A stretch of 64,000 nt of DNA from an uncultured Clostridia bacterium (GTDB lineage Bacteria > Bacillota > Clostridia > Oscillospirales > Ruminococcaceae): the NCBI GenBank assembly GCA_947627465.1, contig CANQWD010000002.1, forward strand, positions 1 through 64,000. Direction: 5' to 3'. Under the pieces are notes generated by a model. That model made no database searches. It saw nothing but the letters and a program-made list of their open reading frames with translations, and had not been told where the DNA came from. This document shows, in pieces, positions 1 to 64,000 of this stretch; within the stretch, counting starts at the first letter, position 1; each line of letters begins with the position of its first letter. The position numbers and the translations under genes are program-made.

Positions 1-270
1 AAGACCTGTAAAGAAATAGCACCGACTGTTTACAGAAACGATGACATAAGCTCAAACAAATTATTAAAGCAATACGATCTTGCCGTTCGCCGCAATTATA
101 TGCGTATGTGCCGCGGTGAGGATCGTCTGCCCAGTGAGAGCGCCGGCAAGGACTTGTTGCCGGAAGAATATTTCGAGTGGCGGGATAGGGCTATCAAGGC
201 GATGAGGCTTTGGAAAGATAAAAAGATTTCAGAGGGGGAGTTATTGGAGATCGTTAAAGAACTTGATTAG
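1..270 (+). CDS. 3' end of an unrecognised protein, possibly DUF6076-like
   Basis: An open frame runs from the first base to TAG at 268-270, giving the last 89 residues of a gene that starts outside the window. It begins KTCKEIAPTVYR, contains the Arg-rich stretch VRRNYMRMCRG and ends in a Lys/Glu-rich helix, EFW...ELLEIVKELD in outline. A Cys-containing segment followed by a basic YxRMxxRxRG-like helix recalls the ends of clostridial DUF6076 proteins, which are cytoplasmic and of unknown role; this resemblance is from memory. No catalytic motif is visible. Reading frame sure, family a guess. Confidence 0.55.
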   Translation, partial: KTCKEIAPTVYRNDDISSNKLLKQYDLAVRRNYMRMCRGEDRLPSESAGKDLLPEEYFEWRDRAIKAMRLWKDKKISEGELLEIVKELD

Positions 271-392
271 GTGTAATTACATTAAATCTTTACTGTTTAG
301 CAGGATCTGCGATACTATTCTAAGCTACTTGCTTGAGTGGATTTGCCTTTTACACAAAATCTCTTGGCTCACCACAAAACCAACAAAAACAC

Positions 393-421
393 TTGATAAA
401 ACCATTTATTTATGGTAAAAT
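393..421 (+). promoter_or_regulatory. Promoter of candidate small RNA
   Basis: TTGATA (393-398), a 17-bp spacer and TAAAAT (416-421) match a sigma-A promoter. No open reading frame follows, but two hairpins and a terminator do. Confidence 0.5.
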
Positions 422-427
422 ATAACC

Positions 428-568
428 ATATTGTTGGTGCAATTGGCGGGCTTAAAAAATCCACTGTAGTGTCGCTGCCATTAGTGAGATAAGCGAAATT
501 TTCTACAGCTATTCGGAGATTCAATAGCTGCATAAGTACAAAAATCCGCCGATATTCGGCGGTTTTTT
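428..568 (+). ncRNA. Candidate small RNA of about 140 nt
   Basis: Between a good promoter and an intrinsic terminator there is no ORF with a ribosome site. The RNA would hold a perfect 8-bp hairpin, CAGCTATT/AATAGCTG (506-513 with 523-530), and end in the terminator at 546-568. It could instead be the leader or trailer of a decayed gene; nothing identifies a known family. This is the main content of the 430-bp gap between the first gene and the HD-GYP gene. Confidence 0.35.
546..568 (+). terminator. Intrinsic terminator
   Basis: CCGCCGA-TAT-TCGGCGG forms a perfect 7-bp stem followed by six T residues (563-568). Confidence 0.8.
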
Positions 569-703
569 GCGTAAATTACGTTTTTCCTGCTTGTATGAAT
601 AAGGCTCTGATCTCGCATTAAAAGTGGGTACATTATCTTGAAATGCACGCATTATGCTTCACAAAGCGCTGATTTCGAAGCGGACTGTTGAACATCAAAT
701 AAT

Positions 704-2413
704 TCATGATATAAGCTTGCTGTATAGATCCACAAGTTCAGTTTTGCATTTTAAAAAGATCTTCCCCAACTTGGGATCGAAATGTTCACCCAGCGACTCC
801 TCAATAATGCGGAAAGCGTCGTCATATGAAAGCGCGTCCTTATAGCATCTTTTGCTTACAAGCGCGTCAAACACATCCGCCAAAGCCATAATTCTCGCTT
901 CGATCGGAATATACGTTCCCGCCAATCCCATAGGATAGCCTTTCCCGTTCCATTTCTCATGATGATAATGCGCGACGTTGCTTGCAAGCTCCACAAATTC
1001 ATTATCCTCTACGCCGCGCAGAATATTCTCGATGATTTTTGCGCCCTCGGCAGGGTGTACTTTCATTTTTTCAAATTCTTCGGGTGTGAATTTTCCCGGT
1101 TTTCTTAAAATGACGTCGTCGACCGCGATCTTCCCCAGATCATGCATTGGCGCGGCTTTAGTCAGCATTTGCAGAAATTGTTCGTCAAAGCCGTATTCAT
1201 CACCGCATTCGTTCAACTTTTCCGAGAATATCTTAATGACATCGCTGGTTCTCTTGATATGATCGCCCGTGCTGTTATCGCGGCTCTCGACCATTTCCGC
1301 CATTCCGAGCACCATCATATCCTTGATGTGCAAAATGTTCTCGGTTTTCGTTTCGACTTCTTTTTTGAGATCGGCGTTGTAATCCTCTATCGCGTTATAG
1401 TATTTCCTTTCCAAAGTCCTGTCGATAAACTCGACAAGGTATCCGGCTTTTTTATTCTTTTTATATGAGATAAGCCGGGTATTAACGTCGAAAAACCTTT
1501 CGCCGACTTGTATCGATTTGACATTTTCGGCGGAACGTTCAAGGGAAAGACCGTTTTCGCGAAGATAAAGCACCACGGCTTTGTATAAAACGCTGTCCGT
1601 TTCGGCAACCTCCCGGTCCACCGACCAATTGTTTATCTCGGGGAATATTTCTTTTATATAGCCGTTTGAACTGATGTATCTGTATTTGTCGTCGAACACA
1701 ATATAGCCATACTCGTTCATTTTTTCAACAGTGTTTATGATATTGGAGGACATATCGTAAATATTCAGCCGATCAAACTGCTTTATCATCAGCGCAAAAC
1801 CAAAAAGGTAGCCCAACGACAAAAAGCTTATATTTGATCCCAACGCCCGTTCCAGAATATGCATGGCGATAACCGCAAAACATGCCACGCTGATCGTTGA
1901 TACCATTCTGAACGATAATCGATTTCTGTTTTTTATAGCATACACGATATAAAAAACCATAATGACCGCGTACATCAGCATCATTATCGGATATAAAATG
2001 TGCAGAGGACCGTAGGTCTTTACAAGATAATTGTGCCCGTTTCCGTATGCCAGCTCCACGTTCTTGTAATAAATGCCCGATCTGCCTATCGTCATAACAA
2101 GAGCCATAACTACAGACGAGAAAGCCACCATAAATATCTTCAAAGCGGTATGTATTTTCTGACCGCAAAGCTGCGCCAACAAGAACAGCACGAGAGGCGG
2201 CGCGAAACAGCCGCCCAGATAAAGGAATATATTCGACCGCAGCGCCATTTCCAGATTTTCCGACGCTGCCACCATATATCTTCCCATACAGTTTGTCACG
2301 ACCGCAATACCGAAAAGCACAAAAAGCGTGTCCGCGTTCTTGTTCCTGAACAGAAACGTTCCCATCATGATCAAAGAGACCACAAACACAATAAAATAAA
2401 ACGCCGTCACCAT
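704..2413 (-). CDS. Membrane HD-GYP domain protein (putative c-di-GMP phosphodiesterase)
   Basis: 569 aa. The N-terminal ~220 residues hold about seven hydrophobic segments like the 7TM sensor region of clostridial kinases. A PAS-like region (about 225-330), a coiled coil, and an HD-GYP domain (about 370-555) follow. The metal and signature motifs are intact: HDLGK near 420 and HYHHEKWNGKGYP near 480. HD-GYP proteins hydrolyse c-di-GMP and related dinucleotides at the membrane. AGGAG lies 10 nt before the ATG. It is the last gene of the minus-strand block, 127 bp below the small membrane protein, so it may have its own promoter. Domain call firm; substrate inferred from the family. Confidence 0.88.
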   Translation of the reverse strand: MVTAFYFIVFVVSLIMMGTFLFRNKNADTLFVLFGIAVVTNCMGRYMVAASENLEMALRSNIFLYLGGCFAPPLVLFLLAQLCGQKIHTALKIFMVAFSSVVMALVMTIGRSGIYYKNVELAYGNGHNYLVKTYGPLHILYPIMMLMYAVIMVFYIVYAIKNRNRLSFRMVSTISVACFAVIAMHILERALGSNISFLSLGYLFGFALMIKQFDRLNIYDMSSNIINTVEKMNEYGYIVFDDKYRYISSNGYIKEIFPEINNWSVDREVAETDSVLYKAVVLYLRENGLSLERSAENVKSIQVGERFFDVNTRLISYKKNKKAGYLVEFIDRTLERKYYNAIEDYNADLKKEVETKTENILHIKDMMVLGMAEMVESRDNSTGDHIKRTSDVIKIFSEKLNECGDEYGFDEQFLQMLTKAAPMHDLGKIAVDDVILRKPGKFTPEEFEKMKVHPAEGAKIIENILRGVEDNEFVELASNVAHYHHEKWNGKGYPMGLAGTYIPIEARIMALADVFDALVSKRCYKDALSYDDAFRIIEESLGEHFDPKLGKIFLKCKTELVDLYSKLIS

Positions 2414-2540
2414 AGTTTTGTTTCAACTCCTCTGTGCGGATCACATAAAAGTAAAGACCGCATCAATGTTCATTCCGTTTACGATTTGACCTAGATCTGA
2501 CACACCTTATCGCAGAAATGATTTGCTCCGTTACACATAA

Positions 2541-2876
2541 TTACTCTTTTTCCTGCGGCTCGTTTCGCTGTTTCGGAGTGCGCTCCACGCGCGAATACAA
2601 AAACGTATCGCGCCGTACCGTGATGTTCAGGCTGTCTTTCTTTATGTAATCGCGGGCGTTGTCCCGAGAGCGCACGGACTTCAGCCTGCCTTTCATCGCA
2701 AGAGTAACTATAAACGCGATAATAAATCCGATCACCAGCGCGATAATAACGCTTTTTCCTACGTCGAACGGCGCTTTCACAGCCTCTTCGGTGCCCTCGG
2801 CAAAGGCGGTGAGCGTCGTCGCGAAGAAGCAGATCAGAGCGAAAACAGCCGCGGAAATGTATTTTTTCTTCTTCAT
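2541..2876 (-). CDS. Small membrane protein equal to the tail of TPM-domain proteins, without the TPM domain
   Basis: 111 aa with a signal peptide (1-26, cleavage near AFA), a short linker, one membrane span (about 42-62) and a basic tail with MKGRLKSVR and DTFLYSRVERTPK. That span and tail match the C-terminal part of clostridial TPM (YgcG-like) proteins, where a roughly 130-residue TPM domain normally sits between signal peptide and span. Here the domain is absent and the frame intact, so this is a natural short form or a clean in-frame deletion. It lies 10 bp below the zinc-ribbon gene, a neighbour TPM proteins often have. Function unknown. Confidence 0.75.
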   Translation of the reverse strand: MKKKKYISAAVFALICFFATTLTAFAEGTEEAVKAPFDVGKSVIIALVIGFIIAFIVTLAMKGRLKSVRSRDNARDYIKKDSLNITVRRDTFLYSRVERTPKQRNEPQEKE

Positions 2877-2886
2877 AATTTCCTCC

Positions 2887-3975
2887 TCAAATCAGCCAAA
2901 GCAGAAAGCAGATCAAAAACACCACCGCGCCGATAATACCGGTCAAGCCGAAAAGCCACCCGAAAAACGCGCCCTTGTCCATCGGCAGATCGCCTACGAA
3001 TTTTCCCGTTTGTCCGTTCATTGCGAATGTGTATCTCTCACCGTTCCAGTTCGTGCTTAATATCCAAATCGGATAAAGCGCGTATCTTACCCTGCCGTTT
3101 TCAAGACAAATACTTGTATTTTCTTCGTTCACGGTATCGTAACCGTCTACGGTGTTTCTGAACTCCTGCTCGGTGCTGCGTTTTATACGCTCGTTCGCGC
3201 GCGGTTCGCTCTGCTCTGCGGTTATATCGTATTTATCCGCGAGATACCCCGACAAAAACGCCGTTTGAAAATCCACCGCCGCAGACACGTCGAAAGGCTC
3301 GATAGACTCCGTAAGCTGTGCGGCGAGCTTTGAAGAACCGTTCACCGAAACATTCTCAAAACTTATCCCGCCGGCGCGTATAACCGAGAAATATTCCGTT
3401 TCCTTGCACTCAAAGTCGCCCTCGTCCCATGTCCTGATCTTTGTCGCTTTATATCGGATATTCGCGTCAGCGTCAGCGTCGAACAGCCAGAACGGAACGT
3501 AAACGCCCTTGACCTCTTCAATACGATTTTGGTCTCGGAATGCTTTCGGCAGCAGCTTCTTTCCCGCGTAATGCCGCTTTAAAGCCGCCACCGCCGCTTC
3601 CTTATCATATTTAAACGGAATGATAAGATCGGGTCTCAACTCGCCTGAAAACTTTCCCTTCATAATAACGGGATTGCCGCAGTACGGACATTCCGACGCG
3701 CCCGTCGTTTCGTCGGCGATTATCTCGCCGCCGCACGATTGACACACATAAGAACGCAGACCGTCGGTTCGTTCTTCGCCCCAGTCCGAACTTGTCACGC
3801 TTTCCCACGACATATTCTCCTCGGGCGCGCTGTTTATGTCCTCGTCTAAGCTTTGCAGCGCAGACATTTCAAACTCTGCGTCGCAATATGGGCATTTCAT
3901 TTTTTGCAGCGTGCTGTCGAATTTGACGGAGCCGTTGCAGCAAGGGCATTTGTACTCTTGAAGTTCGGACATCAC
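2887..3975 (-). CDS. TFIIB-type zinc ribbon membrane protein
   Basis: 362 aa. It starts with a zinc ribbon, CPCCNGS...CPYCDAEF (about 9-32), followed by a second, CQSCGGE...CPYCGNPV (about 78-101). A large soluble region with the family sequences YVPFWLFDADAD and YPIWIL follows, and one strong membrane span ends the protein (about 340-362). Such proteins sit beside TPM and SPFH genes in Clostridia; their role, probably membrane-associated assembly, is not established. The ATG overlaps the upstream lipoprotein stop by 4 bp (ATGA), so translation is probably coupled. Confidence 0.8.
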   Translation of the reverse strand: MMSELQEYKCPCCNGSVKFDSTLQKMKCPYCDAEFEMSALQSLDEDINSAPEENMSWESVTSSDWGEERTDGLRSYVCQSCGGEIIADETTGASECPYCGNPVIMKGKFSGELRPDLIIPFKYDKEAAVAALKRHYAGKKLLPKAFRDQNRIEEVKGVYVPFWLFDADADANIRYKATKIRTWDEGDFECKETEYFSVIRAGGISFENVSVNGSSKLAAQLTESIEPFDVSAAVDFQTAFLSGYLADKYDITAEQSEPRANERIKRSTEQEFRNTVDGYDTVNEENTSICLENGRVRYALYPIWILSTNWNGERYTFAMNGQTGKFVGDLPMDKGAFFGWLFGLTGIIGAVVFLICFLLWLI

Positions 3976-4886
3976 TCTTCCTCCTTTTCAATAAGAGCGT
4001 CAAAAAAGCACACAAGCGCTTGTTGTTCATCTTTTGTACAGTATTCCGAGTTGTCGGAATATTTCAATGTAAATTTGTAATTCTCCGCGTCATAAACGAC
4101 GATCTCCTCGCCGTTTTCGTCAAGCAGCGGTTTGTTCTCGTAATTTTCCGCGTAAGCGATAAGCGAATTTTCTTCAATTATTTTGAAAAGCCCGCTTATT
4201 TCTTCTTCGGACACCTCGCGGTCGTTTATTTCGACCTCCCGCTCGTTCGGCGTGAACTTTTCGACATAGCATTGCGCGTTCATCAGCCATTTTTCTCCGC
4301 TTTTCATCACGGAATAGCTGTATGAGCTTTCCACCGTTTCTCCGCCCCAACAGCTTACGGAAATTTCGGTAAGCTGCGATACGGCATGCTTCGCCGTTTT
4401 GAGGTATTTTCCGTCCGCAAGTTCAATAAAAAACGCGTTCATATCCGAATCGCCGATACCCGCCGAATATTCGCTGCCGTCGGCAAAGGTCAGGCTGATA
4501 TGATCGGAGCCGCCGTCAAGCGGCTGCAAAGACCTCGGAAGACGGCGCGGCTTGTAGTTTCTGACCTTGTCGATGACGTTGTTTTCTTCCACTATCTTCA
4601 GCAGCGGCGCGGCTTCCTCGGAGGAGATATCAACGCCGTCAAGCGTCAAATATTCATTGTGCTTCAGACTGAAATACTCGGCATTAAAAAGCCAGTTACC
4701 GCCCGTTTCATTCATACACAGCCGGAACAGCGTCCCATATGCCGTCATATCGCTTTGAGCCACCGAGATCTTCGTCAACTCCCCCGCAGAGGGTCTATTC
4801 GTCCCTTTGCACCCGAAAAGCCCTGTAATTCCCGCCAAAATTCCCATAAAAGCCACCGTTTTAACGATCTTTCTTCTCATTTTCAA
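3972..4886 (-). CDS. Lipoprotein with a tandemly duplicated domain
   Basis: 304 aa. A signal peptide ends in a lipobox, LFGC (Cys about 26), so the protein should be anchored outside the membrane. Two copies of one domain follow: GNWLFNAEYF...ISSEEAAPLLKIVEEN in the first half and EKWLMNAQCY...VSEEEISGLFKIIEEN in the second. Each copy ends with a strand and a hairpin carrying (D/Y)SEY. No enzyme motif is seen. The ATG overlaps the regulator stop by 4 bp and the gene overlaps the zinc-ribbon gene by 4 bp, placing it firmly in the signalling operon; it may be a sensor or target of that system (inference). Confidence 0.75.
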   Translation of the reverse strand: MKMRRKIVKTVAFMGILAGITGLFGCKGTNRPSAGELTKISVAQSDMTAYGTLFRLCMNETGGNWLFNAEYFSLKHNEYLTLDGVDISSEEAAPLLKIVEENNVIDKVRNYKPRRLPRSLQPLDGGSDHISLTFADGSEYSAGIGDSDMNAFFIELADGKYLKTAKHAVSQLTEISVSCWGGETVESSYSYSVMKSGEKWLMNAQCYVEKFTPNEREVEINDREVSEEEISGLFKIIEENSLIAYAENYENKPLLDENGEEIVVYDAENYKFTLKYSDNSEYCTKDEQQALVCFFDALIEKEEE

Positions 4887-5506
4887 AACCCTTTAACGAT
4901 AAGCCGTTTGCTCATCACCAATGCCGCCAGCTTTGTTTTTGAAGTAAATCCCGTTTTTTGCAGCATATTCCGAATGTGAGATTTCACCGTTTCCACAGAT
5001 ATATTCAGTTCCTCCGCCATTTCCTTGTAGGTCATTCCCTCCACCAGCAAACGCAGCACCCGTATTTCCGCCTTGCTGAACTCATAGCTTGACGCTGCTC
5101 CTATTCTCACCTCGGGCGTTTTATCCGGGAACACCGAACAGCCGTTCATCGTCATCTCCGTGACCTTCATAAGCTCCGTCTGGCTTATGTCCTTGTACCA
5201 CAAACTGTCCGCGCCGACTTCCTTCGCGCGGTCTATGTAATCGACGTCAAGCATTGACGTTACTATTATCACCTTGATCTTCGGAAAACGCGCTTTTATC
5301 GCCGCCGTCGCTTCAAAGCCGCTTTCATCGTTGCCGGTGCAAATGTCCATAAGCACCAGATCGACCATGTTCGACGCGCAGAATTTTTCGGCAAGTCCCG
5401 CTCTGTCAAGCGTTCCGGCAAGCGCGTAACCGTCCGCGCCCGCAATATAGCTTGCCATAAGCTCACTCATCATAGGCTGGTCTTCTACAATAAGCACCTT
5501 TATCAT
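4883..5506 (-). CDS. Response regulator, NarL/LuxR family
   Basis: 207 aa. The receiver domain (1-120) has the acidic pair E8/D9, phospho-acceptor D54 in LVLMDICTG and a T/S switch residue in VIIVTSM. A LuxR-type HTH (about 140-200) contains LRLLVEGMTYKEMAEELNIS and TVKSHIRNML. It starts 1 bp after the stop of the kinase gene, which marks it as that kinase's partner. It binds DNA as a dimer after phosphorylation; the target is probably its own operon. Confidence 0.93.
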   Translation of the reverse strand: MIKVLIVEDQPMMSELMASYIAGADGYALAGTLDRAGLAEKFCASNMVDLVLMDICTGNDESGFEATAAIKARFPKIKVIIVTSMLDVDYIDRAKEVGADSLWYKDISQTELMKVTEMTMNGCSVFPDKTPEVRIGAASSYEFSKAEIRVLRLLVEGMTYKEMAEELNISVETVKSHIRNMLQKTGFTSKTKLAALVMSKRLIVKGF

Positions 5507-5507
5507 A

Positions 5508-6425
5508 TCACACTCGGCTTTCTATTGTTAATTCAAACGCTCCGGATATCGGATCGGTTTTTACTGTCATTTTTCCGCCGCCGTTCTCCACGCGATGACG
5601 CAAAGACGTAAGCCCGCCGCCCTCGGATATTTCGCCCTTCACGGGCAAGCCGCTGTTCGTTATGGACGCGGTGAAACATTGGTCGTCTTTTTTGATCTTC
5701 ACATATAAGTCACGGGCTTCGGCGTACCGAGCCGCGTTTGTAGCACACTCGCGAATAGCGGCAGTGAGGAGCTCGTTATTTTCGGGAAGCTCTCCCTCAA
5801 TATGGATATTCACGCCAATACTTTTTACCTCACTTCTAAGCCTTGCGACGGCGTTCGTTTTCTCGTTTGGTTTTATCTCGTGCTTCAACAGCCGAACGGC
5901 GTTTTTCCAGACCGTAAGATCGGGCTTTTGAGCTTGGTCGCTTTGCTGCAGATACATTCGCGTCGCGATAACGCTTCTGCCGATGTCGTAGTGAACGCGC
6001 ATTTTCATATCGAGCATTTCCTCATTGCGAATGAGCGCCAACATATCGTTTGAAAGCGCTTTCATTCTCTCGCCGTATTCCGAAAGCGCCAGATTTTCGC
6101 GCCGAAGCTCATTCTGCCTTTGATACAGCTTTGTCACATCGACGGCGGTCACTTGCGTATATTCCTTTTTGTCGGCGGTGATTATCTGTTCTTCCCTGAA
6201 ATACCACGCGCTCCCGTCCTGCGCGAGGACAGTTCCGCGTTCAAGAAAATCCCGCATTTCCGACAAAGCCTGCAGATCCTTGCCCGCTATGTTGTAAAAA
6301 AGCGAATACATTCGATAATTGCACAATCGTAAAACGCTGTTTGTATCGAAAAAGCAGATACCGCTTGGCAGATTGTCCAGGGCTTCTTTAACGACATTAC
6401 GCATAAATCGGCTCATTCGGCTCAC
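5508..6425 (-). CDS. Soluble sensor histidine kinase (PAS-HisKA_3-like-HATPase)
   Basis: 305 aa with no membrane span. A PAS-like domain (about 12-95) is followed by a helical dimerisation segment with the phospho-His in HYDIGRS (about 145), and an HATPase with an N-box (ECATNAARY, about 230) and a glycine-rich box (EGGGLTSLRHRVENGGG). The ATP-binding residues look intact, unlike the membrane protein just upstream. Because it lacks its own sensor span, it probably receives input from the 7TM protein encoded 9 bp upstream and phosphorylates the LuxR-type regulator downstream. Confidence 0.85.
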   Translation of the reverse strand: MSRMSRFMRNVVKEALDNLPSGICFFDTNSVLRLCNYRMYSLFYNIAGKDLQALSEMRDFLERGTVLAQDGSAWYFREEQIITADKKEYTQVTAVDVTKLYQRQNELRRENLALSEYGERMKALSNDMLALIRNEEMLDMKMRVHYDIGRSVIATRMYLQQSDQAQKPDLTVWKNAVRLLKHEIKPNEKTNAVARLRSEVKSIGVNIHIEGELPENNELLTAAIRECATNAARYAEARDLYVKIKKDDQCFTASITNSGLPVKGEISEGGGLTSLRHRVENGGGKMTVKTDPISGAFELTIESRV

Positions 6426-6434
6426 CCCCGTATC

Positions 6435-8201
6435 TCAAGCCCGTATCTCAAGAATGATACGCTGCTCATCGCCGTCGCGTTCCACCGTGATATTTTCCGC
6501 GGCAAGGTCGGATAAGTCGGCGTCGGAGTCGGTGCGGATGATAAACCGCAGATCGTTTCCGACTTTATCCGCGTTCACGGTAATGCTTTCCATACGCTCG
6601 AAAGAACGTTCCGTTATTTCCTCGAAAAGATCGTACACGGCGATAACGGCGCTCGGCTTTATTTTCTCCGAAAGCGTCGTGTGAAATCCGCAGACTGTTC
6701 CGCACAGTTCTAGATTATCCATTGACTCTCCGATAGTGAGCTTCAGCTCGCCCGGATCTATCTCCGGATACTTCTCGGCTAGAAAAACGAGATTGCTTCT
6801 CCGTTTCAGATACGCGCCCAGCACGACTATTTTCCGAAGAACGCGTTTTGTTTCTTCCTCCCCGCCGGCGTTCTCCGCCTGCTCTATAAGAGCGTCCATA
6901 AGCAGTATCTGCTGCGCGGTATCTTGACCTATCATGTCGTAGATCCGATCCTGCTGTGCTATTTGCGCCTCTTTTTTCCTGAGGCTTTGGTCCTCCTCAA
7001 GAATGTCGTTGCTGTCATGAAGCTCTTCCTTTATGTTTTCAAGCTCCGAGATCGTGTTTATGAGCGCCGTCATGTCCTCTGTCCAGATGACATATCCCGC
7101 GCCGATCTTCGTACTCGATAAACGAATGTTTCCGTCGAGCATCACGGGAGAAAATTCCGATCTTTGAAGCGTCGCCCGATCGAGCTTCATGGCACAGCGT
7201 GAGGATAAGAGAACGTTGAAGTCCTTATCGACTATCCGCACCCCGATGGTCGACGCGTCGAACAGCTCCATATAATGCGTGTTTGAGGATATAAGACCAT
7301 AATGTATGCACAGCTCCAGAGCCGAAACATACAAAACGCACGACGTGGCGGTCATATCCCCAAAAACGACGCGCAGCCATTCGACCTTCGAAGAATACGT
7401 GATCTGATACAAAATAAGTAAGCAGATCGGGATAAGCGGCGCCCAAATACGTTTGCGGCGGTCGGGTATCCGGCATTTTTTCCATAGAACAGCAAACGTG
7501 ACCGCGGCGCAGATGACAAACTCCGCTGATGTAAGGTAAGCGGCAAAATGATAACTGTAATCATAGTCTGTCCAGACAACAGCGTCTTTCGGAAACGCGA
7601 ACACCCATTGATGTATATCATTTGTCATTACCAGCAAAAACAACGTTGCGACCGGAATGTAAAGCAGCTTTAACCGCTTCGGGGTGCGGTAGTTTTCCCG
7701 TTTTCCGATAGACGCCGCCGTGAACGCCGTCAGAAGCGGTATAAACAGCATGGGCAGATAGTATAAATACCAAAGATAACGCGCAACATTCGGAAAAAAA
7801 TCCCACGTAAAGACGGTGTATTTAATCGTCCTCACCGTGAGCCAAAACACAATGAGAAACGCTATTATTGTCACATATCGCCTTGACTGCCGCTGTATTA
7901 TGCGTCTGCGGACAGAATATCCCCACATCATAAACAGCGCTATATAAAGGAATGTGCGCAAATGGCTTGCCGCGGCGCCGAACGGAAATCGTCCGATAAT
8001 ACGGCATGAATATGCCGCGATAACCGTCAAAAAGCCCCAGACCGCGCCGTTTGCGCGTGTTATTTTCTTTTTTGTCAATTTCCGTCTCCAAAAGCTTCCG
8101 CCGATGCTCCGACCGAAATTTTTCAAATTTTGCGGGCGGAACAATATAAGGTTACAGTTCTGAGTAAGCGCCGACAAAATCGCGTTTTTGTTTTCAAACA
8201 C
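6435..8201 (-). CDS. 7TM sensor with a degenerate histidine-kinase C-terminus
   Basis: 588 aa from a GTG at 8201; no good ribosome site is visible, so the true start may lie up to ~50 codons downstream. Seven hydrophobic spans (about 50-290) resemble the histidine-kinase N-terminal 7TM region. A PAS-like segment (about 300-370), a coiled coil and a kinase-like helix (about 430-460) follow. The expected N-box Asn and glycine boxes are missing: the helix reads AVYDLFEEITERSF and the end reads DGDEQRIILEIRA. It therefore probably cannot bind ATP and acts as the sensory partner of the soluble kinase encoded 9 bp downstream. Confidence 0.78.
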   Translation of the reverse strand: MFENKNAILSALTQNCNLILFRPQNLKNFGRSIGGSFWRRKLTKKKITRANGAVWGFLTVIAAYSCRIIGRFPFGAAASHLRTFLYIALFMMWGYSVRRRIIQRQSRRYVTIIAFLIVFWLTVRTIKYTVFTWDFFPNVARYLWYLYYLPMLFIPLLTAFTAASIGKRENYRTPKRLKLLYIPVATLFLLVMTNDIHQWVFAFPKDAVVWTDYDYSYHFAAYLTSAEFVICAAVTFAVLWKKCRIPDRRKRIWAPLIPICLLILYQITYSSKVEWLRVVFGDMTATSCVLYVSALELCIHYGLISSNTHYMELFDASTIGVRIVDKDFNVLLSSRCAMKLDRATLQRSEFSPVMLDGNIRLSSTKIGAGYVIWTEDMTALINTISELENIKEELHDSNDILEEDQSLRKKEAQIAQQDRIYDMIGQDTAQQILLMDALIEQAENAGGEEETKRVLRKIVVLGAYLKRRSNLVFLAEKYPEIDPGELKLTIGESMDNLELCGTVCGFHTTLSEKIKPSAVIAVYDLFEEITERSFERMESITVNADKVGNDLRFIIRTDSDADLSDLAAENITVERDGDEQRIILEIRA

Positions 8202-8210
8202 GATCTACCG

Positions 8211-8240
8211 GTTTTTTCCCCGCCTGCGGCAGGGAAAAAA
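8211..8240. repeat. Inverted repeat between operon start and split lipoprotein
   Basis: TTTTTTCCC and GGGAAAAAA flank a GC-rich centre (CGCCTGCGGCA), so either strand can form a long hairpin. It lies just downstream of the split lipoprotein gene and just upstream of the 7TM sensor gene. It may end transcription of the former; neither strand has a clear T-tail after the hairpin. Confidence 0.5.
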
Positions 8241-8379
8241 CAGATTGATACTTTACCAATTTACATTATAACATAAAGCTCCGCGGATTTCAAGAGAAAT
8301 ATGCAAATTTCGACAGGTCATATGTGGCGCGTCGGGCGATCGGATACGCGACGGAGCGAAAACAGGGAACACAAGGGCT

Positions 8380-8658
8380 TTACTCTTGCGGATCCTCATT
8401 CACTTCCGGTAATCGCTCGATTATGTAAGAGCCGTCATATCCGCTTATGCTTATCGAAAACAAGCGAAAATCGCTGTCGTTTTCACCGGCATAGCCAAAG
8501 ACGACGAACGGCAGATCTCCCGGACAGGATATCATTATGTTGAGCGGGCGCTCCGGCAAAAGCTCCGCGCGCGAAATAAGCATCGTGGCATCGTGGCTGA
8601 GCACGCCATCTTCGGATATTTCAAAATTTAACGGTCGATACACGGCAAAGTTCGACAC
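8380..8658 (-). pseudogene. 3' fragment of a lipoprotein gene split by the mobile element
   Basis: This 92-codon piece has only a GTG with no ribosome site at its start, at the edge of the element. In the sequence just upstream the frame is closed by TAG, nine codons into the element. When the 5' fragment ending ...TETPVVS (16646-16162) is joined at the shared GACAC, the frames match exactly and the product continues NFAVYRPLNFEISEDG to the stop. The intact product would be about 252 aa. The fragment holds short beta-rich repeats (PLNIMISC, FRLFSISISGYDG) and no known motif. Confidence 0.85.
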
Positions 8659-8686
8659 GGGAGTACCTGTGTTGTCAATGTACTAA
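8654..8686 (+). other. Left attachment site of the element
   Basis: GACAC (8654-8658) is the copy of the target repeat, followed by the left arm TGTCAATGTACTAA (8673-8686), which is the exact reverse complement of the right arm. In the circular form the two arms would flank the GACAC core with a 15-bp spacer. Confidence 0.75.
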
Positions 8687-8750
8687 CGACCGTCAAAGCC
8701 GACACAGAGCCATTCCACGTTAAAGCTGAACGTAAATTGAATATAACAAA

Positions 8751-8786
8751 AGCCGAGAGGTAGACCTTCTATCTCTCGGCTTTTTA
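8751..8786 (+). terminator. Intrinsic terminator at the element's left end
   Basis: GCCGAGAG (8752-8759) pairs with CTCTCGGC (8773-8780), followed by TTTTTATTTT. With the next hairpin it insulates the element from host transcription. The 8659-9000 stretch otherwise holds no gene. Confidence 0.8.
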
Positions 8787-8806
8787 TTTTTATCTCATAA
8801 CTAATA

Positions 8807-8842
8807 TTAGGCTACTTTTAGTTAAGTAGCCTAACTTTTTTA
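8807..8842 (+). terminator. Second intrinsic terminator at the left end
   Basis: TTAGGCTACTT (8807-8817) pairs with AAGTAGCCTAA (8824-8834), an 11-bp stem with a 6-nt loop, followed by CTTTTTTAT. Confidence 0.85.
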
Positions 8843-9000
8843 TGTTCTCGAAAAATTCTTTTTTGGCTTAACACCGCCACAAACCGCGACGGCAAACTTC
8901 ACGGTCGCGGGCAGTTTTCAAAAAGTATTACACTATATAGTTAGAAGGACAAGTACAAGAAGTACATCCTTAATCAATTATATTTCTGGAGGTTAAAGCA

Positions 9001-9198
9001 ATGAGAAATACCAACAAGGACTTAAAGGATTTGGCTAAAAGCCGTGGCGTTTACTTGTACGAGATAGCCTGTAAATTCGGGATAACTGCCGAAGCATTTA
9101 ATCGCCGCTTGCGGAAAGAGCTAACCGAAGCTCAACGTAATGAAATCATTAAAGTAATCGACGAGATAGCCGTCGAGAACGAAACGAACGCCAACTAA
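9001..9198 (+). CDS. Small HTH protein of the element
   Basis: 65 aa with GGAGG 8 nt before the ATG. LKDLAKSRGVYLYEIACKFG then ITAEAFNRRLRKELTE reads as a helix-turn-helix of the short, Xre-like kind common on clostridial integrative elements, where it is thought to control element genes. It is the first gene of the element, ahead of the replication gene. The regulatory role is inferred from size and position. Confidence 0.7.
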   Translation: MRNTNKDLKDLAKSRGVYLYEIACKFGITAEAFNRRLRKELTEAQRNEIIKVIDEIAVENETNAN

Positions 9199-9353
9199 AG
9201 ATGTAGCGGACAGCCTTGCATCTGCCCGCTACGATAGGAGCGTTAACCCCTTGCTCTATCAATTACATTATAGCACGTCTGATTGTGTTTGTCAAGAGGT
9301 TTTTGCTCCTTAATTTTAGAATTACCCACACTATTCATTGAGAGGAGATACAA

Positions 9354-10739
9354 ATGACATACACAGACGGCACAATGCGATATGAGGTTGACCGCAAAGG
9401 CAACGTAAAATTACCCAACAACGACGACCTTGTAGAGACAATCTACTGCGAGGGCAACAATCTATTGGTGATACGAAAGAAGTTACCCGAACACTATTCC
9501 GATACGCTCACACGGTGTAACGACGCTAACGCGCTTGTAACCGCACTTACTCGGTCAACGGATAATAACGACGTTAAGGACGACACGAGCGTCAACGAGA
9601 GCAACACATCCCTTGTTGACGATGCCCCACACTATTCGCTGACAGCGACATCAAACGAGCCTAAAGCGGCGAAATCTCCCCCACACTATTCGGGGTCGGT
9701 CGCATCGGAAAAGTCTGAAACAGTGATAACGACGAAGCCGAAATCAACCACACACACCAAAGAGGTACATACACCGCCGCCCGAAAACGACAATGTTATA
9801 GACTTGACAAACCCCAATATCACAGCAGTAGATGGCGAGCTTGTCGATACTAGCACAGGCGAAATTATCGGCAAGTGCAAACGTGCTGACAGCCTAACAC
9901 GAGCGTGGGATAATCAAAGATGGAAACTATATAATGTTCCGTTTGAGAAGTCGTGTTTTATTTCCGCGACAGTTGACGATAACCCTACATATTCAACGAT
10001 GAACAAACTATCGACGGATTATAGCCTGTGGTTAAAAGCAAGCTACCCCGATGTAGGCGGTTGCCTGTTCCTTGAACCGCGCGAGGACGGCAGTTGGCAT
10101 AGTCACTTCATTCCATATTTTCCGAACGGCGTTCCTATCGACTTTGAGGGCAAAACAAAGGCGTGGTGGGGGCAGTTTAACACACAAGAATGTGACGAGC
10201 AAGTTAAAGTTGAGCTTTTCGAGAGCAAAGAGCATCTAAAAAACACCGTGGACTACCTTAAGCCTACAGCAAAGGAACGTAAGCGCAAGAACGTCAAGTA
10301 TTATCCGCTTGGCAGTCAGCCGATACGGTGTTTTGGACGCAAGCTCGCTGAACCTCAAAAAGCACTTACCACATTTGCGGTCGCAAAAGAGGTTACAGCA
10401 ACTGAAAAAGTACAATGGCGTAAGCAAGTAAAAGTGTTTAATACGTTGACTGAAACCTTGCTTTATGATGTGGCGGATTATTGGTTCGATGCGAAACTCA
10501 ATCTGCAACCGCCAAAAGCGGAAACCGTTGTTAATTACACGAGCGAAACGACAGACGACGGCAAGGAAGAGGTTGTCACGGACGACGGCAAGACGGACTG
10601 GTTTACGTGTAAGCATTGCAAGAGCGGTAAATGCGACACGTGCGACCGTAAAGCAGCTTGTGACACAAGCAACCGATGCGAGGAGCATTGCGCTGGTTTT
10701 GATAAATCCTTTTGTCGTGGCTGCATATGGAACGAATAA
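9354..10739 (+). CDS. HUH-type replication protein (rolling-circle Rep-like) with Cys-rich tail
   Basis: 461 aa; ribosome site GAGGAG. The N-terminal ~150 residues are low-complexity (Thr, Asp, repeated PHYS). The core (about 165-345) carries an HxH metal motif in GSWHSHFIPYF (His near 248 and 250) and a later Tyr/Lys-rich strand, VDYLKPTAKERKRK...YYPLG, that could supply the nicking tyrosine. The tail (about 415-461) has ten or so Cys in CxxC patterns, probably binding zinc. HUH Rep proteins nick a double-strand origin to start rolling-circle copying of the excised circle. Family level fairly sure, exact catalytic Tyr not fixed. Confidence 0.65.
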   Translation: MTYTDGTMRYEVDRKGNVKLPNNDDLVETIYCEGNNLLVIRKKLPEHYSDTLTRCNDANALVTALTRSTDNNDVKDDTSVNESNTSLVDDAPHYSLTATSNEPKAAKSPPHYSGSVASEKSETVITTKPKSTTHTKEVHTPPPENDNVIDLTNPNITAVDGELVDTSTGEIIGKCKRADSLTRAWDNQRWKLYNVPFEKSCFISATVDDNPTYSTMNKLSTDYSLWLKASYPDVGGCLFLEPREDGSWHSHFIPYFPNGVPIDFEGKTKAWWGQFNTQECDEQVKVELFESKEHLKNTVDYLKPTAKERKRKNVKYYPLGSQPIRCFGRKLAEPQKALTTFAVAKEVTATEKVQWRKQVKVFNTLTETLLYDVADYWFDAKLNLQPPKAETVVNYTSETTDDGKEEVVTDDGKTDWFTCKHCKSGKCDTCDRKAACDTSNRCEEHCAGFDKSFCRGCIWNE

Positions 10740-10861
10740 AGGAGTGAGTACCACATTTAAGGTGTTTAAGATATGTACCATAAATTGTCCTCAAAAATGC
10801 TTTGATGATTGTGTTTTTATGTACCACGATTAACGAGCGTTAAATGTGAAAGGAGTAACCT

Positions 10862-11596
10862 ATGACAGCTATGACAGTCTTCAAATACAAAAGGATAAGC
10901 CGACCAACGCAAAACCTTGAGCGGCAAGGTCGAAACATTGACGAGTTTATTAAGGGCAATCCAGCCTACAAGGACGCGCCTGTTATTGAAGTGACAGAAG
11001 TCTACACGGGTACAAAACAAGACCGCCCTAAATGGCAAAGCTTGTTAAACAATGTCAAAGCAGGTGATGTAATTATTTTTGATAGTGTGTCGAGAATGAG
11101 CCGAAACAAGGAAGAAGGAGTACGCGACTATATGATGCTTTTCGATAAAGGCGTTACGCTTATCTTCCTGAAAGAGCCGCATATAAACACAGATGTTTAT
11201 CGTCAGCTCCTTGAAAATACTATCAAGAAAGTTGACGATGTTATTGTTGACACATACATTGAAGCAACAAACAAAGTCCTGAAAATACTCGCAGCATTGC
11301 AAGTTGAGCAAGCGTTCGAGCAAGCCGAAAAGGAAGTTGACGATTTGCATAAACGGACGAGCGAGGGTATTATGACAGCGAAGTTAAACGGGAAACGTAT
11401 CGGAACGGAGAAAGGGCGTAGGCTTAACGTCAAAAAAGCAAACGCCGCGAAAGAAATTATCAGGACGAAAAGCAAGGACTTTAACGGACACAACACCGAC
11501 CAAGAGGTGATGAAGTTGGCGGGGATTTGTCGGAACAGCTTTTACAAATACAAGCGCGAGTTGTTGACAGAGATGAACGGCGATGTTGGCAAGTAA
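10862..11596 (+). CDS. Small serine recombinase (resolvase/invertase type)
   Basis: 244 aa with AAAGGAG before the ATG. The resolvase fold is shown by YKRISRPTQNLERQ (nucleophile Ser about 13), DSVSRMSRN (catalytic Arg/Ser region) and a long E-helix (about 150-180). A C-terminal HTH-like part, RRLNVKKANAAKEI...MKLAGICRNSFYKYKRELL, should bind DNA. On an element that also has a large integrase, a resolvase most likely resolves circle multimers or acts at the repeats just downstream (11599-11692); this is inference. Confidence 0.82.
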   Translation: MTAMTVFKYKRISRPTQNLERQGRNIDEFIKGNPAYKDAPVIEVTEVYTGTKQDRPKWQSLLNNVKAGDVIIFDSVSRMSRNKEEGVRDYMMLFDKGVTLIFLKEPHINTDVYRQLLENTIKKVDDVIVDTYIEATNKVLKILAALQVEQAFEQAEKEVDDLHKRTSEGIMTAKLNGKRIGTEKGRRLNVKKANAAKEIIRTKSKDFNGHNTDQEVMKLAGICRNSFYKYKRELLTEMNGDVGK

Positions 11597-11598
11597 AG

Positions 11599-11692
11599 CT
11601 GTGGAAAATTTTGGATTATATCACATTTGTGTACACGCTTAAAATGCAAACGGCTGTGGAAATTTTTGGGTTATATCATATTTGTGTACACG
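11599..11692 (+). repeat. Direct repeat pair, possible recombinase site or origin
   Basis: Two ~40-bp copies begin GCTGTGGAAA and end TTTGTGTACACG (about 11599-11638 and 11652-11692), differing at a few positions. Each ends in the palindrome GTGTACAC. Position just behind the resolvase gene suggests its res site or a replication origin. Confidence 0.5.
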
Positions 11693-11759
11693 TCTGATGT
11701 CCGTGCTAGGCAACGGCAAGAGAGCAAGTGTGTGGTTTTGTGCTTGTCTTTTAGAGATA

Positions 11760-12180
11760 ATTGCAAACAGCATTAGCGGCAAACGGCAACTGCGAACGAC
11801 GAGCGCGGCGACAGCAACGAGGACATAAGCGTCTGCTGGCTGCGACAACGAGAGCGGCGACAGCAGCGAGAGCGTGAGCGTCTGTTGGCGGCTAGGTCGG
11901 TCGTGGGAATGGCAGCGACAACGACAGCGGCGACGGCAGCGACAGCGTAAGCGGCTAGGCGGCGGTGGTCGGACGCGGCGAGTAGTGGCGACAGTATAGC
12001 GGCGGGCAGCAGGTGAAGTCGTTGCGGCTTTCTACCTTTGCAAGCAAAGGTAGCCCCTTACCACATCTGACACTCCGCGCTACGCGCTCCGTATCAGATG
12101 TGTCGGGGGCAGCGGGGCTAACGCCCCTCTGCACTCCCCCACCGACGTGTGATGGTTTGTGAAAGGTTTGTGAAAGGAGA
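11760..12180 (+). other. Non-coding GC-rich region upstream of the relaxase, candidate oriT
   Basis: No ORF with a ribosome site is present. 11800-11990 holds imprecise repeats of GCGACAGCAGCGAGAGCG-like units. Three hairpins follow: CTACCTTTG/CAAAGGTAG (12032-12053), ACATCTGA/TCAGATGT (12063-12101, with an inner GCGC stem) and GGGGC/GCCCC (12114-12127). MOBV relaxases usually nick at an inverted repeat just upstream of their own gene, so oriT is most likely here; the nick site cannot be placed. Confidence 0.5.
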
Positions 12181-12189
12181 AATTGGCTT

Positions 12190-13734
12190 ATGGGCAGAGT
12201 ACATCAAGGTAAGAGACAAGGTAGAACCGTTCAATTGCGACGGGGGCGCGGAAAGGTCGGACATAACCGTCGCAAATTTTTGACAAAGAACGTTGACCCC
12301 GACAGAGTTAAAAACAATATCGTTATCAAACAGCAAGACATAGGCGACGCTTACGACGAGATTTTTGGGGGCGCACAAATGGTGTATGACGCCAAGCAAA
12401 AAAGAGCCGACCGCAAAATTGGCGACTACTACACTTACCTTTTTGGCGAACAACCCAAAGATGAAATTGTCAAAGGCGGCAATGCTGGTAGACAGCAAAA
12501 TTTCTACGAGTACGTTATCGCTGTTGGCGACAGAGACGACACGGGTTACGCGACAAATCCCGAAATGGCAGCGGTCGCCGAAAAATGTATCATCGAATAC
12601 TTCAAGGGCAACCCCGAAGCGGGCGTAAAGAGTTTTGAAGAGCGTAACCCGAACTTCCATTTGGCGGATGCAATAATCCATTGTGATGAAAGCACCCCTC
12701 ACGCCCATTTCGATATTATCCCGTGGAGTGACGGGTATAAAAAAGGAATGACACGGCAGCAAGGAATTAACCGCGCTCTTGAAGCAATGGGGTATGGCGA
12801 TAACGGAAGTAAGGCGATAGCAGCTTGGACTCAATCCGAACGTCAGGTCTTTCGTGAGATTTGCGAACGTCACGGAATTGAGGTCGCAAAAGAAGAGAAA
12901 GGTCGCGGCTTTGACTTTACAGTTGAGGAATACAAAGAGTACAAAGAGCTTGAAAACCAAAACAAAATGCTGGCAGCGATAAACACGGCGTATCAAGCAG
13001 ATAACGAATTTTACGGTCAAGTCAATGATGTAATGCGGGAGCAAAATGCCGAGCTTCGACAAGAGAATGTTGAGCTTCGGGAACAAAAGGTTGAACTCGA
13101 AAAGCAAATTAAAGACGTTGACGAACAAATCATTGCACAAATTGAAATCCCGCAACGCCCTCAATTACCGCCACCTTTACCGCCAGACGAGCCAAGACCC
13201 AAACGGGAACACAGACCTTACACTCGTGCGGAAGAAAAAGAGTTTGCAAAGGCTCAAAAAGATTGGGATAAAGACCACAGCAAGGGCGGCGAAAGGTGGA
13301 CGGAAGAGCAAAAACACGCCGCTGAAACAGCAAGCAAAGTCAAAGAACAGGCAGAATTCGATGAACTCTATCCACCGATTGCTGCGGCAAAGAATGTAAT
13401 CGCTAAATATCAAGCGAAAGAACGCGAACTCGCGGCACAGGAACGGCAGACAAGGCAAGCACAACAACAGGCACAAGCGGAGATTGAGCGCGGTCGAACC
13501 GAGGACGAGAAACGCAAACGCGCTCTCGATAAACGCGAACAGGAGCTTGATGTTGAGGTCGCTCGGAAAGCTCAAGAGCGGTTAGAGCAGACAGACAGCT
13601 ACCAACGGTTGATGGCAATATCGCCCGATTGGGAACAGCGAATGACAACACTCTACAATGGCGCAGACAAGCACAACGAGAAAGCGTTTGAGGATAAAGT
13701 TAAGGCAATGCGGAAAGGACAGGTAGAACGATGA
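12190..13734 (+). CDS. MOBV-family relaxase (Mob/Pre)
   Basis: 514 aa; AAAGGAG precedes the ATG. The N-terminal relaxase domain carries the MOBV metal motif HCDESTPHAHFDIIPW (about residues 162-177), in the HxDExTPHxH form. An expanded N-terminus (basic, RRGRGKVGHNRR) precedes it. From about 240 on the protein is coiled coil, rich in Glu, Gln and Lys, with a Pro-rich break (RPQLPPPLPPDEP) near 325. It nicks oriT and pilots single-strand transfer through another element's conjugation pore. Its stop overlaps the next ORF by 4 bp. Confidence 0.88.
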   Translation: MGRVHQGKRQGRTVQLRRGRGKVGHNRRKFLTKNVDPDRVKNNIVIKQQDIGDAYDEIFGGAQMVYDAKQKRADRKIGDYYTYLFGEQPKDEIVKGGNAGRQQNFYEYVIAVGDRDDTGYATNPEMAAVAEKCIIEYFKGNPEAGVKSFEERNPNFHLADAIIHCDESTPHAHFDIIPWSDGYKKGMTRQQGINRALEAMGYGDNGSKAIAAWTQSERQVFREICERHGIEVAKEEKGRGFDFTVEEYKEYKELENQNKMLAAINTAYQADNEFYGQVNDVMREQNAELRQENVELREQKVELEKQIKDVDEQIIAQIEIPQRPQLPPPLPPDEPRPKREHRPYTRAEEKEFAKAQKDWDKDHSKGGERWTEEQKHAAETASKVKEQAEFDELYPPIAAAKNVIAKYQAKERELAAQERQTRQAQQQAQAEIERGRTEDEKRKRALDKREQELDVEVARKAQERLEQTDSYQRLMAISPDWEQRMTTLYNGADKHNEKAFEDKVKAMRKGQVER

Positions 13735-14162
13735 AGTTTAAAATGTTAAGGAATGGAATTGACATCATTGTAGAGCAAGACAACTACAAAAAGAAAGACA
13801 GACGCAAAATATACGAAACCCACAGCAAATATGTGTTTTTGACTAACATACCCGAAAGCGCAACCGACGAGGAACTCCAAGAAGCGTTTAACTGCTTTGC
13901 GCTTAAAGTCGCAAAGAACATTGAGTATTTCACGCGAGTGTCGGATTACTTTTGCGACTTGCATTATAAGCTCGATGATAAAGCAGAGTTTTGGACAATC
14001 GAGTTTAGATTTGACAAGTTTCGGCTCGGCAAAGAATACAAGATAGATACCGATGCAGTCGAGGAAGATACCCCTAACGACACGTCAAACAACACGCCGA
14101 CGAGCAACGGGAACGCGGTGTATTCGTCACTTGTCGCAGGCAGCAACAACGACTTCATTTAA
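13731..14162 (+). CDS. Element protein of unknown function
   Basis: 143 aa, overlapping the relaxase by ATGA, so co-translated with it. The first ~110 residues are mixed alpha/beta and charged (YKKKDRRKIYETHSKYVFLTN), the remainder a Thr/Asn-rich disordered tail. No known motif is visible. Coupling to the relaxase suggests an accessory role in mobilization, such as a relaxosome component (inference). Confidence 0.6.
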   Translation: MKFKMLRNGIDIIVEQDNYKKKDRRKIYETHSKYVFLTNIPESATDEELQEAFNCFALKVAKNIEYFTRVSDYFCDLHYKLDDKAEFWTIEFRFDKFRLGKEYKIDTDAVEEDTPNDTSNNTPTSNGNAVYSSLVAGSNNDFI

Positions 14163-14344
14163 GGCGCGTAGACGGCTCTGTGAGCGTGTTTTTAATGAAG
14201 GGAGTGATGCTATATGCCTGTGTGATAGCGTGTGTTTTTGAGGGCATTAAAAGGAAAAAACGGCGAATGTACGACTGTTATTTTTACGAAAGGAAACTCT
14301 TTGAAAGGAAACCAATACGGCTTTTAAGAAAGGAAATTTCTACT

Positions 14345-14485
14345 ATGAAAACTAAAAATAATACGTCCTCTTCGGGGATAAAAGTAACAATACATATACC
14401 CGAAGGCATTGCCGAGAGCATTAAGCGCGAGAAAATCAACTATCTTTACGATGTATTGAAACCGCGCGAGACAAAAAAGAAATAA
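14345..14485 (+). CDS. Small ribbon-helix-helix-like protein
   Basis: 46 aa from ATG at 14345, chosen because AAAGGAAA lies just upstream; a longer frame from 14180 lacks such a site. IKVTIHIPEGIAESIKREKINYLYDVL reads as one strand followed by helices, the pattern of a ribbon-helix-helix repressor. It lies just ahead of the terminator and integrase gene, so it may control them. Small size keeps the call tentative. Confidence 0.5.
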   Translation: MKTKNNTSSSGIKVTIHIPEGIAESIKREKINYLYDVLKPRETKKK

Positions 14486-14513
14486 TATTTGCAACAGACC
14501 ACTTGATTTTACA

Positions 14514-14563
14514 AGCCGACTATGATATAATAACTATGGAATGGTTCATAGTCGGCTCTTTTT
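14514..14563 (+). terminator. Intrinsic terminator upstream of the integrase
   Basis: AGCCGACTATGA (14514-14525) pairs with TCATAGTCGGCT (14546-14557), a 12-bp stem, followed by CTTTTT. It ends 19 bp before the integrase ATG, so it separates integrase expression from the mobilization genes or attenuates it. The 20-nt loop contains TATAAT. Confidence 0.85.
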
Positions 14564-14581
14564 GTTGAAAGGAGCATATCT

Positions 14582-16135
14582 ATGAGCAATAAAGGCATAG
14601 CCATTTATGCACGGCGCAGTGTTGAGGATAAGGACAACAAGTCACTATCCATAGCTTCACAAATTGCAGACTGCGTCAAATACATAAAACAAGAATATGG
14701 AGAGGACGTGAAATACCAAATCTACGAGGAAGAAGGACATAGCGGCAAGGACATTCAGCATCGACCAGCGTTTAGGCAGCTATTGGACGACGTGGAAAAC
14801 GGATTGATTGATATAATCATCGTAAAGAAATACGACCGTTTTTCCCGTAACCTATGCGACGCTTTAAATGTATTCAAAATGTTTGAAGTGAAGAAAGCAT
14901 CTGTAAAATCACTCACTGAACCTTTTGATATGACGAAAGCGGATGGCGCGATGATGGTACATAACATCTTAACCTTTGCTGAATACGAGCAAAAGACAAT
15001 TTCCGCGAGAGTTGCAGACGCATACGACACAAGGGCGCACGAAACAGGCTTTTATCAAGGCGGTAAGGTCTATTTTGGGTATCAGTCGAGCAGACAAACA
15101 GTCAACGGCAAGGTGGGTTCGGTGCTTGTTCCCAGCTCACAGGCATTAGCTTTGCAGAAAATGTATGAAATCTACGCCAAACCCGAAACCTCACTTGAAG
15201 ACATTGTGAAGTATATCGTCGAGAACGACATCAGCGTAGCGTATGACACGGGCAGGTTCAAGAGTGATAACCTCGACTGCAGCCATATATCGCGGCTGTT
15301 GGAAAGTCCGTTGTACGTCCGTGCTGATAAAGAGGTGTATCGTTATTTATCGGCATTAAACTATGAACTCCTTGACGATATTTCCGCTTATGACGGTATT
15401 CACGGCTTGTTTCTGCACGGTAAATTCAACAACAAGAGCGGCGAAAAACCGTTTGTTAAGGTAGGCTATCACGAAGGGCTAGTAGACGCGCAGACGTGGC
15501 TTACAGTGCAAGATAAGAAGGCTCACAAGACCAAATACAAGGGTAAGCAAAAGGCGTTAAATTCGTGGCTTGTAGGGCTTGTAAAATGCGCTCATTGCGG
15601 ACGAGCTTTTACAATCATAACCCAAACCAACAAAAGCGGTTCAAAGACGTGGAGATATTACCGCGACGGCGGTTATGTAACAACACAGGGGTGCTTACGG
15701 CGTACTCCCAACATTCGCCCCGATGAGGTCGAGAACGCTGTTTTTGAAGCGATACGAGAACGGTTAAACGCTCTTGAAATCGCCAAGCACGAGAACGAAA
15801 AGCCCAACCCCGAAATTGAAACTCTCCAAACTGAAATCATCTCCGCAGAAGACGAAATCAATAAGCTGGTGGACAAGCTCGCAGACGCTAACAAAGCATT
15901 AACCAAGCGTATTAACGAGCGTGTAAGCAAGCTAGACGAGTATATTCAGGAGCTTGAACAGAAGCTCCAAAGCCAAATGCGTAAGCGTAAAGCAGTCGAT
16001 ACCACGCCCCTTGACGAGCCTTTAAGCCGTTGGAACGAGCTTACTACGCAGGAGAAACGCAACGTTGCGGGTAAGATTATCGAAGTCATTCGTGTTTCCG
16101 ATGAAACAGGTATCGACATAACATTCAGCATTTAA
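14582..16135 (+). CDS. Large serine integrase of the element
   Basis: 517 aa; GAAAGGAG before the ATG. The resolvase domain (1-150) has YARRSVEDKDNKSLSIASQ (nucleophile Ser about 13) and KKYDRFSRN. A Recombinase domain follows (about 165-300), then a zinc-ribbon region (CAHC near 336-339, Cys near 371) and a coiled coil (about 410-470). This is the TnpX/TndX-like layout that integrates and excises elements at short core sites. The stop is only 16 bp from the right inverted repeat, the usual place for an integrase. It is the enzyme expected to act at GACAC. Confidence 0.93.
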   Translation: MSNKGIAIYARRSVEDKDNKSLSIASQIADCVKYIKQEYGEDVKYQIYEEEGHSGKDIQHRPAFRQLLDDVENGLIDIIIVKKYDRFSRNLCDALNVFKMFEVKKASVKSLTEPFDMTKADGAMMVHNILTFAEYEQKTISARVADAYDTRAHETGFYQGGKVYFGYQSSRQTVNGKVGSVLVPSSQALALQKMYEIYAKPETSLEDIVKYIVENDISVAYDTGRFKSDNLDCSHISRLLESPLYVRADKEVYRYLSALNYELLDDISAYDGIHGLFLHGKFNNKSGEKPFVKVGYHEGLVDAQTWLTVQDKKAHKTKYKGKQKALNSWLVGLVKCAHCGRAFTIITQTNKSGSKTWRYYRDGGYVTTQGCLRRTPNIRPDEVENAVFEAIRERLNALEIAKHENEKPNPEIETLQTEIISAEDEINKLVDKLADANKALTKRINERVSKLDEYIQELEQKLQSQMRKRKAVDTTPLDEPLSRWNELTTQEKRNVAGKIIEVIRVSDETGIDITFSI

Positions 16136-16151
16136 CGAGCGTTTATCACTA

Positions 16152-16166
16152 TTAGTACATTGACAC
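16152..16166 (+). other. Right attachment site of the element
   Basis: TTAGTACATTGACA (16152-16165) is the right arm of the 14-bp inverted repeat and overlaps the GACAC core copy (16162-16166). The first bases of the arm give the split host gene a new stop codon (TAA on the minus strand). Confidence 0.75.
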
Positions 16167-16646
16167 AACAGGCGTTTCCGTATAGAACAAAACGCTCTGA
16201 CCGTACGGATCCTCGTCAAATTCGATATAGTCGCAGGTCTCGCCTTTTGAGATGTTTTTCGTCCACTCATCCCAGCTCACCGCCTTGACCGGCTCTGCCG
16301 AGCTTTCCGTGCCGCTGTCCGGCTCAATTGGCACGAGCAATTCCGGTTCGAGTACGGTCGAGTCGGGCACGCTTGTTTTGCTTGGTGTTGCGGTCGACGT
16401 CAACGCGGAGCTTGCCGCGCTGCTGCTACTACTGCTGTTACTGCTATTACTGCTGCTTCGGGTGCTCGAAGGCGACGCGCTTGAAGTCCCGGCGGAGCTT
16501 GAAGCTTTGTCGCTCTGATCGCCCGGAATAGTGGCATCGAAGGTCTGCGAGTATTCCGTTGTGCCGCTTACGTCGGAACTGTCCGAGCAGCCCGCCGCGG
16601 CAAACGCCGACAATGCGCAAATAATGCAGGCGATACATTTCTTCAC
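16152..16646 (-). pseudogene. 5' fragment of the split lipoprotein gene
   Basis: A GTG at 16646 is preferred as start because AGGGAGG (16659-16665) precedes it; a longer frame begins at 16703. The product has a signal peptide and lipobox (AAAGC), a Ser/Thr/Ala-rich linker encoded by trinucleotide-like repeats, then WDEWTKNISKGETCDYIEFD...SVLFYTETPVVS. The last two residues (MY) and the stop come from the element. A 15-codon upstream reading frame (16726-16679) has AAGGAGA before its ATG and may be a leader. With its 3' half at 8658-8380 the gene encoded a surface lipoprotein of unknown function. Confidence 0.82.
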
Positions 16647-16784
16647 GATCGTTTTAATCCTCCCTTTCAAAGCGGCTTTTACATTTTTTTCAAGCACCAA
16701 CATACTGCACGAGAAGATGAGGGCATGCGGATCTCCTTAGCCTTACATTTACCAATAAAATCCATTATGATCTTCCTTCTTCCG

Positions 16785-17354
16785 TCAAGCCCACGGATCC
16801 GCCGATTTTGGCGTCTTAACGCCCGTAAGCAGGTACTGCTCCCACAGGAACCACTTTCCGTCGCTTCCGCGCTGACGGAGTTTTATCGGGCGAGGCGTGT
16901 CCGCGCCGCCGCACGGGATAAACAGTTTCATATATCCCGCTTCATCGTTTGAGGTGTGGCTGCTGTCGATATGCAGCGTAAACGGCTGAGTGGGCGTATA
17001 ATCGTTGTCGGGCGTCGATCCCTCAAAATAGGTGAGCGGCAGATAGGTCTTGCCGTCCATAAAACGGTCGTTGAGGAACGATATGTCCTGACCGTTCATC
17101 GGACGGGGTCCTCTGAGCCAGTTGAGCATTTCCGTGCCGATGTTTTTGTCCGCAGCGTACGCGCAAAGCGCCAGAACGGTAAGAGCCGCCGCCTTATACG
17201 GCGTATCAAGGCTCGCTTCAGGCAGAGCCTGCATTTCGGCAAGGCTCTCGGGAAGAGCCGTAAATGTAAATGTTTCGCGTTTGTTGCCGATAGATTGAAC
17301 GGCATTGCCGATGGCTTGGTTCGCTGAGATCTTCAATTTGTCAAAAAGTCCCAT
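16785..17354 (-). CDS. DUF6935-like protein
   Basis: 189 aa beginning MGLFDKLKISANQAIGNAVQ. It carries the family sequences PYKAAALTVLALCAYAADK, EMLNWLRGPRPM, ISFLNDRFMDGK, YTPTQPFTLHI and KWFLWEQYLL...PKSADPWA. These fit DUF6935, a cytoplasmic clostridial family of unknown function, by memory. GGAGG-like AGGAAAAAC precedes the ATG. The split lipoprotein lies 138 bp downstream on the same strand and may have been co-transcribed. Confidence 0.78.
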   Translation of the reverse strand: MGLFDKLKISANQAIGNAVQSIGNKRETFTFTALPESLAEMQALPEASLDTPYKAAALTVLALCAYAADKNIGTEMLNWLRGPRPMNGQDISFLNDRFMDGKTYLPLTYFEGSTPDNDYTPTQPFTLHIDSSHTSNDEAGYMKLFIPCGGADTPRPIKLRQRGSDGKWFLWEQYLLTGVKTPKSADPWA

Positions 17355-17882
17355 AGTTTTTCCTCCATTATCAACGTGTAAACGCTTCGCTTAACATAAT
17401 TTTATCATTTTTTTCGGAATTTAACATCCCCCATATGGGGGATTTCAGACTGTAAACAAACCCCATTTTCTTTTCGGAAACGGGGGTTAAAAATTAAGCA
17501 GCAAAAGATAATTGACGATAAAACAGGCAAGGGTCTATACTCTCACAAAAGGAATGGTGGAAGCCGGGCTGATACTTGTGTCGGGGCGCGGAGAAAACAA
17601 GAAATACGATTGAAATAGGTCAAGGGCAGCTATTAACATTCCAAATATTATGTGGTATAATACAGTTAGATTTCAAGGACTATTTTGGTGAAGCAGCGTA
17701 TCGTAGAATACCCCCCTGTCGTGACAATTCCCTCAAGCGATAGTATATAGCAACATAGGCTCATTATATAATCTGACACAAATAAAACGGCACACCTAAA
17801 CGAGATGTGCCGCTTTGCTATCCTATTCGGTCTTTCGTGATTTCTCCGTTAAGGACATCACCCATTGGCGGGGGAAAAGTTT
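17355..17882. other. Intergenic region with hairpins and a gene remnant
   Basis: No intact gene. A perfect 18-bp palindrome ATCCCCCATATGGGGGAT (17426-17443) and an AACCCC/GGGGTT hairpin (17458-17490) lie upstream of the DUF6935 gene. 17512-17613 (+) encodes a stop-bounded 33-residue piece ending LTKGMVEAGLILVSGRGENK KYD in two parts, like the wing end of a winged-helix regulator, probably decayed. CGGCACA/TGTGCCG (17788-17812) is a weak terminator. Confidence 0.5.
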
Positions 17883-18746
17883 TTATTTAATAATGCTTGA
17901 CACGGCCTCGGAGATCTTCCGTGCCACGTAAGGATTGTTCATCGTATAGAGGTGTATGCCGTCCACGCCGCTCGAAACGAGATCAACTATCTGCTCGTTT
18001 GCGTAGGCTATGCCCGCGTCCCGCATTGCTTCGGGATCATCGCCGAAACGCGCGATTATCTTCGTAAACTTCGGCGGCAAAGAAGCGCCGCAAAGTCCTA
18101 CCATACGCTTTATGGAATTGGCGTTCACACAAGGCATAATCCCAGCTTCGATAGGTACGGTAATGCCCGCCGCACGTGCTTTCTCGATAAATCTGTAAAA
18201 GCTGCCGTTATCAAAAAACAACTGAGACATCAAATGCGTCGCCCCCGCGTCCACCTTGCGCTTAAGGTTTTCTATATCCTCATCGAGCGAGGAGCTTTCC
18301 GGGTGTCCCTCGGGATAGCAAGCCCCCGAGAAGCTGAGATCTGAGCGCTCTTTCATATATGTGATAAGCTCCGATGCGTGTTTGAAATCCTCTTTCGGAG
18401 GAATGTCGGGATTTATATCCCCACGCAAAGCGAGAACATTCTCGATACCGTGAGTGTTAAAGTCTTCGACAACACGGTCAATATCGGTTTTGGTGGAGTT
18501 TACGCAGGTAAGGTGCGCAATACTCTCGGTATGGTACTTCTCCTTGATTATGGAAACGATCTCGCGAGTGGAACAGCCGGCAGCCGTGCCGCCCGCGCCG
18601 TAAGTCACGCTGATGAAGTCGGGGTGAAGATCGGTAAGCTCGTCCAATGTTTTGTATACCGTGTCGATCGAGCCGTTTTTTTTCGGCGGGAATATCTCGA
18701 ACGAGAACACGGTGTGCCCGTCCTTGAACAACTCGGAAATCTTCAT
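17883..18746 (-). CDS. metF: Methylenetetrahydrofolate reductase
   Basis: 287 aa. The start at 18746 (MKISELF) is chosen because GGAGAT precedes it and it overlaps the TSCPD gene by ATGA; a longer frame starts at 18788. MetF motifs are present: FSFEIFPPK (catalytic Glu), SVTYGAGGT, LALRGD, SGACYPEGHPE, THLMSQLFFDN and EAGIMPC. The TIM-barrel flavoenzyme reduces methylene-THF to methyl-THF for methionine synthesis or one-carbon flow. Length is that of the short bacterial form. It ends an operon with TSCPD protein, malic enzyme and PHP protein. Confidence 0.93.
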   Translation of the reverse strand: MKISELFKDGHTVFSFEIFPPKKNGSIDTVYKTLDELTDLHPDFISVTYGAGGTAAGCSTREIVSIIKEKYHTESIAHLTCVNSTKTDIDRVVEDFNTHGIENVLALRGDINPDIPPKEDFKHASELITYMKERSDLSFSGACYPEGHPESSSLDEDIENLKRKVDAGATHLMSQLFFDNGSFYRFIEKARAAGITVPIEAGIMPCVNANSIKRMVGLCGASLPPKFTKIIARFGDDPEAMRDAGIAYANEQIVDLVSSGVDGIHLYTMNNPYVARKISEAVSSIIK

Positions 18747-18988
18747 TTCGCGATCTCCTTTAACGCTTTGGCTAACTGGTCGGGGCAAGAGGTGGGTTTA
18801 GCGCCGCAGCGGATACCGTCAAGCCGCGCTATCACGTCCTCGACTTTCATTCCCTTGACAAGCGCCGAAATTCCCTGTAAATTTCCATGGCAGCCGCCCA
18901 CTACCTGTAAATCCTTTACAATGCCGTCCTCGACATTGATTATCATTTGGCGAGAGCATACCCCGCGCGGTGTAAATTCGTAAGTCAT
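18743..18988 (-). CDS. TSCPD domain protein (TIGR03905 type)
   Basis: 81 aa containing RGVCSRQMIINVEDG, VVGGCHGNLQGI and the name-giving TSCPDQLAKAL. The family is small and cytoplasmic; related domains occur next to ribonucleotide reductases and may bind zinc or nucleotides, but function is unproven. It starts 13 bp after the malic enzyme and overlaps metF by 4 bp, so it is co-translated with them. Confidence 0.88.
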   Translation of the reverse strand: MTYEFTPRGVCSRQMIINVEDGIVKDLQVVGGCHGNLQGISALVKGMKVEDVIARLDGIRCGAKPTSCPDQLAKALKEIAK

Positions 18989-19001
18989 TTTTTCCTCCTG
19001 T

Positions 19002-20168
19002 TTACTTGTGCGGATTTTTAGCCCATTCGTCCGCGACGGCTTTTGCTACCGCGTCTGCAACGCTTTTATCCAATGCGGACGGTATAATGTATTCAGGCGA
19101 GAGCTTTTCTTCGGACACCAGATCGGCTATGGCGTGAGCCGCCGCAAGCTTCATCTCCTCGGTGATCGCCTTTGCTCTGCAAGAAAGCGCGCCTTTGAAT
19201 ATCCCCGGGAACACAAGCACGTTGTTTATCTGGTTCGGATAATCGCTGCGCCCCGTGCCGACGATGTACGCACCGCTCTCTTTAGCCAAATCGTAAGTAA
19301 TCTCGGGGTTTGGGTTCGCCATCGGGAAAAGAATGGGCTTTTCAGCCATAGACTTCACCATTTCGGGAGTTACCAAATTCGGCTTTGATACGCCGACAAA
19401 GACGTCCGCGTCCTTTAAAGCGTCCGCGAGCAAGCCTTTGCGGTTTTGCTTATTGGTGATCTTCGACATCTCCGCGTGGGCGGGGTTGTCGTAATGCTCG
19501 TCCTTATTGATAATGCCGCCGATGTCCACCATTATAAGATCGCCAACGCCCAACTTCAGCAGGAACTTTCCGATAGCCACTCCCGCCGAGCCCGCGCCGT
19601 TAATGACGACAGTCACCTCCGACAGCTTCTTTCCCGCGCATTTTACAGCGTTCAGCATTGCCGCGCCGACTACAATGGCTGTGCCGTGCTGGTCGTCGTG
19701 GAACACGGGAATATCGAGCTTTTCTTTAAGCTTCGCTTCTATTTCAAAGCAGCGCGGCGCAGAGATGTCCTCAAGGTTTATGCCGCCGAAGCTGTCCGAG
19801 ATAAGCTCGATCGTGCGCACGATCTCATCGGGATCTTTGGACTTGACGCAAAGAGGGAACGCGTCCACGCCGCCAAATTCCTTGAACAAGCAGCACTTGC
19901 CCTCCATTACGGGCATACCCGCCAAACCGCCTATGTCGCCCAATCCAAGCACCGCCGTGCCGTCTGTTATCACCGCGACAAGATTGCTGCGGCGCGTTAA
20001 TTTATAGGAAAGCTCCGGGTCTTTCGCTATTTCAAGACACGGCTGCGCCACCCCCGGAGTATACGCCAACGACAAATCCTCGCGCGTTTCGATCGGCGCA
20101 CGGGAAATCACCTCTATTTTGCCTTGCCACTCATAATGTTTGTTCAATGCCTGTTCTTTAATGTCCAT
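19002..20168 (-). CDS. NAD(P)-dependent malic enzyme
   Basis: 388 aa. Motifs in order: LAYTPGVAQPC (catalytic Tyr), GDIGGLAGMPVMEGK, the metal-binding FHDDQHGTA and the Rossmann sequence VVINGAGSAGVAIGKFLL. The protein decarboxylates malate to pyruvate and CO2 with NAD(P) reduction. The length is that of the short bacterial form without a phosphotransacetylase domain. It starts 6 bp after the PHP gene on the same transcript. Confidence 0.94.
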   Translation of the reverse strand: MDIKEQALNKHYEWQGKIEVISRAPIETREDLSLAYTPGVAQPCLEIAKDPELSYKLTRRSNLVAVITDGTAVLGLGDIGGLAGMPVMEGKCCLFKEFGGVDAFPLCVKSKDPDEIVRTIELISDSFGGINLEDISAPRCFEIEAKLKEKLDIPVFHDDQHGTAIVVGAAMLNAVKCAGKKLSEVTVVINGAGSAGVAIGKFLLKLGVGDLIMVDIGGIINKDEHYDNPAHAEMSKITNKQNRKGLLADALKDADVFVGVSKPNLVTPEMVKSMAEKPILFPMANPNPEITYDLAKESGAYIVGTGRSDYPNQINNVLVFPGIFKGALSCRAKAITEEMKLAAAHAIADLVSEEKLSPEYIIPSALDKSVADAVAKAVADEWAKNPHK

Positions 20169-20174
20169 TATATT

Positions 20175-21026
20175 TTATTCCGCCTTTACTTTGTGATTGA
20201 TTATCTTATTTAACTGCTCCTCGTCCGTAAAGCAGGAACCGATTTGTATTGCGTAATGATTATAAAAGCCGTGGAAGTCCGAACCGCCCGTTGTTATGAG
20301 ACCGTAATGCTCGGCAAGCTGCATTACCTGATTGGAAATGCCCTTGCCCGCGCCAGGGTGAAACGCTTCCGCGCCGTCGATAGCGCCCTCGGCGGCAAGC
20401 TCCTCCAAAAGCTCCATACTGTCGTAAACCTTGGGGTGCGCCATTATCGACACGCCGCCCGCCGACTTGATAAGCGAGGTCACGAACCGCACATCGGGAT
20501 AGAAATCCGCTTCGCAGCGTACCTGTTCCGCGCACAAACCGTCCTCGGCGTCGAATATCTCGTCGTAAACGCTCCCGTAAAGATCGGTCGTGTAACCGTA
20601 GTCCATCAGCGCGTGCATTATATGGCACTTGTAGATTGCCTTGCTCCCCGCAGAATAGCGCAGTATGCTCTCAAGCGTTATCGGATACTTCTCCAGAACT
20701 CTCATCGCGAAACTTTTCCCGAGCTTCATACGTCCCTCGGAATTGCGCTGACACAGCCCCTCCAGACGGTCGGGCTTCGCGGGATTGTAGCAGAGGATAT
20801 GTACCTTTCGACCTCTCTCCGTGTCTATCGCGGAGAACTCCACCGCGGGTATTACGTTCACATCGTAGCGTTTTCCGAGAACAGACGCTCTCGAAAGTGA
20901 CGCCAAACTGTCGTGGTCGGTTATCGCAAGATACCGCACGTCGTTTCTGTCCGCCTGCTTTATTATATCCGATATTCCCAGAGAACCGTCGGATATCGTT
21001 GTATGGCAATGCAAATCGGCTTTCAT
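20175..21026 (-). CDS. PHP domain phosphoesterase
   Basis: 283 aa. PHP metal-binding motifs are all there: ADLHCHTTISDGS, AITDHDS, HKVHILCYN-type strand, MAHPKVYDS and GGSDFHG at the end. Such stand-alone PHP proteins (YciV/RNase AM-like group) hydrolyse phosphate esters such as nucleoside 3',5'-bisphosphate; the substrate here is not shown. First gene of the four-gene operon that runs to metF. Confidence 0.88.
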   Translation of the reverse strand: MKADLHCHTTISDGSLGISDIIKQADRNDVRYLAITDHDSLASLSRASVLGKRYDVNVIPAVEFSAIDTERGRKVHILCYNPAKPDRLEGLCQRNSEGRMKLGKSFAMRVLEKYPITLESILRYSAGSKAIYKCHIMHALMDYGYTTDLYGSVYDEIFDAEDGLCAEQVRCEADFYPDVRFVTSLIKSAGGVSIMAHPKVYDSMELLEELAAEGAIDGAEAFHPGAGKGISNQVMQLAEHYGLITTGGSDFHGFYNHYAIQIGSCFTDEEQLNKIINHKVKAE

Positions 21027-21110
21027 AATTCACCTCTTAGTCCTTGTCTTTCACATAATTATTCGGTGACGTGTTATATGCTCAGCCGCAAGGCTATTAC
21101 ATACATTTAT

Positions 21111-21139
21111 ATTATATCACAAAATTCTATGCATTTCAA
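21111..21139 (-). promoter_or_regulatory. Promoter of the PHP-malic enzyme-TSCPD-metF operon
   Basis: On the minus strand TTGAAA (21139-21134), 17 bp, TATAAT (21116-21111), about 85 bp before the PHP start codon. Confidence 0.7.
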
Positions 21140-21229
21140 GTGGGTTTTATGTGAAATTTGTATGCTAGACGTATTACTTGGTATCTCTCTGCACTCGGCG
21201 CGCCGATTGCACGCTTCTTTTGCGCATTT

Positions 21230-21407
21230 AAGGCAACACCGCACAAAGACCGCCCTACGGGCTTTGCCGCCCGCTTGCTTGCAAATTTTCCGTCATTTTT
21301 GCCCAAAATCTCCTCATAGGCGCCAGCCTTATTCGTCGATTTTGTGCAATCTGACGAAAAATTAGGCGACGCAATCGGACGACAATCTCTGTGCGGTGTT
21401 GCCTTAA
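21230..21407. repeat. Family-1 repeat, copy A (MITE-like)
   Basis: About 177 bp with inverted ends, TTAAGGCAACACCGCACAAAG on the left in two parts (TTAAGGCAAC, ACCGCACAAAG) and CTGTGCGGTGTTGCCTTAA read in the same way on the right. The interior includes GCCCGCTTGCTTGCAAATTTTCCGTCA and GACGAAAAAT in short segments. It matches copy B (39317-39495) at all but one position seen. No ORF. Confidence 0.85.
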
Positions 21408-21454
21408 CAATGATACGATATTCAAATATTACGCTTTATCTTACCGTAAAGTAG

Positions 21455-21483
21455 TTGACAACATATAAAAATTATGGTATAAT
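21455..21483 (+). promoter_or_regulatory. Promoter of the REC-HD-GYP gene
   Basis: TTGACA (21455-21460), 17 bp, TATAAT (21478-21483): a consensus sigma-A promoter 78 bp before the ATG. Confidence 0.85.
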
Positions 21484-21560
21484 TAAAATGTATAGTTAAG
21501 CGTTCCCAAAGAATAACAGACCGAAAGGAGCAGCAGGGTGCTATACCCCGGTGGATAATT

Positions 21561-23195
21561 ATGGAAAAAATACTTATAGTAGACGATTCCGAAATGAACC
21601 GCGAAATGCTTTCCGAAATGTTGGAGCACGATTATGAAATATTGGAGGCAGCGGACGGAAAGGAAGCTATCTCAATATTAAAAGATAACATTACGTGCAT
21701 TTCGCTTGTGCTGTTGGATATGATAATGCCGGAAATGAACGGTATCGAAGTACTGGACGTCATGAAGAAAAGCGGATGGCTTGTCGATCTGCCTGTGATC
21801 ATGATAAGCGCCGAGGAATCTTCCGATGTTGTACATAAGGCATACGAACTCGGCGTAACGGAATTCATCCGCCGTCCTTTCGATCAGCTTATTGTGCAGA
21901 AACGCTGCCAGAACGTCATAAGCCTTTACTCAAAACAAAAGAAACTGGCGGGATTGTTCGCCGATCAGTTCTACGAAAGAGAAAAAGACTCGCGTTTGAT
22001 GATAGACATTCTGGCGCATATCGTGGAATTCCGCAACAACGAAAGCGGTATGCACGTAATTCATGTTCAAAATTACACCGAAATATTGCTAAAGCAGCTT
22101 ATGCAGCTCACCGACAAATACGATCTTGACAACGACAAAATATCGCTCATCACCAAAACCGCCGCTCTCCACGACGTGGGCAAGATATGCATTCCCGACG
22201 AGATCCTGAACAAGCCGGGCAGACTTACCGATGAGGAATTTAAGATAATGAAGTCTCACTCGGCTATCGGTTCGCAAATGCTCGCCGATCTGTCGTTTCA
22301 CAAGGATGAACCGCTTGTGAAAATGGCTTACACGATTGCGCGATGGCACCATGAGCGTTGGGACGGCAGAGGTTATCCAGACGGGCTTGCGGGAGACGAT
22401 ATTCCGATAGCGGCACAGACCGTTGCGCTTGCCGACGTTTATGACGCTTTGACTTCGGAGCGATGCTACAAAAAGGCGTTCTCGCACGCTACGGCGCTGG
22501 AGATGATAATCAAGGGCGAGTGCGGACAGTTCAATCCCCTGCTTATCGATTGTCTAAATACCGCCGCCGAGGAGATGCGCCTTGTGAAAGAGGGCGGCTC
22601 TACTCCAAACGCGGAATATGATGTGCGCGAGTTCGCTTTGGATCTGCTTAAAAGCAACGCTCTTTATTCCTCGGACAGACTGCTTCATCTGCTGGAATAC
22701 GAAAAGATGAAAAACCGCTTTTTTGAGGGTATCACGGGCGGGTGTTCGTTCGAGTACACCGCGAAGTCACAAATGCTCACAGTATCGGCAAACGCCGCGA
22801 AAACTCTCGGCATAGAGGAAACAATAATCGATCCTATCCACAATGAACAGCTTATCGGCATATTCGGCAAAGAAAAGCTCCGCGAACTTAAAGCCAAGTT
22901 CCGTTCCCTGCCGCCGGATAACCCGATAACACAATACAATTTCCATATTATCGCGACCGAAAAAGCAAACGAGGAATCGTCCTCCTATATATTCAGGATA
23001 ACCGACGTTTCGGAGAGCGGCGTAAACTGTCCCGCTTCCGCCCGTCATACAGTCTATAAGCTTATCTGCCGCGCGGCGTTCACCATTGCCGAGCCGCAGC
23101 GTTATACGGGAGTTATCGGAAAGCTGGTGCCCTCCGAGAGCGAATACGGAATTATGAAAGGAGTTGATCTTAATGACCTTACGGGAGTGCTATGA
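21561..23195 (+). CDS. Response regulator with HD-GYP domain
   Basis: 544 aa. The receiver (1-120) has the acidic pair DD, the phospho-acceptor in LVLLDMIMPE (Asp about 56) and the switch residues MISAE and RRPF. The HD-GYP domain (about 145-330) has TAALHDVGKICIPDEI (HD near 203) and WHHERWDGRGYP (near 262). The tail (about 370-535) is PAS-like, FEYTAKSQMLTVSANAAKTLGIEE in two parts. It should degrade c-di-GMP under phosphorelay control. The following Hpt gene overlaps its 3' end. Confidence 0.92.
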   Translation: MEKILIVDDSEMNREMLSEMLEHDYEILEAADGKEAISILKDNITCISLVLLDMIMPEMNGIEVLDVMKKSGWLVDLPVIMISAEESSDVVHKAYELGVTEFIRRPFDQLIVQKRCQNVISLYSKQKKLAGLFADQFYEREKDSRLMIDILAHIVEFRNNESGMHVIHVQNYTEILLKQLMQLTDKYDLDNDKISLITKTAALHDVGKICIPDEILNKPGRLTDEEFKIMKSHSAIGSQMLADLSFHKDEPLVKMAYTIARWHHERWDGRGYPDGLAGDDIPIAAQTVALADVYDALTSERCYKKAFSHATALEMIIKGECGQFNPLLIDCLNTAAEEMRLVKEGGSTPNAEYDVREFALDLLKSNALYSSDRLLHLLEYEKMKNRFFEGITGGCSFEYTAKSQMLTVSANAAKTLGIEETIIDPIHNEQLIGIFGKEKLRELKAKFRSLPPDNPITQYNFHIIATEKANEESSSYIFRITDVSESGVNCPASARHTVYKLICRAAFTIAEPQRYTGVIGKLVPSESEYGIMKGVDLNDLTGVL

Positions 23196-23532
23196 CAGCA
23201 TAGGCGCGGATTTTGACGGCGCGGTCAAGAGAATGTGCGGAAAGGAATCGATGCTCGCAAAGTTCGCGAAGAAGTTTCCCGCCGACCCCACATATCAGGG
23301 ACTTGTTTCGGCCTTTGAAAGCGGGGATATCCCGTCGGCGTTCAGAATGGCGCATACGCTTAAGGGCTTGTGTCTCAATCTGGGTCTTGACAAGCTGCAA
23401 AAGTCCTCCTCGGAACTTACGGAGGCTTTGCGCAATACCGAATCGCCCACGCCAAACGCAGCCGAGTTGTACGAGATCGTAAAGCGCGACTATGAAGCTA
23501 CAATAAACGCTATAAACTCCGCGGATGTATAA
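23173..23532 (+). CDS. Hpt domain histidine phosphotransfer protein
   Basis: 119 aa from ATG at 23173, with AAAGGAG (23156-23162) inside the upstream gene; it overlaps that gene by 23 bp. The four-helix Hpt fold is marked by FRMAHTLKGLCLNLGL, in which His is the phospho-acceptor. Hpt proteins shuttle phosphate between receiver domains and hybrid kinases. Tight overlap with the REC-HD-GYP gene suggests this Hpt feeds or drains its receiver; no hybrid kinase lies in the window. Confidence 0.9.
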   Translation: MTLRECYDSIGADFDGAVKRMCGKESMLAKFAKKFPADPTYQGLVSAFESGDIPSAFRMAHTLKGLCLNLGLDKLQKSSSELTEALRNTESPTPNAAELYEIVKRDYEATINAINSADV

Positions 23533-23638
23533 AATTACAACGGACATTGTTTTTTGTTTAAAATTACTATTGATTTAGCAAAAAATATATATAATAATGT
23601 TGTGTGACAATTATTTATAAGGAAGGAAATGTTTAATT

Positions 23639-24715
23639 ATGAAGAAGAGAATTACAGCGGTCGTCGCGGTATGCGCCGTATTGCTTAGCTTTACGGGCTG
23701 CGGAAAACAGTCCGAACTTGAAACCGGACTCAAAATGATAGAGCAAGCGGCTGCCGAAGCTGAAAAGGAGGCTTCCGAGGAAGCTGCACGCTCGGAGAGA
23801 GAGGCTTCAAGACAAGCGTCAAGGGAGGCTTCAAAGGCTGCCGAAATAGCGAACGCCGAGGAAATAGACCCGTTTGAGGGCGTAGACATTGAGTACACCG
23901 GAATGGCTCCCAACGGCAAGGCTGCCGTTAAAGGCGGCAACGGCAATGTTACATACAGCGTAACGCCCGATAAGAATTTGAAAAACGGTGATACTGTTAC
24001 CGTAAAGGCGGAGCTTCGTCCTGGCGTTACCGCGTATAAGCTCTCCGGGGACGAAAAGGAGTTTACGGTCGACGGACTGGCGGGATATGTGACGGCTCTT
24101 GACGAGATACCGCAGGAAACAAAGGATAAAATGGAAAAGCAGGCTGACGACCTTATCACCGCCTTTGTCGCAAACCAATACGATGATAATGCGTCGCTGA
24201 AAAGCAAACAACTGTTGGGCTACTACTTCCTTACTCCCAAAGAGGGTTTTGAAGTTGGCATAAATAATGAGGTATATCTGGTTTACAAGTTTGTATCCAC
24301 CCTTAATACAAAGGTAAAGAGCGGCGACGATTACAAAGACAAGAAAGTGAACGCGTCAAGCTATACATACGTTCGCTTCAGAGATATAACCTCTATGCCC
24401 GACGGCACCTGTTCGGTAGACCTCAGCAACGGTTATTTGTATCAGGATCGGTTTGAGACAGAATACATTTCAAGCGTCGGCTGGGGCATAAACAATTGGT
24501 ATCTTTACGGATATAAAGATATCGACAGTATGTTCAACGCCGTTATCGCAAAAAACATTGCAAGCTACAACTATGAGAACACTGTAAAAGAGGACGCGAC
24601 GACTTCCGAAACGACATCCGATCCCGTTTCATCAACTGCGGATTCTTCAAGCGCGCAATCTTCCAAGGCAGCGTCGTCAAAAGCGGCTTCCTCAAAAACG
24701 GCAAGCTCTGATTGA
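23639..24715 (+). CDS. Surface lipoprotein with coiled coil and Ser/Ala-rich tail
   Basis: 358 aa; AAGGAAATG-like ribosome site. Signal peptide with lipobox SFTGC (Cys about 21), an Ala/Glu-rich coiled coil (about 30-75), a beta-rich domain (VDIEYTGMAPNGKAAVKGG, NGDTVTVKAEL, about 80-140), a globular region with many aromatic residues (GYYFLTPKEG, YTYVRFRDI) and a Ser/Ala/Lys tail (about 320-358). No enzyme motif is seen. Similar multi-part lipoproteins are frequent in Ruminococcaceae without known role. Confidence 0.75.
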   Translation: MKKRITAVVAVCAVLLSFTGCGKQSELETGLKMIEQAAAEAEKEASEEAARSEREASRQASREASKAAEIANAEEIDPFEGVDIEYTGMAPNGKAAVKGGNGNVTYSVTPDKNLKNGDTVTVKAELRPGVTAYKLSGDEKEFTVDGLAGYVTALDEIPQETKDKMEKQADDLITAFVANQYDDNASLKSKQLLGYYFLTPKEGFEVGINNEVYLVYKFVSTLNTKVKSGDDYKDKKVNASSYTYVRFRDITSMPDGTCSVDLSNGYLYQDRFETEYISSVGWGINNWYLYGYKDIDSMFNAVIAKNIASYNYENTVKEDATTSETTSDPVSSTADSSSAQSSKAASSKAASSKTASSD

Positions 24716-24758
24716 TTTTACAGCAGCCCGCTTCTTCGCGAACCGCCACAACTCAACA

Positions 24759-24783
24759 CCGCCGCTTTATACGGCGGCGTTTT
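24759..24783 (+). terminator. Intrinsic terminator
   Basis: CCGCCG (24759-24764) pairs with CGGCGG (24772-24777), then CGTTTT. It ends the lipoprotein transcript. Confidence 0.75.
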
Positions 24784-24833
24784 GCGCTTTTCCGCACGCA
24801 GCCGCGATAAAAACAAAGAAAGGATACATTATC

Positions 24834-25121
24834 ATGATAAAGCATATAGTTATGTGGAAATTTAAAGAGGGAGAACGTGAAAATATGCTTCTTTTCCGCG
24901 AAAAATTGTTGTCGTTGAAAGATCAGATTTCCGAAATTCGGGCAATGGAAGTCGGCGTAAACATCAATCCGTCCGAACGCAGCTACGACGCGGTGTTGGT
25001 ATCGGAGTTCGACAGCCTTGAAGCGTTGAAATCTTACAGCGTAAATCCGCTTCACAAAGCCGTGTCGGAGTTCTGCAAGTCGATACGCACAAGCTCGGTC
25101 AGCGTTGATTATGAATTCTGA
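24834..25121 (+). CDS. Dabb family protein (stress-responsive A/B barrel)
   Basis: 95 aa with AAAGGAT before the ATG. It begins MIKHIVMWKFKEG and has the mid-protein YDAVLVSEFDSLEALKSYSV and HPLH-like NPLHKAVSEF motifs of the dimeric ferredoxin-like Dabb fold. Function is unclear in bacteria. Its 3' end overlaps the glycosylase gene by 17 bp. Confidence 0.9.
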   Translation: MIKHIVMWKFKEGERENMLLFREKLLSLKDQISEIRAMEVGVNINPSERSYDAVLVSEFDSLEALKSYSVNPLHKAVSEFCKSIRTSSVSVDYEF

Positions 25122-25614
25122 ACGAGTATCACACGATTTTCCGCCCGTTTTTGACGAACATTCGCGCGTTTTGATACTCGGCACTATGCCCTCGCCAAAG
25201 TCGCGTGAGCTTGGCTTTTACTATATGCACCCGCAAAACAGGTTTTGGAAGATGTTGGCGGAAGTTTTGAGCGAGACGTTCCCCAAAAGCATCCCCGAGC
25301 GTAGGGAGCTTTGTCTGAGGCATAGCATTGCGCTTTGGGACGTACTTGCGGGCTGCGATATCAAAGGAGCGGCGGACAGCACTATCACAAACGCCGTACC
25401 GAACGATCTGCCGTTTATTTTCGGGAAATGCCAAATCGAAGCGGTTTTCACAACAGGGAAAAAGGCTCACGCGCTGTACGCACGCTTCTTTCCCGATCTG
25501 ATGAGCGATATTTGCCTGCCCTCGACAAGTCCCGCCAACCGAACGCTTTCGGAGGACGATATGCTTGAACATTATCGCAAAATCAAGGAAGCGTTGACTA
25601 AAGGGCACTTCTAA
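25105..25614 (+). CDS. Hypoxanthine/uracil-DNA glycosylase (DNA-deoxyinosine glycosylase)
   Basis: 169 aa. Family motifs: VLILGTMPSPKSRELGFYY then HPQNRFWKML at the N-terminus, LWDVLAGCDIKGAAD, and LPSTSPANR near the C-terminus. UDG family 6 enzymes excise hypoxanthine from DNA. Translation is probably coupled to the Dabb gene (17-bp overlap); an ATG at 25111 is an alternative start. The last residues (KGHF) and the stop are encoded inside a family-2 repeat that begins at 25602. Confidence 0.88.
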   Translation: MIMNSERVSHDFPPVFDEHSRVLILGTMPSPKSRELGFYYMHPQNRFWKMLAEVLSETFPKSIPERRELCLRHSIALWDVLAGCDIKGAADSTITNAVPNDLPFIFGKCQIEAVFTTGKKAHALYARFFPDLMSDICLPSTSPANRTLSEDDMLEHYRKIKEALTKGHF

Positions 25615-25651
25615 AAGATTTGTTTGTGCAAAAACGTTTTTTAGGCGCCCT
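25602..25651. repeat. Family-2 repeat, short copy
   Basis: AGGGCACTTCTAAAAGATTT faces AAACGTTTTTTAGGCGCCCT across a short centre, forming one long imperfect hairpin. Same ends as the copy at 48721-48804. It contributes the stop of the glycosylase gene. Confidence 0.65.
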
Positions 25652-25758
25652 AAATTAGCTTCGTGATAGACCGCGCTGCAAGACAAAAAACACTATCGGC
25701 TTGAGGCAATTGTGCAAACTGCATAAAAATTTTCCTAAAACATTGTTGAAATTTAGTC

Positions 25759-25787
25759 TGGAAAAACTTCACGCAATCAAGTATAAT
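25759..25787 (+). promoter_or_regulatory. Promoter of candidate small RNA
   Basis: TGGAAA (25759-25764), 17 bp, TATAAT (25782-25787), with no ORF before the terminator at 25894-25925. Confidence 0.55.
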
Positions 25788-25793
25788 ATAGTT

Positions 25794-25925
25794 AAGGATA
25801 ATTTATTTCCCCCTATTGCCGTGAAGCCGAAGATGCGTCGGTCACGGCAGATTGCTTAATGCAGTTCAAAAAATTTTTCCTCCATATTATTTTGCGCCCC
25901 ATGCATCGGGGCGCGTTTTTTTTAT
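25794..25925 (+). ncRNA. Candidate small RNA of about 130 nt
   Basis: The stretch from the promoter to the terminator has a perfect 8-bp stem, TGCCGTGA/TCACGGCA (about 25818-25848), with an inner CCGA/TCGG pair, a U-rich single-stranded part with CCTCC near 25880, and the terminator. CCTCC could pair with ribosome-binding sites, a property of regulatory RNAs; this is inference. No known family was recognised. Confidence 0.45.
25894..25925 (+). terminator. Intrinsic terminator
   Basis: GCGCCCC (25894-25900) pairs with GGGGCGC (25908-25914), followed by a run of nine or so T residues. Confidence 0.9.
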
Positions 25926-25943
25926 AAAATTTAATAAAATGCC

Positions 25944-25972
25944 TTGACAAAACCCGTAATTTGATGTACAAT
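25944..25972 (+). promoter_or_regulatory. Promoter with long leader before comFB
   Basis: TTGACA (25944-25949), 17 bp, TACAAT (25967-25972). The ~200-nt leader before the ATG at 26180 can fold: AAGCTTTTC/GAAAAGCCT (about 26057-26102) and GCGTTAAA/TTTAACGC (about 26112-26129). No known riboswitch consensus was recognised. Confidence 0.75.
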
Positions 25973-26179
25973 ATAATTATAGCAGTCAACACAATTTAAA
26001 CATCGCTTAAGCGGCAGCGCCGCATAACCTTGATAAAAGTTATTTTAAAAATGCACAAGCTTTTCGTAGATTGCTATGATACATCATGTTGTGAAAAGCC
26101 TGTTTTAGTGCGTTAAATTTTTAACGCGGTCTGTAATATATCTGAGGTGAAAACGGCTTGTGCTGGGGAAGGACACATT

Positions 26180-26467
26180 ATGGCTCTTGTAAATGTTATG
26201 GAAAAGATCGTTGACGAAAAGTTGGAGTATATGCTAAAAGAAGAGGATTGCTGCAAGTGCGAACGATGCCTTGAAGATATGAAAGCCATTGCTCTTAATC
26301 AGCTGCCGTCAAAGTACGTAAGCACTCATAACGGCGAACTTTTTTCAAAGCTGAGCGCGCTTATGCGGCAAAATTCCATTGATATCAACGTGGCGGTATC
26401 TTACGCAATAAAAATGGTGTCCGAACGTCCGTCTCACCCGTATGATCAAAAAAACGAGGCTCAATAA
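26180..26467 (+). CDS. comFB: ComFB family protein (putative cyclic-dinucleotide receptor)
   Basis: 95 aa from ATG at 26180, with GGAAGGA before it. ComFB motifs: MALVNVMEKIVDEKL, the Cys cluster DCCKCERCLEDMKAIALNQLP in parts, KYVSTHNGELFSKL and NSIDINVAVSYAIKMV. Bacillus ComFB is a zinc-containing competence-operon protein, and recent work reports ComFB proteins as c-di-GMP/c-di-AMP receptors (named from memory). It stands alone here, without comF genes, but near an HD-GYP regulator, which fits a signalling role. Confidence 0.88.
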   Translation: MALVNVMEKIVDEKLEYMLKEEDCCKCERCLEDMKAIALNQLPSKYVSTHNGELFSKLSALMRQNSIDINVAVSYAIKMVSERPSHPYDQKNEAQ

Positions 26468-26524
26468 CTCAATAAATTGAACCGCTCGAAGCAGCTGTGC
26501 GGCTGATGTATAACGCGTAAACTT

Positions 26525-26553
26525 CCCCGCTTAAAAACAGGCGGGGTTTATTT
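26525..26553 (+). terminator. Terminator of comFB
   Basis: CCCCGC (26525-26530) pairs with GCGGGG (26541-26546), followed by TTTATTTA. Confidence 0.8.
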
Positions 26554-26645
26554 ATGCGTTTCAATGTCGCTTTACAGACTGTCGAGAAGCCCTCAGATGC
26601 CGGACAAAACGTTGACGACGCAGATGAGGTTTTATCGACAGGCTG

Positions 26646-26674
26646 AAACCCCGCGCAACAGTTGCGCGGGGTTT
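26646..26674. terminator. Strong palindromic hairpin, possibly a bidirectional terminator
   Basis: AAACCCCGCGCAAC (26646-26659) and GTTGCGCGGGGTTT (26661-26674) are perfect 14-bp arms around one base. Plus-strand continuation is AATATA. It lies where the minus-strand large RNA should end. The 26555-26645 stretch between the two hairpins holds no gene. Confidence 0.65.
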
Positions 26675-26689
26675 AATATATTCGATTTT

Positions 26690-27321
26690 AAAAAGTCGGT
26701 ATTACATTGGACCGTGCTCCTTGTTAAAATTTGTATTTAAAGCAAATTTCATCGGACATCGGACTGTACCTCCCACTAGAATTTTTCATCCCTAAGGTTT
26801 AACTCGCACATTGCAACCACCCTTTTTCATAATGGCTTATCTATGTAAACGCGTTAAAGCGGAAAAATACCTGCGAAATCAACGAAACCGAGCGGTTTAA
26901 TAACGGTATAAGCACCGAGCATTGACGGATTTTGCACTTTGGAAAGCTCATCAACTTTCGTGCAAATCATCGCCTAAAAGGTTCACCTCACGGTTGAGCG
27001 TCGGGCGATTCCGCAGAAAGTAAGTAGGAAGGTTCTTCAATTCCCATCGGGATTCGCCTGCCTTTCTGTTGGAATGATCCTTCGTTTTCGGTTAACGACC
27101 CATTGGACTAAACTCCTTTTCCGCAACATACACTTCACACTCTTAAAGATGAAGTGTTCTCGCATATTTAAAAGCTCACCTTTCCATTGGACCTTTCTCC
27201 TCTCGAAGATTTGGAAAGCACCCGTACCGACCTCTCGGCTTGACTTCGGGTCTTTAATACCGTTGCAAACCTGTTCGAAATGAGACTTTCGGTGGTTTGG
27301 TTCCGGCGACTTTCTTTCCTT
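26690..27321 (-). ncRNA. Candidate large structured RNA of about 630 nt
   Basis: A consensus minus-strand promoter (27356-27328) drives a region with no credible protein gene. The RNA can form many stems: ACACTTC/GAAGTGT (27130-27157), TTTGCAC/GTGCAAA (26931-26966, with an inner CTTT/AAAG stem), GACC/GGTC near 27229-27252, and a weak ACCG/CGGT hairpin followed by five U at the 3' end (about 26690). A 16-nt motif, GGAG-N3/4-RGTCCRATG, occurs four times (27202-27185, 27116-27101, 26774-26758, 26720-26705). It is not RNase P, tmRNA or SRP RNA by the motifs I know. Size and context fit the ROOL/OLE/GOLLD class of large bacterial RNAs, but membership is unproven. Confidence 0.55.
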
Positions 27322-27327
27322 GAATAT

Positions 27328-27356
27328 ATAATAACACATTTGTTCGTCAAAGTCAA
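27328..27356 (-). promoter_or_regulatory. Promoter of the large RNA
   Basis: On the minus strand TTGACT (27356-27351), 17 bp, TATTAT (27333-27328), so transcription should start near 27321. Confidence 0.75.
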
Positions 27357-27473
27357 TAGATTTTTTAATTTTTTTCTTAGCTTTTTTGTATATATTTTAC
27401 GCTTCCGTTTTAGGCAAAGTAACGATAATCCGTGTAACATACGATTACATTTTAAATTTCCGAAAAATCCCCC

Positions 27474-27502
27474 TTGACAACACGCTTGAAATAGTGTAAA
27501 AT
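27474..27502 (+). promoter_or_regulatory. Promoter of the DUF1292 gene
   Basis: TTGACA (27474-27479), 17 bp, TAAAAT (27497-27502), 64 bp before the ATG. It diverges from the large-RNA promoter. Confidence 0.8.
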
Positions 27503-27565
27503 ATATTCAAGCATGGTTTTGTACGCAATTGAAAAACACAGTTCTTAAAAATTTAAGGAGATAAT

Positions 27566-27910
27566 ATGAGCGAAAACGAAAACACATATTTGGACGAGGA
27601 CGAGGGCATAATAGAACTTGAGGACGAAGAAGGCAACGTAACGCGCTTCGAGTTTGTAGACCGCGCCGAAATGGACGGTACTGTTTATTACGCGCTCATT
27701 CCGGAAGAATACGACGAAAACGATGAATCGGCTGCCGAGTTCGTAGTGCTGAAAGAGCAGGAAGTAAACGGAGAAGCAATGCTTGCGACGGTCGATGACG
27801 ACGATGAGTATCAAAGAGTCGGCGAAATGTTTTTGCAGCGTTTTTCCGAGCTGCCCGATCTGGACTTTTCCGAACTTGCAGAGTTGGACGGCTTGGACGG
27901 CGAAGAATAA
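27566..27910 (+). CDS. DUF1292 family protein (YrzB-like)
   Basis: 114 aa, strongly acidic. GIIELEDEEGNVTRFEFVDRAE, quoted here as GIIELEDEEG then RFEFVDRAE, followed by VYYALIPEE and EFVVLKEQE, is the DUF1292 beta pattern; the tail (about 85-114) is an acidic Leu/Asp extension. Ribosome site AAGGAG. The family is widespread in Firmicutes, often by the alaS-yrrK genes, and has no known function. Here it stands alone. Confidence 0.9.
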   Translation: MSENENTYLDEDEGIIELEDEEGNVTRFEFVDRAEMDGTVYYALIPEEYDENDESAAEFVVLKEQEVNGEAMLATVDDDDEYQRVGEMFLQRFSELPDLDFSELAELDGLDGEE

Positions 27911-27969
27911 ACAACGCAAAACGGACGATCAGATCGTTATTTTATCAAATGGTTCAATATCTTACTGCC

Positions 27970-27997
27970 TTGCCGGTGTACGTGCGCGGTTTATGAT
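27970..27997 (+). promoter_or_regulatory. Possible promoter of the 6S-like RNA
   Basis: TTGCCG (27970-27975), 16 bp, TATGAT (27992-27997). Confidence 0.45.
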
Positions 27998-28003
27998 CCG
28001 AAC

Positions 28004-28190
28004 ACTTATTAAAAGGGATCTCGACTCCGGCGGCGGATTGCAGACCTCCCGTAAACTCAGGTTTACGGTCGGCGGGAGCGTGAAACCGTTGGGCGACCTT
28101 ACCCACCCTGCCATTAGCGGGTTTTATAATGCGCCCTACTGCAAGGCGGTAATTTTTTGAAAATCAACGGGAGTTTGCGCTCCCGTTTTT
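28004..28190 (+). ncRNA. Structured small RNA, possible 6S RNA
   Basis: About 190 nt from the promoter to a terminator with no ORF. TTGCAG (about 28038) can pair with CTGCAA (about 28138). Between them stand two hairpins, CTCCCG...CGGGAG with inner GTAAAC/GTTTAC (about 28046-28079) and GGGCG...CGCCC with inner ACCC/GGGT (about 28093-28135). ACTCC at 28025 can pair with GGGAGT at 28169. The long interrupted rod and length suit 6S RNA, which binds RNA polymerase; a three-way-junction riboswitch for the next gene is the alternative. Confidence 0.5.
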
Positions 28191-28191
28191 G
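28166..28191 (+). terminator. Intrinsic terminator of the small RNA
   Basis: AACGGGAG (28166-28173) pairs with CTCCCGTT (28180-28187), followed by TTTTGTTT. Confidence 0.85.
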
Positions 28192-28393
28192 TTTCTTCGC
28201 AAACGTTCTTGATATGTGTAATAAATGCGGCAAAATATCGGTGGAAATTACCGAAAAATATATAAAATGTTACAAAAATTCAAATTACCCCTTTATTTTT
28301 TTGTTGGAATATGATATAATATATTATTGTAATAAAGTCCGCGGCTAATCCAACCGCAAAAAGCCGCGGGAGAACGGAAATGAGGTGCGGCAT

Positions 28394-29260
28394 TTGGCTT
28401 TTTGTGATTTGAGACCTGTGTGCGCCGCCGATGATGAAAAAGGAAGTTCCTACATAATCGGCAGTGTTTTCGCAGTATACGAAATAGGAGCGGATCAACC
28501 GTCAGTATACAGCTGGGACATGATAAAAAGCGTTACGGTGACAAGAAAAGATATCACCGTACAGACCGTGGGCAAATGCCACACGATAACCAACAAAATG
28601 TTCTCGGGCGAGGAGGATATTTTAAGAGCCATCGCCATTATCGAGTGCAGGCAAAAGGAATACCGCTTCGGATATGCACACGACAGACGGCTTTTTCCGC
28701 TGAAATCCTCTTATATTGAAATGTCGCCCGGCAAGGAGACCTATATCGGCGAGGATATCCTGGACGAGGGAGATACCGCCGCGGCGTTCATAATGCTTTT
28801 GAATTTCAAGCTGGTAAAGATCTTATGGCTTGTAGGTCTGATGATAGCCTTGGTGGTATTCGGAGTTTTACATTTTACGATAGGAGTTACGCGCTCTAAC
28901 GTTCTGTATTTCATTCCGATATCAGCGGCTGCGGGCGCGATAACCGCGCTTATCGTGTATCTGATAACTCACGCCGTTGCGAGAGGACGTTTCAAAAAAA
29001 TAGCCGACGCCGACCTCGCCGCTCGGCAAAATATTACATTCGTGATAAGCAGAAAAGGCTTCGCGGCATGCGAGAGCTGCGTATACGAAAGCCGCGATCT
29101 TATTCCGTGGGAGGAAATGGACTACTTTATCGAGTCGGATAAGATGTTCATTCTTTATAAGAATAACGTTCCCGCCGCATATATCCCCAAAAGAGCTTTC
29201 GATAAAAAACACATAGGCGGAATAGCGGATATAATAGCGCTGAGCTTGGAGCAGCGGTGA
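28394..29260 (+). CDS. Membrane protein with YcxB-like domain
   Basis: 288 aa from a TTG at 28394, chosen because GAGGTG lies 6 bp upstream; a GTG at 28385 would overlap that site. The N-terminal part is a PH-like beta domain (VYSWDMIKSVTVTRKDITV in parts), two membrane spans follow (about 142-165 and 172-195), then a YcxB-like C-terminal domain with FVISRKGFAACES, IPWEEMDYFIES and MFILYKNNVPAAYIPKRAF. The family is found in Firmicutes membranes and has no defined function. Confidence 0.75.
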   Translation: MAFCDLRPVCAADDEKGSSYIIGSVFAVYEIGADQPSVYSWDMIKSVTVTRKDITVQTVGKCHTITNKMFSGEEDILRAIAIIECRQKEYRFGYAHDRRLFPLKSSYIEMSPGKETYIGEDILDEGDTAAAFIMLLNFKLVKILWLVGLMIALVVFGVLHFTIGVTRSNVLYFIPISAAAGAITALIVYLITHAVARGRFKKIADADLAARQNITFVISRKGFAACESCVYESRDLIPWEEMDYFIESDKMFILYKNNVPAAYIPKRAFDKKHIGGIADIIALSLEQR

Positions 29261-29354
29261 TCTTATCCGTCGAGCAATGCGGAGTTTTTCGATAGTACGG
29301 CAGCGAAACAAGGATGGTTTCGCTTAATTATGATAGTTTAAGGAAGTGAACTAA

Positions 29355-30812
29355 TTGGGCGTCGAGAAAAAAGTTGACATAAGAACCGAGACCGTCGATT
29401 TCAACGGACAGAGTGCGATTTTGGTGTCGGTGAAAGACGGCGGCTGCGTAATAGGCACCTGCTCTGTCGGCAATACCGACCGTTCGGGCAGCGTAAACTC
29501 GCTGACCCGCGTGTTATATATAGGAAACGATCCCGTGCTCAATCTCATTTGTCCCAACCACGGCAACAAGCAGAGCGACAAGCTGGTGTCGTTTTCACCG
29601 GGATTTCAGGGCTACGACAAAAAAATAAACGACGCGCTGACAAACAGCTTTAACCGCTTGAACGAGGGCGAGTCGCTCCAGTCGGGGCTTCGCGATCTGA
29701 TGGGCTTGCTGGAGGACGGCGTTTACACCGTATACTATTCCGATTATTACCCCACGGACGGCAACGGGATATTCTTCTGGGGAGGATACAACATCTCCCA
29801 CGAGGTTCACGGCACCGCTGAACACAACCGCGCAATCGGCAGCGGAACATTCAAGCCGTGCTTTTTGATGCCGACGCAGCCTATGGATTATTATACTGCA
29901 CGCACCAAAGTCAGCACCGATGAACAGGTAAAAAAACGCACCGTACAGGGGATAGTTTACCATGTCACGGGACTTTATTCCGCGCTGCTTAAAGGACATC
30001 ACGGCGCGGTGTCCTGTGTGGACAACAATATGCCGTTCAGATGCGCGGTCATTGAGAAGATAGCCGAACCTTATACGGACATGATCTACACAATGCCCGC
30101 CCCTACCACGCCGCCTGCCGAGGAAAAGGCCGGTGAGGACGCGGCTGACGAAAATGCCGAGTCGGAAGAAACGCCCGCAGCACCCGCCGAAGCCGCTCCC
30201 GCGGCAGAACCGCTCATCGAGCTGCCGTTCAAGGGTATAACGGGCTTCAGAAGTCCGTCGGTCAAAATACCTATCGAGGCGTTCCCGAAAGATATGCTGC
30301 GCAGTATTCTTGAAGGGAGAAGCGAGTATAAGCCGCCGCATTTCAATGTTATCGCGGCAAAGCTGCAAACTGTTCGCCGCAAATCCGTAAGCAACAATGT
30401 TTTGCCGTATTCGGTTCTCGACCGCGCCGAACAAATGCCCGACTGCGAGATGATAGAATCCGCTTACGCTATCGACGAGCTTACCGACGAACAGCTTAAC
30501 TGCCTGCTTGCCGGCGACGTTGAGTGCAACGGGAAGATAATCGTTTCGCCAAACTTCTACACGAGCATAGTAACAGCGTGCAGTTTTTTACAGTTTAAAG
30601 ATACCAAGCGGTTTGTGGACTTTTCAATTGCGATCTTGGAGAACCCCGAGCTTGCCGCGGCGCACGAATATGTCGCAAGAAGAGTTTCAAGCCAATCGGA
30701 TAACAAGAAGATATTTGATTTCTTTGAAAGCGTCGAAAAAAGCGGCGACCCGAAATACGATAAATTTCTCGCGACCGCACAGACGTTTGTCAAGCGTTAT
30801 AAAAACAGATAG
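29355..30812 (+). CDS. Protein of unknown function
   Basis: 485 aa from a TTG; AGGAAGTG is the ribosome site. The first ~245 residues are mixed, with VLYIGNDPVLNLICPNHGNK, YTVYYSDYYPTDGNGIFFWGGY (in parts) and HVTGLYSALLKGHHGAVSC. A Pro/Ala/Glu-rich linker (about 250-292) leads to a C-terminal helical domain (about 300-485). There is no signal peptide or membrane span, so it should be cytoplasmic. I do not recognise the family. The His/Cys-rich segments could bind a metal (inference). Confidence 0.7.
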   Translation: MGVEKKVDIRTETVDFNGQSAILVSVKDGGCVIGTCSVGNTDRSGSVNSLTRVLYIGNDPVLNLICPNHGNKQSDKLVSFSPGFQGYDKKINDALTNSFNRLNEGESLQSGLRDLMGLLEDGVYTVYYSDYYPTDGNGIFFWGGYNISHEVHGTAEHNRAIGSGTFKPCFLMPTQPMDYYTARTKVSTDEQVKKRTVQGIVYHVTGLYSALLKGHHGAVSCVDNNMPFRCAVIEKIAEPYTDMIYTMPAPTTPPAEEKAGEDAADENAESEETPAAPAEAAPAAEPLIELPFKGITGFRSPSVKIPIEAFPKDMLRSILEGRSEYKPPHFNVIAAKLQTVRRKSVSNNVLPYSVLDRAEQMPDCEMIESAYAIDELTDEQLNCLLAGDVECNGKIIVSPNFYTSIVTACSFLQFKDTKRFVDFSIAILENPELAAAHEYVARRVSSQSDNKKIFDFFESVEKSGDPKYDKFLATAQTFVKRYKNR

Positions 30813-30818
30813 ATCATT

Positions 30819-30853
30819 CACCGTACAGCATATTCGTTGTGCGGTGTTGCTTT
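30819..30853. repeat. Minimal hairpin resembling family-1 ends
   Basis: CACCGTACA faces TTGTGCGGTG across a short loop, followed by TTGCTTTA, like the right end of family-1 repeats. It lies in the 55-bp gap before the cellulase gene. Confidence 0.45.
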
Positions 30854-30867
30854 AAACGGAGGTTTTT

Positions 30868-33579
30868 ATGAAAAAGACAAGAAAGATAATAGCGGCTGTG
30901 TTGACGGCGGCTGTGCTGACTTCAATGCTTACTGCTTGCGGCGGGGAAAACGAAAGCTCGGTATCGGAGAATTTATCGTCGGAAAGCTCCGCAAACAGCG
31001 GCGAAAATTCTACGATGAGCGGCTTGGAAAGTCCTTCAAAAGCCGAAAGCGGATCTGACGGCTCAAGTTCGTCGGATGCACCGGCTTCGCCTAACGAAAA
31101 CTCGGACGTTTCAAAGCCGCAAGACTCGAATAACTCGGGCGGCTCGGGAATATCGGGTGGCACCGGACCCTCCGGCGGCGAGGGGCTTTCTATGGAGGGC
31201 AGCGGTTACGAGGGCGACGAGGGCACAGGCGATTTCAATTACGGCGAGGCTCTGCAAAAATCGCTGCTGTTCTACGAATTGCAGCGCAGCGGCGACCTCA
31301 ACGAAAGTACGCTGCGTACAAACTGGCGCGGCGACAGCGGCTTGAACGACGGCGCGGATAACGGTCTCGACCTGACGGGCGGGCTTTACGACGCGGGCGA
31401 CAACGCGAAATTTAATCTGCCGATGGCATATACCGCGACGATGCTCGCATGGAGCGTTTACGAGGACAAGGAAGCTTACGAAAAAAGCGGTCAGCTTGAT
31501 TACGCGCTTGGCAACATAAAGTGGATATGTGACTACCTTATAAAATGCCACCCCGAAGACAACGTTTACTATTATCAAGTAGGCGACGGCAACGCCGACC
31601 ACGCTTGGTGGGGTCCCTGCGAGGTAATGCAGATGGAGCGCCCGTCTTTTAAGGTGGATAAGAGCAACCCCGGCTCGACGGTCGTCGGAGAAGCGGCGGC
31701 GGCTCTGGCAGCGTGTGCGGCAGTCTATAAAGACGTTGACAGCGATTACGCGGACGAATGCCTAACTCACGCGAAGCAGCTTTACGACTTCGCGGACAGC
31801 ACCAAAAGCGACGCGGGTTATACTGCCGCGCAGAACTTCTATAACTCTTGGAGCGGATTCTACGACGAACTGACTTGGGCGGCGGTTTGGCTGAACTTGG
31901 CGACGGGAGACAAAGAATGGCTCGACAAGGCGAAAGGTTATGTTTCACAGTGCGACGCTAACCCGCAATGGGCTTTGTGCTGGGACAACAAGTCGATGGG
32001 TGCGATCTGTCTTTTGGCGGAGCTTACGGACGACGGCGCGTACAAGTCTCAAATTGAGGAATGCCTTGACTGGTGGTACGACGGAATTACATATTCTCCG
32101 AAAGGTTTGGCATGGCTCGACCAATGGGGAAGTCTGCGATATGCGACGACAATGGCTATGGTTGCGCAGTCCTACGCGGAAAGCGACGCTTGCCCAAAGG
32201 ACAAGGCGGATAAATACACGGAATTCTGCGAAAAGCAGGTGAACTACGCGCTCGGAAGCTCGGGGCGAAGCTTTGTTGTCGGTTTCGGCGAAAATCCGCC
32301 CGAACATCCTCATCACCGCACGGCACAAGGCTCTTGGGCGGATAATATGAACGAGCCGTCAAGCCATCGGCACACTCTTTTCGGAGCGCTTGTCGGCGGT
32401 CCCGACGCTTCGGACAACTATGAAGATACGGTTTCGGACTACAATAAAAACGAGGTCGCGTGCGACTATAACGCGGGCTTTACGGGTGCTTTGGCTAAAA
32501 TGTACAAAAAATACGGCGGGCAAACTCTCAAGGATTTCGGCGCGGTCGAACCCGTGGGCGAGGAATTTTTCGTCGAACAGAAAATAAACGCTTCGGGCGA
32601 CGGTTTTACCGAGATCAAAGCGCTTGTATACAATCAATCGGGCTGGCCCGCAAGAGTTGGAAAAGACCTCGAACTTCGCTATTTCGCCGACTTATCCGAG
32701 CTTTCCGACCCGTCCTCCGTGACTGTAAGCCTGAACTACGGCGAGGGCGTGAAATTCGGCGGCGTTTACGAATGGGATAAGGACAACGGCATTTATTACA
32801 TAAGCGTTGATTTTTCCGACAGTCTTATCTACCCCGGCGGTCAAAGCGCTTACAAAAAGGAAGTGCAGTTCCGTATGTCTGCGGACGGCTGGAACCCCGA
32901 AAACGACCCGTCCTACGCGGAACTTAAAGGCACGAACGGCTCGGATATGATACGCGCGAATTCCGTGGGATTATACGAAAGCGGCGAGCTTATCTTCGGC
33001 TCGGAGCCGAACGGCAAGTCCACGGGCACGGCGGTAACTCCCGCCGAGAGCGATACCGAAAGCAAAACCGAGGGCGATGACTCAAAGCCCGCACAAACTC
33101 AAACTCCAACGGCTCCTCAAAATCCGTCCGCGGAGAGCGGAGGATTAAAGGTGTCGCTCAATCAGCAGCAATCCGGCGGCAGCGGCTCTACTATCGGTTT
33201 GAGTATAGATATCGCGAACAACACGGGCGCGGCGATCGACCTTTCCGATTTGGAAGTGGATTATTTCTTCACCGCCGACGGAAAGAGCAACATAGTCTGC
33301 GAATGCGACCATGCGGCGGTGAATGGCAGCGGCTACACGGGCGTTACCGACAAGGTAAAAAGCGCGTTTTCGTCTCACTCGGGTGAAAATTGCGACACGA
33401 AATGCGCCGTGACGATCTCGGGCGGTTCGCTTGGCGCGGGCGATACGCTTACTTTGCAGCTTCGCATTCACGCCGCCGATTGGTCTAATTTCGATCTGTC
33501 TAACGACTACTCGTCCGGCAACGCGCAGCATTTGCTTATTCTGCAAGGCGGTTCGGCGATTTTCGGCGAACAGCCGTAA
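30868..33579 (+). CDS. GH9 endoglucanase lipoprotein with two CBM3-type modules
   Basis: 903 aa. Signal peptide and lipobox (MLTAC, Cys about 25), a Ser/Gly-rich linker (26-115), the GH9 catalytic domain (about 120-545), a CBM3c-like module (about 565-705), a linker (about 712-750) and a second CBM3-like domain (about 755-900). Catalytic residues: the Asp pair in GGLYDAGDN (about 175-178), HHRTAQGSW, and the acid Glu in [11 protein letters not shown] (about 528). The GH9-CBM3c pairing is typical of processive endoglucanases acting on cellulose. Lipid anchoring is unusual; most are secreted or cellulosomal. A LacI-type gene follows. Confidence 0.92.
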
Positions 33580-33744
33580 GTTTTCAATTTAACAGCGGCT
33601 CTGTTTTAAAAGCTGCTGTGTTGTTAATTATGTAAAAAGTTACAAGCTAATTTGTGCAACTTGCCTATTGAAAACGATTTTATAATGGTGTATTATATAT
33701 ATAAAGACCAAGTTAATTTGCTAGCCTATTTGGAGGTGAACTGC

Positions 33745-34740
33745 TTGAATATCACAATAAAAGACGTTGCGAGGGCAGCAAACGTGTCAGTCGCGACCGT
33801 GTCAAGAGTTTTGAATAATAAAAACAACGTTTCTGAGGACGCAGTTCATGCGGTAAACCGCGCTGTCGAGGAGCTTGGATACAGTCCGAATTTTCTTGGG
33901 CGCGATTTGCGAAAAAACGAAACCAAACGCATTCTCGCAATAATCGGCTCGACCGAACAGTCTTTCTACAACGACGTTCTGCGGGGAATGCAGGACGCGG
34001 CTTACGTCGAGGGCTATGACGTACTGATCGCTACAACGCGCAACAACCCCGAACACGAAATGCACCTTTTGGGAATGTTGTTTTCACGAGCCGTAGACGG
34101 CGCGGTGCTGTTAGCCCCGAGGCTCAACAGCAAAACGATAAGCGATCTCTCGAAGCGCTACAAGCTTGCTATATGTTTGGAGCGTCTTGACATTGACGAT
34201 ATTCTGTGCGTAACTATCGACAACGAACGCGCGGGTTTTGACGCGACGAGTTACCTTATCGGCAAAGGCAGACGGCGAATAGGACTTATCACCACTAAGA
34301 TACGCAGTCAGTCCTCGGTCGATCGCGAGAACGGCTACAAGCGCGCTCTTAAAGAAGCGGGTATCCCGTATGATGAAAAACTCGTTTACTACGGCGATTA
34401 CGACGCGGAAACGGGTACCAAAGGCTGTGAGGAGCTTATGAGCCTTGACAACAAACCCGACGCCATTTTCTCAATATCCGATACGATTTCTATAGAAGCT
34501 ATGACCTACGCGGTTCAGCACGGAATAACAGTAGGAAAGGATCTGCTGTTCTTCGGGTTTGACAACATCGCTTATTCGCACATGTTCATACCAAAGCTGT
34601 CCACCGTTGAGCAGCCGTGTTATCTGCTCGGCAAAACGGTTATTGAAAAGCTCATCGTGAATATGAAAACCGAAACTCCGGACAAATCCACCTACAAACT
34701 GCCGCACAGCTTGATCCTGCGTGAATCTACGGGTGATTAA
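33745..34740 (+). CDS. LacI family transcriptional regulator
   Basis: 331 aa from a TTG at 33745, set by GGAGGTG 6 bp upstream. The HTH reads NITIKDVARAANVSVATVSRVLNN, the hinge is LRKNETKRILAIIG and a periplasmic-binding-type effector domain follows (FFGFDNIAYSHMF near the end). LacI regulators bind sugars. Position directly behind the cellulase suggests it controls that gene in response to a cello-oligosaccharide (inference). A GAAAACGATTTT near-palindrome upstream (33669-33680) could be its own operator. Confidence 0.9.
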   Translation: MNITIKDVARAANVSVATVSRVLNNKNNVSEDAVHAVNRAVEELGYSPNFLGRDLRKNETKRILAIIGSTEQSFYNDVLRGMQDAAYVEGYDVLIATTRNNPEHEMHLLGMLFSRAVDGAVLLAPRLNSKTISDLSKRYKLAICLERLDIDDILCVTIDNERAGFDATSYLIGKGRRRIGLITTKIRSQSSVDRENGYKRALKEAGIPYDEKLVYYGDYDAETGTKGCEELMSLDNKPDAIFSISDTISIEAMTYAVQHGITVGKDLLFFGFDNIAYSHMFIPKLSTVEQPCYLLGKTVIEKLIVNMKTETPDKSTYKLPHSLILRESTGD

Positions 34741-34751
34741 AACAGTATAAA

Positions 34752-34790
34752 AAACGATCCCGCCTTAAAAACGGGATCGTTTCGTTGTTT
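34752..34790 (+). terminator. Intrinsic terminator
   Basis: AAACGATCCCG (34752-34762) pairs with CGGGATCGTTT (34772-34782), then CGTTGTTT. It also serves the converging hsp20 gene. Confidence 0.8.
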
Positions 34791-34810
34791 AATTTACTTT
34801 TTTTACGGAA

Positions 34811-35233
34811 TTATTTTATCTCAAGCCGTCTCGCCGCGGGAACCGCCGCTTGCTTTTTGGGCAGGTCGAGAGTTAAAACGCCGTTTTTGTATTCCGCGGC
34901 AATATTATCGATATCGACCGTGCTTACGTCAAAGCTGCGGCTGTACGAGCCAAACGAGCGTTCGCGGCGTATATATTTTCCGTTATCGTCCTTTTCCTCG
35001 TTGGAAGCGCTGTGCTCCGCCGAAATTATCAATCTGTCGCCGTCGAGATCGAGCTTGATATCCTCCTTCTCAAAGCCGGGCATTTCCGCTTCGAGAACAT
35101 ACTTTTCGCCCTCGTCCTTGATATCGGTTTTGCAGCCCGATACTGCGGACGCGTTAAAGAAATTGTCCTCAAAATCATGGAACGCGTCAAATAAGTCATA
35201 AGTTCTCTTTTCAAATGGTGTTAATCCGTACAT
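34811..35233 (-). CDS. hsp20: Small heat shock protein Hsp20
   Basis: 140 aa; GAGGAGG precedes the ATG. The alpha-crystallin domain (about 35-135) contains YVLEAEMPGFEKEDIKLDLDGD in parts, RSFGSYSRSF and the conserved AEYKNGVLTLDLPKK. ATP-independent holdase. A CIRCE element 210 bp upstream indicates HrcA control. Confidence 0.95.
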   Translation of the reverse strand: MYGLTPFEKRTYDLFDAFHDFEDNFFNASAVSGCKTDIKDEGEKYVLEAEMPGFEKEDIKLDLDGDRLIISAEHSASNEEKDDNGKYIRRERSFGSYSRSFDVSTVDIDNIAAEYKNGVLTLDLPKKQAAVPAARRLEIK

Positions 35234-35443
35234 ATAAATTCCTCCTCAAAAATATCATTGCCGGCGTTTTAAAAAACAGGGTTTTATAAACGCTTGTTGT
35301 CTTTCGCCGCCGTGCGGCGGTCTTTCTTTTGTGTGGAATATTATTTGCATTTGTCGAACTTCTTATTACTTCCTTTCTTTACTTTACGTTATACACCCCT
35401 ATTGTGTTCATTATGTGACGGAATAATTATGTTTGTGTAAAAT

Positions 35444-35470
35444 TTAGCACTCTATGCACAAGAGTGCTAA
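35444..35470. promoter_or_regulatory. CIRCE operator (HrcA site)
   Basis: TTAGCACTC (35444-35452), 9 bp, GAGTGCTAA (35462-35470): the perfect CIRCE inverted repeat. On the minus strand TTGCCG with a 17-bp spacing to ATAGAG overlaps it, a plausible hsp20 promoter. The 35234-35443 stretch is a ~200-nt hsp20 leader with a CCGCCG hairpin near 35307-35325. Confidence 0.93.
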
Positions 35471-35584
35471 ATCGGCAAAATCCGCCGTTCTATTCCGAGT
35501 TTATATACTTTTGGCACATTTCTCTTGACATTTTAAGAAAAACAAATTATAATGATATAAAAGTCGTTGAAAGGAGCGCTTTCT

Positions 35585-36484
35585 ATGTATAATCCACAGC
35601 TTGAAACGTTTTTGAGGGTTGCCTACGCGGGCAGCTTCAACAAAGCCGCCGAGGAAATGTACATCACGCCGACAGCGGTGATAAAGCAAATAAATTTACT
35701 TGAGGGAGCGCTGGATGTGAAATTGTTCGAGCGCACGCACCGTGGATTGACGCTTACAAAGGCGGGGAAATCGCTTTATCAAGACGCGAAATACATTATC
35801 AAATACTGCGAGGAGTCTGTTGTCCGCGCGAAAAACGCCATGCAGTCCGACAGCAGCGTTATAAGAATAGGCACTTCGCCAATGACACCCGCACAGCTTT
35901 TGATGGGACTATGGCCGAAGATACAAACGTATTGCCCCAATTTGAAGTTCGAGCTTATACCATTTGAAAATACCCCCGAAAACGCGCGTGAAATTCTCGG
36001 GAACCTTGGGAAAAATATCGACGTTATAGGCGGCATTTTCGATGAAACCATGCTGAATTTACGGAGCTGTTCGGGTCTTGAATTGTCGCGCGAGCCTTTT
36101 TGCTGCGCCGTTTCGATACATCATAAGCTCGCCGTAAAAGACAGGATTTCAATTGAGGATCTGTATGGTGAAAATATGCTTTTGATGAAACGAAACTGGA
36201 GCAGCTATGTCGACCGTCTGCGCGACGAGATCTGGAAAAATCACAATCAAATAAATATCGTTGATTTTGATTTTTACAATATGAGCATTTTCAACCGCTG
36301 TGAAAACAGCAATGACGTTCTTCTCGCTATTCCCGGCTGGGCAAACGTTCACCCGCTCCTTAAGATAATTCCCGTAGATTGGGATTACAGTATTCCATAC
36401 GGATTACTGCACTCTCCGAAGCCGTCTCCGATGGTTAAAGAGTTCTTGAAAGCGGCTAAAAAAGCGACTGCCGAACAGATGTAA
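35585..36484 (+). CDS. LysR family transcriptional regulator
   Basis: 299 aa from ATG at 35585 with AAAGGAG upstream. The HTH is LETFLRVAYAGSFNKAAEEMYITPTAVIKQINLLE in parts, followed by LFERTHRGLTLTKAG. The effector domain has DVIGGIFDE and HHKLAVKD. It precedes an esterase, alcohol dehydrogenase, flavodoxin and aldo/keto reductase on the same strand and probably controls them (inference). Confidence 0.93.
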   Translation: MYNPQLETFLRVAYAGSFNKAAEEMYITPTAVIKQINLLEGALDVKLFERTHRGLTLTKAGKSLYQDAKYIIKYCEESVVRAKNAMQSDSSVIRIGTSPMTPAQLLMGLWPKIQTYCPNLKFELIPFENTPENAREILGNLGKNIDVIGGIFDETMLNLRSCSGLELSREPFCCAVSIHHKLAVKDRISIEDLYGENMLLMKRNWSSYVDRLRDEIWKNHNQINIVDFDFYNMSIFNRCENSNDVLLAIPGWANVHPLLKIIPVDWDYSIPYGLLHSPKPSPMVKEFLKAAKKATAEQM

Positions 36485-36514
36485 ACCTAAAGGTATAAGC
36501 TTATAAACCAAAAG

Positions 36515-36538
36515 AGACTTCCATTGGAAGTCTTTTTT
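36515..36538 (+). terminator. Intrinsic terminator after the LysR gene
   Basis: AGACTTCC (36515-36522), loop ATT, GGAAGTCT (36526-36533), then TTTTT. Confidence 0.85.
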
Positions 36539-36567
36539 GGTTATAATAGAAAAAAGGAGCGGTGATA

Positions 36568-37683
36568 ATGAAAAAATTGGCGGCTGTATCGGCACTGATT
36601 ATGTTTTTTTGCGCGTCGGGGTGCAATTCGGATATCAATTTTGATAGTACGTCAACGAGTCTGTCGACGATCTCCGAAACGTATGCCGAAAGTAACGCGA
36701 ATTCCATGGACAGCAATCGAAGCGCCGAAAACTCCAAACCCGCAAGCACGGAAAACGCGTCAAGCGTTCCGCCCGATACGACCGCTGAGAAAGTGAGCGA
36801 ATCCGTGATATCAAGCGAACCGTATACCCGTAACACACGAATTTCAGACGTGATAAACGATCCTGTTTTCGGCGATTACGGCAGACTTATTTTCCCCGTT
36901 GACGAGGGTTATTACAGCGGCGACACGCTGGGAGACCTGCGCCTTACATGGTACAACAACATCGACCCCGACAAAACCGTCGAAATAGCAAACTATATGC
37001 GCTCTCACGCGGAAGCGGGCAATGTGATCTTCTACGATATCTATTCCGATTTGGAGAAAGCCGCAGACCCTTGGAAAAAAGACACGGGACTGTTTTTCTT
37101 CAAGGGTGAACCGGGCGCAAAGTTTGCGGTTTGCAGCGCGGGCGGCGGGTTTGCGTATGTGGGAGCTATGCAGGACAGTTTTCCGCACGCCTTGGAGCTG
37201 TCGAAGCGCGGATATAACGCGTTCGCGGTGATTTACCGTCCCGGTGCGCAGACCGCTTGCGAGGACTTGTCAAGGGCGATCTCGTTTATTTTCGAGCATG
37301 CCGAGGAGCTTGAAGTCGATACCGACTGCTACTCGCTTTGGGGCGGTTCGGCGGGCGCGAGAATGTCCGCGTGGGTCGGCTCTTACGGCGCGGAGGGCTT
37401 CGGAGAACATGCGCTTCCGCATGCGGGCGCGGTGATCATGCAGTACACGGGGTTTTCCGAATATTCCGAAAACGACCCGCCGACTTATGCTTGCGTGGGC
37501 GACAGCGACGGAATAGCGAACCGGAAAACAATGAAAGCGCGGCTCGACAATATGAACGAACTCGGTATCGATACGGAATTTCACGTTTACAAAGGTCTGC
37601 GGCATGGTTTCGGGATTGGTACGGGAACGGTCGCCGAAGGATGGCTTGACGACGCGGTTAAATTCTGGGAAAAGCAATTTTAG
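36568..37683 (+). CDS. Alpha/beta-hydrolase lipoprotein (esterase)
   Basis: 371 aa from ATG at 36568 with AAAGGAG. Lipobox CASGC (Cys about 19), a Ser/Glu-rich linker to about 90, then an alpha/beta-hydrolase: AVCSAGGGFAYVG (oxyanion-type strand), LWGGSAGARMS (nucleophile Ser near 258), the acid in VGDSDGIA and His in GLRHGFGIG. This is the BD-FAE/acetyl-esterase pattern seen in enzymes removing acetyl or other acyl groups from plant polysaccharides. Surface anchoring fits the nearby cellulase. Substrate unknown. Confidence 0.85.
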   Translation: MKKLAAVSALIMFFCASGCNSDINFDSTSTSLSTISETYAESNANSMDSNRSAENSKPASTENASSVPPDTTAEKVSESVISSEPYTRNTRISDVINDPVFGDYGRLIFPVDEGYYSGDTLGDLRLTWYNNIDPDKTVEIANYMRSHAEAGNVIFYDIYSDLEKAADPWKKDTGLFFFKGEPGAKFAVCSAGGGFAYVGAMQDSFPHALELSKRGYNAFAVIYRPGAQTACEDLSRAISFIFEHAEELEVDTDCYSLWGGSAGARMSAWVGSYGAEGFGEHALPHAGAVIMQYTGFSEYSENDPPTYACVGDSDGIANRKTMKARLDNMNELGIDTEFHVYKGLRHGFGIGTGTVAEGWLDDAVKFWEKQF

Positions 37684-37732
37684 CAAGGCGCTTGCCCGGT
37701 GCGGCGTTTGACATTTCAAATAAGGAGGAGCT

Positions 37733-38887
37733 ATGAATAATTTTATTTACGAAAACAAGACAAAAGTATATTTCGGCAAGGGCGGCATTAAGGAATATCT
37801 CGGCTGTCTGCTGAAAAATCACCGCACCGTTATGCTGGCTTACGGCGGCGGCTCTATAAAAAAGAACGGCGTTTACGATGAGATAGTCGGGATATTAAAC
37901 GGCGCGGAGAAAACCGTTGTGGAATTTTCGGGTATTATGCCCAATCCTACCTACGCAAAAGTTCAAGAGGGCGCGAAGCTCGCACGTGAAAACAACGTTG
38001 ATTTTATCCTCGCGGTGGGCGGCGGCTCGGTTATTGACTGCTGCAAGATCGTTTCCGCGCAGGCGAAAACGGACGGCGACATCTGGGAAAACGAGCTTGT
38101 TAAAAAGGAGTTTCCGACAGAATTTATTCCTATGGGCGCGGTGGTTACCGTATCGGGAACAGGCTCGGAGATGAACGCGGGCGCGGTAATTACCAACGAA
38201 TCGAAAAAGATAAAGTGCGGACTTTTCGGAGCACAGGCGGATTTCGCGTTCCTCGACCCGAATTATACGATGTCCGTGCCGTTCGAGCAAGTTATCTCGG
38301 GAGCGTTCGATACGCTGTCTCACGCGATGGAGACGTATTTCGGCAAGCCGTCCAAAAACAATCTTTCCGACGACATAAACGAGGCGGTAATGCGCGGCGT
38401 TATAAAAAATATGCGCGTTTTATTAACCGATCATAATAATTACAACGCGCGAAGCGAACTGATGTGGGCGTCGTCTATGGCGGAAAACGGTATTCTGAAA
38501 ATCGGCAAGATCACCGACTTTCAAGCGCATCAGATCGAGCACCAACTCGGCGCGTATACCGACTGCAATCACGGAAAAGGTCTGGCGGTAATTCATCCCG
38601 TTTTGTACCGCCACATCTATAAGGACGGCTTAGAGAAATTCGCGAGGTTCGCGAAAAACGTCTGGGGTATTTACGACAGAGATTCCGAGGAAGAAACGGC
38701 TCTCGCGGGAATAAACGCGCTCCGTAATTTCATTAAGGAAATGGGTATGCCGACAAGTTTTTCGCAAATGGGAATCCCCGAAGACACCGATTACAAAGCT
38801 ATCGCCAACTCTACAAACATAACGGCGGGGTGCTGCAAAAAACTGACCGCGGATGAGATATTTGACATTCTCAAGGAGTGTGTATGA
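37733..38887 (+). CDS. Iron-containing alcohol dehydrogenase (butanol dehydrogenase-like)
   Basis: 384 aa; AGGAGGAG before the ATG. NAD(P) loop ILAVGGGSVIDCCK and the metal ligands in GAFDTLSHAMETYF and HQIEHQLGAYTDCNHGKGLAVIHP in parts. The YqhD/BdhA subgroup reduces aldehydes with NADPH. It sits in a redox cluster with flavodoxin and aldo/keto reductase genes. Confidence 0.93.
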   Translation: MNNFIYENKTKVYFGKGGIKEYLGCLLKNHRTVMLAYGGGSIKKNGVYDEIVGILNGAEKTVVEFSGIMPNPTYAKVQEGAKLARENNVDFILAVGGGSVIDCCKIVSAQAKTDGDIWENELVKKEFPTEFIPMGAVVTVSGTGSEMNAGAVITNESKKIKCGLFGAQADFAFLDPNYTMSVPFEQVISGAFDTLSHAMETYFGKPSKNNLSDDINEAVMRGVIKNMRVLLTDHNNYNARSELMWASSMAENGILKIGKITDFQAHQIEHQLGAYTDCNHGKGLAVIHPVLYRHIYKDGLEKFARFAKNVWGIYDRDSEEETALAGINALRNFIKEMGMPTSFSQMGIPEDTDYKAIANSTNITAGCCKKLTADEIFDILKECV

Positions 38888-38924
38888 AAAACACTTACCG
38901 CTGAAAAAAGTAGAGTGAATCAAC

Positions 38925-39319
38925 GTGAAAAGTCTTTTTGCGATAATTTTGCGCGCCGTTTTTGTGTTGGGTCTTATCGGCTGCAAATCGGAAAAACCGA
39001 AAACGCGGGCAAGGTTCTTGTCGTGTATTTTTCTGCCTCCGGCAATACAAAAACTGCCGCTGAACTGATTGCGGCGCAGACAAACGCAGATTTGTTTGAG
39101 TTAGAGCTTGTTCACATTACCCGAAATGCCCGGATGGCAAATGATTTCTCGGACAAGACAGTCGTTCCGTTTTGCTCCTCGTCAAGTTCGGGACTTGGAA
39201 AAATCGGAAAGCTGCTTGCCGACGAGGCAGGCTCGGGAAATTGGCTGAACGGACATCGGTTCGCCTCGCGTCCGTCCGAAAACGATGTGAACTACCGGCT
39301 GAATGATTTGGGAATTTAA
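38925..39319 (+). pseudogene. Broken flavodoxin lipoprotein gene
   Basis: From a GTG at 38925 the frame encodes a signal peptide and lipobox, MKSLFAIILRAVFVLGLIGC, then runs into the wrong frame. The flavodoxin part, KVLVVYFSASGNTKTAAELIAAQTN, is one frame away, and about 65 residues are missing between DLFELE and NDFSDKTVVPF when compared with the intact gene at 39519. The end, RFASRPSENDVNYRLNDLGI, matches the intact copy's. A frameshift plus an internal deletion mean no working flavodoxin. It is a decayed duplicate of the downstream gene. Confidence 0.88.
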
Positions 39320-39495
39320 GGCAACACCGCACAAAGACCGCCCTACGGGCTTTGCCGCCCGCTTGCTTGCAAATTTTCCGTCATTTTTGCCCAAAATCTC
39401 CTCATAGCCGCCAGCCTTATTCGTCGATTTTGTGCAATCTGACGAAAAATTAGGCGACGCAATCGGACGACAATCTCTGTGCGGTGTTGCCTTAA
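39317..39495. repeat. Family-1 repeat, copy B
   Basis: About 178 bp, matching copy A (21230-21407) except for one base I could see. It lies exactly between the broken and intact flavodoxin genes, and its first TTAA includes the broken gene's stop. Confidence 0.88.
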
Positions 39496-39518
39496 TATAC
39501 GAAAGGAAAAAAACAACT

Positions 39519-40349
39519 ATGAAAAAATCAATTGAAAAAATCGGGGCGGCTTTTGCAAGCCTGGCGTTGGCACTATGCCTGACAGCGTGCAATAACAGCA
39601 ATACATCTAATAGCGGCATTTCCGCTCCCTCGCTTATTCAAAGCGGTTCAACGACCTCCTCAAGCGTAAATTCAACAGGTGCAACCTCATTAAAAACGTC
39701 ATCTTCAAGCGAGAAGAGTTCTGCTGCGGAAAGCGTTTCGGGAAATTCGTCCGAAACGAGCGTTATCGCCGAATCGAGCGAACCCGAGCAAAGCAAGACC
39801 GAACCTGTTTCTTCGAAGCCTAACGCTCCCGTTGAGAGCGAGCCTGCACCGAGTGAGCCGCAAAACGGCAAAACGCTGGTAGTATATTTTTCCGCATCGG
39901 GAAATACGAAAGCCGCCGCGGAACTTATAGCCGCGAAAACAAACGGCGATTTGTTTGAGATAGTTCCAAAAGAACCGTACACATCCGCGGATCTGGATTG
40001 GACAAACAAAGACAGCCGCGTAAGCCGTGAGCACGACGACGTTTCTTTGCGCGATATGGAACTTGAAAACGTCAGTGCTGCCGATTGGGAAAGCTATGAC
40101 ACGGTGTTTATCGGCTATCCGATATGGTGGGGAATTGCGGCTTGGGCGGTCGACCCGTTTATTAAAGCAAACGATTTCTCGGGCAAGACGGTAATTCCGT
40201 TTTGTACCTCGGCAAGTTCGGGGCTGGGCGACAGCGGAAAACTTTTGGCTGAAGAAGCGGACACGGGAAATTGGCTTGATGGTCAGCGGTTCGCTTCGCG
40301 CCCGTCCGAAAGCGATGTAAATGATTGGCTTGACGGATTGGGAATGTAA
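39519..40349 (+). CDS. Flavodoxin-domain lipoprotein
   Basis: 276 aa from ATG at 39519 with GAAAGGAAA upstream, just after repeat copy B. Lipobox CLTAC (Cys about 25), a Ser-rich linker to about 140, then a flavodoxin domain: LVVYFSASGNTKAAAELIA (phosphate loop), EPYTSADLDW, DTVFIGYPIWWGIAAWAV (flavin-contact loop) and VIPFCTSASSGLG. Flavodoxins of this Flavodoxin_4 type bind FMN; outside the membrane it could serve surface electron transfer. Expressed beside aldo/keto reductase. Confidence 0.9.
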   Translation: MKKSIEKIGAAFASLALALCLTACNNSNTSNSGISAPSLIQSGSTTSSSVNSTGATSLKTSSSSEKSSAAESVSGNSSETSVIAESSEPEQSKTEPVSSKPNAPVESEPAPSEPQNGKTLVVYFSASGNTKAAAELIAAKTNGDLFEIVPKEPYTSADLDWTNKDSRVSREHDDVSLRDMELENVSAADWESYDTVFIGYPIWWGIAAWAVDPFIKANDFSGKTVIPFCTSASSGLGDSGKLLAEEADTGNWLDGQRFASRPSESDVNDWLDGLGM

Positions 40350-40435
40350 GGGGTATAATATGATTACCGCAGCAATATGTCGCTGTTTTCGGCGGTTTAA
40401 AAATAATAAAGCAGTAATTACGGGAGGAATTTATT

Positions 40436-41275
40436 ATGGAATTTGTAACATTGAATAATGGCGTAAAAATGCCGATCTTAGGCTACGGCGTGTATCAGGT
40501 AAGCAATGAAGAATGCGAACGCTGCGTGTTGGACGCGATAAGCGTCGGCTACCGTTCGATCGACACGGCGCAGGCTTACGGCAACGAGGAAGCTGTCGGA
40601 AACGCCGTTAAAAAGTGCGGCGTTCCGCGCGACGAATTGTTTATCACCACAAAGGTATGGATCTCCAACGGCGGATATGAAAACGCTAAAAAATCGCTGG
40701 AGGAATCTTTAAAAAAATTGCAGACGGACTACATCGACCTTGTGCTTATTCACCAGCCGTTCAACGATTATTACGGCACATACCGCGCGATGGAGGAAGC
40801 ATATAAGGCGGGTTGGCTGAAAGCTATCGGCGTGTCGAATTTCTATCCCGACAGATTGGTCGATCTTTGTCAATTCGTTGAGGTAAAGCCCGCGATAAAC
40901 CAGGTGGAAACGCACGTTTTCCAACAGCAGAAAAAGGCTCACGAGTATATGGAAAAATACGAAGTTCAGCACGAATCGTGGGGACCGTTCGCGGAGGGGC
41001 GAAAGGATTTCTTTACAAATCCCGTGCTTATGGAGATAGGCAAAAAATACAATAAGAGCGCGGCACAGGCGGCTTTGCGTTTCCTTATTCAAAGCAACGT
41101 TGTAGTCATTCCGAAGTCCACTCATAAAGAGCGCATGGAGCAGAATTTCAACGTGTTTGATTTCACTCTGAACGCCGAAGATATGTCCGCGATACAAAAA
41201 TTGGACGAGTGCGAGAGCCTGTTCTTCTCGCATTACGATCCCGCAATGGTTGAAATGCTCACGAGCCGGCATTGA
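40436..41275 (+). CDS. Aldo/keto reductase
   Basis: 279 aa; GGAGG before the ATG. The AKR tetrad is visible: Asp and Tyr in IDTAQAYGNE, Lys in ITTKVWI, His in VLIHQPF. NADPH-site residues VVIPKSTHKERM lie near the C-terminus. The AKR5-like enzymes reduce a broad set of aldehydes and ketones. 86 bp behind the flavodoxin gene. Confidence 0.93.
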   Translation: MEFVTLNNGVKMPILGYGVYQVSNEECERCVLDAISVGYRSIDTAQAYGNEEAVGNAVKKCGVPRDELFITTKVWISNGGYENAKKSLEESLKKLQTDYIDLVLIHQPFNDYYGTYRAMEEAYKAGWLKAIGVSNFYPDRLVDLCQFVEVKPAINQVETHVFQQQKKAHEYMEKYEVQHESWGPFAEGRKDFFTNPVLMEIGKKYNKSAAQAALRFLIQSNVVVIPKSTHKERMEQNFNVFDFTLNAEDMSAIQKLDECESLFFSHYDPAMVEMLTSRH

Positions 41276-41283
41276 TAAGAAAT

Positions 41284-41340
41284 TAAGGCAGCACCGCACA
41301 AAGAACACGCTTCGCGTTTCCTTTGTGCGGTGTTGCCTTA
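41284..41340. repeat. Family-1 repeat, minimal form
   Basis: AAGGCAGCACCGCACAAAG faces CTTTGTGCGGTGTTGCCTT around AACACGCTTCGCGTTTC, a near-perfect 57-bp hairpin with only the family's ends. It lies between the converging AKR and chemoreceptor genes and may act as terminator for both. Confidence 0.8.
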
Positions 41341-41374
41341 AATAATATAAATACTGCCGCCCGCAAACATGCTA

Positions 41375-43363
41375 TTATCTTTCTTTAAGAACGAATTTGC
41401 TTGTGAGGTTTTGAAGCGCAGTCGCTTGCCCGTTGAGCTCTTCGGAGGAGGCCGCGGACTGCTCGGCGGTGGCTGAGTTGTTTTGAACAACAGACGAGAT
41501 TTGATCTACGCCCAGGTTTGCCTGCTCGATCATCTTGGCTTGCTCTGAGGAAGCCGTCCATATATTGTTAATGAGTTTAATCGTCTGATTTGTAACTTCA
41601 ACGGAAGAATTAAGCGCCTCAGCGGTTTCTTCCACAATATGCGAACCGCTCGTCACCGCTTCAATGGTTTGCTGAATGAGTTCCGTTGTATTGGTGGCAG
41701 CTTCCGCCGACTTGGAAGCAAGATTTCGTACCTCCTCCGCAACAACGGCAAATCCCTTGCCCGCAGTACCCGCTCTCGCAGCCTCAATAGCGGCGTTAAG
41801 CGCGAGAATGTTGGTTTGAAACGCAATATCCTCGATTGTCTTGATAATGTTTGAAATTTCGTTAGATTTGTCGGAAATGTGGTTCATCGCCACAACCACT
41901 TCCTTCATGTGCCCGTTGGAAAGCGACATCTTTTCACCCGTTTGATTTGCCTTTTGGTTAGCTTCCTCGGCATTTTTAGCGTTAGCGTCAACTTTATTTT
42001 TTAGCGTCGAGATAATGTTTGCAAGCTCTTGAACAGAAGATGCCTGTTCGGTGGCTCCCGATGCAAGAGATGTTGCGCCGTTTGAAATTTGCGCGGCGCC
42101 TCTATTAACATTATCAGCGGAAATATCGATCTGCTGCATAGTATCAGAAAGTCTGTACGCAAGGTTGTCCAACGCGTCGATTATGCTAACGAAATCGCCG
42201 TTAAACTCGATCTGTCTGTGAATGTTAAAGTCACCGTCCGCAAGCTGTTGGCAAAGGCGAGAAATCTCGGCGGTATAACCGTTCAGCGAGATTATTGTGC
42301 GGTTGATCGAATCCGCAAGCTGACCTGTTTCATCATCAGACGTGTGTTCAACGCTGGCATTAAGGTTGCCCGAAGCCAAAGCGTTCATAACGGTAACCGT
42401 TTTCTTGATCGGTTTTGCAATGCTGTTCGCGGTGACGGTGCAGATAATGATCGCAGCCGCGTTAACGATAAGACCCACAATGATCGTAATAATGACAGCG
42501 AATGTGGTCTCGCCCAACCACTCGTTGACCTCAGTCGTAACTCCGATCACCCAACCGTCCGTGCCGCCGATTCGAGAGTAAGCAAGGTATCTGGGAACGC
42601 CGCCGTTGACTTGACCGAATACAGCGCTGCTGTCGTCGGTCATGGAAATCGCCTGTTTTTCAAGCTCGCTGCGGCAGTCAAACTCGGCGTTTCCCTTGTG
42701 AGTGTGATTGACGTTGTTCATTCCCTCGTCGACATATTTCTGATCCATACATGCGATATATGTACCGTTTTCGTCCATAATATAGGTTTTACCGGACTTG
42801 CCTACTTTGATCTCATCAATAATGTCATAGAGCATGGAACTGTCGATTCCGAAATAAACTACGCCGATAAGCTCTCCGTCATTATACCCGCCTTCTTTAA
42901 TTGGCGCGCAAAAGTATATGATCGGTTTGCCGCCGACGTCCTGCGGACCGAACACAAAGTCTATGTTCTTCATACCTTTTATGTAGCAATGATCGGTTCT
43001 GTAATCGATCACGTCGTCAAGAGTTTCATATCCCCAACCATCCTTGTCAATATAACCGCGTTCGGTGAAACCGTAAGTATCGGCTCTGCTTTGCAGAAGC
43101 TCAAGCTTTTCTTCTACGCTGAAATCTTCGCCCATACGAGGATCCATACCGATCTCCTTGACGATCGCGACATAACGTGACAAGCGGTTCTCCAAGCGTA
43201 TACTCGTCTGTACCGCAAGCTCCGAAAGCGTGGATTCAAGCGTTGATTGAGTGCTGCGGAAGTTCAGATAGCTGCCTAAAAAACCGATTACAATAATGCC
43301 GATAACAACTACCGACAAAATTCGCACAAGCAGCTTGCTTTTAACAGTTTTTTGTTTTTTCAT
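41375..43363 (-). CDS. Methyl-accepting chemotaxis protein (dCache)
   Basis: 662 aa. One span (about 12-32), an extracellular dCache-like sensor (about 40-280, with [17 protein letters not shown] and [14 protein letters not shown]), a second span (about 288-312), HAMP, then the signalling domain with the hairpin tip [22 protein letters not shown] in parts and [15 protein letters not shown]. No CheR tether at the end. Its promoter shares a 47-bp module with the other chemoreceptor. No flagellar or che genes are in the window. Confidence 0.95.
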
Positions 43364-43407
43364 AATCTAGCCCTCTTTCCTTACAATTTCATGTGTTTAT
43401 TGCTTTA

Positions 43408-43436
43408 ATTATGGCATAACCGCTGCGTTTTTTCAA
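43408..43436 (-). promoter_or_regulatory. Promoter of the dCache chemoreceptor
   Basis: On the minus strand TTGAAA (43436-43431), 17 bp, CATAAT (43413-43408), with the repeat module directly upstream. Confidence 0.7.
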
Positions 43437-43477
43437 TATTTAACGCTTAATTAACAAAATAATCACTTAAACGACAT
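43437..43477 (-). promoter_or_regulatory. Tandem-repeat regulatory module upstream of the chemoreceptor
   Basis: Read on the minus strand, TCGTTTAAG and TTAATTAAG are spaced 20 bp apart start to start, ending next to the -35. Together with the -35 the 47 bp match the module at 45602-45648 at 39 positions. The repeat shape resembles LytTR-family sites such as AgrA's ACAGTTAAG pair. Confidence 0.6.
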
Positions 43478-43485
43478 AAGCGGTA

Positions 43486-45468
43486 TTATCCGAAACGAGC
43501 TAAATGCTCTTTCAGCAGAACCGCTTGACTGTCAAGCTCCTCGCTTGCGGCGGCGGAACTCTGCGCCGCTGAGTCTGTTTTCTCAATGACCGTTTCAACC
43601 TCGGCAAGCTTTACCGAGATCTCCGCAAGCATAGTCTTTTGCTCCTCGGATACGTCTGCTATCTCCGATACCGAACCGCTTATCAGATTTGTTTCCCGAA
43701 CGATCTCATCAAGCATTTCGGCTGTCGAGTTTGCCGCGTTGGTGCCGCTTCCGATCGCCCTTACGGTGTTTTCGATAAGCTCCGCTGTGATCTTTGAAGC
43801 CTCGGAGGACTTCGCCGCAAGATTGCGGACTTCCTCCGCGACAACGGCGAAGCCCTTGCCCGCCGCTCCCGCGCGTGCAGCTTCAATAGACGCGTTGAGC
43901 GCCAGAATATTCGTCTGGAACGCTATATCCTCGATAGTGGAATTTATCTTTACTATCTCATCCGCGGAACGCGAAATGCTGTCCATAATTTTTACAAGTT
44001 CCTGCATTTTTTCGTTGCCCGCGCTTACTTCATCGGCGGCTCTGAGCGCTTTTTCCTTAACGTTAAACGCATTCTCCGCCGACTGAGATACTCTGTTGTT
44101 GATGTCGCCGAGATTTTCGGAAACTTCAACGATAAGCCGCGTTTCATCATTGACGGCATGGGCAAGCTCAGCCGCTCCCGCGGAAACGCTGCTTGAGCCG
44201 TCGGATATCTGCTCCGATACCGTGTTAAGCTCCGAAAAGGTGGAATTCATCGCTTCACAGATATGCTTTATAGACTGCTCCATAGCGGTAAATTCCCCGA
44301 CAAACGTAAGAGAACTGTTATATTCAAATCTACCGTCCGCCATATCCGAAAGTATCTTCTCTATACCGTCTATATACGATTTCAACGATTGATTTGTCCT
44401 CATAAGCGCACCGCAGATAGTGCCTATCTCGTCGTTTTCGGATTTGGGATAGTTATGCTCCAAAATACCGTTAGACATTTCCGTGACGATATTCTCTATC
44501 GCTGACAGCGGCTTCAAGCGCTTTGTGAACTTCAGCCAGAAGAACAGACCTCCGCCGAATATTGCAGCAAGAGAAACTATCACCGCAAAAATAACGATAT
44601 TGTTAAGCTTTGACATAGCCTCGTTGTAATCCGCCGCGTAAAGCACCTTCCATCCCGTATCTCCGATCGGGACAACGGGGAAATAACGCTTTTTGCCGTC
44701 ATAGCCCTTTCCCGAAACAACATTTGTGCTTCCGGAAGCCGCGAGAACATCTTTGTAAATAGGCGCGATGTCAACCAACTTCGTAACCTTTTCGGTCTTG
44801 CCGTCCGAGTCCAGTTGATGAGAATAATCCTGATTTTTGGCATGAGCCACTATATTGTCGCTTCCGTCGACTAACACCGCGTAACCGCCCTCATCGGCTT
44901 TCAGTCCTTGACTTACCGAAACCAATTCGTCTATCTCTATATCGAGACCGCACACGCCCAGCACCTCGTTTCCCGACAACAGAGGGCTTGCGACGGTGAT
45001 AACGATCTTTCCCGTAATCGCGTCTATGTATGGGTCGGTAACTATCGTGGCACGGGCGCTTTTGGCGCTTTGATACCAACCGCGCTCCTGTGCGACATAA
45101 TCCTCGGCTACGGGATAAACGCTGCACACCATTCCCACCGTATCGGTCTCCCACGCAAGATATCCGTTCATAATGCTTGCGGACGTGGTGTGAACGACTT
45201 CAAGCATGTGATTTTGAAGCTCCTCTCCGTGAAGCTGCTGTTCCGTGGCAGTCTTAGCGAAATCTTCCGCTATTGTCGTGTGTTTCGTGAACCACGTATC
45301 CATTTTAGCGGATTCCGCCGCTACCGTGTGATACAGATTTGATTTTATCGAGCCTGTGTACCTGATATTAACGTTCACGGAAAAAATAAGGCTGACAACT
45401 ATCAGCGTCAAAGCCAACATTCCCATAGAAGACACCAAAATGCTTGTGAGCAGACTTTTCTTTTTCAT
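43486..45468 (-). CDS. Methyl-accepting chemotaxis protein (Cache)
   Basis: 660 aa. Span 1 (about 12-32), a Cache sensor (about 40-275, with [20 protein letters not shown] in parts and GLDIEIDEL), span 2 (about 285-308), HAMP, a signalling domain with [22 protein letters not shown] in parts and [26 protein letters not shown] precedes the ATG. Divergent from the LytTR regulator gene, sharing its upstream region. Confidence 0.95.
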
Positions 45469-45578
45469 AACATATCCTCCGTTATATTGGTTTCAGTTTT
45501 TATGCTATATATCCGCGCATGTGGATTTTCGAAAATAATGCGCTCGAAAAAAACTCCGCAAAGACTCCGCTACATTTA

Positions 45579-45607
45579 ATTTTAACAACACCCGGTTCGT
45601 TTTTCAA
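45579..45607 (-). promoter_or_regulatory. Promoter of the Cache chemoreceptor
   Basis: On the minus strand TTGAAA (45607-45602), 17 bp, TAAAAT (45584-45579). Confidence 0.75.
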
Positions 45608-45648
45608 TATCCGTCACTTAATTGACAAAAAAATCACTTAATCGACAT
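45608..45648. promoter_or_regulatory. Shared tandem-repeat module between divergent chemoreceptor and LytTR genes
   Basis: On the minus strand TCGATTAAG and TCAATTAAG lie 20 bp apart; on the plus strand the copies read TCACTTAATCGACA and TCACTTAATTGACA. The module abuts the chemoreceptor -35 on one side and lies 6 bp from the regulator's -35 (45655) on the other, so one site could control both. Confidence 0.65.
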
Positions 45649-45654
45649 ATAAAC

Positions 45655-45683
45655 TTGACTTGTCCGTCTTCTTGTGCTATAAT
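45655..45683 (+). promoter_or_regulatory. Promoter of the LytTR regulator-kinase genes
   Basis: TTGACT (45655-45660), 17 bp, TATAAT (45678-45683), 32 bp before the TTG start. Confidence 0.85.
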
Positions 45684-45715
45684 ATACTTTGTGAAGAGAA
45701 TGGGGGATACGGAAA

Positions 45716-46453
45716 TTGACTAAAGTAAAACTTGTTTTGTGCGATGATGACAGCGGAGATTTGAAAAAGCTTTGCGAATTATCGGACGAATACATAAACC
45801 AACGCGGTTTATACGGGGAAACGGTATGCTTTTCCATACCCGAGGATGTTCTGAAGTATTCAGAAAACAGCGATGAAAGCGGCGTTACTGTGTATCTTCT
45901 CGATGTTGTAATGCCCGAAACCGACGGCATAGAACTTGACAGAAAAATACGCGGGCACGACAAAAATTCGGCGCTCATCTATATCAGCATGTCGGGGGAA
46001 TATTCGCTGGACGCGTTTTCGGTCCATGCGTTTTCCTATCTGATAAAGCCGTATTCGCGCGAAAAGCTGTTCTCGGAGCTTGACGAATGTCTCAACAGAG
46101 CCGAACTTGCTTCTCGGCGGCTTTCGATAAAAACCGCCGACAGTACGGTCCTCGTTGAGTTATCGGAAATTATCGCGGTGGAATATCTCAATCACAGACT
46201 GATATTTCACCTCGCAAACGGCAGAAAGATCAAACATGCCTACCGCAGAGAACCGTTTGACATTCAAGCGGAGGAGCTTATGCAAACGGGGGTATTTTTA
46301 AAGGTGTCCGCAAGCTATCTTATAAACTGCAGAAACGTTCACGGCGTGAAAGCCGATGAATTCATTATGCGAGACGGTTCCCGATATAAAATAACCCGAA
46401 AATACGCTGACGCGCGGCAGCGGTATATAAACAGTGAAATGTTAAACAAGTGA
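45716..46453 (+). CDS. LytTR family response regulator
   Basis: 245 aa from a TTG with GGGGGA upstream. The receiver domain has DDD (10-12), phospho-acceptor Asp 63 in YLLDVVMPETDG and the KPYS switch region. The LytTR DNA-binding domain (about 140-240) includes IIAVEYLNHRLIFHL, FLKVSASYLINCRNV and GVKADEFIMRDG. These regulators bind paired 9-bp direct repeats. The partner kinase follows 112 bp downstream, after a TGTCTCTG/CAGAGACA hairpin (46491-46521). Confidence 0.93.
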   Translation: MTKVKLVLCDDDSGDLKKLCELSDEYINQRGLYGETVCFSIPEDVLKYSENSDESGVTVYLLDVVMPETDGIELDRKIRGHDKNSALIYISMSGEYSLDAFSVHAFSYLIKPYSREKLFSELDECLNRAELASRRLSIKTADSTVLVELSEIIAVEYLNHRLIFHLANGRKIKHAYRREPFDIQAEELMQTGVFLKVSASYLINCRNVHGVKADEFIMRDGSRYKITRKYADARQRYINSEMLNK

Positions 46454-46565
46454 TGTTTTCTTTATCAAATGATGCACTAAAGTTTTTATTTGTCTCTGCC
46501 CCTTAAAGCAAAACAGAGACACCGGAAAATTTTTTCGCAGATCAGATCAAATGGAGGATAATGTA

Positions 46566-48596
46566 ATGGTTCCTTTTGTGGCGGTTTTTTCCGAGGCGAT
46601 AATTTTCGCCTTGTACATATTTATATGTTTAACGCTTATGAAGCCGCGTTTCTCGCTCAAGACGCGAATTTTGGCATACGGCGGGGTACTGCTCTGTTCG
46701 GGCGGCGCGGTAACTGCGCTTTCGCTTTCGGGGAACGCTATGGAGGCGCTGACGCTGCTGCCGCTTATAGCGTATCTCCCGTTTTCGTTGTGCGTGTATA
46801 TACTCTCCGAGGGCGGCATATTCGAGACCGCCGCGGCGTGCTCGTTGGGCACGCTGGCTTCGCTTATTTTGAAAACGATAAAAAAAATAGAGCTTACGCT
46901 TTCAAATACAGCTGAAGATATCGTCGTTTCGCTTACGATTTTCGCGCTTGCGCTTGGAGCGGCGATCGTCGTGTTTCGATTTATTCGCAAACCTTTCGCT
47001 GTGTGCGCGCGTTCAAATATGAAAAATCGTTTGTTGGTTTTGATCCCCGCCGTAACGGTATTCTTACTTCTGTATGTCAGTCTAGACAACCCGGCGCAGA
47101 TCGCTGTGTTGATAATGACGCTTATCATCGCGGTATCCGTTTTCGCGATCGCGGCGTGTCTTTTGGTTTATTCGGCAAAAGCCGCAGACGCTGACGAAAC
47201 TGAAAAAAAGCTTGTCGAAAGCTTGGCATTGCAGCGTAAAAATTTCGAGCAGATCTCGCGAAGCGTCGACGAGGGACGGCTTTACCGCCACGATATGCGG
47301 CATCATCTGACGGCTCTCGCGGGAATGGCGAAGCAGAACAATTCCGTTGAAATTGTTGAATACATCGAGAAATTAAATAAAACCGCCGAGCTTAGCACTC
47401 CCGAAATGTTCTGCAAAAATCCCGCGTTAAACGCGGTGCTGTCGGAACATATCAACCGCGCGAAAAGTATCGGCTGCCGAACGGAATACAAAATTTATCT
47501 GCCCGAGGAACTGCCGTTCGAGCTGCCCGACGTTTGCGTAATTTTGTCAAATGCGCTTGAAAACGCGCTGAACGCCTGCGAAAAATGCCCTGAGGATAAG
47601 CGTTATATCGAACTGCTGGCGAACTTCTCGGACGACTGCAAACTGAAAGTATCCATTAAAAATTCCTGTGCTGAAACCGTGAATATCGACGCGGACGGTC
47701 TGCCCGTTGTCGGAAAAAGGACGGATGGTCACGGCATAGGGCTTCGCGGCGTGAAAAAAGTCGTTGAAACATACAACGGCTTTATATGCTGCACGTGTGA
47801 AAACGGCGAATTTCTGTTCTGCGCCGAAATCTTCGACACGAGCGAAAGCGGCTCGACAAACAAAGGCGGCTCTGTGCAAGTTCGCAAGCGTTCAAAGGCG
47901 CTGCCCGCGGTTTTGACGCTGCTTATCTGCGCGGTCGGTCTGCTGAATTTATCTCCCCCAACGGCAAACGCGCTGTCCGAAACATTTTCGATAAACATAA
48001 AGACTTTAAGCTACGGCTGGAACGACAACGCTGCATTCCGCACGACATATCCCGAGTTTACGGGCGACAATGCCGACAAGCTCAACCAAGCCGCGGATGA
48101 TTTCATCAATGAAGCAAGAGAAGTTTTCCAACAGTACACTCTCCAAAAATACGAGGGATATGTCGCCGAGGACGGCGGATACCGTATCAACAGGAACGAC
48201 AAAAAATACCTGTCGGCAAGGTTCTACGCGACGATAAATATGGGCGGCTCAATGGATTACAGCCGCTGCGTGACGTTCGACAAACAGAACGGCAAGGAAG
48301 TCGCCCTATCAGATCTGTTCGACGAGGATTACGATTATATCGGCGGGATAAGCGCGGAGGTTATCCGTCAAATGGAAGAACGCAATCAATACGACGAGAG
48401 TAAACCTTACTTTATTCCCGGTGGTATGTGGAGCGACGACGAGTGCTTCAAGGAAATTTCTCCCGATCAGGAATTTTATCTGACCTCGTTCGGTCAATTG
48501 GTTATAGTTTTCGACGAGTACACGGTCGCGGCGGGAAACGTGGGCGCACCCGAATTTATAATGCCCGCCGAGATATTTTATGACAACACATATTGA
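46566..48596 (+). CDS. GHKL histidine kinase fused to an extracytoplasmic DUF3298/RsiV-like domain
   Basis: 676 aa from ATG at 46566, set by GGAGG (46553-46557). Six or so N-terminal spans (about 5-205), then an AgrC-like kinase: phospho-His in LYRHDMRHHLTAL (about 241), N-box ILSNALENALNACE (about 327) and G-box GHGIGLRGVKKVVE (about 390). A further span (about 445-467) leads to a C-terminal domain (about 475-676) with YPEFTGDNADKLNQAADDFI, RFYATINMGGS, VALSDLFDEDYDYI and EFYLTSFGQLVIVFDEY, the DUF4163/DUF3298 pattern of RsiV and PdaC. In RsiV that domain binds lysozyme. A kinase carrying it after the catalytic part is unusual; it would place a sensor outside the cell. Confidence 0.85.
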   Translation: MVPFVAVFSEAIIFALYIFICLTLMKPRFSLKTRILAYGGVLLCSGGAVTALSLSGNAMEALTLLPLIAYLPFSLCVYILSEGGIFETAAACSLGTLASLILKTIKKIELTLSNTAEDIVVSLTIFALALGAAIVVFRFIRKPFAVCARSNMKNRLLVLIPAVTVFLLLYVSLDNPAQIAVLIMTLIIAVSVFAIAACLLVYSAKAADADETEKKLVESLALQRKNFEQISRSVDEGRLYRHDMRHHLTALAGMAKQNNSVEIVEYIEKLNKTAELSTPEMFCKNPALNAVLSEHINRAKSIGCRTEYKIYLPEELPFELPDVCVILSNALENALNACEKCPEDKRYIELLANFSDDCKLKVSIKNSCAETVNIDADGLPVVGKRTDGHGIGLRGVKKVVETYNGFICCTCENGEFLFCAEIFDTSESGSTNKGGSVQVRKRSKALPAVLTLLICAVGLLNLSPPTANALSETFSINIKTLSYGWNDNAAFRTTYPEFTGDNADKLNQAADDFINEAREVFQQYTLQKYEGYVAEDGGYRINRNDKKYLSARFYATINMGGSMDYSRCVTFDKQNGKEVALSDLFDEDYDYIGGISAEVIRQMEERNQYDESKPYFIPGGMWSDDECFKEISPDQEFYLTSFGQLVIVFDEYTVAAGNVGAPEFIMPAEIFYDNTY

Positions 48597-48720
48597 TACG
48601 GATTTTTGATCAACGTATAGACTAACATTTGTGTTATTGTATGGCATTGGGATTTAGTTTTTGTCTGCACTTTGACCGTAAATTAGTATTATACTCGAAA
48701 TCTCCGTTTACTATAAAATA

Positions 48721-48804
48721 AGGGCACCTCTAGAAAACTGTTTAAAAAGCAAAAACGGCGTATTCCGCGTGTTTTTGTTTAAACAAGGATTTTAGAAGCG
48801 CCCT
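48721..48804. repeat. Family-2 repeat, long copy
   Basis: AGGGCACCTCTAGAAAACTG and GGATTTTAGAAGCGCCCT face each other across a GTTTAAA...TTTAAAC inner stem. The 84-bp palindromic unit shares ends with 25602-25651. It lies in the 227-bp gap between converging genes. Confidence 0.7.
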
Positions 48805-48823
48805 ATATGGAATATTTTGACTT

Positions 48824-49390
48824 TTAAAGGCGTTTTTGAATTTTTCTGACTATACTCTTTGGCAGTTCTTTTTTATTCGCGGCATTCGCGCAGACGATTT
48901 TCCCTATCGGCTTTATACCCGCCGTTTTAAAAAATTCGTCCATATTGCGTATCGCTCCTCGGCTTTGCCCGAATATCCAAGAAAATGGGGCAGGGGTATT
49001 GCAGGATATCAAAAGCATATATTTTTTGCCCGAAAGCCGCGGCTTCGGAAAGGTAGACGTTTCCTCCATCGCCGTTCCCAGTAACCTATCGAACATATTT
49101 TTAACAGCGGCGGGAACGTTCGCCCAATAAACGGGCGCGGCAAGAATGACAGTATCGCACTCATGCAGTGATTTTTCTATTTCACGAATATCGTCGTTTT
49201 GAACGCAGCGTCGCGTATTTATACAAACGCGGCAACCCGTACAAAAGGCGATATTCTTTTTGTATAAATCTATCTTGGTAACTTCGCAGCCGGCTCTCTC
49301 GGCTTTTTTTATGGCGCAGTCAAGCATTTTCGCCGTTGTTCCGTCAAAGTGAGGACCGCCTAAAATGGCGAGCACTTTTCTTTTATTCAT
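48824..49390 (-). CDS. Iron-sulfur flavoprotein (NADPH-dependent FMN reductase fold)
   Basis: 188 aa from ATG at 49390, chosen because GGAGG lies 6 nt upstream. The flavodoxin-like core has LAILGGPHFDGTTAKML and TVILAAPVYWANVPAAVKNMFDR. CTGCRVCINTRRC fits C-x2-C-x2-C-x5-C, the compact [4Fe-4S] motif of iron-sulfur flavoproteins known from methanogens and clostridia. It would move electrons between ferredoxin and small acceptors. Downstream of EFR1 and TetR genes. Confidence 0.87.
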   Translation of the reverse strand: MNKRKVLAILGGPHFDGTTAKMLDCAIKKAERAGCEVTKIDLYKKNIAFCTGCRVCINTRRCVQNDDIREIEKSLHECDTVILAAPVYWANVPAAVKNMFDRLLGTAMEETSTFPKPRLSGKKYMLLISCNTPAPFSWIFGQSRGAIRNMDEFFKTAGIKPIGKIVCANAANKKELPKSIVRKIQKRL

Positions 49391-49403
49391 CGTTACCTCC
49401 AAA

Positions 49404-50165
49404 TCATTTAACTTGTTCGCCGAACTTGTATTGAACCAAAACTTCCTTGCCTATTATCGTGATAGCCTTTTTCGGGCAATTTGACATACACCGATAGCAC
49501 ATCGTACATTTGCCGCCCGAAACAGCCTTGCCGTTTTCGTTTAGCTTGATATTCTTCATAGGGCAATGCCGTACACACTCTCCGCAGCCCACGCATTTAT
49601 CACCGTCTATTTTGGGATTTTTAGTGTAGTCTTTGGTCTTGCCGTAAAACCACAGCCTTTGTCCGAAAAGCCCCGCGATATGATAAAAGAAATTCAAGCC
49701 CTCGCGCGGCGGTCTGCCGTTTCGCATTTTTTCGACCGCGCCGTCGATTTTACGAACCGCCGCCGATATTATCTCACGGTTCTTTTCGGGCGGCTTTTTA
49801 AGCAATGAAACGTCGCCGATGCAGTCGGGCATTTTCAAATGCAGACCGCCTATAACGTTCGCTCCGAACTTTTTCAAGATCCGCGCCGAACACCCCGCGC
49901 CGTCTCCGCTGAACATTCCCATTGTCGCGATTATAAACACGTTTTTTCCACGCCAAAGAGCCGCGTTTTGAGTGATAAAATCCCGCATTATAACAGGCAG
50001 ATTGCTGTAATAGATCGGATATCCCAGCACGATATTCCTATCCTCTTTGAGCGCCTTTGCCGCGCCCTTGTCCTCAACGGAAAACACCTTGCCGCCCGAC
50101 TTTTCCGTAAATCGCGTAACGCAAAATTCGGTATTTCCCGTACCGCTGAAATAAATTCCCGTCAT
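49404..50165 (-). CDS. EFR1-type flavodoxin-ferredoxin fusion
   Basis: 253 aa from ATG at 50165; GGAGG (50173-50177) supports it over the longer frame from 50189. N-terminal flavodoxin-like domain (TGIYFSGTGNTEFCV, NIVLGYPIYYSNLP) and two C-terminal clusters, CVGCGECVRHCP and CTMCYRCMSNCP, for two [4Fe-4S]. EFR1 proteins are clostridial electron carriers of undefined partner. Transcribed from the TetR gene and followed 13 bp later by the iron-sulfur flavoprotein. Confidence 0.93.
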   Translation of the reverse strand: MTGIYFSGTGNTEFCVTRFTEKSGGKVFSVEDKGAAKALKEDRNIVLGYPIYYSNLPVIMRDFITQNAALWRGKNVFIIATMGMFSGDGAGCSARILKKFGANVIGGLHLKMPDCIGDVSLLKKPPEKNREIISAAVRKIDGAVEKMRNGRPPREGLNFFYHIAGLFGQRLWFYGKTKDYTKNPKIDGDKCVGCGECVRHCPMKNIKLNENGKAVSGGKCTMCYRCMSNCPKKAITIIGKEVLVQYKFGEQVK

Positions 50166-50189
50166 ACTTGTTCCTCCGTTGATTGCCAT

Positions 50190-50822
50190 TCAATTGCCAA
50201 GCGATTTTTCGTTATCTTCGTTTTTGGCAACAGAACGGTACAGCATATTAAAACCGTGCTCTAAAAACTCGTCTTTGGTAAGCCCCATGGCTGTTTTTAT
50301 ATAATCTTCTTTGCTGTCGGCGAGTTTGATAAGCCCCGACATCATTCCCCAAAATCCGAAAATCGTGGACATAATTTCCAAATCTCCGCGAAAATCCCCG
50401 TTTTTTATCCCCGAAAGCACGAATTCCGTCATTTTTTCGTTTATCTTCTCTCCCACCCGATAGGTTTCTTTTTCTTCAATGTTGATTTTGTCCAGCGAGG
50501 TTTCAAAATAAAAAGGATACTCCTTTTGATATTTCACCAGCTCTCGGCAAATACTGTCGTAACGCGCTTTTGTCGTTTCCTGTTGTTCCAACGCCGAGGA
50601 CAGGCAGCCGTACAGCTTCTCAATACTTTTCAGCGTCAGCAGACCGACAATTTCCTCTTTATTTTTAAAATACACATAAAGTGTTGCCTTGCTGTAGCCC
50701 GATCTTTCGGCAATATCGTCCATAGACGCTGCCTCGACGCCCTTTTCCGTAAACAGATCGTTGGCGGCGGCGGCAATTCTCTCCCTATGTACGCTTAACG
50801 GTTCCTTTTTTCGGCGCGCCAT
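50190..50822 (-). CDS. TetR family regulator
   Basis: 210 aa. HTH: RIAAAANDLFTEKGVEAASMDDIAERSGYSKATLYVYFKNKEEI in parts. The C-terminal ligand domain is helical with no recognisable ligand motif. It heads the EFR1/flavoprotein unit, and a palindrome upstream probably lets it repress all three genes. Confidence 0.93.
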   Translation of the reverse strand: MARRKKEPLSVHRERIAAAANDLFTEKGVEAASMDDIAERSGYSKATLYVYFKNKEEIVGLLTLKSIEKLYGCLSSALEQQETTKARYDSICRELVKYQKEYPFYFETSLDKINIEEKETYRVGEKINEKMTEFVLSGIKNGDFRGDLEIMSTIFGFWGMMSGLIKLADSKEDYIKTAMGLTKDEFLEHGFNMLYRSVAKNEDNEKSLGN

Positions 50823-50843
50823 AATTTTCTCCTTATCAAAAAT

Positions 50844-50864
50844 AATTAAACTTAGAGTTTAATT
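50844..50864. promoter_or_regulatory. Palindromic operator, probably for the TetR regulator
   Basis: AATTAAACT (50844-50852), TAG, AGTTTAATT (50856-50864): perfect 9-bp arms 22 bp upstream of the TetR start codon, where a repressor would block transcription. Confidence 0.75.
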
Positions 50865-50977
50865 ATAAACCGTTTGCGGTGAAATGTCAAGACAAAATCG
50901 AAATTTTCATACAATTTTCAAAAATAAGGTACAAAGTCAAAACTTCATACCTCAAAACAGAATATTCCACATATAAA

Positions 50978-51008
50978 GTATTCCCCCCGCCTTCGGCGGG
51001 GGGAATAC
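50978..51008. terminator. Perfect 14-bp hairpin
   Basis: GTATTCCCCCCGCC (50978-50991), loop TTC, GGCGGGGGGAATAC (50995-51008). No T-run on either strand; it may end metK transcription or be part of the repeat-rich gap. Confidence 0.6.
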
Positions 51009-51012
51009 GAAA

Positions 51013-51268
51013 TTAAGGCTATACCGCACAAAGATTGGTCTGTCGGTCAGCCCCTCTGTCGCTCCGCGACACCTCCCCCGCAGGGGGAGACCACGTTCGA
51101 TTGCGCCGCAGATTTTTCGTCAGATTGTACAAAGTGAGAGAGTTGACCGATGGTCAACCCGCGCAAGGCTGACGCCTTGCAAGCGAACTTTGTGCAAGAT
51201 GACGGAAAAGATGCAAGCAAGCGGACGGCAAAGCACGAAGTGCGGTCTTTGTGCGGTGTAGCCTTAAA
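51013..51268. repeat. Family-1 repeat, divergent long copy C
   Basis: About 256 bp with ends TTAAGGCTATACCGCACAAAG (in two parts TTAAGGCTATA, CCGCACAAAG) and GTGCGGTGTAGCCTTAA. It shares with copies D and E the segments CAGATTTTTCGTCAGATTGT and GATGCAAGCAAGCGGACGGC. The changed base in both ends (GCAAC to GCTAT; GTTGC to GTAGC) is compensatory, keeping the stem. Confidence 0.8.
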
Positions 51269-51309
51269 AACGGTTTAATCGGTACATTCCTCATACCGTA
51301 TTCACGCGT

Positions 51310-52482
51310 TTAAAGGTACTTTTTCAGATCTTCGACGCGATCGGTCTTTTCCCAAGCAACGTTCAGATCCTCTCTGCCCATGTGACCGTAAGCCGCAACC
51401 TGCTTGAACTGCGGTTTTCTCAAATCAAGCGTCTTGATTATCGCGGAGGGGCGCAGGTCAAACTCTTTAACGACCGCCTCGGCGATCTTCTCGTCCGCGA
51501 TCTTCCCCGTGCCGAATGTATCAACCATTACCGAAACGGGCTTTGCCACGCCGATAGCGTAAGCGAGCTGAATTTCCGCGCGCTCCGCGAGACCCGCCGC
51601 AACGATATTTTTCGCTACGTAACGCGCCATATATGCCGCCGAGCGGTCTACCTTTGTCGGATCCTTTCCCGAGAACGCGCCGCCGCCGTGCCGCGAATAG
51701 CCGCCGTATGTATCAACGATTATCTTTCTGCCGGTAAGTCCGCTGTCGCCCATAGGACCGCCGATAACGAAACGTCCGGTGGGGTTTACGAAATATTTTG
51801 TGTTCTCGTCGAGAAGTTCGGCGGGGATAGTCGTCTTGATGACTTTTTCGATAATATCCGCGCGTATCTGCTCCAAAGAAGCGGAAGCGAGGTGCTGAGA
51901 CGATACTACTACGGTATCAACGCGGACAGGCTTGTTGTCGTCGTATTCAACGGTGACCTGTGTTTTGCCGTCGGGGAGCAGATACGGAATAGTTCCGTTC
52001 TTACGCACTTCCGTAAGCTTTTTTGCAAGCTTGTGGGCAAGACTTATCGGCATGGGCATAAGCTCGGGAGTTTCGCTGCACGCGAACCCGAACATCATAC
52101 CTTGGTCGCCAGCGCCCGTGTCGTTCTCGTTCTGATCGCGACCCTCGAGAGCGTTGTTAACGCCCATTGCGATATCGGGCGACTGCTCGTCCAATGAAAC
52201 AAGCACCGCGCAGCCGTCCGCGTCGAAGCCGTACTCGCTCGACGTGTAGCCGATATCGCGGACAGTTTTGCGGACTATCCCGGGAATATCGACATACGCC
52301 GAAGTTGATATCTCGCCCATAACCGTCACCATACCCGTAGTGGTAACGGTCTCGCAGGCAACTCTGCCCATAGGGTCTTGCTCGAGTATCGCGTCAAGTA
52401 TCGCGTCCGAAATATTGTCGCAGATCTTGTCGGGGTGACCCTCGGTAACGCTTTCCGATGTAAATAATTTTTTGTTTTCCAT
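51310..52482 (-). CDS. metK: S-adenosylmethionine synthetase
   Basis: 390 aa. Motifs: [20 protein letters not shown] in parts, the ATP loop [12 protein letters not shown] and the second loop [19 protein letters not shown]. It makes SAM from methionine and ATP. AAAGGAAA precedes the ATG. It is controlled by the SAM-I riboswitch in its leader, so SAM shuts off its own synthesis. Confidence 0.97.
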
Positions 52483-52523
52483 TGTACATTTCCTTTCTTA
52501 CAATAAAACCAAAGTAAATATAC

Positions 52524-52550
52524 AAAATGCTCGCTTCATAAGGAGCGAGC
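52524..52550 (-). terminator. Riboswitch-controlled terminator of metK
   Basis: On the minus strand GCTCGCT, loop CCTTATGA, AGCGAGC, then ATTTTGT. Its 5' arm and loop contain CTCCTTAT, complementary to ATAAGGAG at the 3' end of the aptamer, giving the antiterminator. Confidence 0.88.
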
Positions 52551-52570
52551 AGTTAAAAATCTTCCGTTCA

Positions 52571-52775
52571 CTCCTTATCTCTCGGTGGATTTTAAAAATC
52601 CCCGCAGGACGTAGCACCTTGTCGATTTCATATCAAAACCGACAGGTTGCCGGACTTCATAGGGACCAGTCCCCTCGCGAATTTCCTTTCGGAAATTCGC
52701 TTTCACATTTTCCTTTGGGAAAATGCGCCGCTCTCCGCCAAACGGCAAGATCGCGCCGAAGTCACTCTTGATAAG
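52571..52775 (-). ncRNA. SAM-I (S-box) riboswitch
   Basis: The minus strand begins CTTATCAAGAG (52775-52765) and ends AGAGATAAGGAG (P1 helix). Inside are GGGACTGGTCCC, CCGGCAACC with TGTCGG, GAAATCGACA and GGTGCTACGTCCTGC, all in the S-box order. SAM binding holds P1 and frees the downstream terminator. Confidence 0.95.
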
Positions 52776-52791
52776 GCATTTTGTATATTAC

Positions 52792-52820
52792 AGTATAGCA
52801 CATTACTCTCGGCTTGTCAA
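52792..52820 (-). promoter_or_regulatory. Promoter of metK
   Basis: On the minus strand TTGACA (52820-52815), 17 bp, TATACT (52797-52792), 17 bp before the riboswitch. Confidence 0.88.
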
Positions 52821-52896
52821 GGGGTTTTTAAAAAAAATGTCGAGACCTCGTTAAAACCGCGCTTATGCTCATTATAGAGCTTGTTTATTATCCCAC

Positions 52897-52925
52897 TTGA
52901 CATATATCGTAATTAGTGCTATAAT
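52897..52925 (+). promoter_or_regulatory. Promoter of trkA-trkH
   Basis: TTGACA (52897-52902), 17 bp, TATAAT (52920-52925). Confidence 0.88.
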
Positions 52926-52949
52926 ATATGATATATTACGGCGCACGGC

Positions 52950-53000
52950 TTGTATAAAACGTCTCCCGCCCGCGGCGGAGAAACCGCGGGTTTTATACAA
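52950..53000 (+). promoter_or_regulatory. Leader hairpin before trkA
   Basis: TTGTATAAAAC (52950-52960) pairs with GTTTTATACAA (52990-53000), with inner CCCGCGG/CCGCGGG. Located 25 nt into the transcript, it could be an attenuator; U-rich sequence is inside the stem rather than after it. Confidence 0.5.
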
Positions 53001-53039
53001 ACTGTAAATAATGTCCGATATATCCAAATGAGGTATAAT

Positions 53040-54395
53040 ATGAAAATGGCAATAATTGGCAACGGCAAGGTCGGAAGCAGTCTTGCCGCTATGCTGTCAA
53101 ACGAAAAGCACGATGTTACCGTTATAGACATCAATTCCGACGCTCTTGAAAAAACTCAAAATACCGAGGACGTAATGTGCATTGAGGGCAACGGAATAGA
53201 CAAGGATATCCAAAAACAGGCAAACGTCGGCAAGTCGGGAATAGTCATCGCTACAACGCATTACGACGAGGTAAATCTCCTGTGCTGTCTTATAGCGCGC
53301 AAACTCGGCGCAGCAAGGACGATAGCAAGAGTGCGCAACCCCGAATACTATAAACAGATAGATTTTATTCGCGACGATCTGGGGCTTACCATGGCGATCA
53401 ACCCCGAGGGCATTACCGCAGACGAAATTCTCCGCGTGCTTATCACTCCCGAAGCCGCAAAGGTCGAGGTGTTTGAGCGCGGAAAAATGGAGCTTGTGGA
53501 ATACAAGCTGCCCGAAACCTCGGCAATAGTCAATTGCAGTCTTAAGGACGTTTACAAACGCACAAAGGTCAAATTCCTTATCTGCGCCGTTCAGCGCGAA
53601 AGTGAAATTTACATACCCGACGGAGAATTTATACCTCAGGCGGGCGACAGGATAAACATCGCCGCCTCTCACCGCGATATCGAGCAGTTCTTCAGAATGA
53701 GCGGCACCGTAAAAGACAAGGTGAAATCCTGCATGATAGTAGGCGGCGGCAGAATATGCTATTACCTCACCAAGGCTCTGCTGAGCATCGGTATGCACGT
53801 GAAGATCATTGAAAATAATTTGACGCGCTGCAAAGAGCTTGCGGAGCTGTTTCCGAAAGCGGCGGTCATCTGCGGCGACGGAACCGATCAAGACCTGCTT
53901 GTCGAGGAGGGTATCCGCGAGGCGGACGCTTTCGTTGCGATAACGGGTATCGACGAGGAAAATATCATAATGTCGCTTTACGCGAAAAACAACTCGAACG
54001 CCAAGGTCGTAACAAAAATCAACCGCGAAAGCTACGTTGATCTGACAAGCAAGATCGGACTTGACTGCATAATCTCTCCGAAAACGCTCTCCACAAACGC
54101 CGTGCTTGCCTATGTGCGAAGCCTTGACAACACCGAAAGCAATATTGAATCCATATATCATATTGTCAATAACCGCGTGGAAGCGGCAGAGTTTAAGATA
54201 CGCAAGGAAATTCCCGGGCTTACCGGCATTCGGCTTAAAGATCTGCGCATAAAAAAAGATACGCTTATATGCTCCGTGCTGCGCGGACGGCAGATGTTCA
54301 TTCCCGACGGCACCGCGACAATAGAACTTGGCGATTCTGTGGTCGTTATTTCAAAGGAGCACAGGTTTTCGGATATTCATGATATTTTGGAGTAA
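53040..54395 (+). CDS. trkA: Trk potassium uptake protein TrkA
   Basis: 451 aa from ATG at 53040 with GAGGT upstream; a longer frame from 52950 would include the leader hairpin. Two RCK units: MAIIGNGKVGSSLAAML (NAD loop 1) with TrkA_C, then CMIVGGGRICYYLTKAL (loop 2) with TrkA_C. Cytoplasmic ring that gates TrkH according to nucleotides or c-di-AMP. trkH begins 8 bp downstream. Confidence 0.96.
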   Translation: MKMAIIGNGKVGSSLAAMLSNEKHDVTVIDINSDALEKTQNTEDVMCIEGNGIDKDIQKQANVGKSGIVIATTHYDEVNLLCCLIARKLGAARTIARVRNPEYYKQIDFIRDDLGLTMAINPEGITADEILRVLITPEAAKVEVFERGKMELVEYKLPETSAIVNCSLKDVYKRTKVKFLICAVQRESEIYIPDGEFIPQAGDRINIAASHRDIEQFFRMSGTVKDKVKSCMIVGGGRICYYLTKALLSIGMHVKIIENNLTRCKELAELFPKAAVICGDGTDQDLLVEEGIREADAFVAITGIDEENIIMSLYAKNNSNAKVVTKINRESYVDLTSKIGLDCIISPKTLSTNAVLAYVRSLDNTESNIESIYHIVNNRVEAAEFKIRKEIPGLTGIRLKDLRIKKDTLICSVLRGRQMFIPDGTATIELGDSVVVISKEHRFSDIHDILE

Positions 54396-54403
54396 TTTGC
54401 GGT

Positions 54404-55849
54404 ATGAATAAAACGCTGGTTTTTCATTATCTTTCAAAAATGACCTTTGTAGGCTCCGCGCTGTTTCTTTTGCCGGCGGCGGTAAGTCTTATATACGGTG
54501 AAGCGGACGCTTTCAGATCGTTTATTATCGTTGCGTCGGGTCTTGCGCTGCTGTCGCTGCCGATGTCTGTGATAAAACCCAAAACCGACGAGATGTACAC
54601 ACGCGAAAGCCTTGTGATAGTCGCGATGCTGTGGATCGTGTTCCCGGTCGCGGGAGCCTTGCCGTTTGTAATAAGCGGAGAGATACCGCGTTTTATCGAC
54701 GCGCTTTTTGAGAGCGTCTCGGGATTTACCACAACTGGAGCGACGATCCTCACCGATGTTGAGAGCCTGTCGCACGGAATGTTGTTCTGGAGAAGCTTCA
54801 CGCATTGGATAGGCGGCATGGGTATTCTGGTATTTGCGCTGGCTGTGTTCCCGTCGTCGAAAGACTCTTTATTCCTTATGAGAGCCGAATGCCCCGGACC
54901 GCAGGTGGGAAAATTCGTTCCTAAGGGAAAGAAAACGGCAGTGTACCTTTATACGATATACGGCGTTCTTACAATTGTGACGGTGATTTTGCTGTGCGCG
55001 GGCGATATGCCGTTTTTCGACAGCGTGTGCCATGCCATGGGCGCGGCGGGCACGGGCGGTTTCGGGATAAAAAACGCGGGCATTGCATATTATGATTCGG
55101 CGTACATAGATATAGTCATCACAGTGATGATGATGCTGTTCGGCGTAAATTTCAACATATTTTATCTATTGCTTATTAGGCGTTTCCGCGACGTGGGCAA
55201 AAATTTGGAGCTTCGCGTATATTTGATAATTTTCGCGGCAAGCTCGCTTCTTATCGGCGCGAATATTTTCCCGATGTACAAGACCGCGGGCAAAAGTCTG
55301 CGCTATTCCGCTTTTCAGGTCGCGTCCATTATGACGACGACGGGCTACGCCACGGCGGATTACAACTTATGGCCCGAATTTTCCAAAATGATCTTGGTAA
55401 TGCTGATGTTTGTGGGAGCTTGCGCGGGTTCTACGGGCGGCGGCTTTAAGGTGCAGCGTCTCATCATCATTATAAAGAACACGGGAAGATTTTTCAAGAA
55501 ACTGCTTCACCCGAAATCGGTAAACCTGGTCACAAGCGAGGACAAGGCAATGGACACCGCCGTGGTTCACGGCGTAAATTCCTACCTTGGGATATACATT
55601 TTCCTTATGATGGGCTCTATGCTCGTGATATCGTTGGACAACCACGGCTTCGCGACGTCGTTCAGCGCGGTGACGGCATGCTTTAACAATATAGGTCCCG
55701 GCATTGAGCTTGTGGGACCTATGGAAAATTATTCGTTCTTTTCTGACGTTTCCAAAATCGTGCTGTCGCTCGATATGATTTTCGGAAGACTGGAGTGCAC
55801 TCCGCTTATGATAATGTTCGTGCCCTCGGTCTGGAAGAAAAAATTCTAA
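54404..55849 (+). CDS. trkH: Trk potassium channel subunit TrkH
   Basis: 481 aa with about ten membrane segments. Selectivity-filter loops: SGFTTTGATIL, GAAGTGGFGIKN, TTTGYATADYN and ACFNNIGPGIELVG, each with the conserved Gly. K+ uptake pore that works with TrkA. Convergent with the sensor kinase gene; the last bases run into AGGGCACCTTTAAA, like one end of the family-2 repeats. Confidence 0.96.
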   Translation: MNKTLVFHYLSKMTFVGSALFLLPAAVSLIYGEADAFRSFIIVASGLALLSLPMSVIKPKTDEMYTRESLVIVAMLWIVFPVAGALPFVISGEIPRFIDALFESVSGFTTTGATILTDVESLSHGMLFWRSFTHWIGGMGILVFALAVFPSSKDSLFLMRAECPGPQVGKFVPKGKKTAVYLYTIYGVLTIVTVILLCAGDMPFFDSVCHAMGAAGTGGFGIKNAGIAYYDSAYIDIVITVMMMLFGVNFNIFYLLLIRRFRDVGKNLELRVYLIIFAASSLLIGANIFPMYKTAGKSLRYSAFQVASIMTTTGYATADYNLWPEFSKMILVMLMFVGACAGSTGGGFKVQRLIIIIKNTGRFFKKLLHPKSVNLVTSEDKAMDTAVVHGVNSYLGIYIFLMMGSMLVISLDNHGFATSFSAVTACFNNIGPGIELVGPMENYSFFSDVSKIVLSLDMIFGRLECTPLMIMFVPSVWKKKF

Positions 55850-55864
55850 AGGGCACCTTTAAAC

Positions 55865-56953
55865 TTACTTTTTCGGCAGCTTTACGGTAAACTCCACTGT
55901 CTCGTTCTCGCTTTTAGCGGTTATCTCTCCTCCGTGAAGCGCGACTATTTCTTTCGCTATTGCAAGTCCCAGACCCGCGCCGCCCGTTTTGGACTGCCGT
56001 GCGCTGTCTACGCGGAAAAACTGCTCGAAAATACGGTCGAGCTTTTCCTTTGGGATAGTTCGTCCGTGATTTTTGCATATAATTATCACAAAATCGTCGG
56101 CGGCGGTCATTGAGAACTCTATTTCCGTATCGGGATAGCTGTAATTCACGGCGTTGCGAAGAAGATTATCGAAAACGCGCTCCAGCTTATCCGGGTCGCA
56201 CAATAAATCGACATTTGCTTGAATGCTCGGCTTTACGCCGAGTTTATTTTTTTCAAAAACAGGCACAAACTCGCTTACGGTTTGGTTCAGCATAAGCGAA
56301 AGGTCTATCCGCTGTTCCTCGAGAGTGAGCGTTGTCAAGCTGAACCGCGTGATGTCGAAAAACTCGTTGATAAGCTCCTCCAGCCGCTGAGAACGGTCGA
56401 GAGCCACGGCGGTGTATTTTTCGCGGCTTTCCGCGGGGATATCCGGCTCGTCGCGCAGCAATGTCAGATAGCCGATAACGCTTGTAAGCGGCGTTTTCAA
56501 GTCGTGCGCCAGATAGACTATCATATCGTTTTTGCGCTGCTCGGCTTCCTTTGCGAGAGTGGCGTTACGCAGAGCGGTTTCGCGCGCGGAATTTAACTCG
56601 TACTGCGCCTCGGCGAGGTCGGGCGGCAGTTCTATGGGAACGTCGGTCGGGTCGGTCAATTGCTTTGCCGCTCCAACGATATTTTCTATAAATTTAAGCG
56701 GTTTTATCATAAAGAAGTATGTGATTATTCCCCACATCACAAGAATTACAATCGGGCAAATTGTTCCGAGATGATCTTTGATAAACAGCAGAAATTGATA
56801 CATCGGGTCTTCCATGTACCATATTCTTACATTCCTGAAAAACTGTTCCGCGCCGATTATCAGCGTGATAAGCCCCGCCGCCGTACCCGCCAGAGCCAAA
56901 AGGTAGTTACGCATATAGCGGCGCGTCAGCTTTGAAAAACGTTTATTCTTCAA
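55865..56953 (-). CDS. Sensor histidine kinase (VanS-like)
   Basis: 362 aa. Two spans (about 15-35 and 55-80), a linker helix, HisKA with VYLAHDLKTPLTSVIGYL (His about 150), N-box VFDNLLRNAVNYS and G-boxes GGAGLGLAIAKEIVALHGG in parts. The short external loop (about 20 residues) and order after an OmpR-type regulator suit VanRS/WalRK-like envelope sensing. It overlaps the regulator stop by 11 bp. Confidence 0.93.
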   Translation of the reverse strand: MKNKRFSKLTRRYMRNYLLALAGTAAGLITLIIGAEQFFRNVRIWYMEDPMYQFLLFIKDHLGTICPIVILVMWGIITYFFMIKPLKFIENIVGAAKQLTDPTDVPIELPPDLAEAQYELNSARETALRNATLAKEAEQRKNDMIVYLAHDLKTPLTSVIGYLTLLRDEPDIPAESREKYTAVALDRSQRLEELINEFFDITRFSLTTLTLEEQRIDLSLMLNQTVSEFVPVFEKNKLGVKPSIQANVDLLCDPDKLERVFDNLLRNAVNYSYPDTEIEFSMTAADDFVIIICKNHGRTIPKEKLDRIFEQFFRVDSARQSKTGGAGLGLAIAKEIVALHGGEITAKSENETVEFTVKLPKK

Positions 56954-57632
56954 CGGTATATCCCACTCCCCACACGGTTTTTATGTATTTCGGATTTCGC
57001 GGCGGTTCGCCCAGCTTCTCTCTAATTCGCGCTATATGCGCCATTACCGTGTTGGAGCTGTCGAGAAACTTCTCGCCCCAAACCGCCTCGAACAGCTCCT
57101 CGCCCGAAACCACGGTGTTTTTGTGACTGCAAAGATACCACAGCACGGAAAACTCTATGGGCGTAAGCACCACTTCCCTGCCGTTCAGCGTGCATTTGTG
57201 ATTGTCGTTGTTGATGGTAAGCCCGCGGATGTCGATCTCGTTCGCTCTCGGAGCGGAGGAGTTATAGCGCGTATACCGCCGAAGCTGCGTTTTTACGCGG
57301 GCGACAAGCTCGGGCGGAGAAAACGGTTTTGTTATATAGTCGTCCGCGCCCAACATAAGTCCCGTTATCTTGTCGGAATCCTCGCACTTCGCCGTCAGCA
57401 TAATAATCGGGAACACAAAACGGTTCCGCAGCTTCTGAACCATGGAAAAACCATCCACATCGGGAAGCATTACATCAAGCACTGCAAGGTCGATATTCCC
57501 GCTTTGCGCGTAATTCAGCGCGTCTGTGCCGTTAAAAAACTTTGCCACTTCAAAGCCCTCGTTTGAAAGGCACACCTCCACCAAGTCCGCGATCTCCTTT
57601 TCATCGTCAACGACCAATATTCTCGCGTCCAA
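56943..57632 (-). CDS. Response regulator, OmpR family (VanR-like)
   Basis: 229 aa. Receiver: VVDDEKEI, phospho-Asp in LAVLDVMLPDVDG (about 52), ADDYITKPF. Winged-helix (about 130-228) with VLTPIEFSVLWYLCSHKNTVVS in parts and TVMAHIARIREKLG, WGVGYT. Heads the operon with the kinase. Confidence 0.95.
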   Translation of the reverse strand: MDARILVVDDEKEIADLVEVCLSNEGFEVAKFFNGTDALNYAQSGNIDLAVLDVMLPDVDGFSMVQKLRNRFVFPIIMLTAKCEDSDKITGLMLGADDYITKPFSPPELVARVKTQLRRYTRYNSSAPRANEIDIRGLTINNDNHKCTLNGREVVLTPIEFSVLWYLCSHKNTVVSGEELFEAVWGEKFLDSSNTVMAHIARIREKLGEPPRNPKYIKTVWGVGYTVEE

Positions 57633-57709
57633 AATAACGCCCCCTTACTTTTGACACGCAGCTTTTCGCAAATGATACACGTTCGACATAATTTTACTTT
57701 TATATCTTT

Positions 57710-57739
57710 ATTATAACAGAATATCACGCGGCTTGTCAA
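57710..57739 (-). promoter_or_regulatory. Promoter of the VanRS-like operon
   Basis: On the minus strand TTGACA (57739-57734), 18 bp, TATAAT (57715-57710). Confidence 0.78.
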
Positions 57740-57817
57740 TAGCCGGGGAAAATATTCATTAAATCGTAAGAAAATTTACGGGAGCGCTTCGCTTTATGCG
57801 TGAAAATTCTACGGCGG

Positions 57818-57846
57818 TTGACAATACTGTCAAAAAATGTTAAAAT
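57818..57846 (+). promoter_or_regulatory. Promoter of the ECF sigma operon
   Basis: TTGACA (57818-57823), 17 bp, TAAAAT (57841-57846). The family-1 repeat begins at the next base, so transcription would start inside the repeat. Confidence 0.75.
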
Positions 57847-58024
57847 AAAGGCAACACCGCACAATTATTGCTGTCCGATTGCGCCGTCAGATTTTTCGTC
57901 AGATTGTACAAAGTTGACGCAGACGGGCTGTCGCCCGTCAAGGAGACTTTGTGCAAGATGACGGAAAATATGCAAGCAAGCGGGCGGCAAAGGCGTTAGC
58001 CGGTAATTGTGCGGTGTTGCCTAA
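57847..58024. repeat. Family-1 repeat, copy D
   Basis: Ends AAGGCAACACCGCACAATTA and TAATTGTGCGGTGTTGCCT. Interior shared with copy E: ATTGCTGTCCGATTGCGC, GTCAGATTTTTC, GACGGAAAATATGCAAGC and GGGCGGCAAAGGCGTTAGCC. It occupies the leader of the sigma gene. Confidence 0.88.
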
Positions 58025-58133
58025 AACAAAAAAAGAGAAAAACGTTGTAATAAATCGGAAAAAAATCTGTCTTTATAAGTGAAAGGCAGGTGAGTACGAA
58101 TTGGATATCTGCGTCAAAAGCGGGGTGACATTT

Positions 58134-58718
58134 ATGCGGGACAATACCGCGCCCGAAAACATAAGCGACGGAGAGATTGTGGAGCTGTTTTTTGAGAGAA
58201 ACGAACGCGCGATTGCTTATGTAAGCCGCAAATACGGGAGCTATTGCGGCACCGTGGTACAAAATATTCTGAAAGACCCGCAGGACGCCGAGGAATGCCT
58301 GAACGACACTTGGCTTAAGGCATGGGAGAGCATCCCGCCCGCGAAGCCGCGCAATTTAGGGGGATTTTTGGCGAGAATAGCAAAGAACATCAGCCTTAAC
58401 CGATACGAGCGAGATCACGCCGAAAAACGCGGCGGCGGCGAGATAGCGCTTGTGCTGGACGAGCTTGCCGAGTGCGTGGCGGATAAAGGAAACGTTGAAA
58501 AAAACTATGAACGAAAAATCTTAACGGAAGCGATAAACGAGTTTTTGAAAACGCTTCCGCGAATAAAGCGCGATATTTTTGTGCTTAGATATTGGTACTG
58601 CCTTTCAGCGGCGCAGATTGCCGAAAGAGTGGGAGTAACCCGCTCCAACGCCGCTGTAACCGTTACGCGCACGCGCCGCGCTCTTATGGGATATCTTGAG
58701 AAAAGAGGATTGCTTTGA
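58134..58718 (+). CDS. ECF-type RNA polymerase sigma factor
   Basis: 194 aa from ATG at 58134 with GGGGTGA upstream; a TTG at 58101 is the alternative. Region 2: VVQNILKDPQDAEECLNDTWLKAWESIPP in parts. Region 4: LPRIKRDIFVLRYWYCLSAAQIAERVGVTRSNAAVTVTRTRRAL in parts. It should direct RNA polymerase to its own regulon when freed from the membrane protein encoded next (TTGA overlap). Confidence 0.92.
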   Translation: MRDNTAPENISDGEIVELFFERNERAIAYVSRKYGSYCGTVVQNILKDPQDAEECLNDTWLKAWESIPPAKPRNLGGFLARIAKNISLNRYERDHAEKRGGGEIALVLDELAECVADKGNVEKNYERKILTEAINEFLKTLPRIKRDIFVLRYWYCLSAAQIAERVGVTRSNAAVTVTRTRRALMGYLEKRGLL

Positions 58719-60196
58719 ACAATAAAGATCTATTTAACGCTATAAACGACATCGACGAAAAATTCATAACCGACGCGGGAAAGTATCTTAAAGACGACCC
58801 GCTTTCACCCTACGAGCCAACCGAAGCCCATCCCGCCGAACGATTGTTTTCACCGCTGAAGACCGCCGCGTCCGTTGCGGCGGCGGCGATCCTGATATGC
58901 GGAACGCTGTTTGCGGTGAAGCTGTTTCAACCGAGATTATCCGCAGAACCCTCGAGCGCAAACGAAACCGCAAACTCTTCCGAGACCTACGCTGCCGAGC
59001 TTGGCGGGGCGGCGGGCAGCGGACAAACAAACACCTCCGACCACGACAGCGCCCCCGTGACCGATCACACATCACCGGAGATAACAGAAGAAAATTTCGA
59101 AAAACCGCAGACCGATGATAATTGGAAAAGCGGCGACGAACCCGTCGGTCCGCTGCCGTTTACGCTGATAGGTCCGGATTATCAGCAAATTCATTACGAG
59201 GAGATAACCGATATCGAAAACGGCACATCCAAAAAAGACCTTAACGACACCAACTGGAACGTTATAACCTGCGACGGCTTCGCGTATATCGCGCCCGCCA
59301 CGGGAATGAATTTTAACAGCGCGGACAATCCCGAACAAATAAACAATATTATGAACGACAACAAGTTTGAAAATGACAACGCCGAATTTAGCCGCATTTA
59401 TACGGGTGAGCATTATAACGATCTTGTCGTGGATTCCGCGAAATGCGAGTTTTGGCGCATTCCCGCAAACGGCATGAACGAGCGGCAAATGAACGAAAAA
59501 GGCTTTCCGCAAGAGCTTTTGTATTACGGAAGCTCCGTGCATTTCCGCGGCACGGTCACGATAGAAGCTTATCTTGTCCGCGAAACGGACGACAGCGGCA
59601 ATGACGTTTATTATATTGTGCCCAGGTCGGGCGCAGCTCAGCTGCCCGTTATAGATATTGCACACACGGACGCGGAAAAATATCGGTTTAAGGCGAACAC
59701 CTCAAAACGTTCGATCGGAATGTTTGAATATTCCAACGAAATGCCCGCTATCACCGTTATTGATGATATTGACTTGGGCACTGACGCTTTCAACGTTGAT
59801 CGATATTTCTCGGAATTTAAGAATTATCTGAAAGTTGTGGCGCGGTTGGACGATATAGACTTGAGTTACCGCGCTGACAGACAATTTGAAGGTATAAGCG
59901 CGTCGGTTGAGATCTTGGATATCCAGCTTTCTGACAACGCTTTAGAGCCGCTCAAAGTTTCCGAAATTATAGACGATGCCCAAACATTGGAGGATCTTTA
60001 TTCGATAAGCAACGAGATAAACGATATGTACGATGGGTTTGGCAACAAATTCCGCGTTTATTCAAACATCAGCTCAATAAGCGACGACATAATCGGCGAT
60101 GAAATTACCTATGGGGAACTTCGGTCCGGAATGATAATAGCCATGTATGATAAGTACAAAAAGCTCAGCGGGCTTTACACATACAGAGCAGAATAA
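58715..60196 (+). CDS. Putative membrane anti-sigma factor
   Basis: 493 aa from a TTG overlapping the sigma stop (TTGA). An N-terminal cytosolic ~48 residues (DLFNAINDIDEKFITDAGKYL) precede one span (about 49-68) and a large external region with a Ser/Thr/Glu-rich linker (80-140) and a beta-rich domain (about 145-490; GHYNDLVVDSAKCEFWRIP-type and ITVIDDIDLGTDAFNV). No zinc-binding ZAS motif is seen, so sigma inhibition is inferred from coupling and topology only. Confidence 0.7.
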   Translation: MNNKDLFNAINDIDEKFITDAGKYLKDDPLSPYEPTEAHPAERLFSPLKTAASVAAAAILICGTLFAVKLFQPRLSAEPSSANETANSSETYAAELGGAAGSGQTNTSDHDSAPVTDHTSPEITEENFEKPQTDDNWKSGDEPVGPLPFTLIGPDYQQIHYEEITDIENGTSKKDLNDTNWNVITCDGFAYIAPATGMNFNSADNPEQINNIMNDNKFENDNAEFSRIYTGEHYNDLVVDSAKCEFWRIPANGMNERQMNEKGFPQELLYYGSSVHFRGTVTIEAYLVRETDDSGNDVYYIVPRSGAAQLPVIDIAHTDAEKYRFKANTSKRSIGMFEYSNEMPAITVIDDIDLGTDAFNVDRYFSEFKNYLKVVARLDDIDLSYRADRQFEGISASVEILDIQLSDNALEPLKVSEIIDDAQTLEDLYSISNEINDMYDGFGNKFRVYSNISSISDDIIGDEITYGELRSGMIIAMYDKYKKLSGLYTYRAE

Positions 60197-60543
60197 ACCG
60201 CGTCGCGCAGAGCGCATAGATACGGGGACAGATTAACATTATTATATAGGTATTCCTCCCAATTTACCTTAAAATTTCGTTTAAATTCAAATAACGCTTA
60301 AATTGACATAATCCCAATAATCAACCTACGCTTTAACAACGTTTACGCAAATTCTCAAAAACACTCTTTACTGTCCTCATATCTATGCGCTTTGCGCGTT
60401 TTTATATAGTAACGCCGCACAATAACCGCTTCGCGGATTTTGTGCAGTGCCGCATTAAAGCGTTCTTCCAACCGTAATACATAGAGATAAAGCCGGAGCG
60501 CCTTTGAACATGCGCCACTGGAAAAGCAAAGGGGAATAAAACA
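60197..60543. other. Intergenic region with hairpins
   Basis: GCGC-TTT-GCGCGTTTTT (60387-60403) is a small terminator for the anti-sigma gene. AACGCCGCACAATAA...TTTGTGCAGTGCCGC (60411-60452) is a degenerate minimal family-1 hairpin. No gene or promoter of good quality was seen. Confidence 0.55.
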
Positions 60544-61659
60544 GTGGGAAAAGTAAAACGGTTTTTCAGCCGTATTTCGGGCGGCAGTCTTAAAAGAATG
60601 TCCGAACAAATAAACCATATCCATAATGAGACAAATAAAAAACGCCCGGTCATTTTCGCGGATATGATATGGTGTATTTTCCGATACGGCGTGGGGTACA
60701 GAGATTACCGCGTGTTTGGGTTTTGGAAAAATCACGGGAAAAAGCGCAAGACCTTTTTAACGCAAAGCAGAAATATCACGCTTTCTCATCGCCTTAATTC
60801 CGAGGAATTTTATCCGATCTTTAACGACAAAGCACTTTTTAACAAGCGTTTTGCCGACCTTATCGGGCGGGATTTCATAGATCTGAGAAACGCGGACAGA
60901 GAACGGTTCAAGACGTTTTGCGGCGGGAAAAGCTCCGTATTTGCGAAGCCCGTGAATGATTTCGGCGGTCACGGTATTTCAAAGGAAGTTATTGATAAGA
61001 ACACCGATCTCGACGGTCTTTACGAACGTCTCATAAGCCACGGGCAGTTTTTGGTTGAGGAAACGATAACGCAGCACGAAAAGATGAGTCTGCTGTCGCC
61101 TTTTTCGGTAAACACTTTGCGGATAGTCACGGTTTTGCATAACGGAAAAGCGAACGTGCTATATGCGGTCGTGCGTATGAGCGTAAACGAAAACTGCGTT
61201 GACAATACTTGCAGCGGCGGTCTGTACGCACCGATAGACAGCGGCGGAACGATCCGCCAACCCGCCTTTTGCGACAGCACGGGGAAGTTTTATTCCGTCC
61301 ACCCGTACACAAAGACAGAGTTTAACGGATTTGAGATACCCATGTTTCGTGAAGCCGTCGCATTATGTGAAAGAGCGGCTGCACGTTTTCCGCAAATGGG
61401 ATATATCGGCTGGGATGTCGCGATAACAAAAAGCAGTCCCGTACTTATTGAGGGAAACACGCTGCCGAATTACAGCCTATGTCAAAATTACATGTACATC
61501 GAAAATAATATCGGAATTCTTCCGCGTTTGGGCGAGATATTGGGCGATGATTTTTTTAAGGCAGCGAGTTATGGCAACACCGCGCAATTATTGCTGTCCG
61601 ATTGCGCAGTCAGATTTTTCTGTCAGCGGGTTGAGCTTTGCTCAACGCTTGTACAATGA
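60544..61659 (+). CDS. Sugar-transfer-associated ATP-grasp protein with repeat-encoded C-terminus
   Basis: 371 aa from a GTG with AAGGGGA upstream. ATP-grasp motifs: VFAKPVNDFGGHGISK, FLVEETITQHEKM, NTLRIVTVLHNGK, MGYIGWDVAIT and LIEGNTLPNYSL. The ATPgrasp_ST family occurs in polysaccharide and peptidoglycan gene clusters and probably ligates a carboxylate to an amine; substrate unknown. From about residue 344 (GNTAQLLLSDCAVRFF onward) the protein is encoded by family-1 repeat copy E, so about 28 residues are not original. Confidence 0.87.
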   Translation: MGKVKRFFSRISGGSLKRMSEQINHIHNETNKKRPVIFADMIWCIFRYGVGYRDYRVFGFWKNHGKKRKTFLTQSRNITLSHRLNSEEFYPIFNDKALFNKRFADLIGRDFIDLRNADRERFKTFCGGKSSVFAKPVNDFGGHGISKEVIDKNTDLDGLYERLISHGQFLVEETITQHEKMSLLSPFSVNTLRIVTVLHNGKANVLYAVVRMSVNENCVDNTCSGGLYAPIDSGGTIRQPAFCDSTGKFYSVHPYTKTEFNGFEIPMFREAVALCERAAARFPQMGYIGWDVAITKSSPVLIEGNTLPNYSLCQNYMYIENNIGILPRLGEILGDDFFKAASYGNTAQLLLSDCAVRFFCQRVELCSTLVQ

Positions 61660-61769
61660 GGACGAAGCAAGGCTGACGCCTTGCGAGGACGAATTGTGCA
61701 ATATGACGGAAAATATGCAAGCAAGCGGGCGGCAAAGGCGTTAGCCGGTAATTGCGCGGTGTTGCCTTA
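61573..61769. repeat. Family-1 repeat, copy E
   Basis: Ends GGCAACACCGCGCAATTATT and AATTGCGCGGTGTTGCC, with A-to-G changes in both ends that keep the stem paired. Interior as in copy D plus GTTGAGCTTTGCTCAACG. The first ~85 bp are translated as the end of the ATP-grasp gene. Confidence 0.87.
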
Positions 61770-61883
61770 AATCAGATTGATATAAAGCGTGAAATTCGGA
61801 TTTTCGGCAGTCCGAACTTGTCATATTTGTCCCTTTCTTCTCATAGTATAGAGCAGTAAACATTCTGTACAAAGGAGAAGAAT

Positions 61884-62921
61884 ATGAGAGCAGTAACCTT
61901 TACCAAAAAACAAATCAAACGCGCCGCGGCAATAGCAGCGTTCGCGCTGGTGGCGGCAGCGGCGGCTGTCACGCTGATAGTTACGTCCGTAGGCTCGCAC
62001 GCCGAAAAGCGGCTTTTGCCTATCTACTCGACCGAATGCGATGAGAAGAAGATCGCCGTGACGTTCGACGTGGCTTGGGAAAACTCCAATACCGATCAGC
62101 TTATCAGTATTCTTAAAGACAACGACGCGAAAGCCACGTTTTTCATCACGGGCGATTGGTGCGACCGCTATCCGGACGACGTGAAAAAATTCTTCGACGC
62201 GGGTCACGAGATCGAGAACCACTCGGATAAGCACCCGCACGTTCTCGGCGCGAACGTCAACGACCTTATCGCCGACACCCGCGAATGCAGCCGCAAAATA
62301 AAAATGCTGACGGGCGAGGAACCCTCGCTTTACCGCGCCCCCTACGGCGAGTACGACGACAGCCTTATCACCACGCTCGACGGTATGGGAATGAAAGTTA
62401 TTCAATGGGACGTGGACAGCGTGGACTGGAAAAAGAACTCAGCCGCCGATATCAAGAAAAAAGTGCTTAAAGGCGTAAAACCCGGCTCTATACTGCTGTT
62501 CCACAACGATCTGGAAAACACTACGGAAGCGCTCCCCGAGATACTTTCCGAGCTTAAGAGCCAAGGCTACGAGTTAGTCGCCGTAAAAGACCTTATTCTA
62601 CAAGACAACTACACGATAGACTCCAACGGAAAGCAAATTCCCGCACCCGCCGAGGACGCTGTGAAGATATCCGACGAGAAAGTCGAGGAAGTCATGGCGC
62701 AGTACTCCGACCTGATGAAGTCCTACAACCTCTCCGACGAGCAAATAGCACAGTCTCGCGAGGCTCTTAAAAACGGCGACGCGTCCGCGCTTCCCAAGGA
62801 GCTTCAGCCGTTCGCGAAAGAGGTTATGGCTAGAATTACCGAGGAAAATTCCAACACGTCAAACGCCTTGTCGACCTCGGACAGCAATTCGCAGATAACC
62901 GAATCCGTTCCGCAGAAATAA
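61884..62921 (+). CDS. Polysaccharide deacetylase (CE4, sporulation PdaB-like)
   Basis: 345 aa; AAAGGAGAAG before the ATG. N-terminal membrane anchor or uncleaved signal (about 12-35), then the NodB domain (about 45-240): AVTFDVAWENSNT (motif 1), ENHSDKHPH (metal His pair), YRAPYGEYDD and WDVDSVDWKK, LLFHND. The C-terminal ~110 residues are a helical, acidic and Ser-rich extension (VEEVMAQYSDLMKSYNLSDEQ). It should deacetylate peptidoglycan or a surface glycan outside the membrane. Confidence 0.9.
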   Translation: MRAVTFTKKQIKRAAAIAAFALVAAAAAVTLIVTSVGSHAEKRLLPIYSTECDEKKIAVTFDVAWENSNTDQLISILKDNDAKATFFITGDWCDRYPDDVKKFFDAGHEIENHSDKHPHVLGANVNDLIADTRECSRKIKMLTGEEPSLYRAPYGEYDDSLITTLDGMGMKVIQWDVDSVDWKKNSAADIKKKVLKGVKPGSILLFHNDLENTTEALPEILSELKSQGYELVAVKDLILQDNYTIDSNGKQIPAPAEDAVKISDEKVEEVMAQYSDLMKSYNLSDEQIAQSREALKNGDASALPKELQPFAKEVMARITEENSNTSNALSTSDSNSQITESVPQK

Positions 62922-62926
62922 AAAAC

Positions 62927-62958
62927 AGCCGCGAATTACGCAATTCGCGGCTTGTTTA
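62927..62958. terminator. Terminator between converging genes
   Basis: AGCCGCGAATT (62927-62937) pairs with AATTCGCGGCT (62942-62952), then TGTTTATT on the plus strand. Confidence 0.8.
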
Positions 62959-62982
62959 TTAAATTTTAGCGTACTAAACGCC

Positions 62983-63789
62983 TTAAGCGTCGCCCTTTGA
63001 AAGCAGCATACGGTCGTTATCAAGTTTCGCGCCGCTTGCTTCCTCGAACTTCTGAAGCAGCATATCAACTGTAAGTTTTTTCTTTTCCTCGCCCTTAACG
63101 TCGTAAATAATGCGTCCGTTGCTCATCATGATTAGGCGGTTTCCGTGCTTTATTGCCGCCGCCATATTGTGAGTTACCATCATCGCGGTGAGGTGGTTTT
63201 CCTCTATTATTTTATCGGAAAGCTCCAGAACCTTTGCCGCCGTTTTCGGGTCGAGAGCGGCGGTGTGCTCGTCAAGAAGCAGAATATCGGGCTTTTTCAG
63301 CGTTGCCATAAGCAGCGTAAGCGCTTGTCTCTGTCCGCCCGAAAGCAAACCGACCTTGGAAGTCATACGATCCTCCAGCCCCAGATCGAGCATTTTCAGC
63401 AGCTCGTGATATTCCTCGCGTTCTTTTTTCGTAATGCCCCAGCGAAGTCCGCGCATTTGTCCGCGGCGTTTGGCTAAAGCAAGGTTCTCCTGAATTTCCA
63501 TAGTCGCCGCCGTACCCGTCATTGGGTCTTGAAACACGCGCCCGATAAACGCCGCGCGCTTGTGTTCGGGCAGACCAACAACGTTCTTGCCGTTTATCTC
63601 GATAATGCCGCCGTCAACGGGCCACACGCCCGCAATGGCGTTCAGGGTCGTCGATTTTCCCGCGCCGTTTCCGCCGATTATCGTCACGAAATCTCCGTCG
63701 TCAAGCGAGAGCGAAACGCCGTTCAAAGCCTTTCTCTCGTTGATTGTGCCGGGGTTAAAGGTTTTTCTAACATCAGTCAGCGTCAGCAT
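62983..63789 (-). CDS. ABC transporter ATP-binding protein
   Basis: 268 aa from ATG at 63789 with AGGAG upstream. Walker A GGNGAGKST (about 40), Q-loop FQDPMTGTAATMEI, signature LLSGGQRQALTLLMA, Walker B DILLLDEHTAALDP and the switch VTHNM. The layout with a bacterial ABC_sub_bind-type permease upstream suggests the TrpXYZ-like class for amino acids or small aromatic substrates (inference). Confidence 0.93.
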   Translation of the reverse strand: MLTLTDVRKTFNPGTINERKALNGVSLSLDDGDFVTIIGGNGAGKSTTLNAIAGVWPVDGGIIEINGKNVVGLPEHKRAAFIGRVFQDPMTGTAATMEIQENLALAKRRGQMRGLRWGITKKEREEYHELLKMLDLGLEDRMTSKVGLLSGGQRQALTLLMATLKKPDILLLDEHTAALDPKTAAKVLELSDKIIEENHLTAMMVTHNMAAAIKHGNRLIMMSNGRIIYDVKGEEKKKLTVDMLLQKFEEASGAKLDNDRMLLSKGDA

Positions 63790-64000
63790 TTTCGACAGCT
63801 CCTTCCTCTTCCGAATTTTCCGCACCGAGCAGCTTTGCTTTCGCGGAGTTCCTCGCGGCTCGTCTGTAAGAGTTTTTGGAAGTCTTTTTGATATACGGCA
63901 CGGCGAGGAATATAGCTACGATGACTGCCGAGAACAGCTTGTTGAACGTTGAGGGAAGCCCCGTAAGCATAACGATCTGCAATACCAAAAAGTATATTAT
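63773..64000 (-). CDS. C-terminal end of an ABC transporter permease (partial)
   Basis: The frame is open to the window edge; only the last 75 residues are present. One full span (VLQIVMLTGLPSTFNKLFSAVIVAIFLAV, in parts) is followed by a basic stretch (PYIKKTSKNSYRRAARN) and an acidic tail. It overlaps the ATP-binding gene by 17 bp, so the two are co-translated. The family is inferred from the pairing. Confidence 0.75.
   Translation of the reverse strand: MIYFLVLQIVMLTGLPSTFNKLFSAVIVAIFLAVPYIKKTSKNSYRRAARNSAKAKLLGAENSEEEGAVENADAD

Follow-up and report, generated by a model that had tools for sequence, protein, structure and literature searches.

Within the window (the 64,000-nucleotide stretch of DNA analysed here), the minus strand between the gene for ComFB and a plus-strand DUF1292 gene (27566-27910) carries a predicted transcription unit of about 680 nt (26640-27323), its start and end placed from a promoter and a hairpin. 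Comparison with homologues supports a conserved minus-strand unit that has its own promoter. The TTGACT-17-TATTAT promoter described in the initial annotation is present at 27356-27328 on the minus strand, with a TG before the -10 and 10/12 matches, and the whole element (27325-27358, minus strand; -35 TTGACT, 17-nt spacer, extended -10 TATTAT) is kept in the homologue rows. A promoter scan gave 6 promoter-like sites in 1301 bases, compared with 2.6 in shuffled sequences. An upstream A/T-rich box, AAATATATACAAAA (27384-27397, minus strand), is also kept in homologues, and this is its sole match in the window at one mismatch or fewer.

On the minus strand, the 5' part of the unit contains a 60-nt extra region (27251-27310) between the RNA 5' end and a 5' hairpin, CCCGAAGUCAAGCCGAGAGGUCGGUACGGG (27221-27250). 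The extra region occurs in the window and in locus L041, is missing from the other 19 aligned homologue rows and from L037, and the 5' hairpin is missing or altered in some homologues. A conserved block, GCGUUUACAUAGAUAAG, lies at 26836-26852 and a 3' element, AAUCGAAUAUAUU, at 26675-26687, where most homologues read AAUUGAAUA. The unit ends in a GC-rich hairpin (26646-26674) that is probably its terminator; its T-tract is weak in the window and longer in several homologues, and the minus-strand output of a terminator scan does not include the hairpin. A 3' end had been proposed at 26690, and a position near 26645, after the GC hairpin, is more likely. The homologues have in common the promoter, the upstream A/T-rich box, much of the body and the 3' hairpin. 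From promoter to last open reading frame (ORF), the unit measures 720, 731 and 894 nt in L011, L012 and L020, compared with 553-652 nt in the other aligned rows; in these three loci the 5' hairpin is separated from the first mini-ORF by a GC-rich insert.

We found no Rfam family in the RNA. The whole window gave 0 matches at the gathering score, and a search up to E 10 across 25900-28400 returned no ROOL, OLE, GOLLD, HEARO, tmRNA, SRP or RNase P. The misfit to RNase P, tmRNA and SRP that had been claimed from signature sequences is borne out by this lack of a covariance-model match, and membership of ROOL, OLE or GOLLD, suggested on grounds of size, found no Rfam match; the HEARO search was likewise empty. 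The only 6S match was to a plus-strand neighbour at 27959-28156, not to the RNA itself. Weak matches to Leu_leader, trpB and isrJ at permissive scores were centred on the terminator hairpin and were rejected. RNase P RNA was considered because GGAGAAAGUCC resembles what we take to be a conserved stretch of that RNA, and was set aside, as an ordinary copy (265 bits) lies elsewhere in the genome. The further suggestion of a new class fits these results; no Rfam family covers the RNA or its scanned homologues.

Two overlapping minus-strand ORFs of 100 and 90 aa begin at 27339 and 27440; they do not fit as genes because they start upstream of the start expected from the promoter. No ordinary gene fits the unit, in agreement with the earlier view that it holds no credible gene, but that view overlooked several very short ORFs in a row that have Shine-Dalgarno sequences. 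All lie on the minus strand and are given here with their start sites: mini-ORF A, AGGAGAAAGGUCCA-AUG GAA AGG UGA (27176-27201; MER); mini-ORF B, AAGGAGUUUAGUCCA-AUG GGU CGU UAA (27092-27118; MGR); ORF C, MGIEEPSYLLSAESPDAQP and a stop (26988-27065; 19 aa); ORF E, MCELNLRDEKF and a stop (26776-26825); ORF F, GGGAGGUACAGUCCG-AUG, MSDEICFKYKF and a stop (26724-26774; 11 aa); and mini-ORF G, AAGGAGCACGGUCCA-AUG UAA (26702-26722), a start followed directly by a stop. In many of the blocks conserved among homologues, read from the alignments, a Shine-Dalgarno sequence is followed after a few bases by UCC, a purine and AUG. Five of the six ORFs in the window have this SD-N-UCC-R-AUG grammar, the start context of ORF E deviating from UCCRAUG, and other carriers have 2 to about 7 ORFs. 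With a Shine-Dalgarno sequence, an AUG, very few sense codons and a stop, these predicted modules have the make-up by which a minigene is recognised.

The array is a regular feature of the window's genus. By BLAST it was found in 20/61 genomes, all among the 37 from that genus (the window's own included), and in 0/24 genomes from other families. A covariance model covering 176 positions at the 3' end, built from 20 sequences with L013 and L017 left out, matched once in each of 41/43 genus genomes and in all 27 genus genomes of at least 90% completeness and at most 5% contamination. When 394 genomes sampled evenly from the order were searched, the model matched four: three of the genus, and a weak one in genome G339, from another family, whose locus showed the same array design on reading. 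Neither BLAST of phage and plasmid collections nor one pattern run on viral contigs gave a match. A mobile-element RNA was rejected on the lack of a phage or plasmid BLAST match and the single match per genus genome. A pattern scan of named genomes returned 19 stretches, all in metagenome-assembled genomes with names such as Oscillospiraceae or Ruminococcaceae bacterium; some come from animal-gut metagenome assemblies. Three of the 19 were read (L031, L037, L041), and L031, at a recombinase-like gene, looks like chance. Composition varies within the genus. By eye, the divergent loci L087-L089 and L091 read MN, MHL, a GUG-started ORF C, MET, and MN or MNQ, and L072, L073, L075, L076 and L077 lack mini-ORFs A and B in the start grammar, retaining only C, F and G plus chance-looking extras.

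Further carriers lie outside the genus. In the clade labels of this analysis (f for families, g for genera, g1 being the window's genus; many of the genomes are fragmentary), the array design was read in five other genera: g26, g27 and g28 of the same family, and g98 and g70 of family f24. Judged by sequence, the carriers belong to at least six genera of two families. BLAST around G339 matched 18/60 genomes, each of them belonging to the 37 from genus g98; 17 of the 18 g98 loci have a 15-17-aa ORF followed by short ORFs (ME, MG, MH or MQ, and MY, MYS, MYR or MYK), and L152 has none. Genomes G120 and G333 (g70) have an 18-aa ORF plus MY. Arrays in g28, g98 and g70 consist of two to four modules only, and inter-ORF sequence differs greatly between genera. 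In L160 (G471), a cassette of MK and MI occurs twice in tandem within the array, which suggests that arrays grow by module duplication. In the g26 loci L128, L133 and L136 the start motif is also repeated with GCC or ACC at the place of the AUG (for example GUGAGUCCGCCUAAC and GUGAGUCCACCGGUUAC); for the copy that precedes the last ORF, the reading covers L128 and L133 alone.

Pattern searches reached a few more genomes. The start-site pattern of ORF C matched 20/394 genomes of the order and none in the reversed control, giving 26 loci, of which 19 were read and the other seven lie in genomes with an array already read. Among these loci, L174 (g70) and L183-L186 (g28) are arrays, L173, L181, L192 and L193 open a longer ORF, and L180 has a single 8-codon ORF. 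The loci of genus g20 (family f20), except L193, have leader ORFs of 7 or 12 codons in the same start context. This short f20 ORF begins MAH, has the start AAGGAGGGGAGUCCRAUG and occurs in one to three copies per genome; it has 7 codons in L177, L178, L179 and L194-L198 and 12 in L176, and lies near base 1514 of the strand read. In the four loci read further (L177, L195, L196 and L198) the gene that comes next apparently encodes a secreted or membrane protein. A class-wide pattern matched 6/371 genomes, its reversed control matching two others; four of the six loci were read and only that of G120 is an array. Run order-wide, a pattern for the 3' end found 10/394 genomes, two of them of the genus; the loci of G339 and G387 are arrays, the scanned loci of G103, G287, G430 and G057 contained none, and the other two genomes (G145 and G185) fell outside the scanned loci. 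The class-wide and order-wide counts are lower bounds, because both patterns missed known carriers.

We examined how soon the modules stop. The pattern [AG]GG..[TA][CT]C[ACG][AG]TG was applied 3' of a promoter-like site, ORF length was left free, and a locus counted if it had three modules or more. This yielded 173 distinct modules from 47 of 70 loci: 116 in g1 (30/41 loci, the extracted genus arrays), 11 in g26 (3/3), 10 in g27 (3/5), 36 in g98 (11/18) and none in g28 (0/3). All 173 close within 23 codons, start included, and 99 (57%) span at most three; in a first-order Markov control from g1 RNAs, 15% close within 3 codons and 73% within 23. Frames +1 and +2 of the same modules stop within 3 codons in 33 and 35 cases and run beyond 23 codons in 39 and 25. 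Median codon numbers for frames 0, +1 and +2 are 3, 15 and 7 in g1; 2, 5 and 14 in g26; 2, 0 and 11.5 in g27; and 3, 3 and 7 in g98. Within g1, 66, 30 and 50 of the 116 modules close within 5 codons in the three frames. By median the frame control is clear in g1 but not elsewhere, frame +1 being equal in g98 and lower in g27. Because the other frames also stop early, stop-rich sequence explains part of the ORF shortness, and because the loci are related, the module counts are not independent trials. A looser scan found a few other starts, with frames of 28 to 42 codons, in other contexts in L053, L054 and L056.

Of the window's 44 gene starts, one is preceded by the start context [TA]CCR. GUCCRAUG turns up 8 times in the 64 kb compared with 3.0 expected, and five of these lie within the array RNA, one of them inside ORF F. 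Shine-Dalgarno strength, with medians of -8.05 (g1), -9.4 (g26), -8.5 (g27) and -7.55 kcal/mol (g98), was not above that of the window's genes (-9.2 kcal/mol), whose starts were taken as the best of several, which favours the genes.

Stops also persist through substitution. The last ORF is AUG-UAA in the extracted g1 loci; by eye, it reads AUG-AAC followed by UAA, UAG or UGA in L087, L088 and L089, AUG-AAC-CAG-UAA in L091 and AUG-UAC-UGA in L081 and L082. Where UAU replaces the UAA of ORF F, a UGA comes next in 10/10 distinct but related sequences, giving a 12-aa form, and the start of ORF C has changed from AUG to GUG in L087, L088, L089 and L091. Stop interchange, a stop one codon later and the change from AUG to GUG are independent kinds of evidence. 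As read from the alignments, a single promoter-driven unit keeps its starts and near, interchangeable stops, and its peptides and last codons change. We conclude that the RNA very probably contains short ORFs in tandem that selection maintains for translation.

Among the 75 modules of two or three codons there are 26 different last sense codons, the commonest being UAC (13/75). This diversity led us to reject tRNA sequestration through one codon, and an attenuator leader peptide was rejected on the varying last codons and on peptides that, by eye, show no run of codons for a single amino acid. That the ORFs are made for functional micropeptides, chiefly the 15-20-aa ORF C, would agree with motifs kept within clades: ME..EP..SAES in much of g1 and MDxEPxQT in much of g98 for ORF C, and IC....KF of ORF F in most g1 loci. 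Of the 32 g1 loci (among 41) that have both anchors, moreover, 30 place the helix block UCUGCGG at 27, 30 or 33 nt from the ORF C start, so that the frame is kept, and two (L069 and L085) break it. Pure occupancy by ribosomes does not need the conserved residues in ORFs C, E and F. Yet over half of the modules are M alone or two to three residues of changing sequence, and the pN/pS of the coding frame does not fall clearly below the values of the other two: it is 0.47 compared with 0.82 and 0.42 for the 11-aa form of ORF F, 0.82 compared with 0.60 and 0.76 for the 12-aa form, and 0.64 compared with 0.83 and 1.0 for g98 ORF C, singling out ORF F in neither form and g98 ORF C only slightly. We regard micropeptide function as improbable.

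An equally improbable explanation takes GGN-N-UCC-R as a putative protein-binding site, for example for a translational repressor, with the AUG and stop carried along in mimicry of an mRNA target, so that the RNA would act as a protein sponge. It would account for the GG..CC or GGA..UCC before most starts, for the g26 motif copies that lack an AUG, and for the motif heading leader ORFs in f20, where the genes behind them could be targets. Stop codons would not be needed by such a sponge, however, which leaves their nearness and interchange unexplained, and a pattern for the bare start signal, run on 20 genomes, gave two matches, both in arrays and none outside them, although its fixed spacing missed most array modules. 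A sponge for CsrA through repeated GGA was rejected, since genus g27 uses AGGUGAGUCC, without GGA.

We next consider the folding of the RNA. The many strong stems noted initially hold up: the minus strand of 26640-27330 has a predicted fold of -209.8 kcal/mol (z = -3.7), and 0/20 shuffles were as good. Two minus-strand helices were followed across 32 aligned sequences, in columns chosen by hand on the same sequences. The hairpin GAUUUGCAC/GUGCAAAAUC (26928-26968) changes on both sides, with 8 of its 9 pairs double-changed at least once. A long-range helix joins CUGCGGAA (27009-27016), which sits within ORF C, to UUUCGCAG (26871-26878), spanning 26871-27016; this helix (UCUGCGGA/UCCGCAGA) has double changes in only one of its 8 pairs and, because its pairs are mostly invariant, is little evidence by itself. 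Together the two helices have 39 double-changed cells compared with 13.2 in shuffles and 91.2% of cells pairing compared with 85.7% (each reached by 0/500 shuffles), and versions slid along the alignment have 4 to 12 double-changed cells; further pair types were not above shuffles (17 compared with 16.4; 224/500). The 3' third of the genus alignment shows little conserved pairing, with 3 of 20 predicted pairs double-changed and a covariation term of -1 kcal/mol. Covariation among homologues, proposed earlier as a check, is thus found in one hairpin, but not in the near-invariant long-range helix and little in the 3' third. One hairpin covaries, so the RNA counts as structured by the measure of covarying pairs.

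These data bear on what kind of RNA this is. The initial description of a simply non-coding structured RNA does not suit a molecule that conserves best its Shine-Dalgarno sequences, its start codons and the stops close behind them, and whose 3' third shows little conserved pairing. A large ornate RNA of the OLE, ROOL or GOLLD sort, bearing ORFs by chance, would have the right size, a solitary gene, a fold beyond shuffles and a covarying hairpin; the ORF lengths measured against the Markov and frame controls, the weak conserved structure of the 3' third and the lack of an Rfam match for the RNA or its scanned homologues make it very hard to believe. In another reading, which we think rather unlikely, the true function of the RNA lies in its folded parts, and the mini-genes serve to keep ribosomes parked on it: occupancy would keep the RNA unfolded or shielded from nuclease, and a drop in initiation would let the helices form, so that the RNA acts or is destroyed. 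The covarying hairpin and the long-range helix overlapping ORF C coexist with the ORFs as such a sensor or ribosome-protected RNA would have it, and starts and stops stay while most peptides change; protection of a transcript from nuclease by a ribosome bound at a mini-ORF is reported in the sections consulted of PMC8708949. Against the sensor stand the little conserved structure in the 3' third, the site of ORFs E, F and G, and the great variation of the inter-ORF parts among genera.

The genomic setting of the array is conserved on one side. The DUF1292 gene adjoins it in 37 of the 41 homologous genus loci (including L078 and L079, with matches below 40% identity), and from coordinates and strands it lies on the strand opposite to the array, pointing away. 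In the four loci without it (L087, L088, L089 and L091), a tRNA gene lies upstream, seen by eye and, for L089, by Rfam. Adjacency also holds in other genera where examined. At the best 30 DUF1292 matches in the 144 sampled order genomes that carry one, a strict array pattern was found at 9/10 loci of the same family and 0/20 of other families. Beyond DUF1292 in the window lies a 6S RNA gene (27959-28156, plus strand; 42.9 bits, just short of the 46.4 gathering score), and 6S RNA takes this position in genera g1, g26, g27 and g28 of one family. It scores above the gathering score in the g26, g27 and g28 loci and in L105 of g1, and just below in L104 and L106; none was reported in the 12 kb around G339 or in the short loci L050, L084 and L089. 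Comparison of the loci thus establishes linkage to DUF1292 and, in one family, to 6S RNA, alongside at least one covarying hairpin.

On the other side, downstream sequence differs between the array loci read. In the window, ComFB is the next gene past the 3' hairpin and is convergent with the array unit; a leader-type minigene was rejected on this ground and on the ending of the unit in a hairpin. By eye, the gene downstream of the array in L120 and L123 of g27 resembles the ribosome quality-control factor RqcH/NFACT.

Our best explanation of the locus, which we hold tentatively, is a stand-alone RNA gene with a tandem mini-gene array whose output would be ribosome occupancy. The RNA would be produced in quantity; ribosomes would start at each site, terminate almost at once and start again; and occupancy by starting and terminating ribosomes, rather than the peptides, would matter. 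Because no gene follows on the unit in the window, the effect would fall in trans on initiating ribosomes, or on the RNA itself. We lean towards a trans effect on the pool of initiating ribosomes, which is possible though somewhat doubtful, over an effect on the RNA itself, which we think less likely. By analogy, the RNA may be a translation-initiation decoy or buffer, again a possibility to be held with some doubt; as a decoy for initiating ribosomes it would be the translational counterpart of 6S RNA, which acts on RNA polymerase. 6S RNA (RF00013) is itself a stand-alone regulatory RNA as well as a near neighbour, and the decoy logic is borrowed from it: 6S RNA mimics a promoter, the array RNA would mimic start sites, and no covariance-model match links the two.

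Other systems share parts of this design. ROOL, OLE and GOLLD are solitary large RNAs in the length class of the array RNA, which has no match to them in Rfam, and to our knowledge tandem ORFs are not part of these families. Leader minigenes occur as one or two and act in cis on a downstream gene, whereas the array is an independent RNA with several in a row in a shared UCCRAUG context and no main gene at its end. The bar minigenes of phage lambda are further two-codon minigenes. According to the sections consulted of PMC8708949, known minigenes work in cis, shield RNA from nuclease or cause toxicity through peptidyl-tRNA drop-off. Those in the axe-txe and EHEC LEE1 leaders described there resemble the array modules in having a Shine-Dalgarno sequence, an AUG, one or two sense codons and a stop, and they take effect through ribosome engagement rather than their product, as we propose for the array (PMC8708949). 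Like the array, the uORF and sORF candidates reported by Narunsky et al. 2024 (PMC11109978) have conserved start and stop codons in intergenic RNA, the sORFs having a conserved start, stop and coding pattern. Those uORFs precede a main gene, whereas the array has none in the window, and the parts of that paper examined contain no tandem start-stop array (PMC11109978). Nothing like a tandem start-stop RNA was found in Rfam 15 or in searches of an open-licence literature library. The array RNA may be a new class of bacterial RNA, made up of stand-alone tandem start-stop mini-genes that would buffer or report translation capacity by engaging initiating ribosomes; we advance this only as a possibility, and with reserve.

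If this reading is true, it would explain why Shine-Dalgarno sequences, starts and stops are retained in an otherwise non-coding RNA while most of its peptides change. Bacteria would own an RNA dedicated to controlling or sensing the availability of ribosomes by way of many minimal cycles of initiation and termination, and across several genera of one family this ribosomal counterpart of 6S RNA would be encoded near 6S RNA itself.
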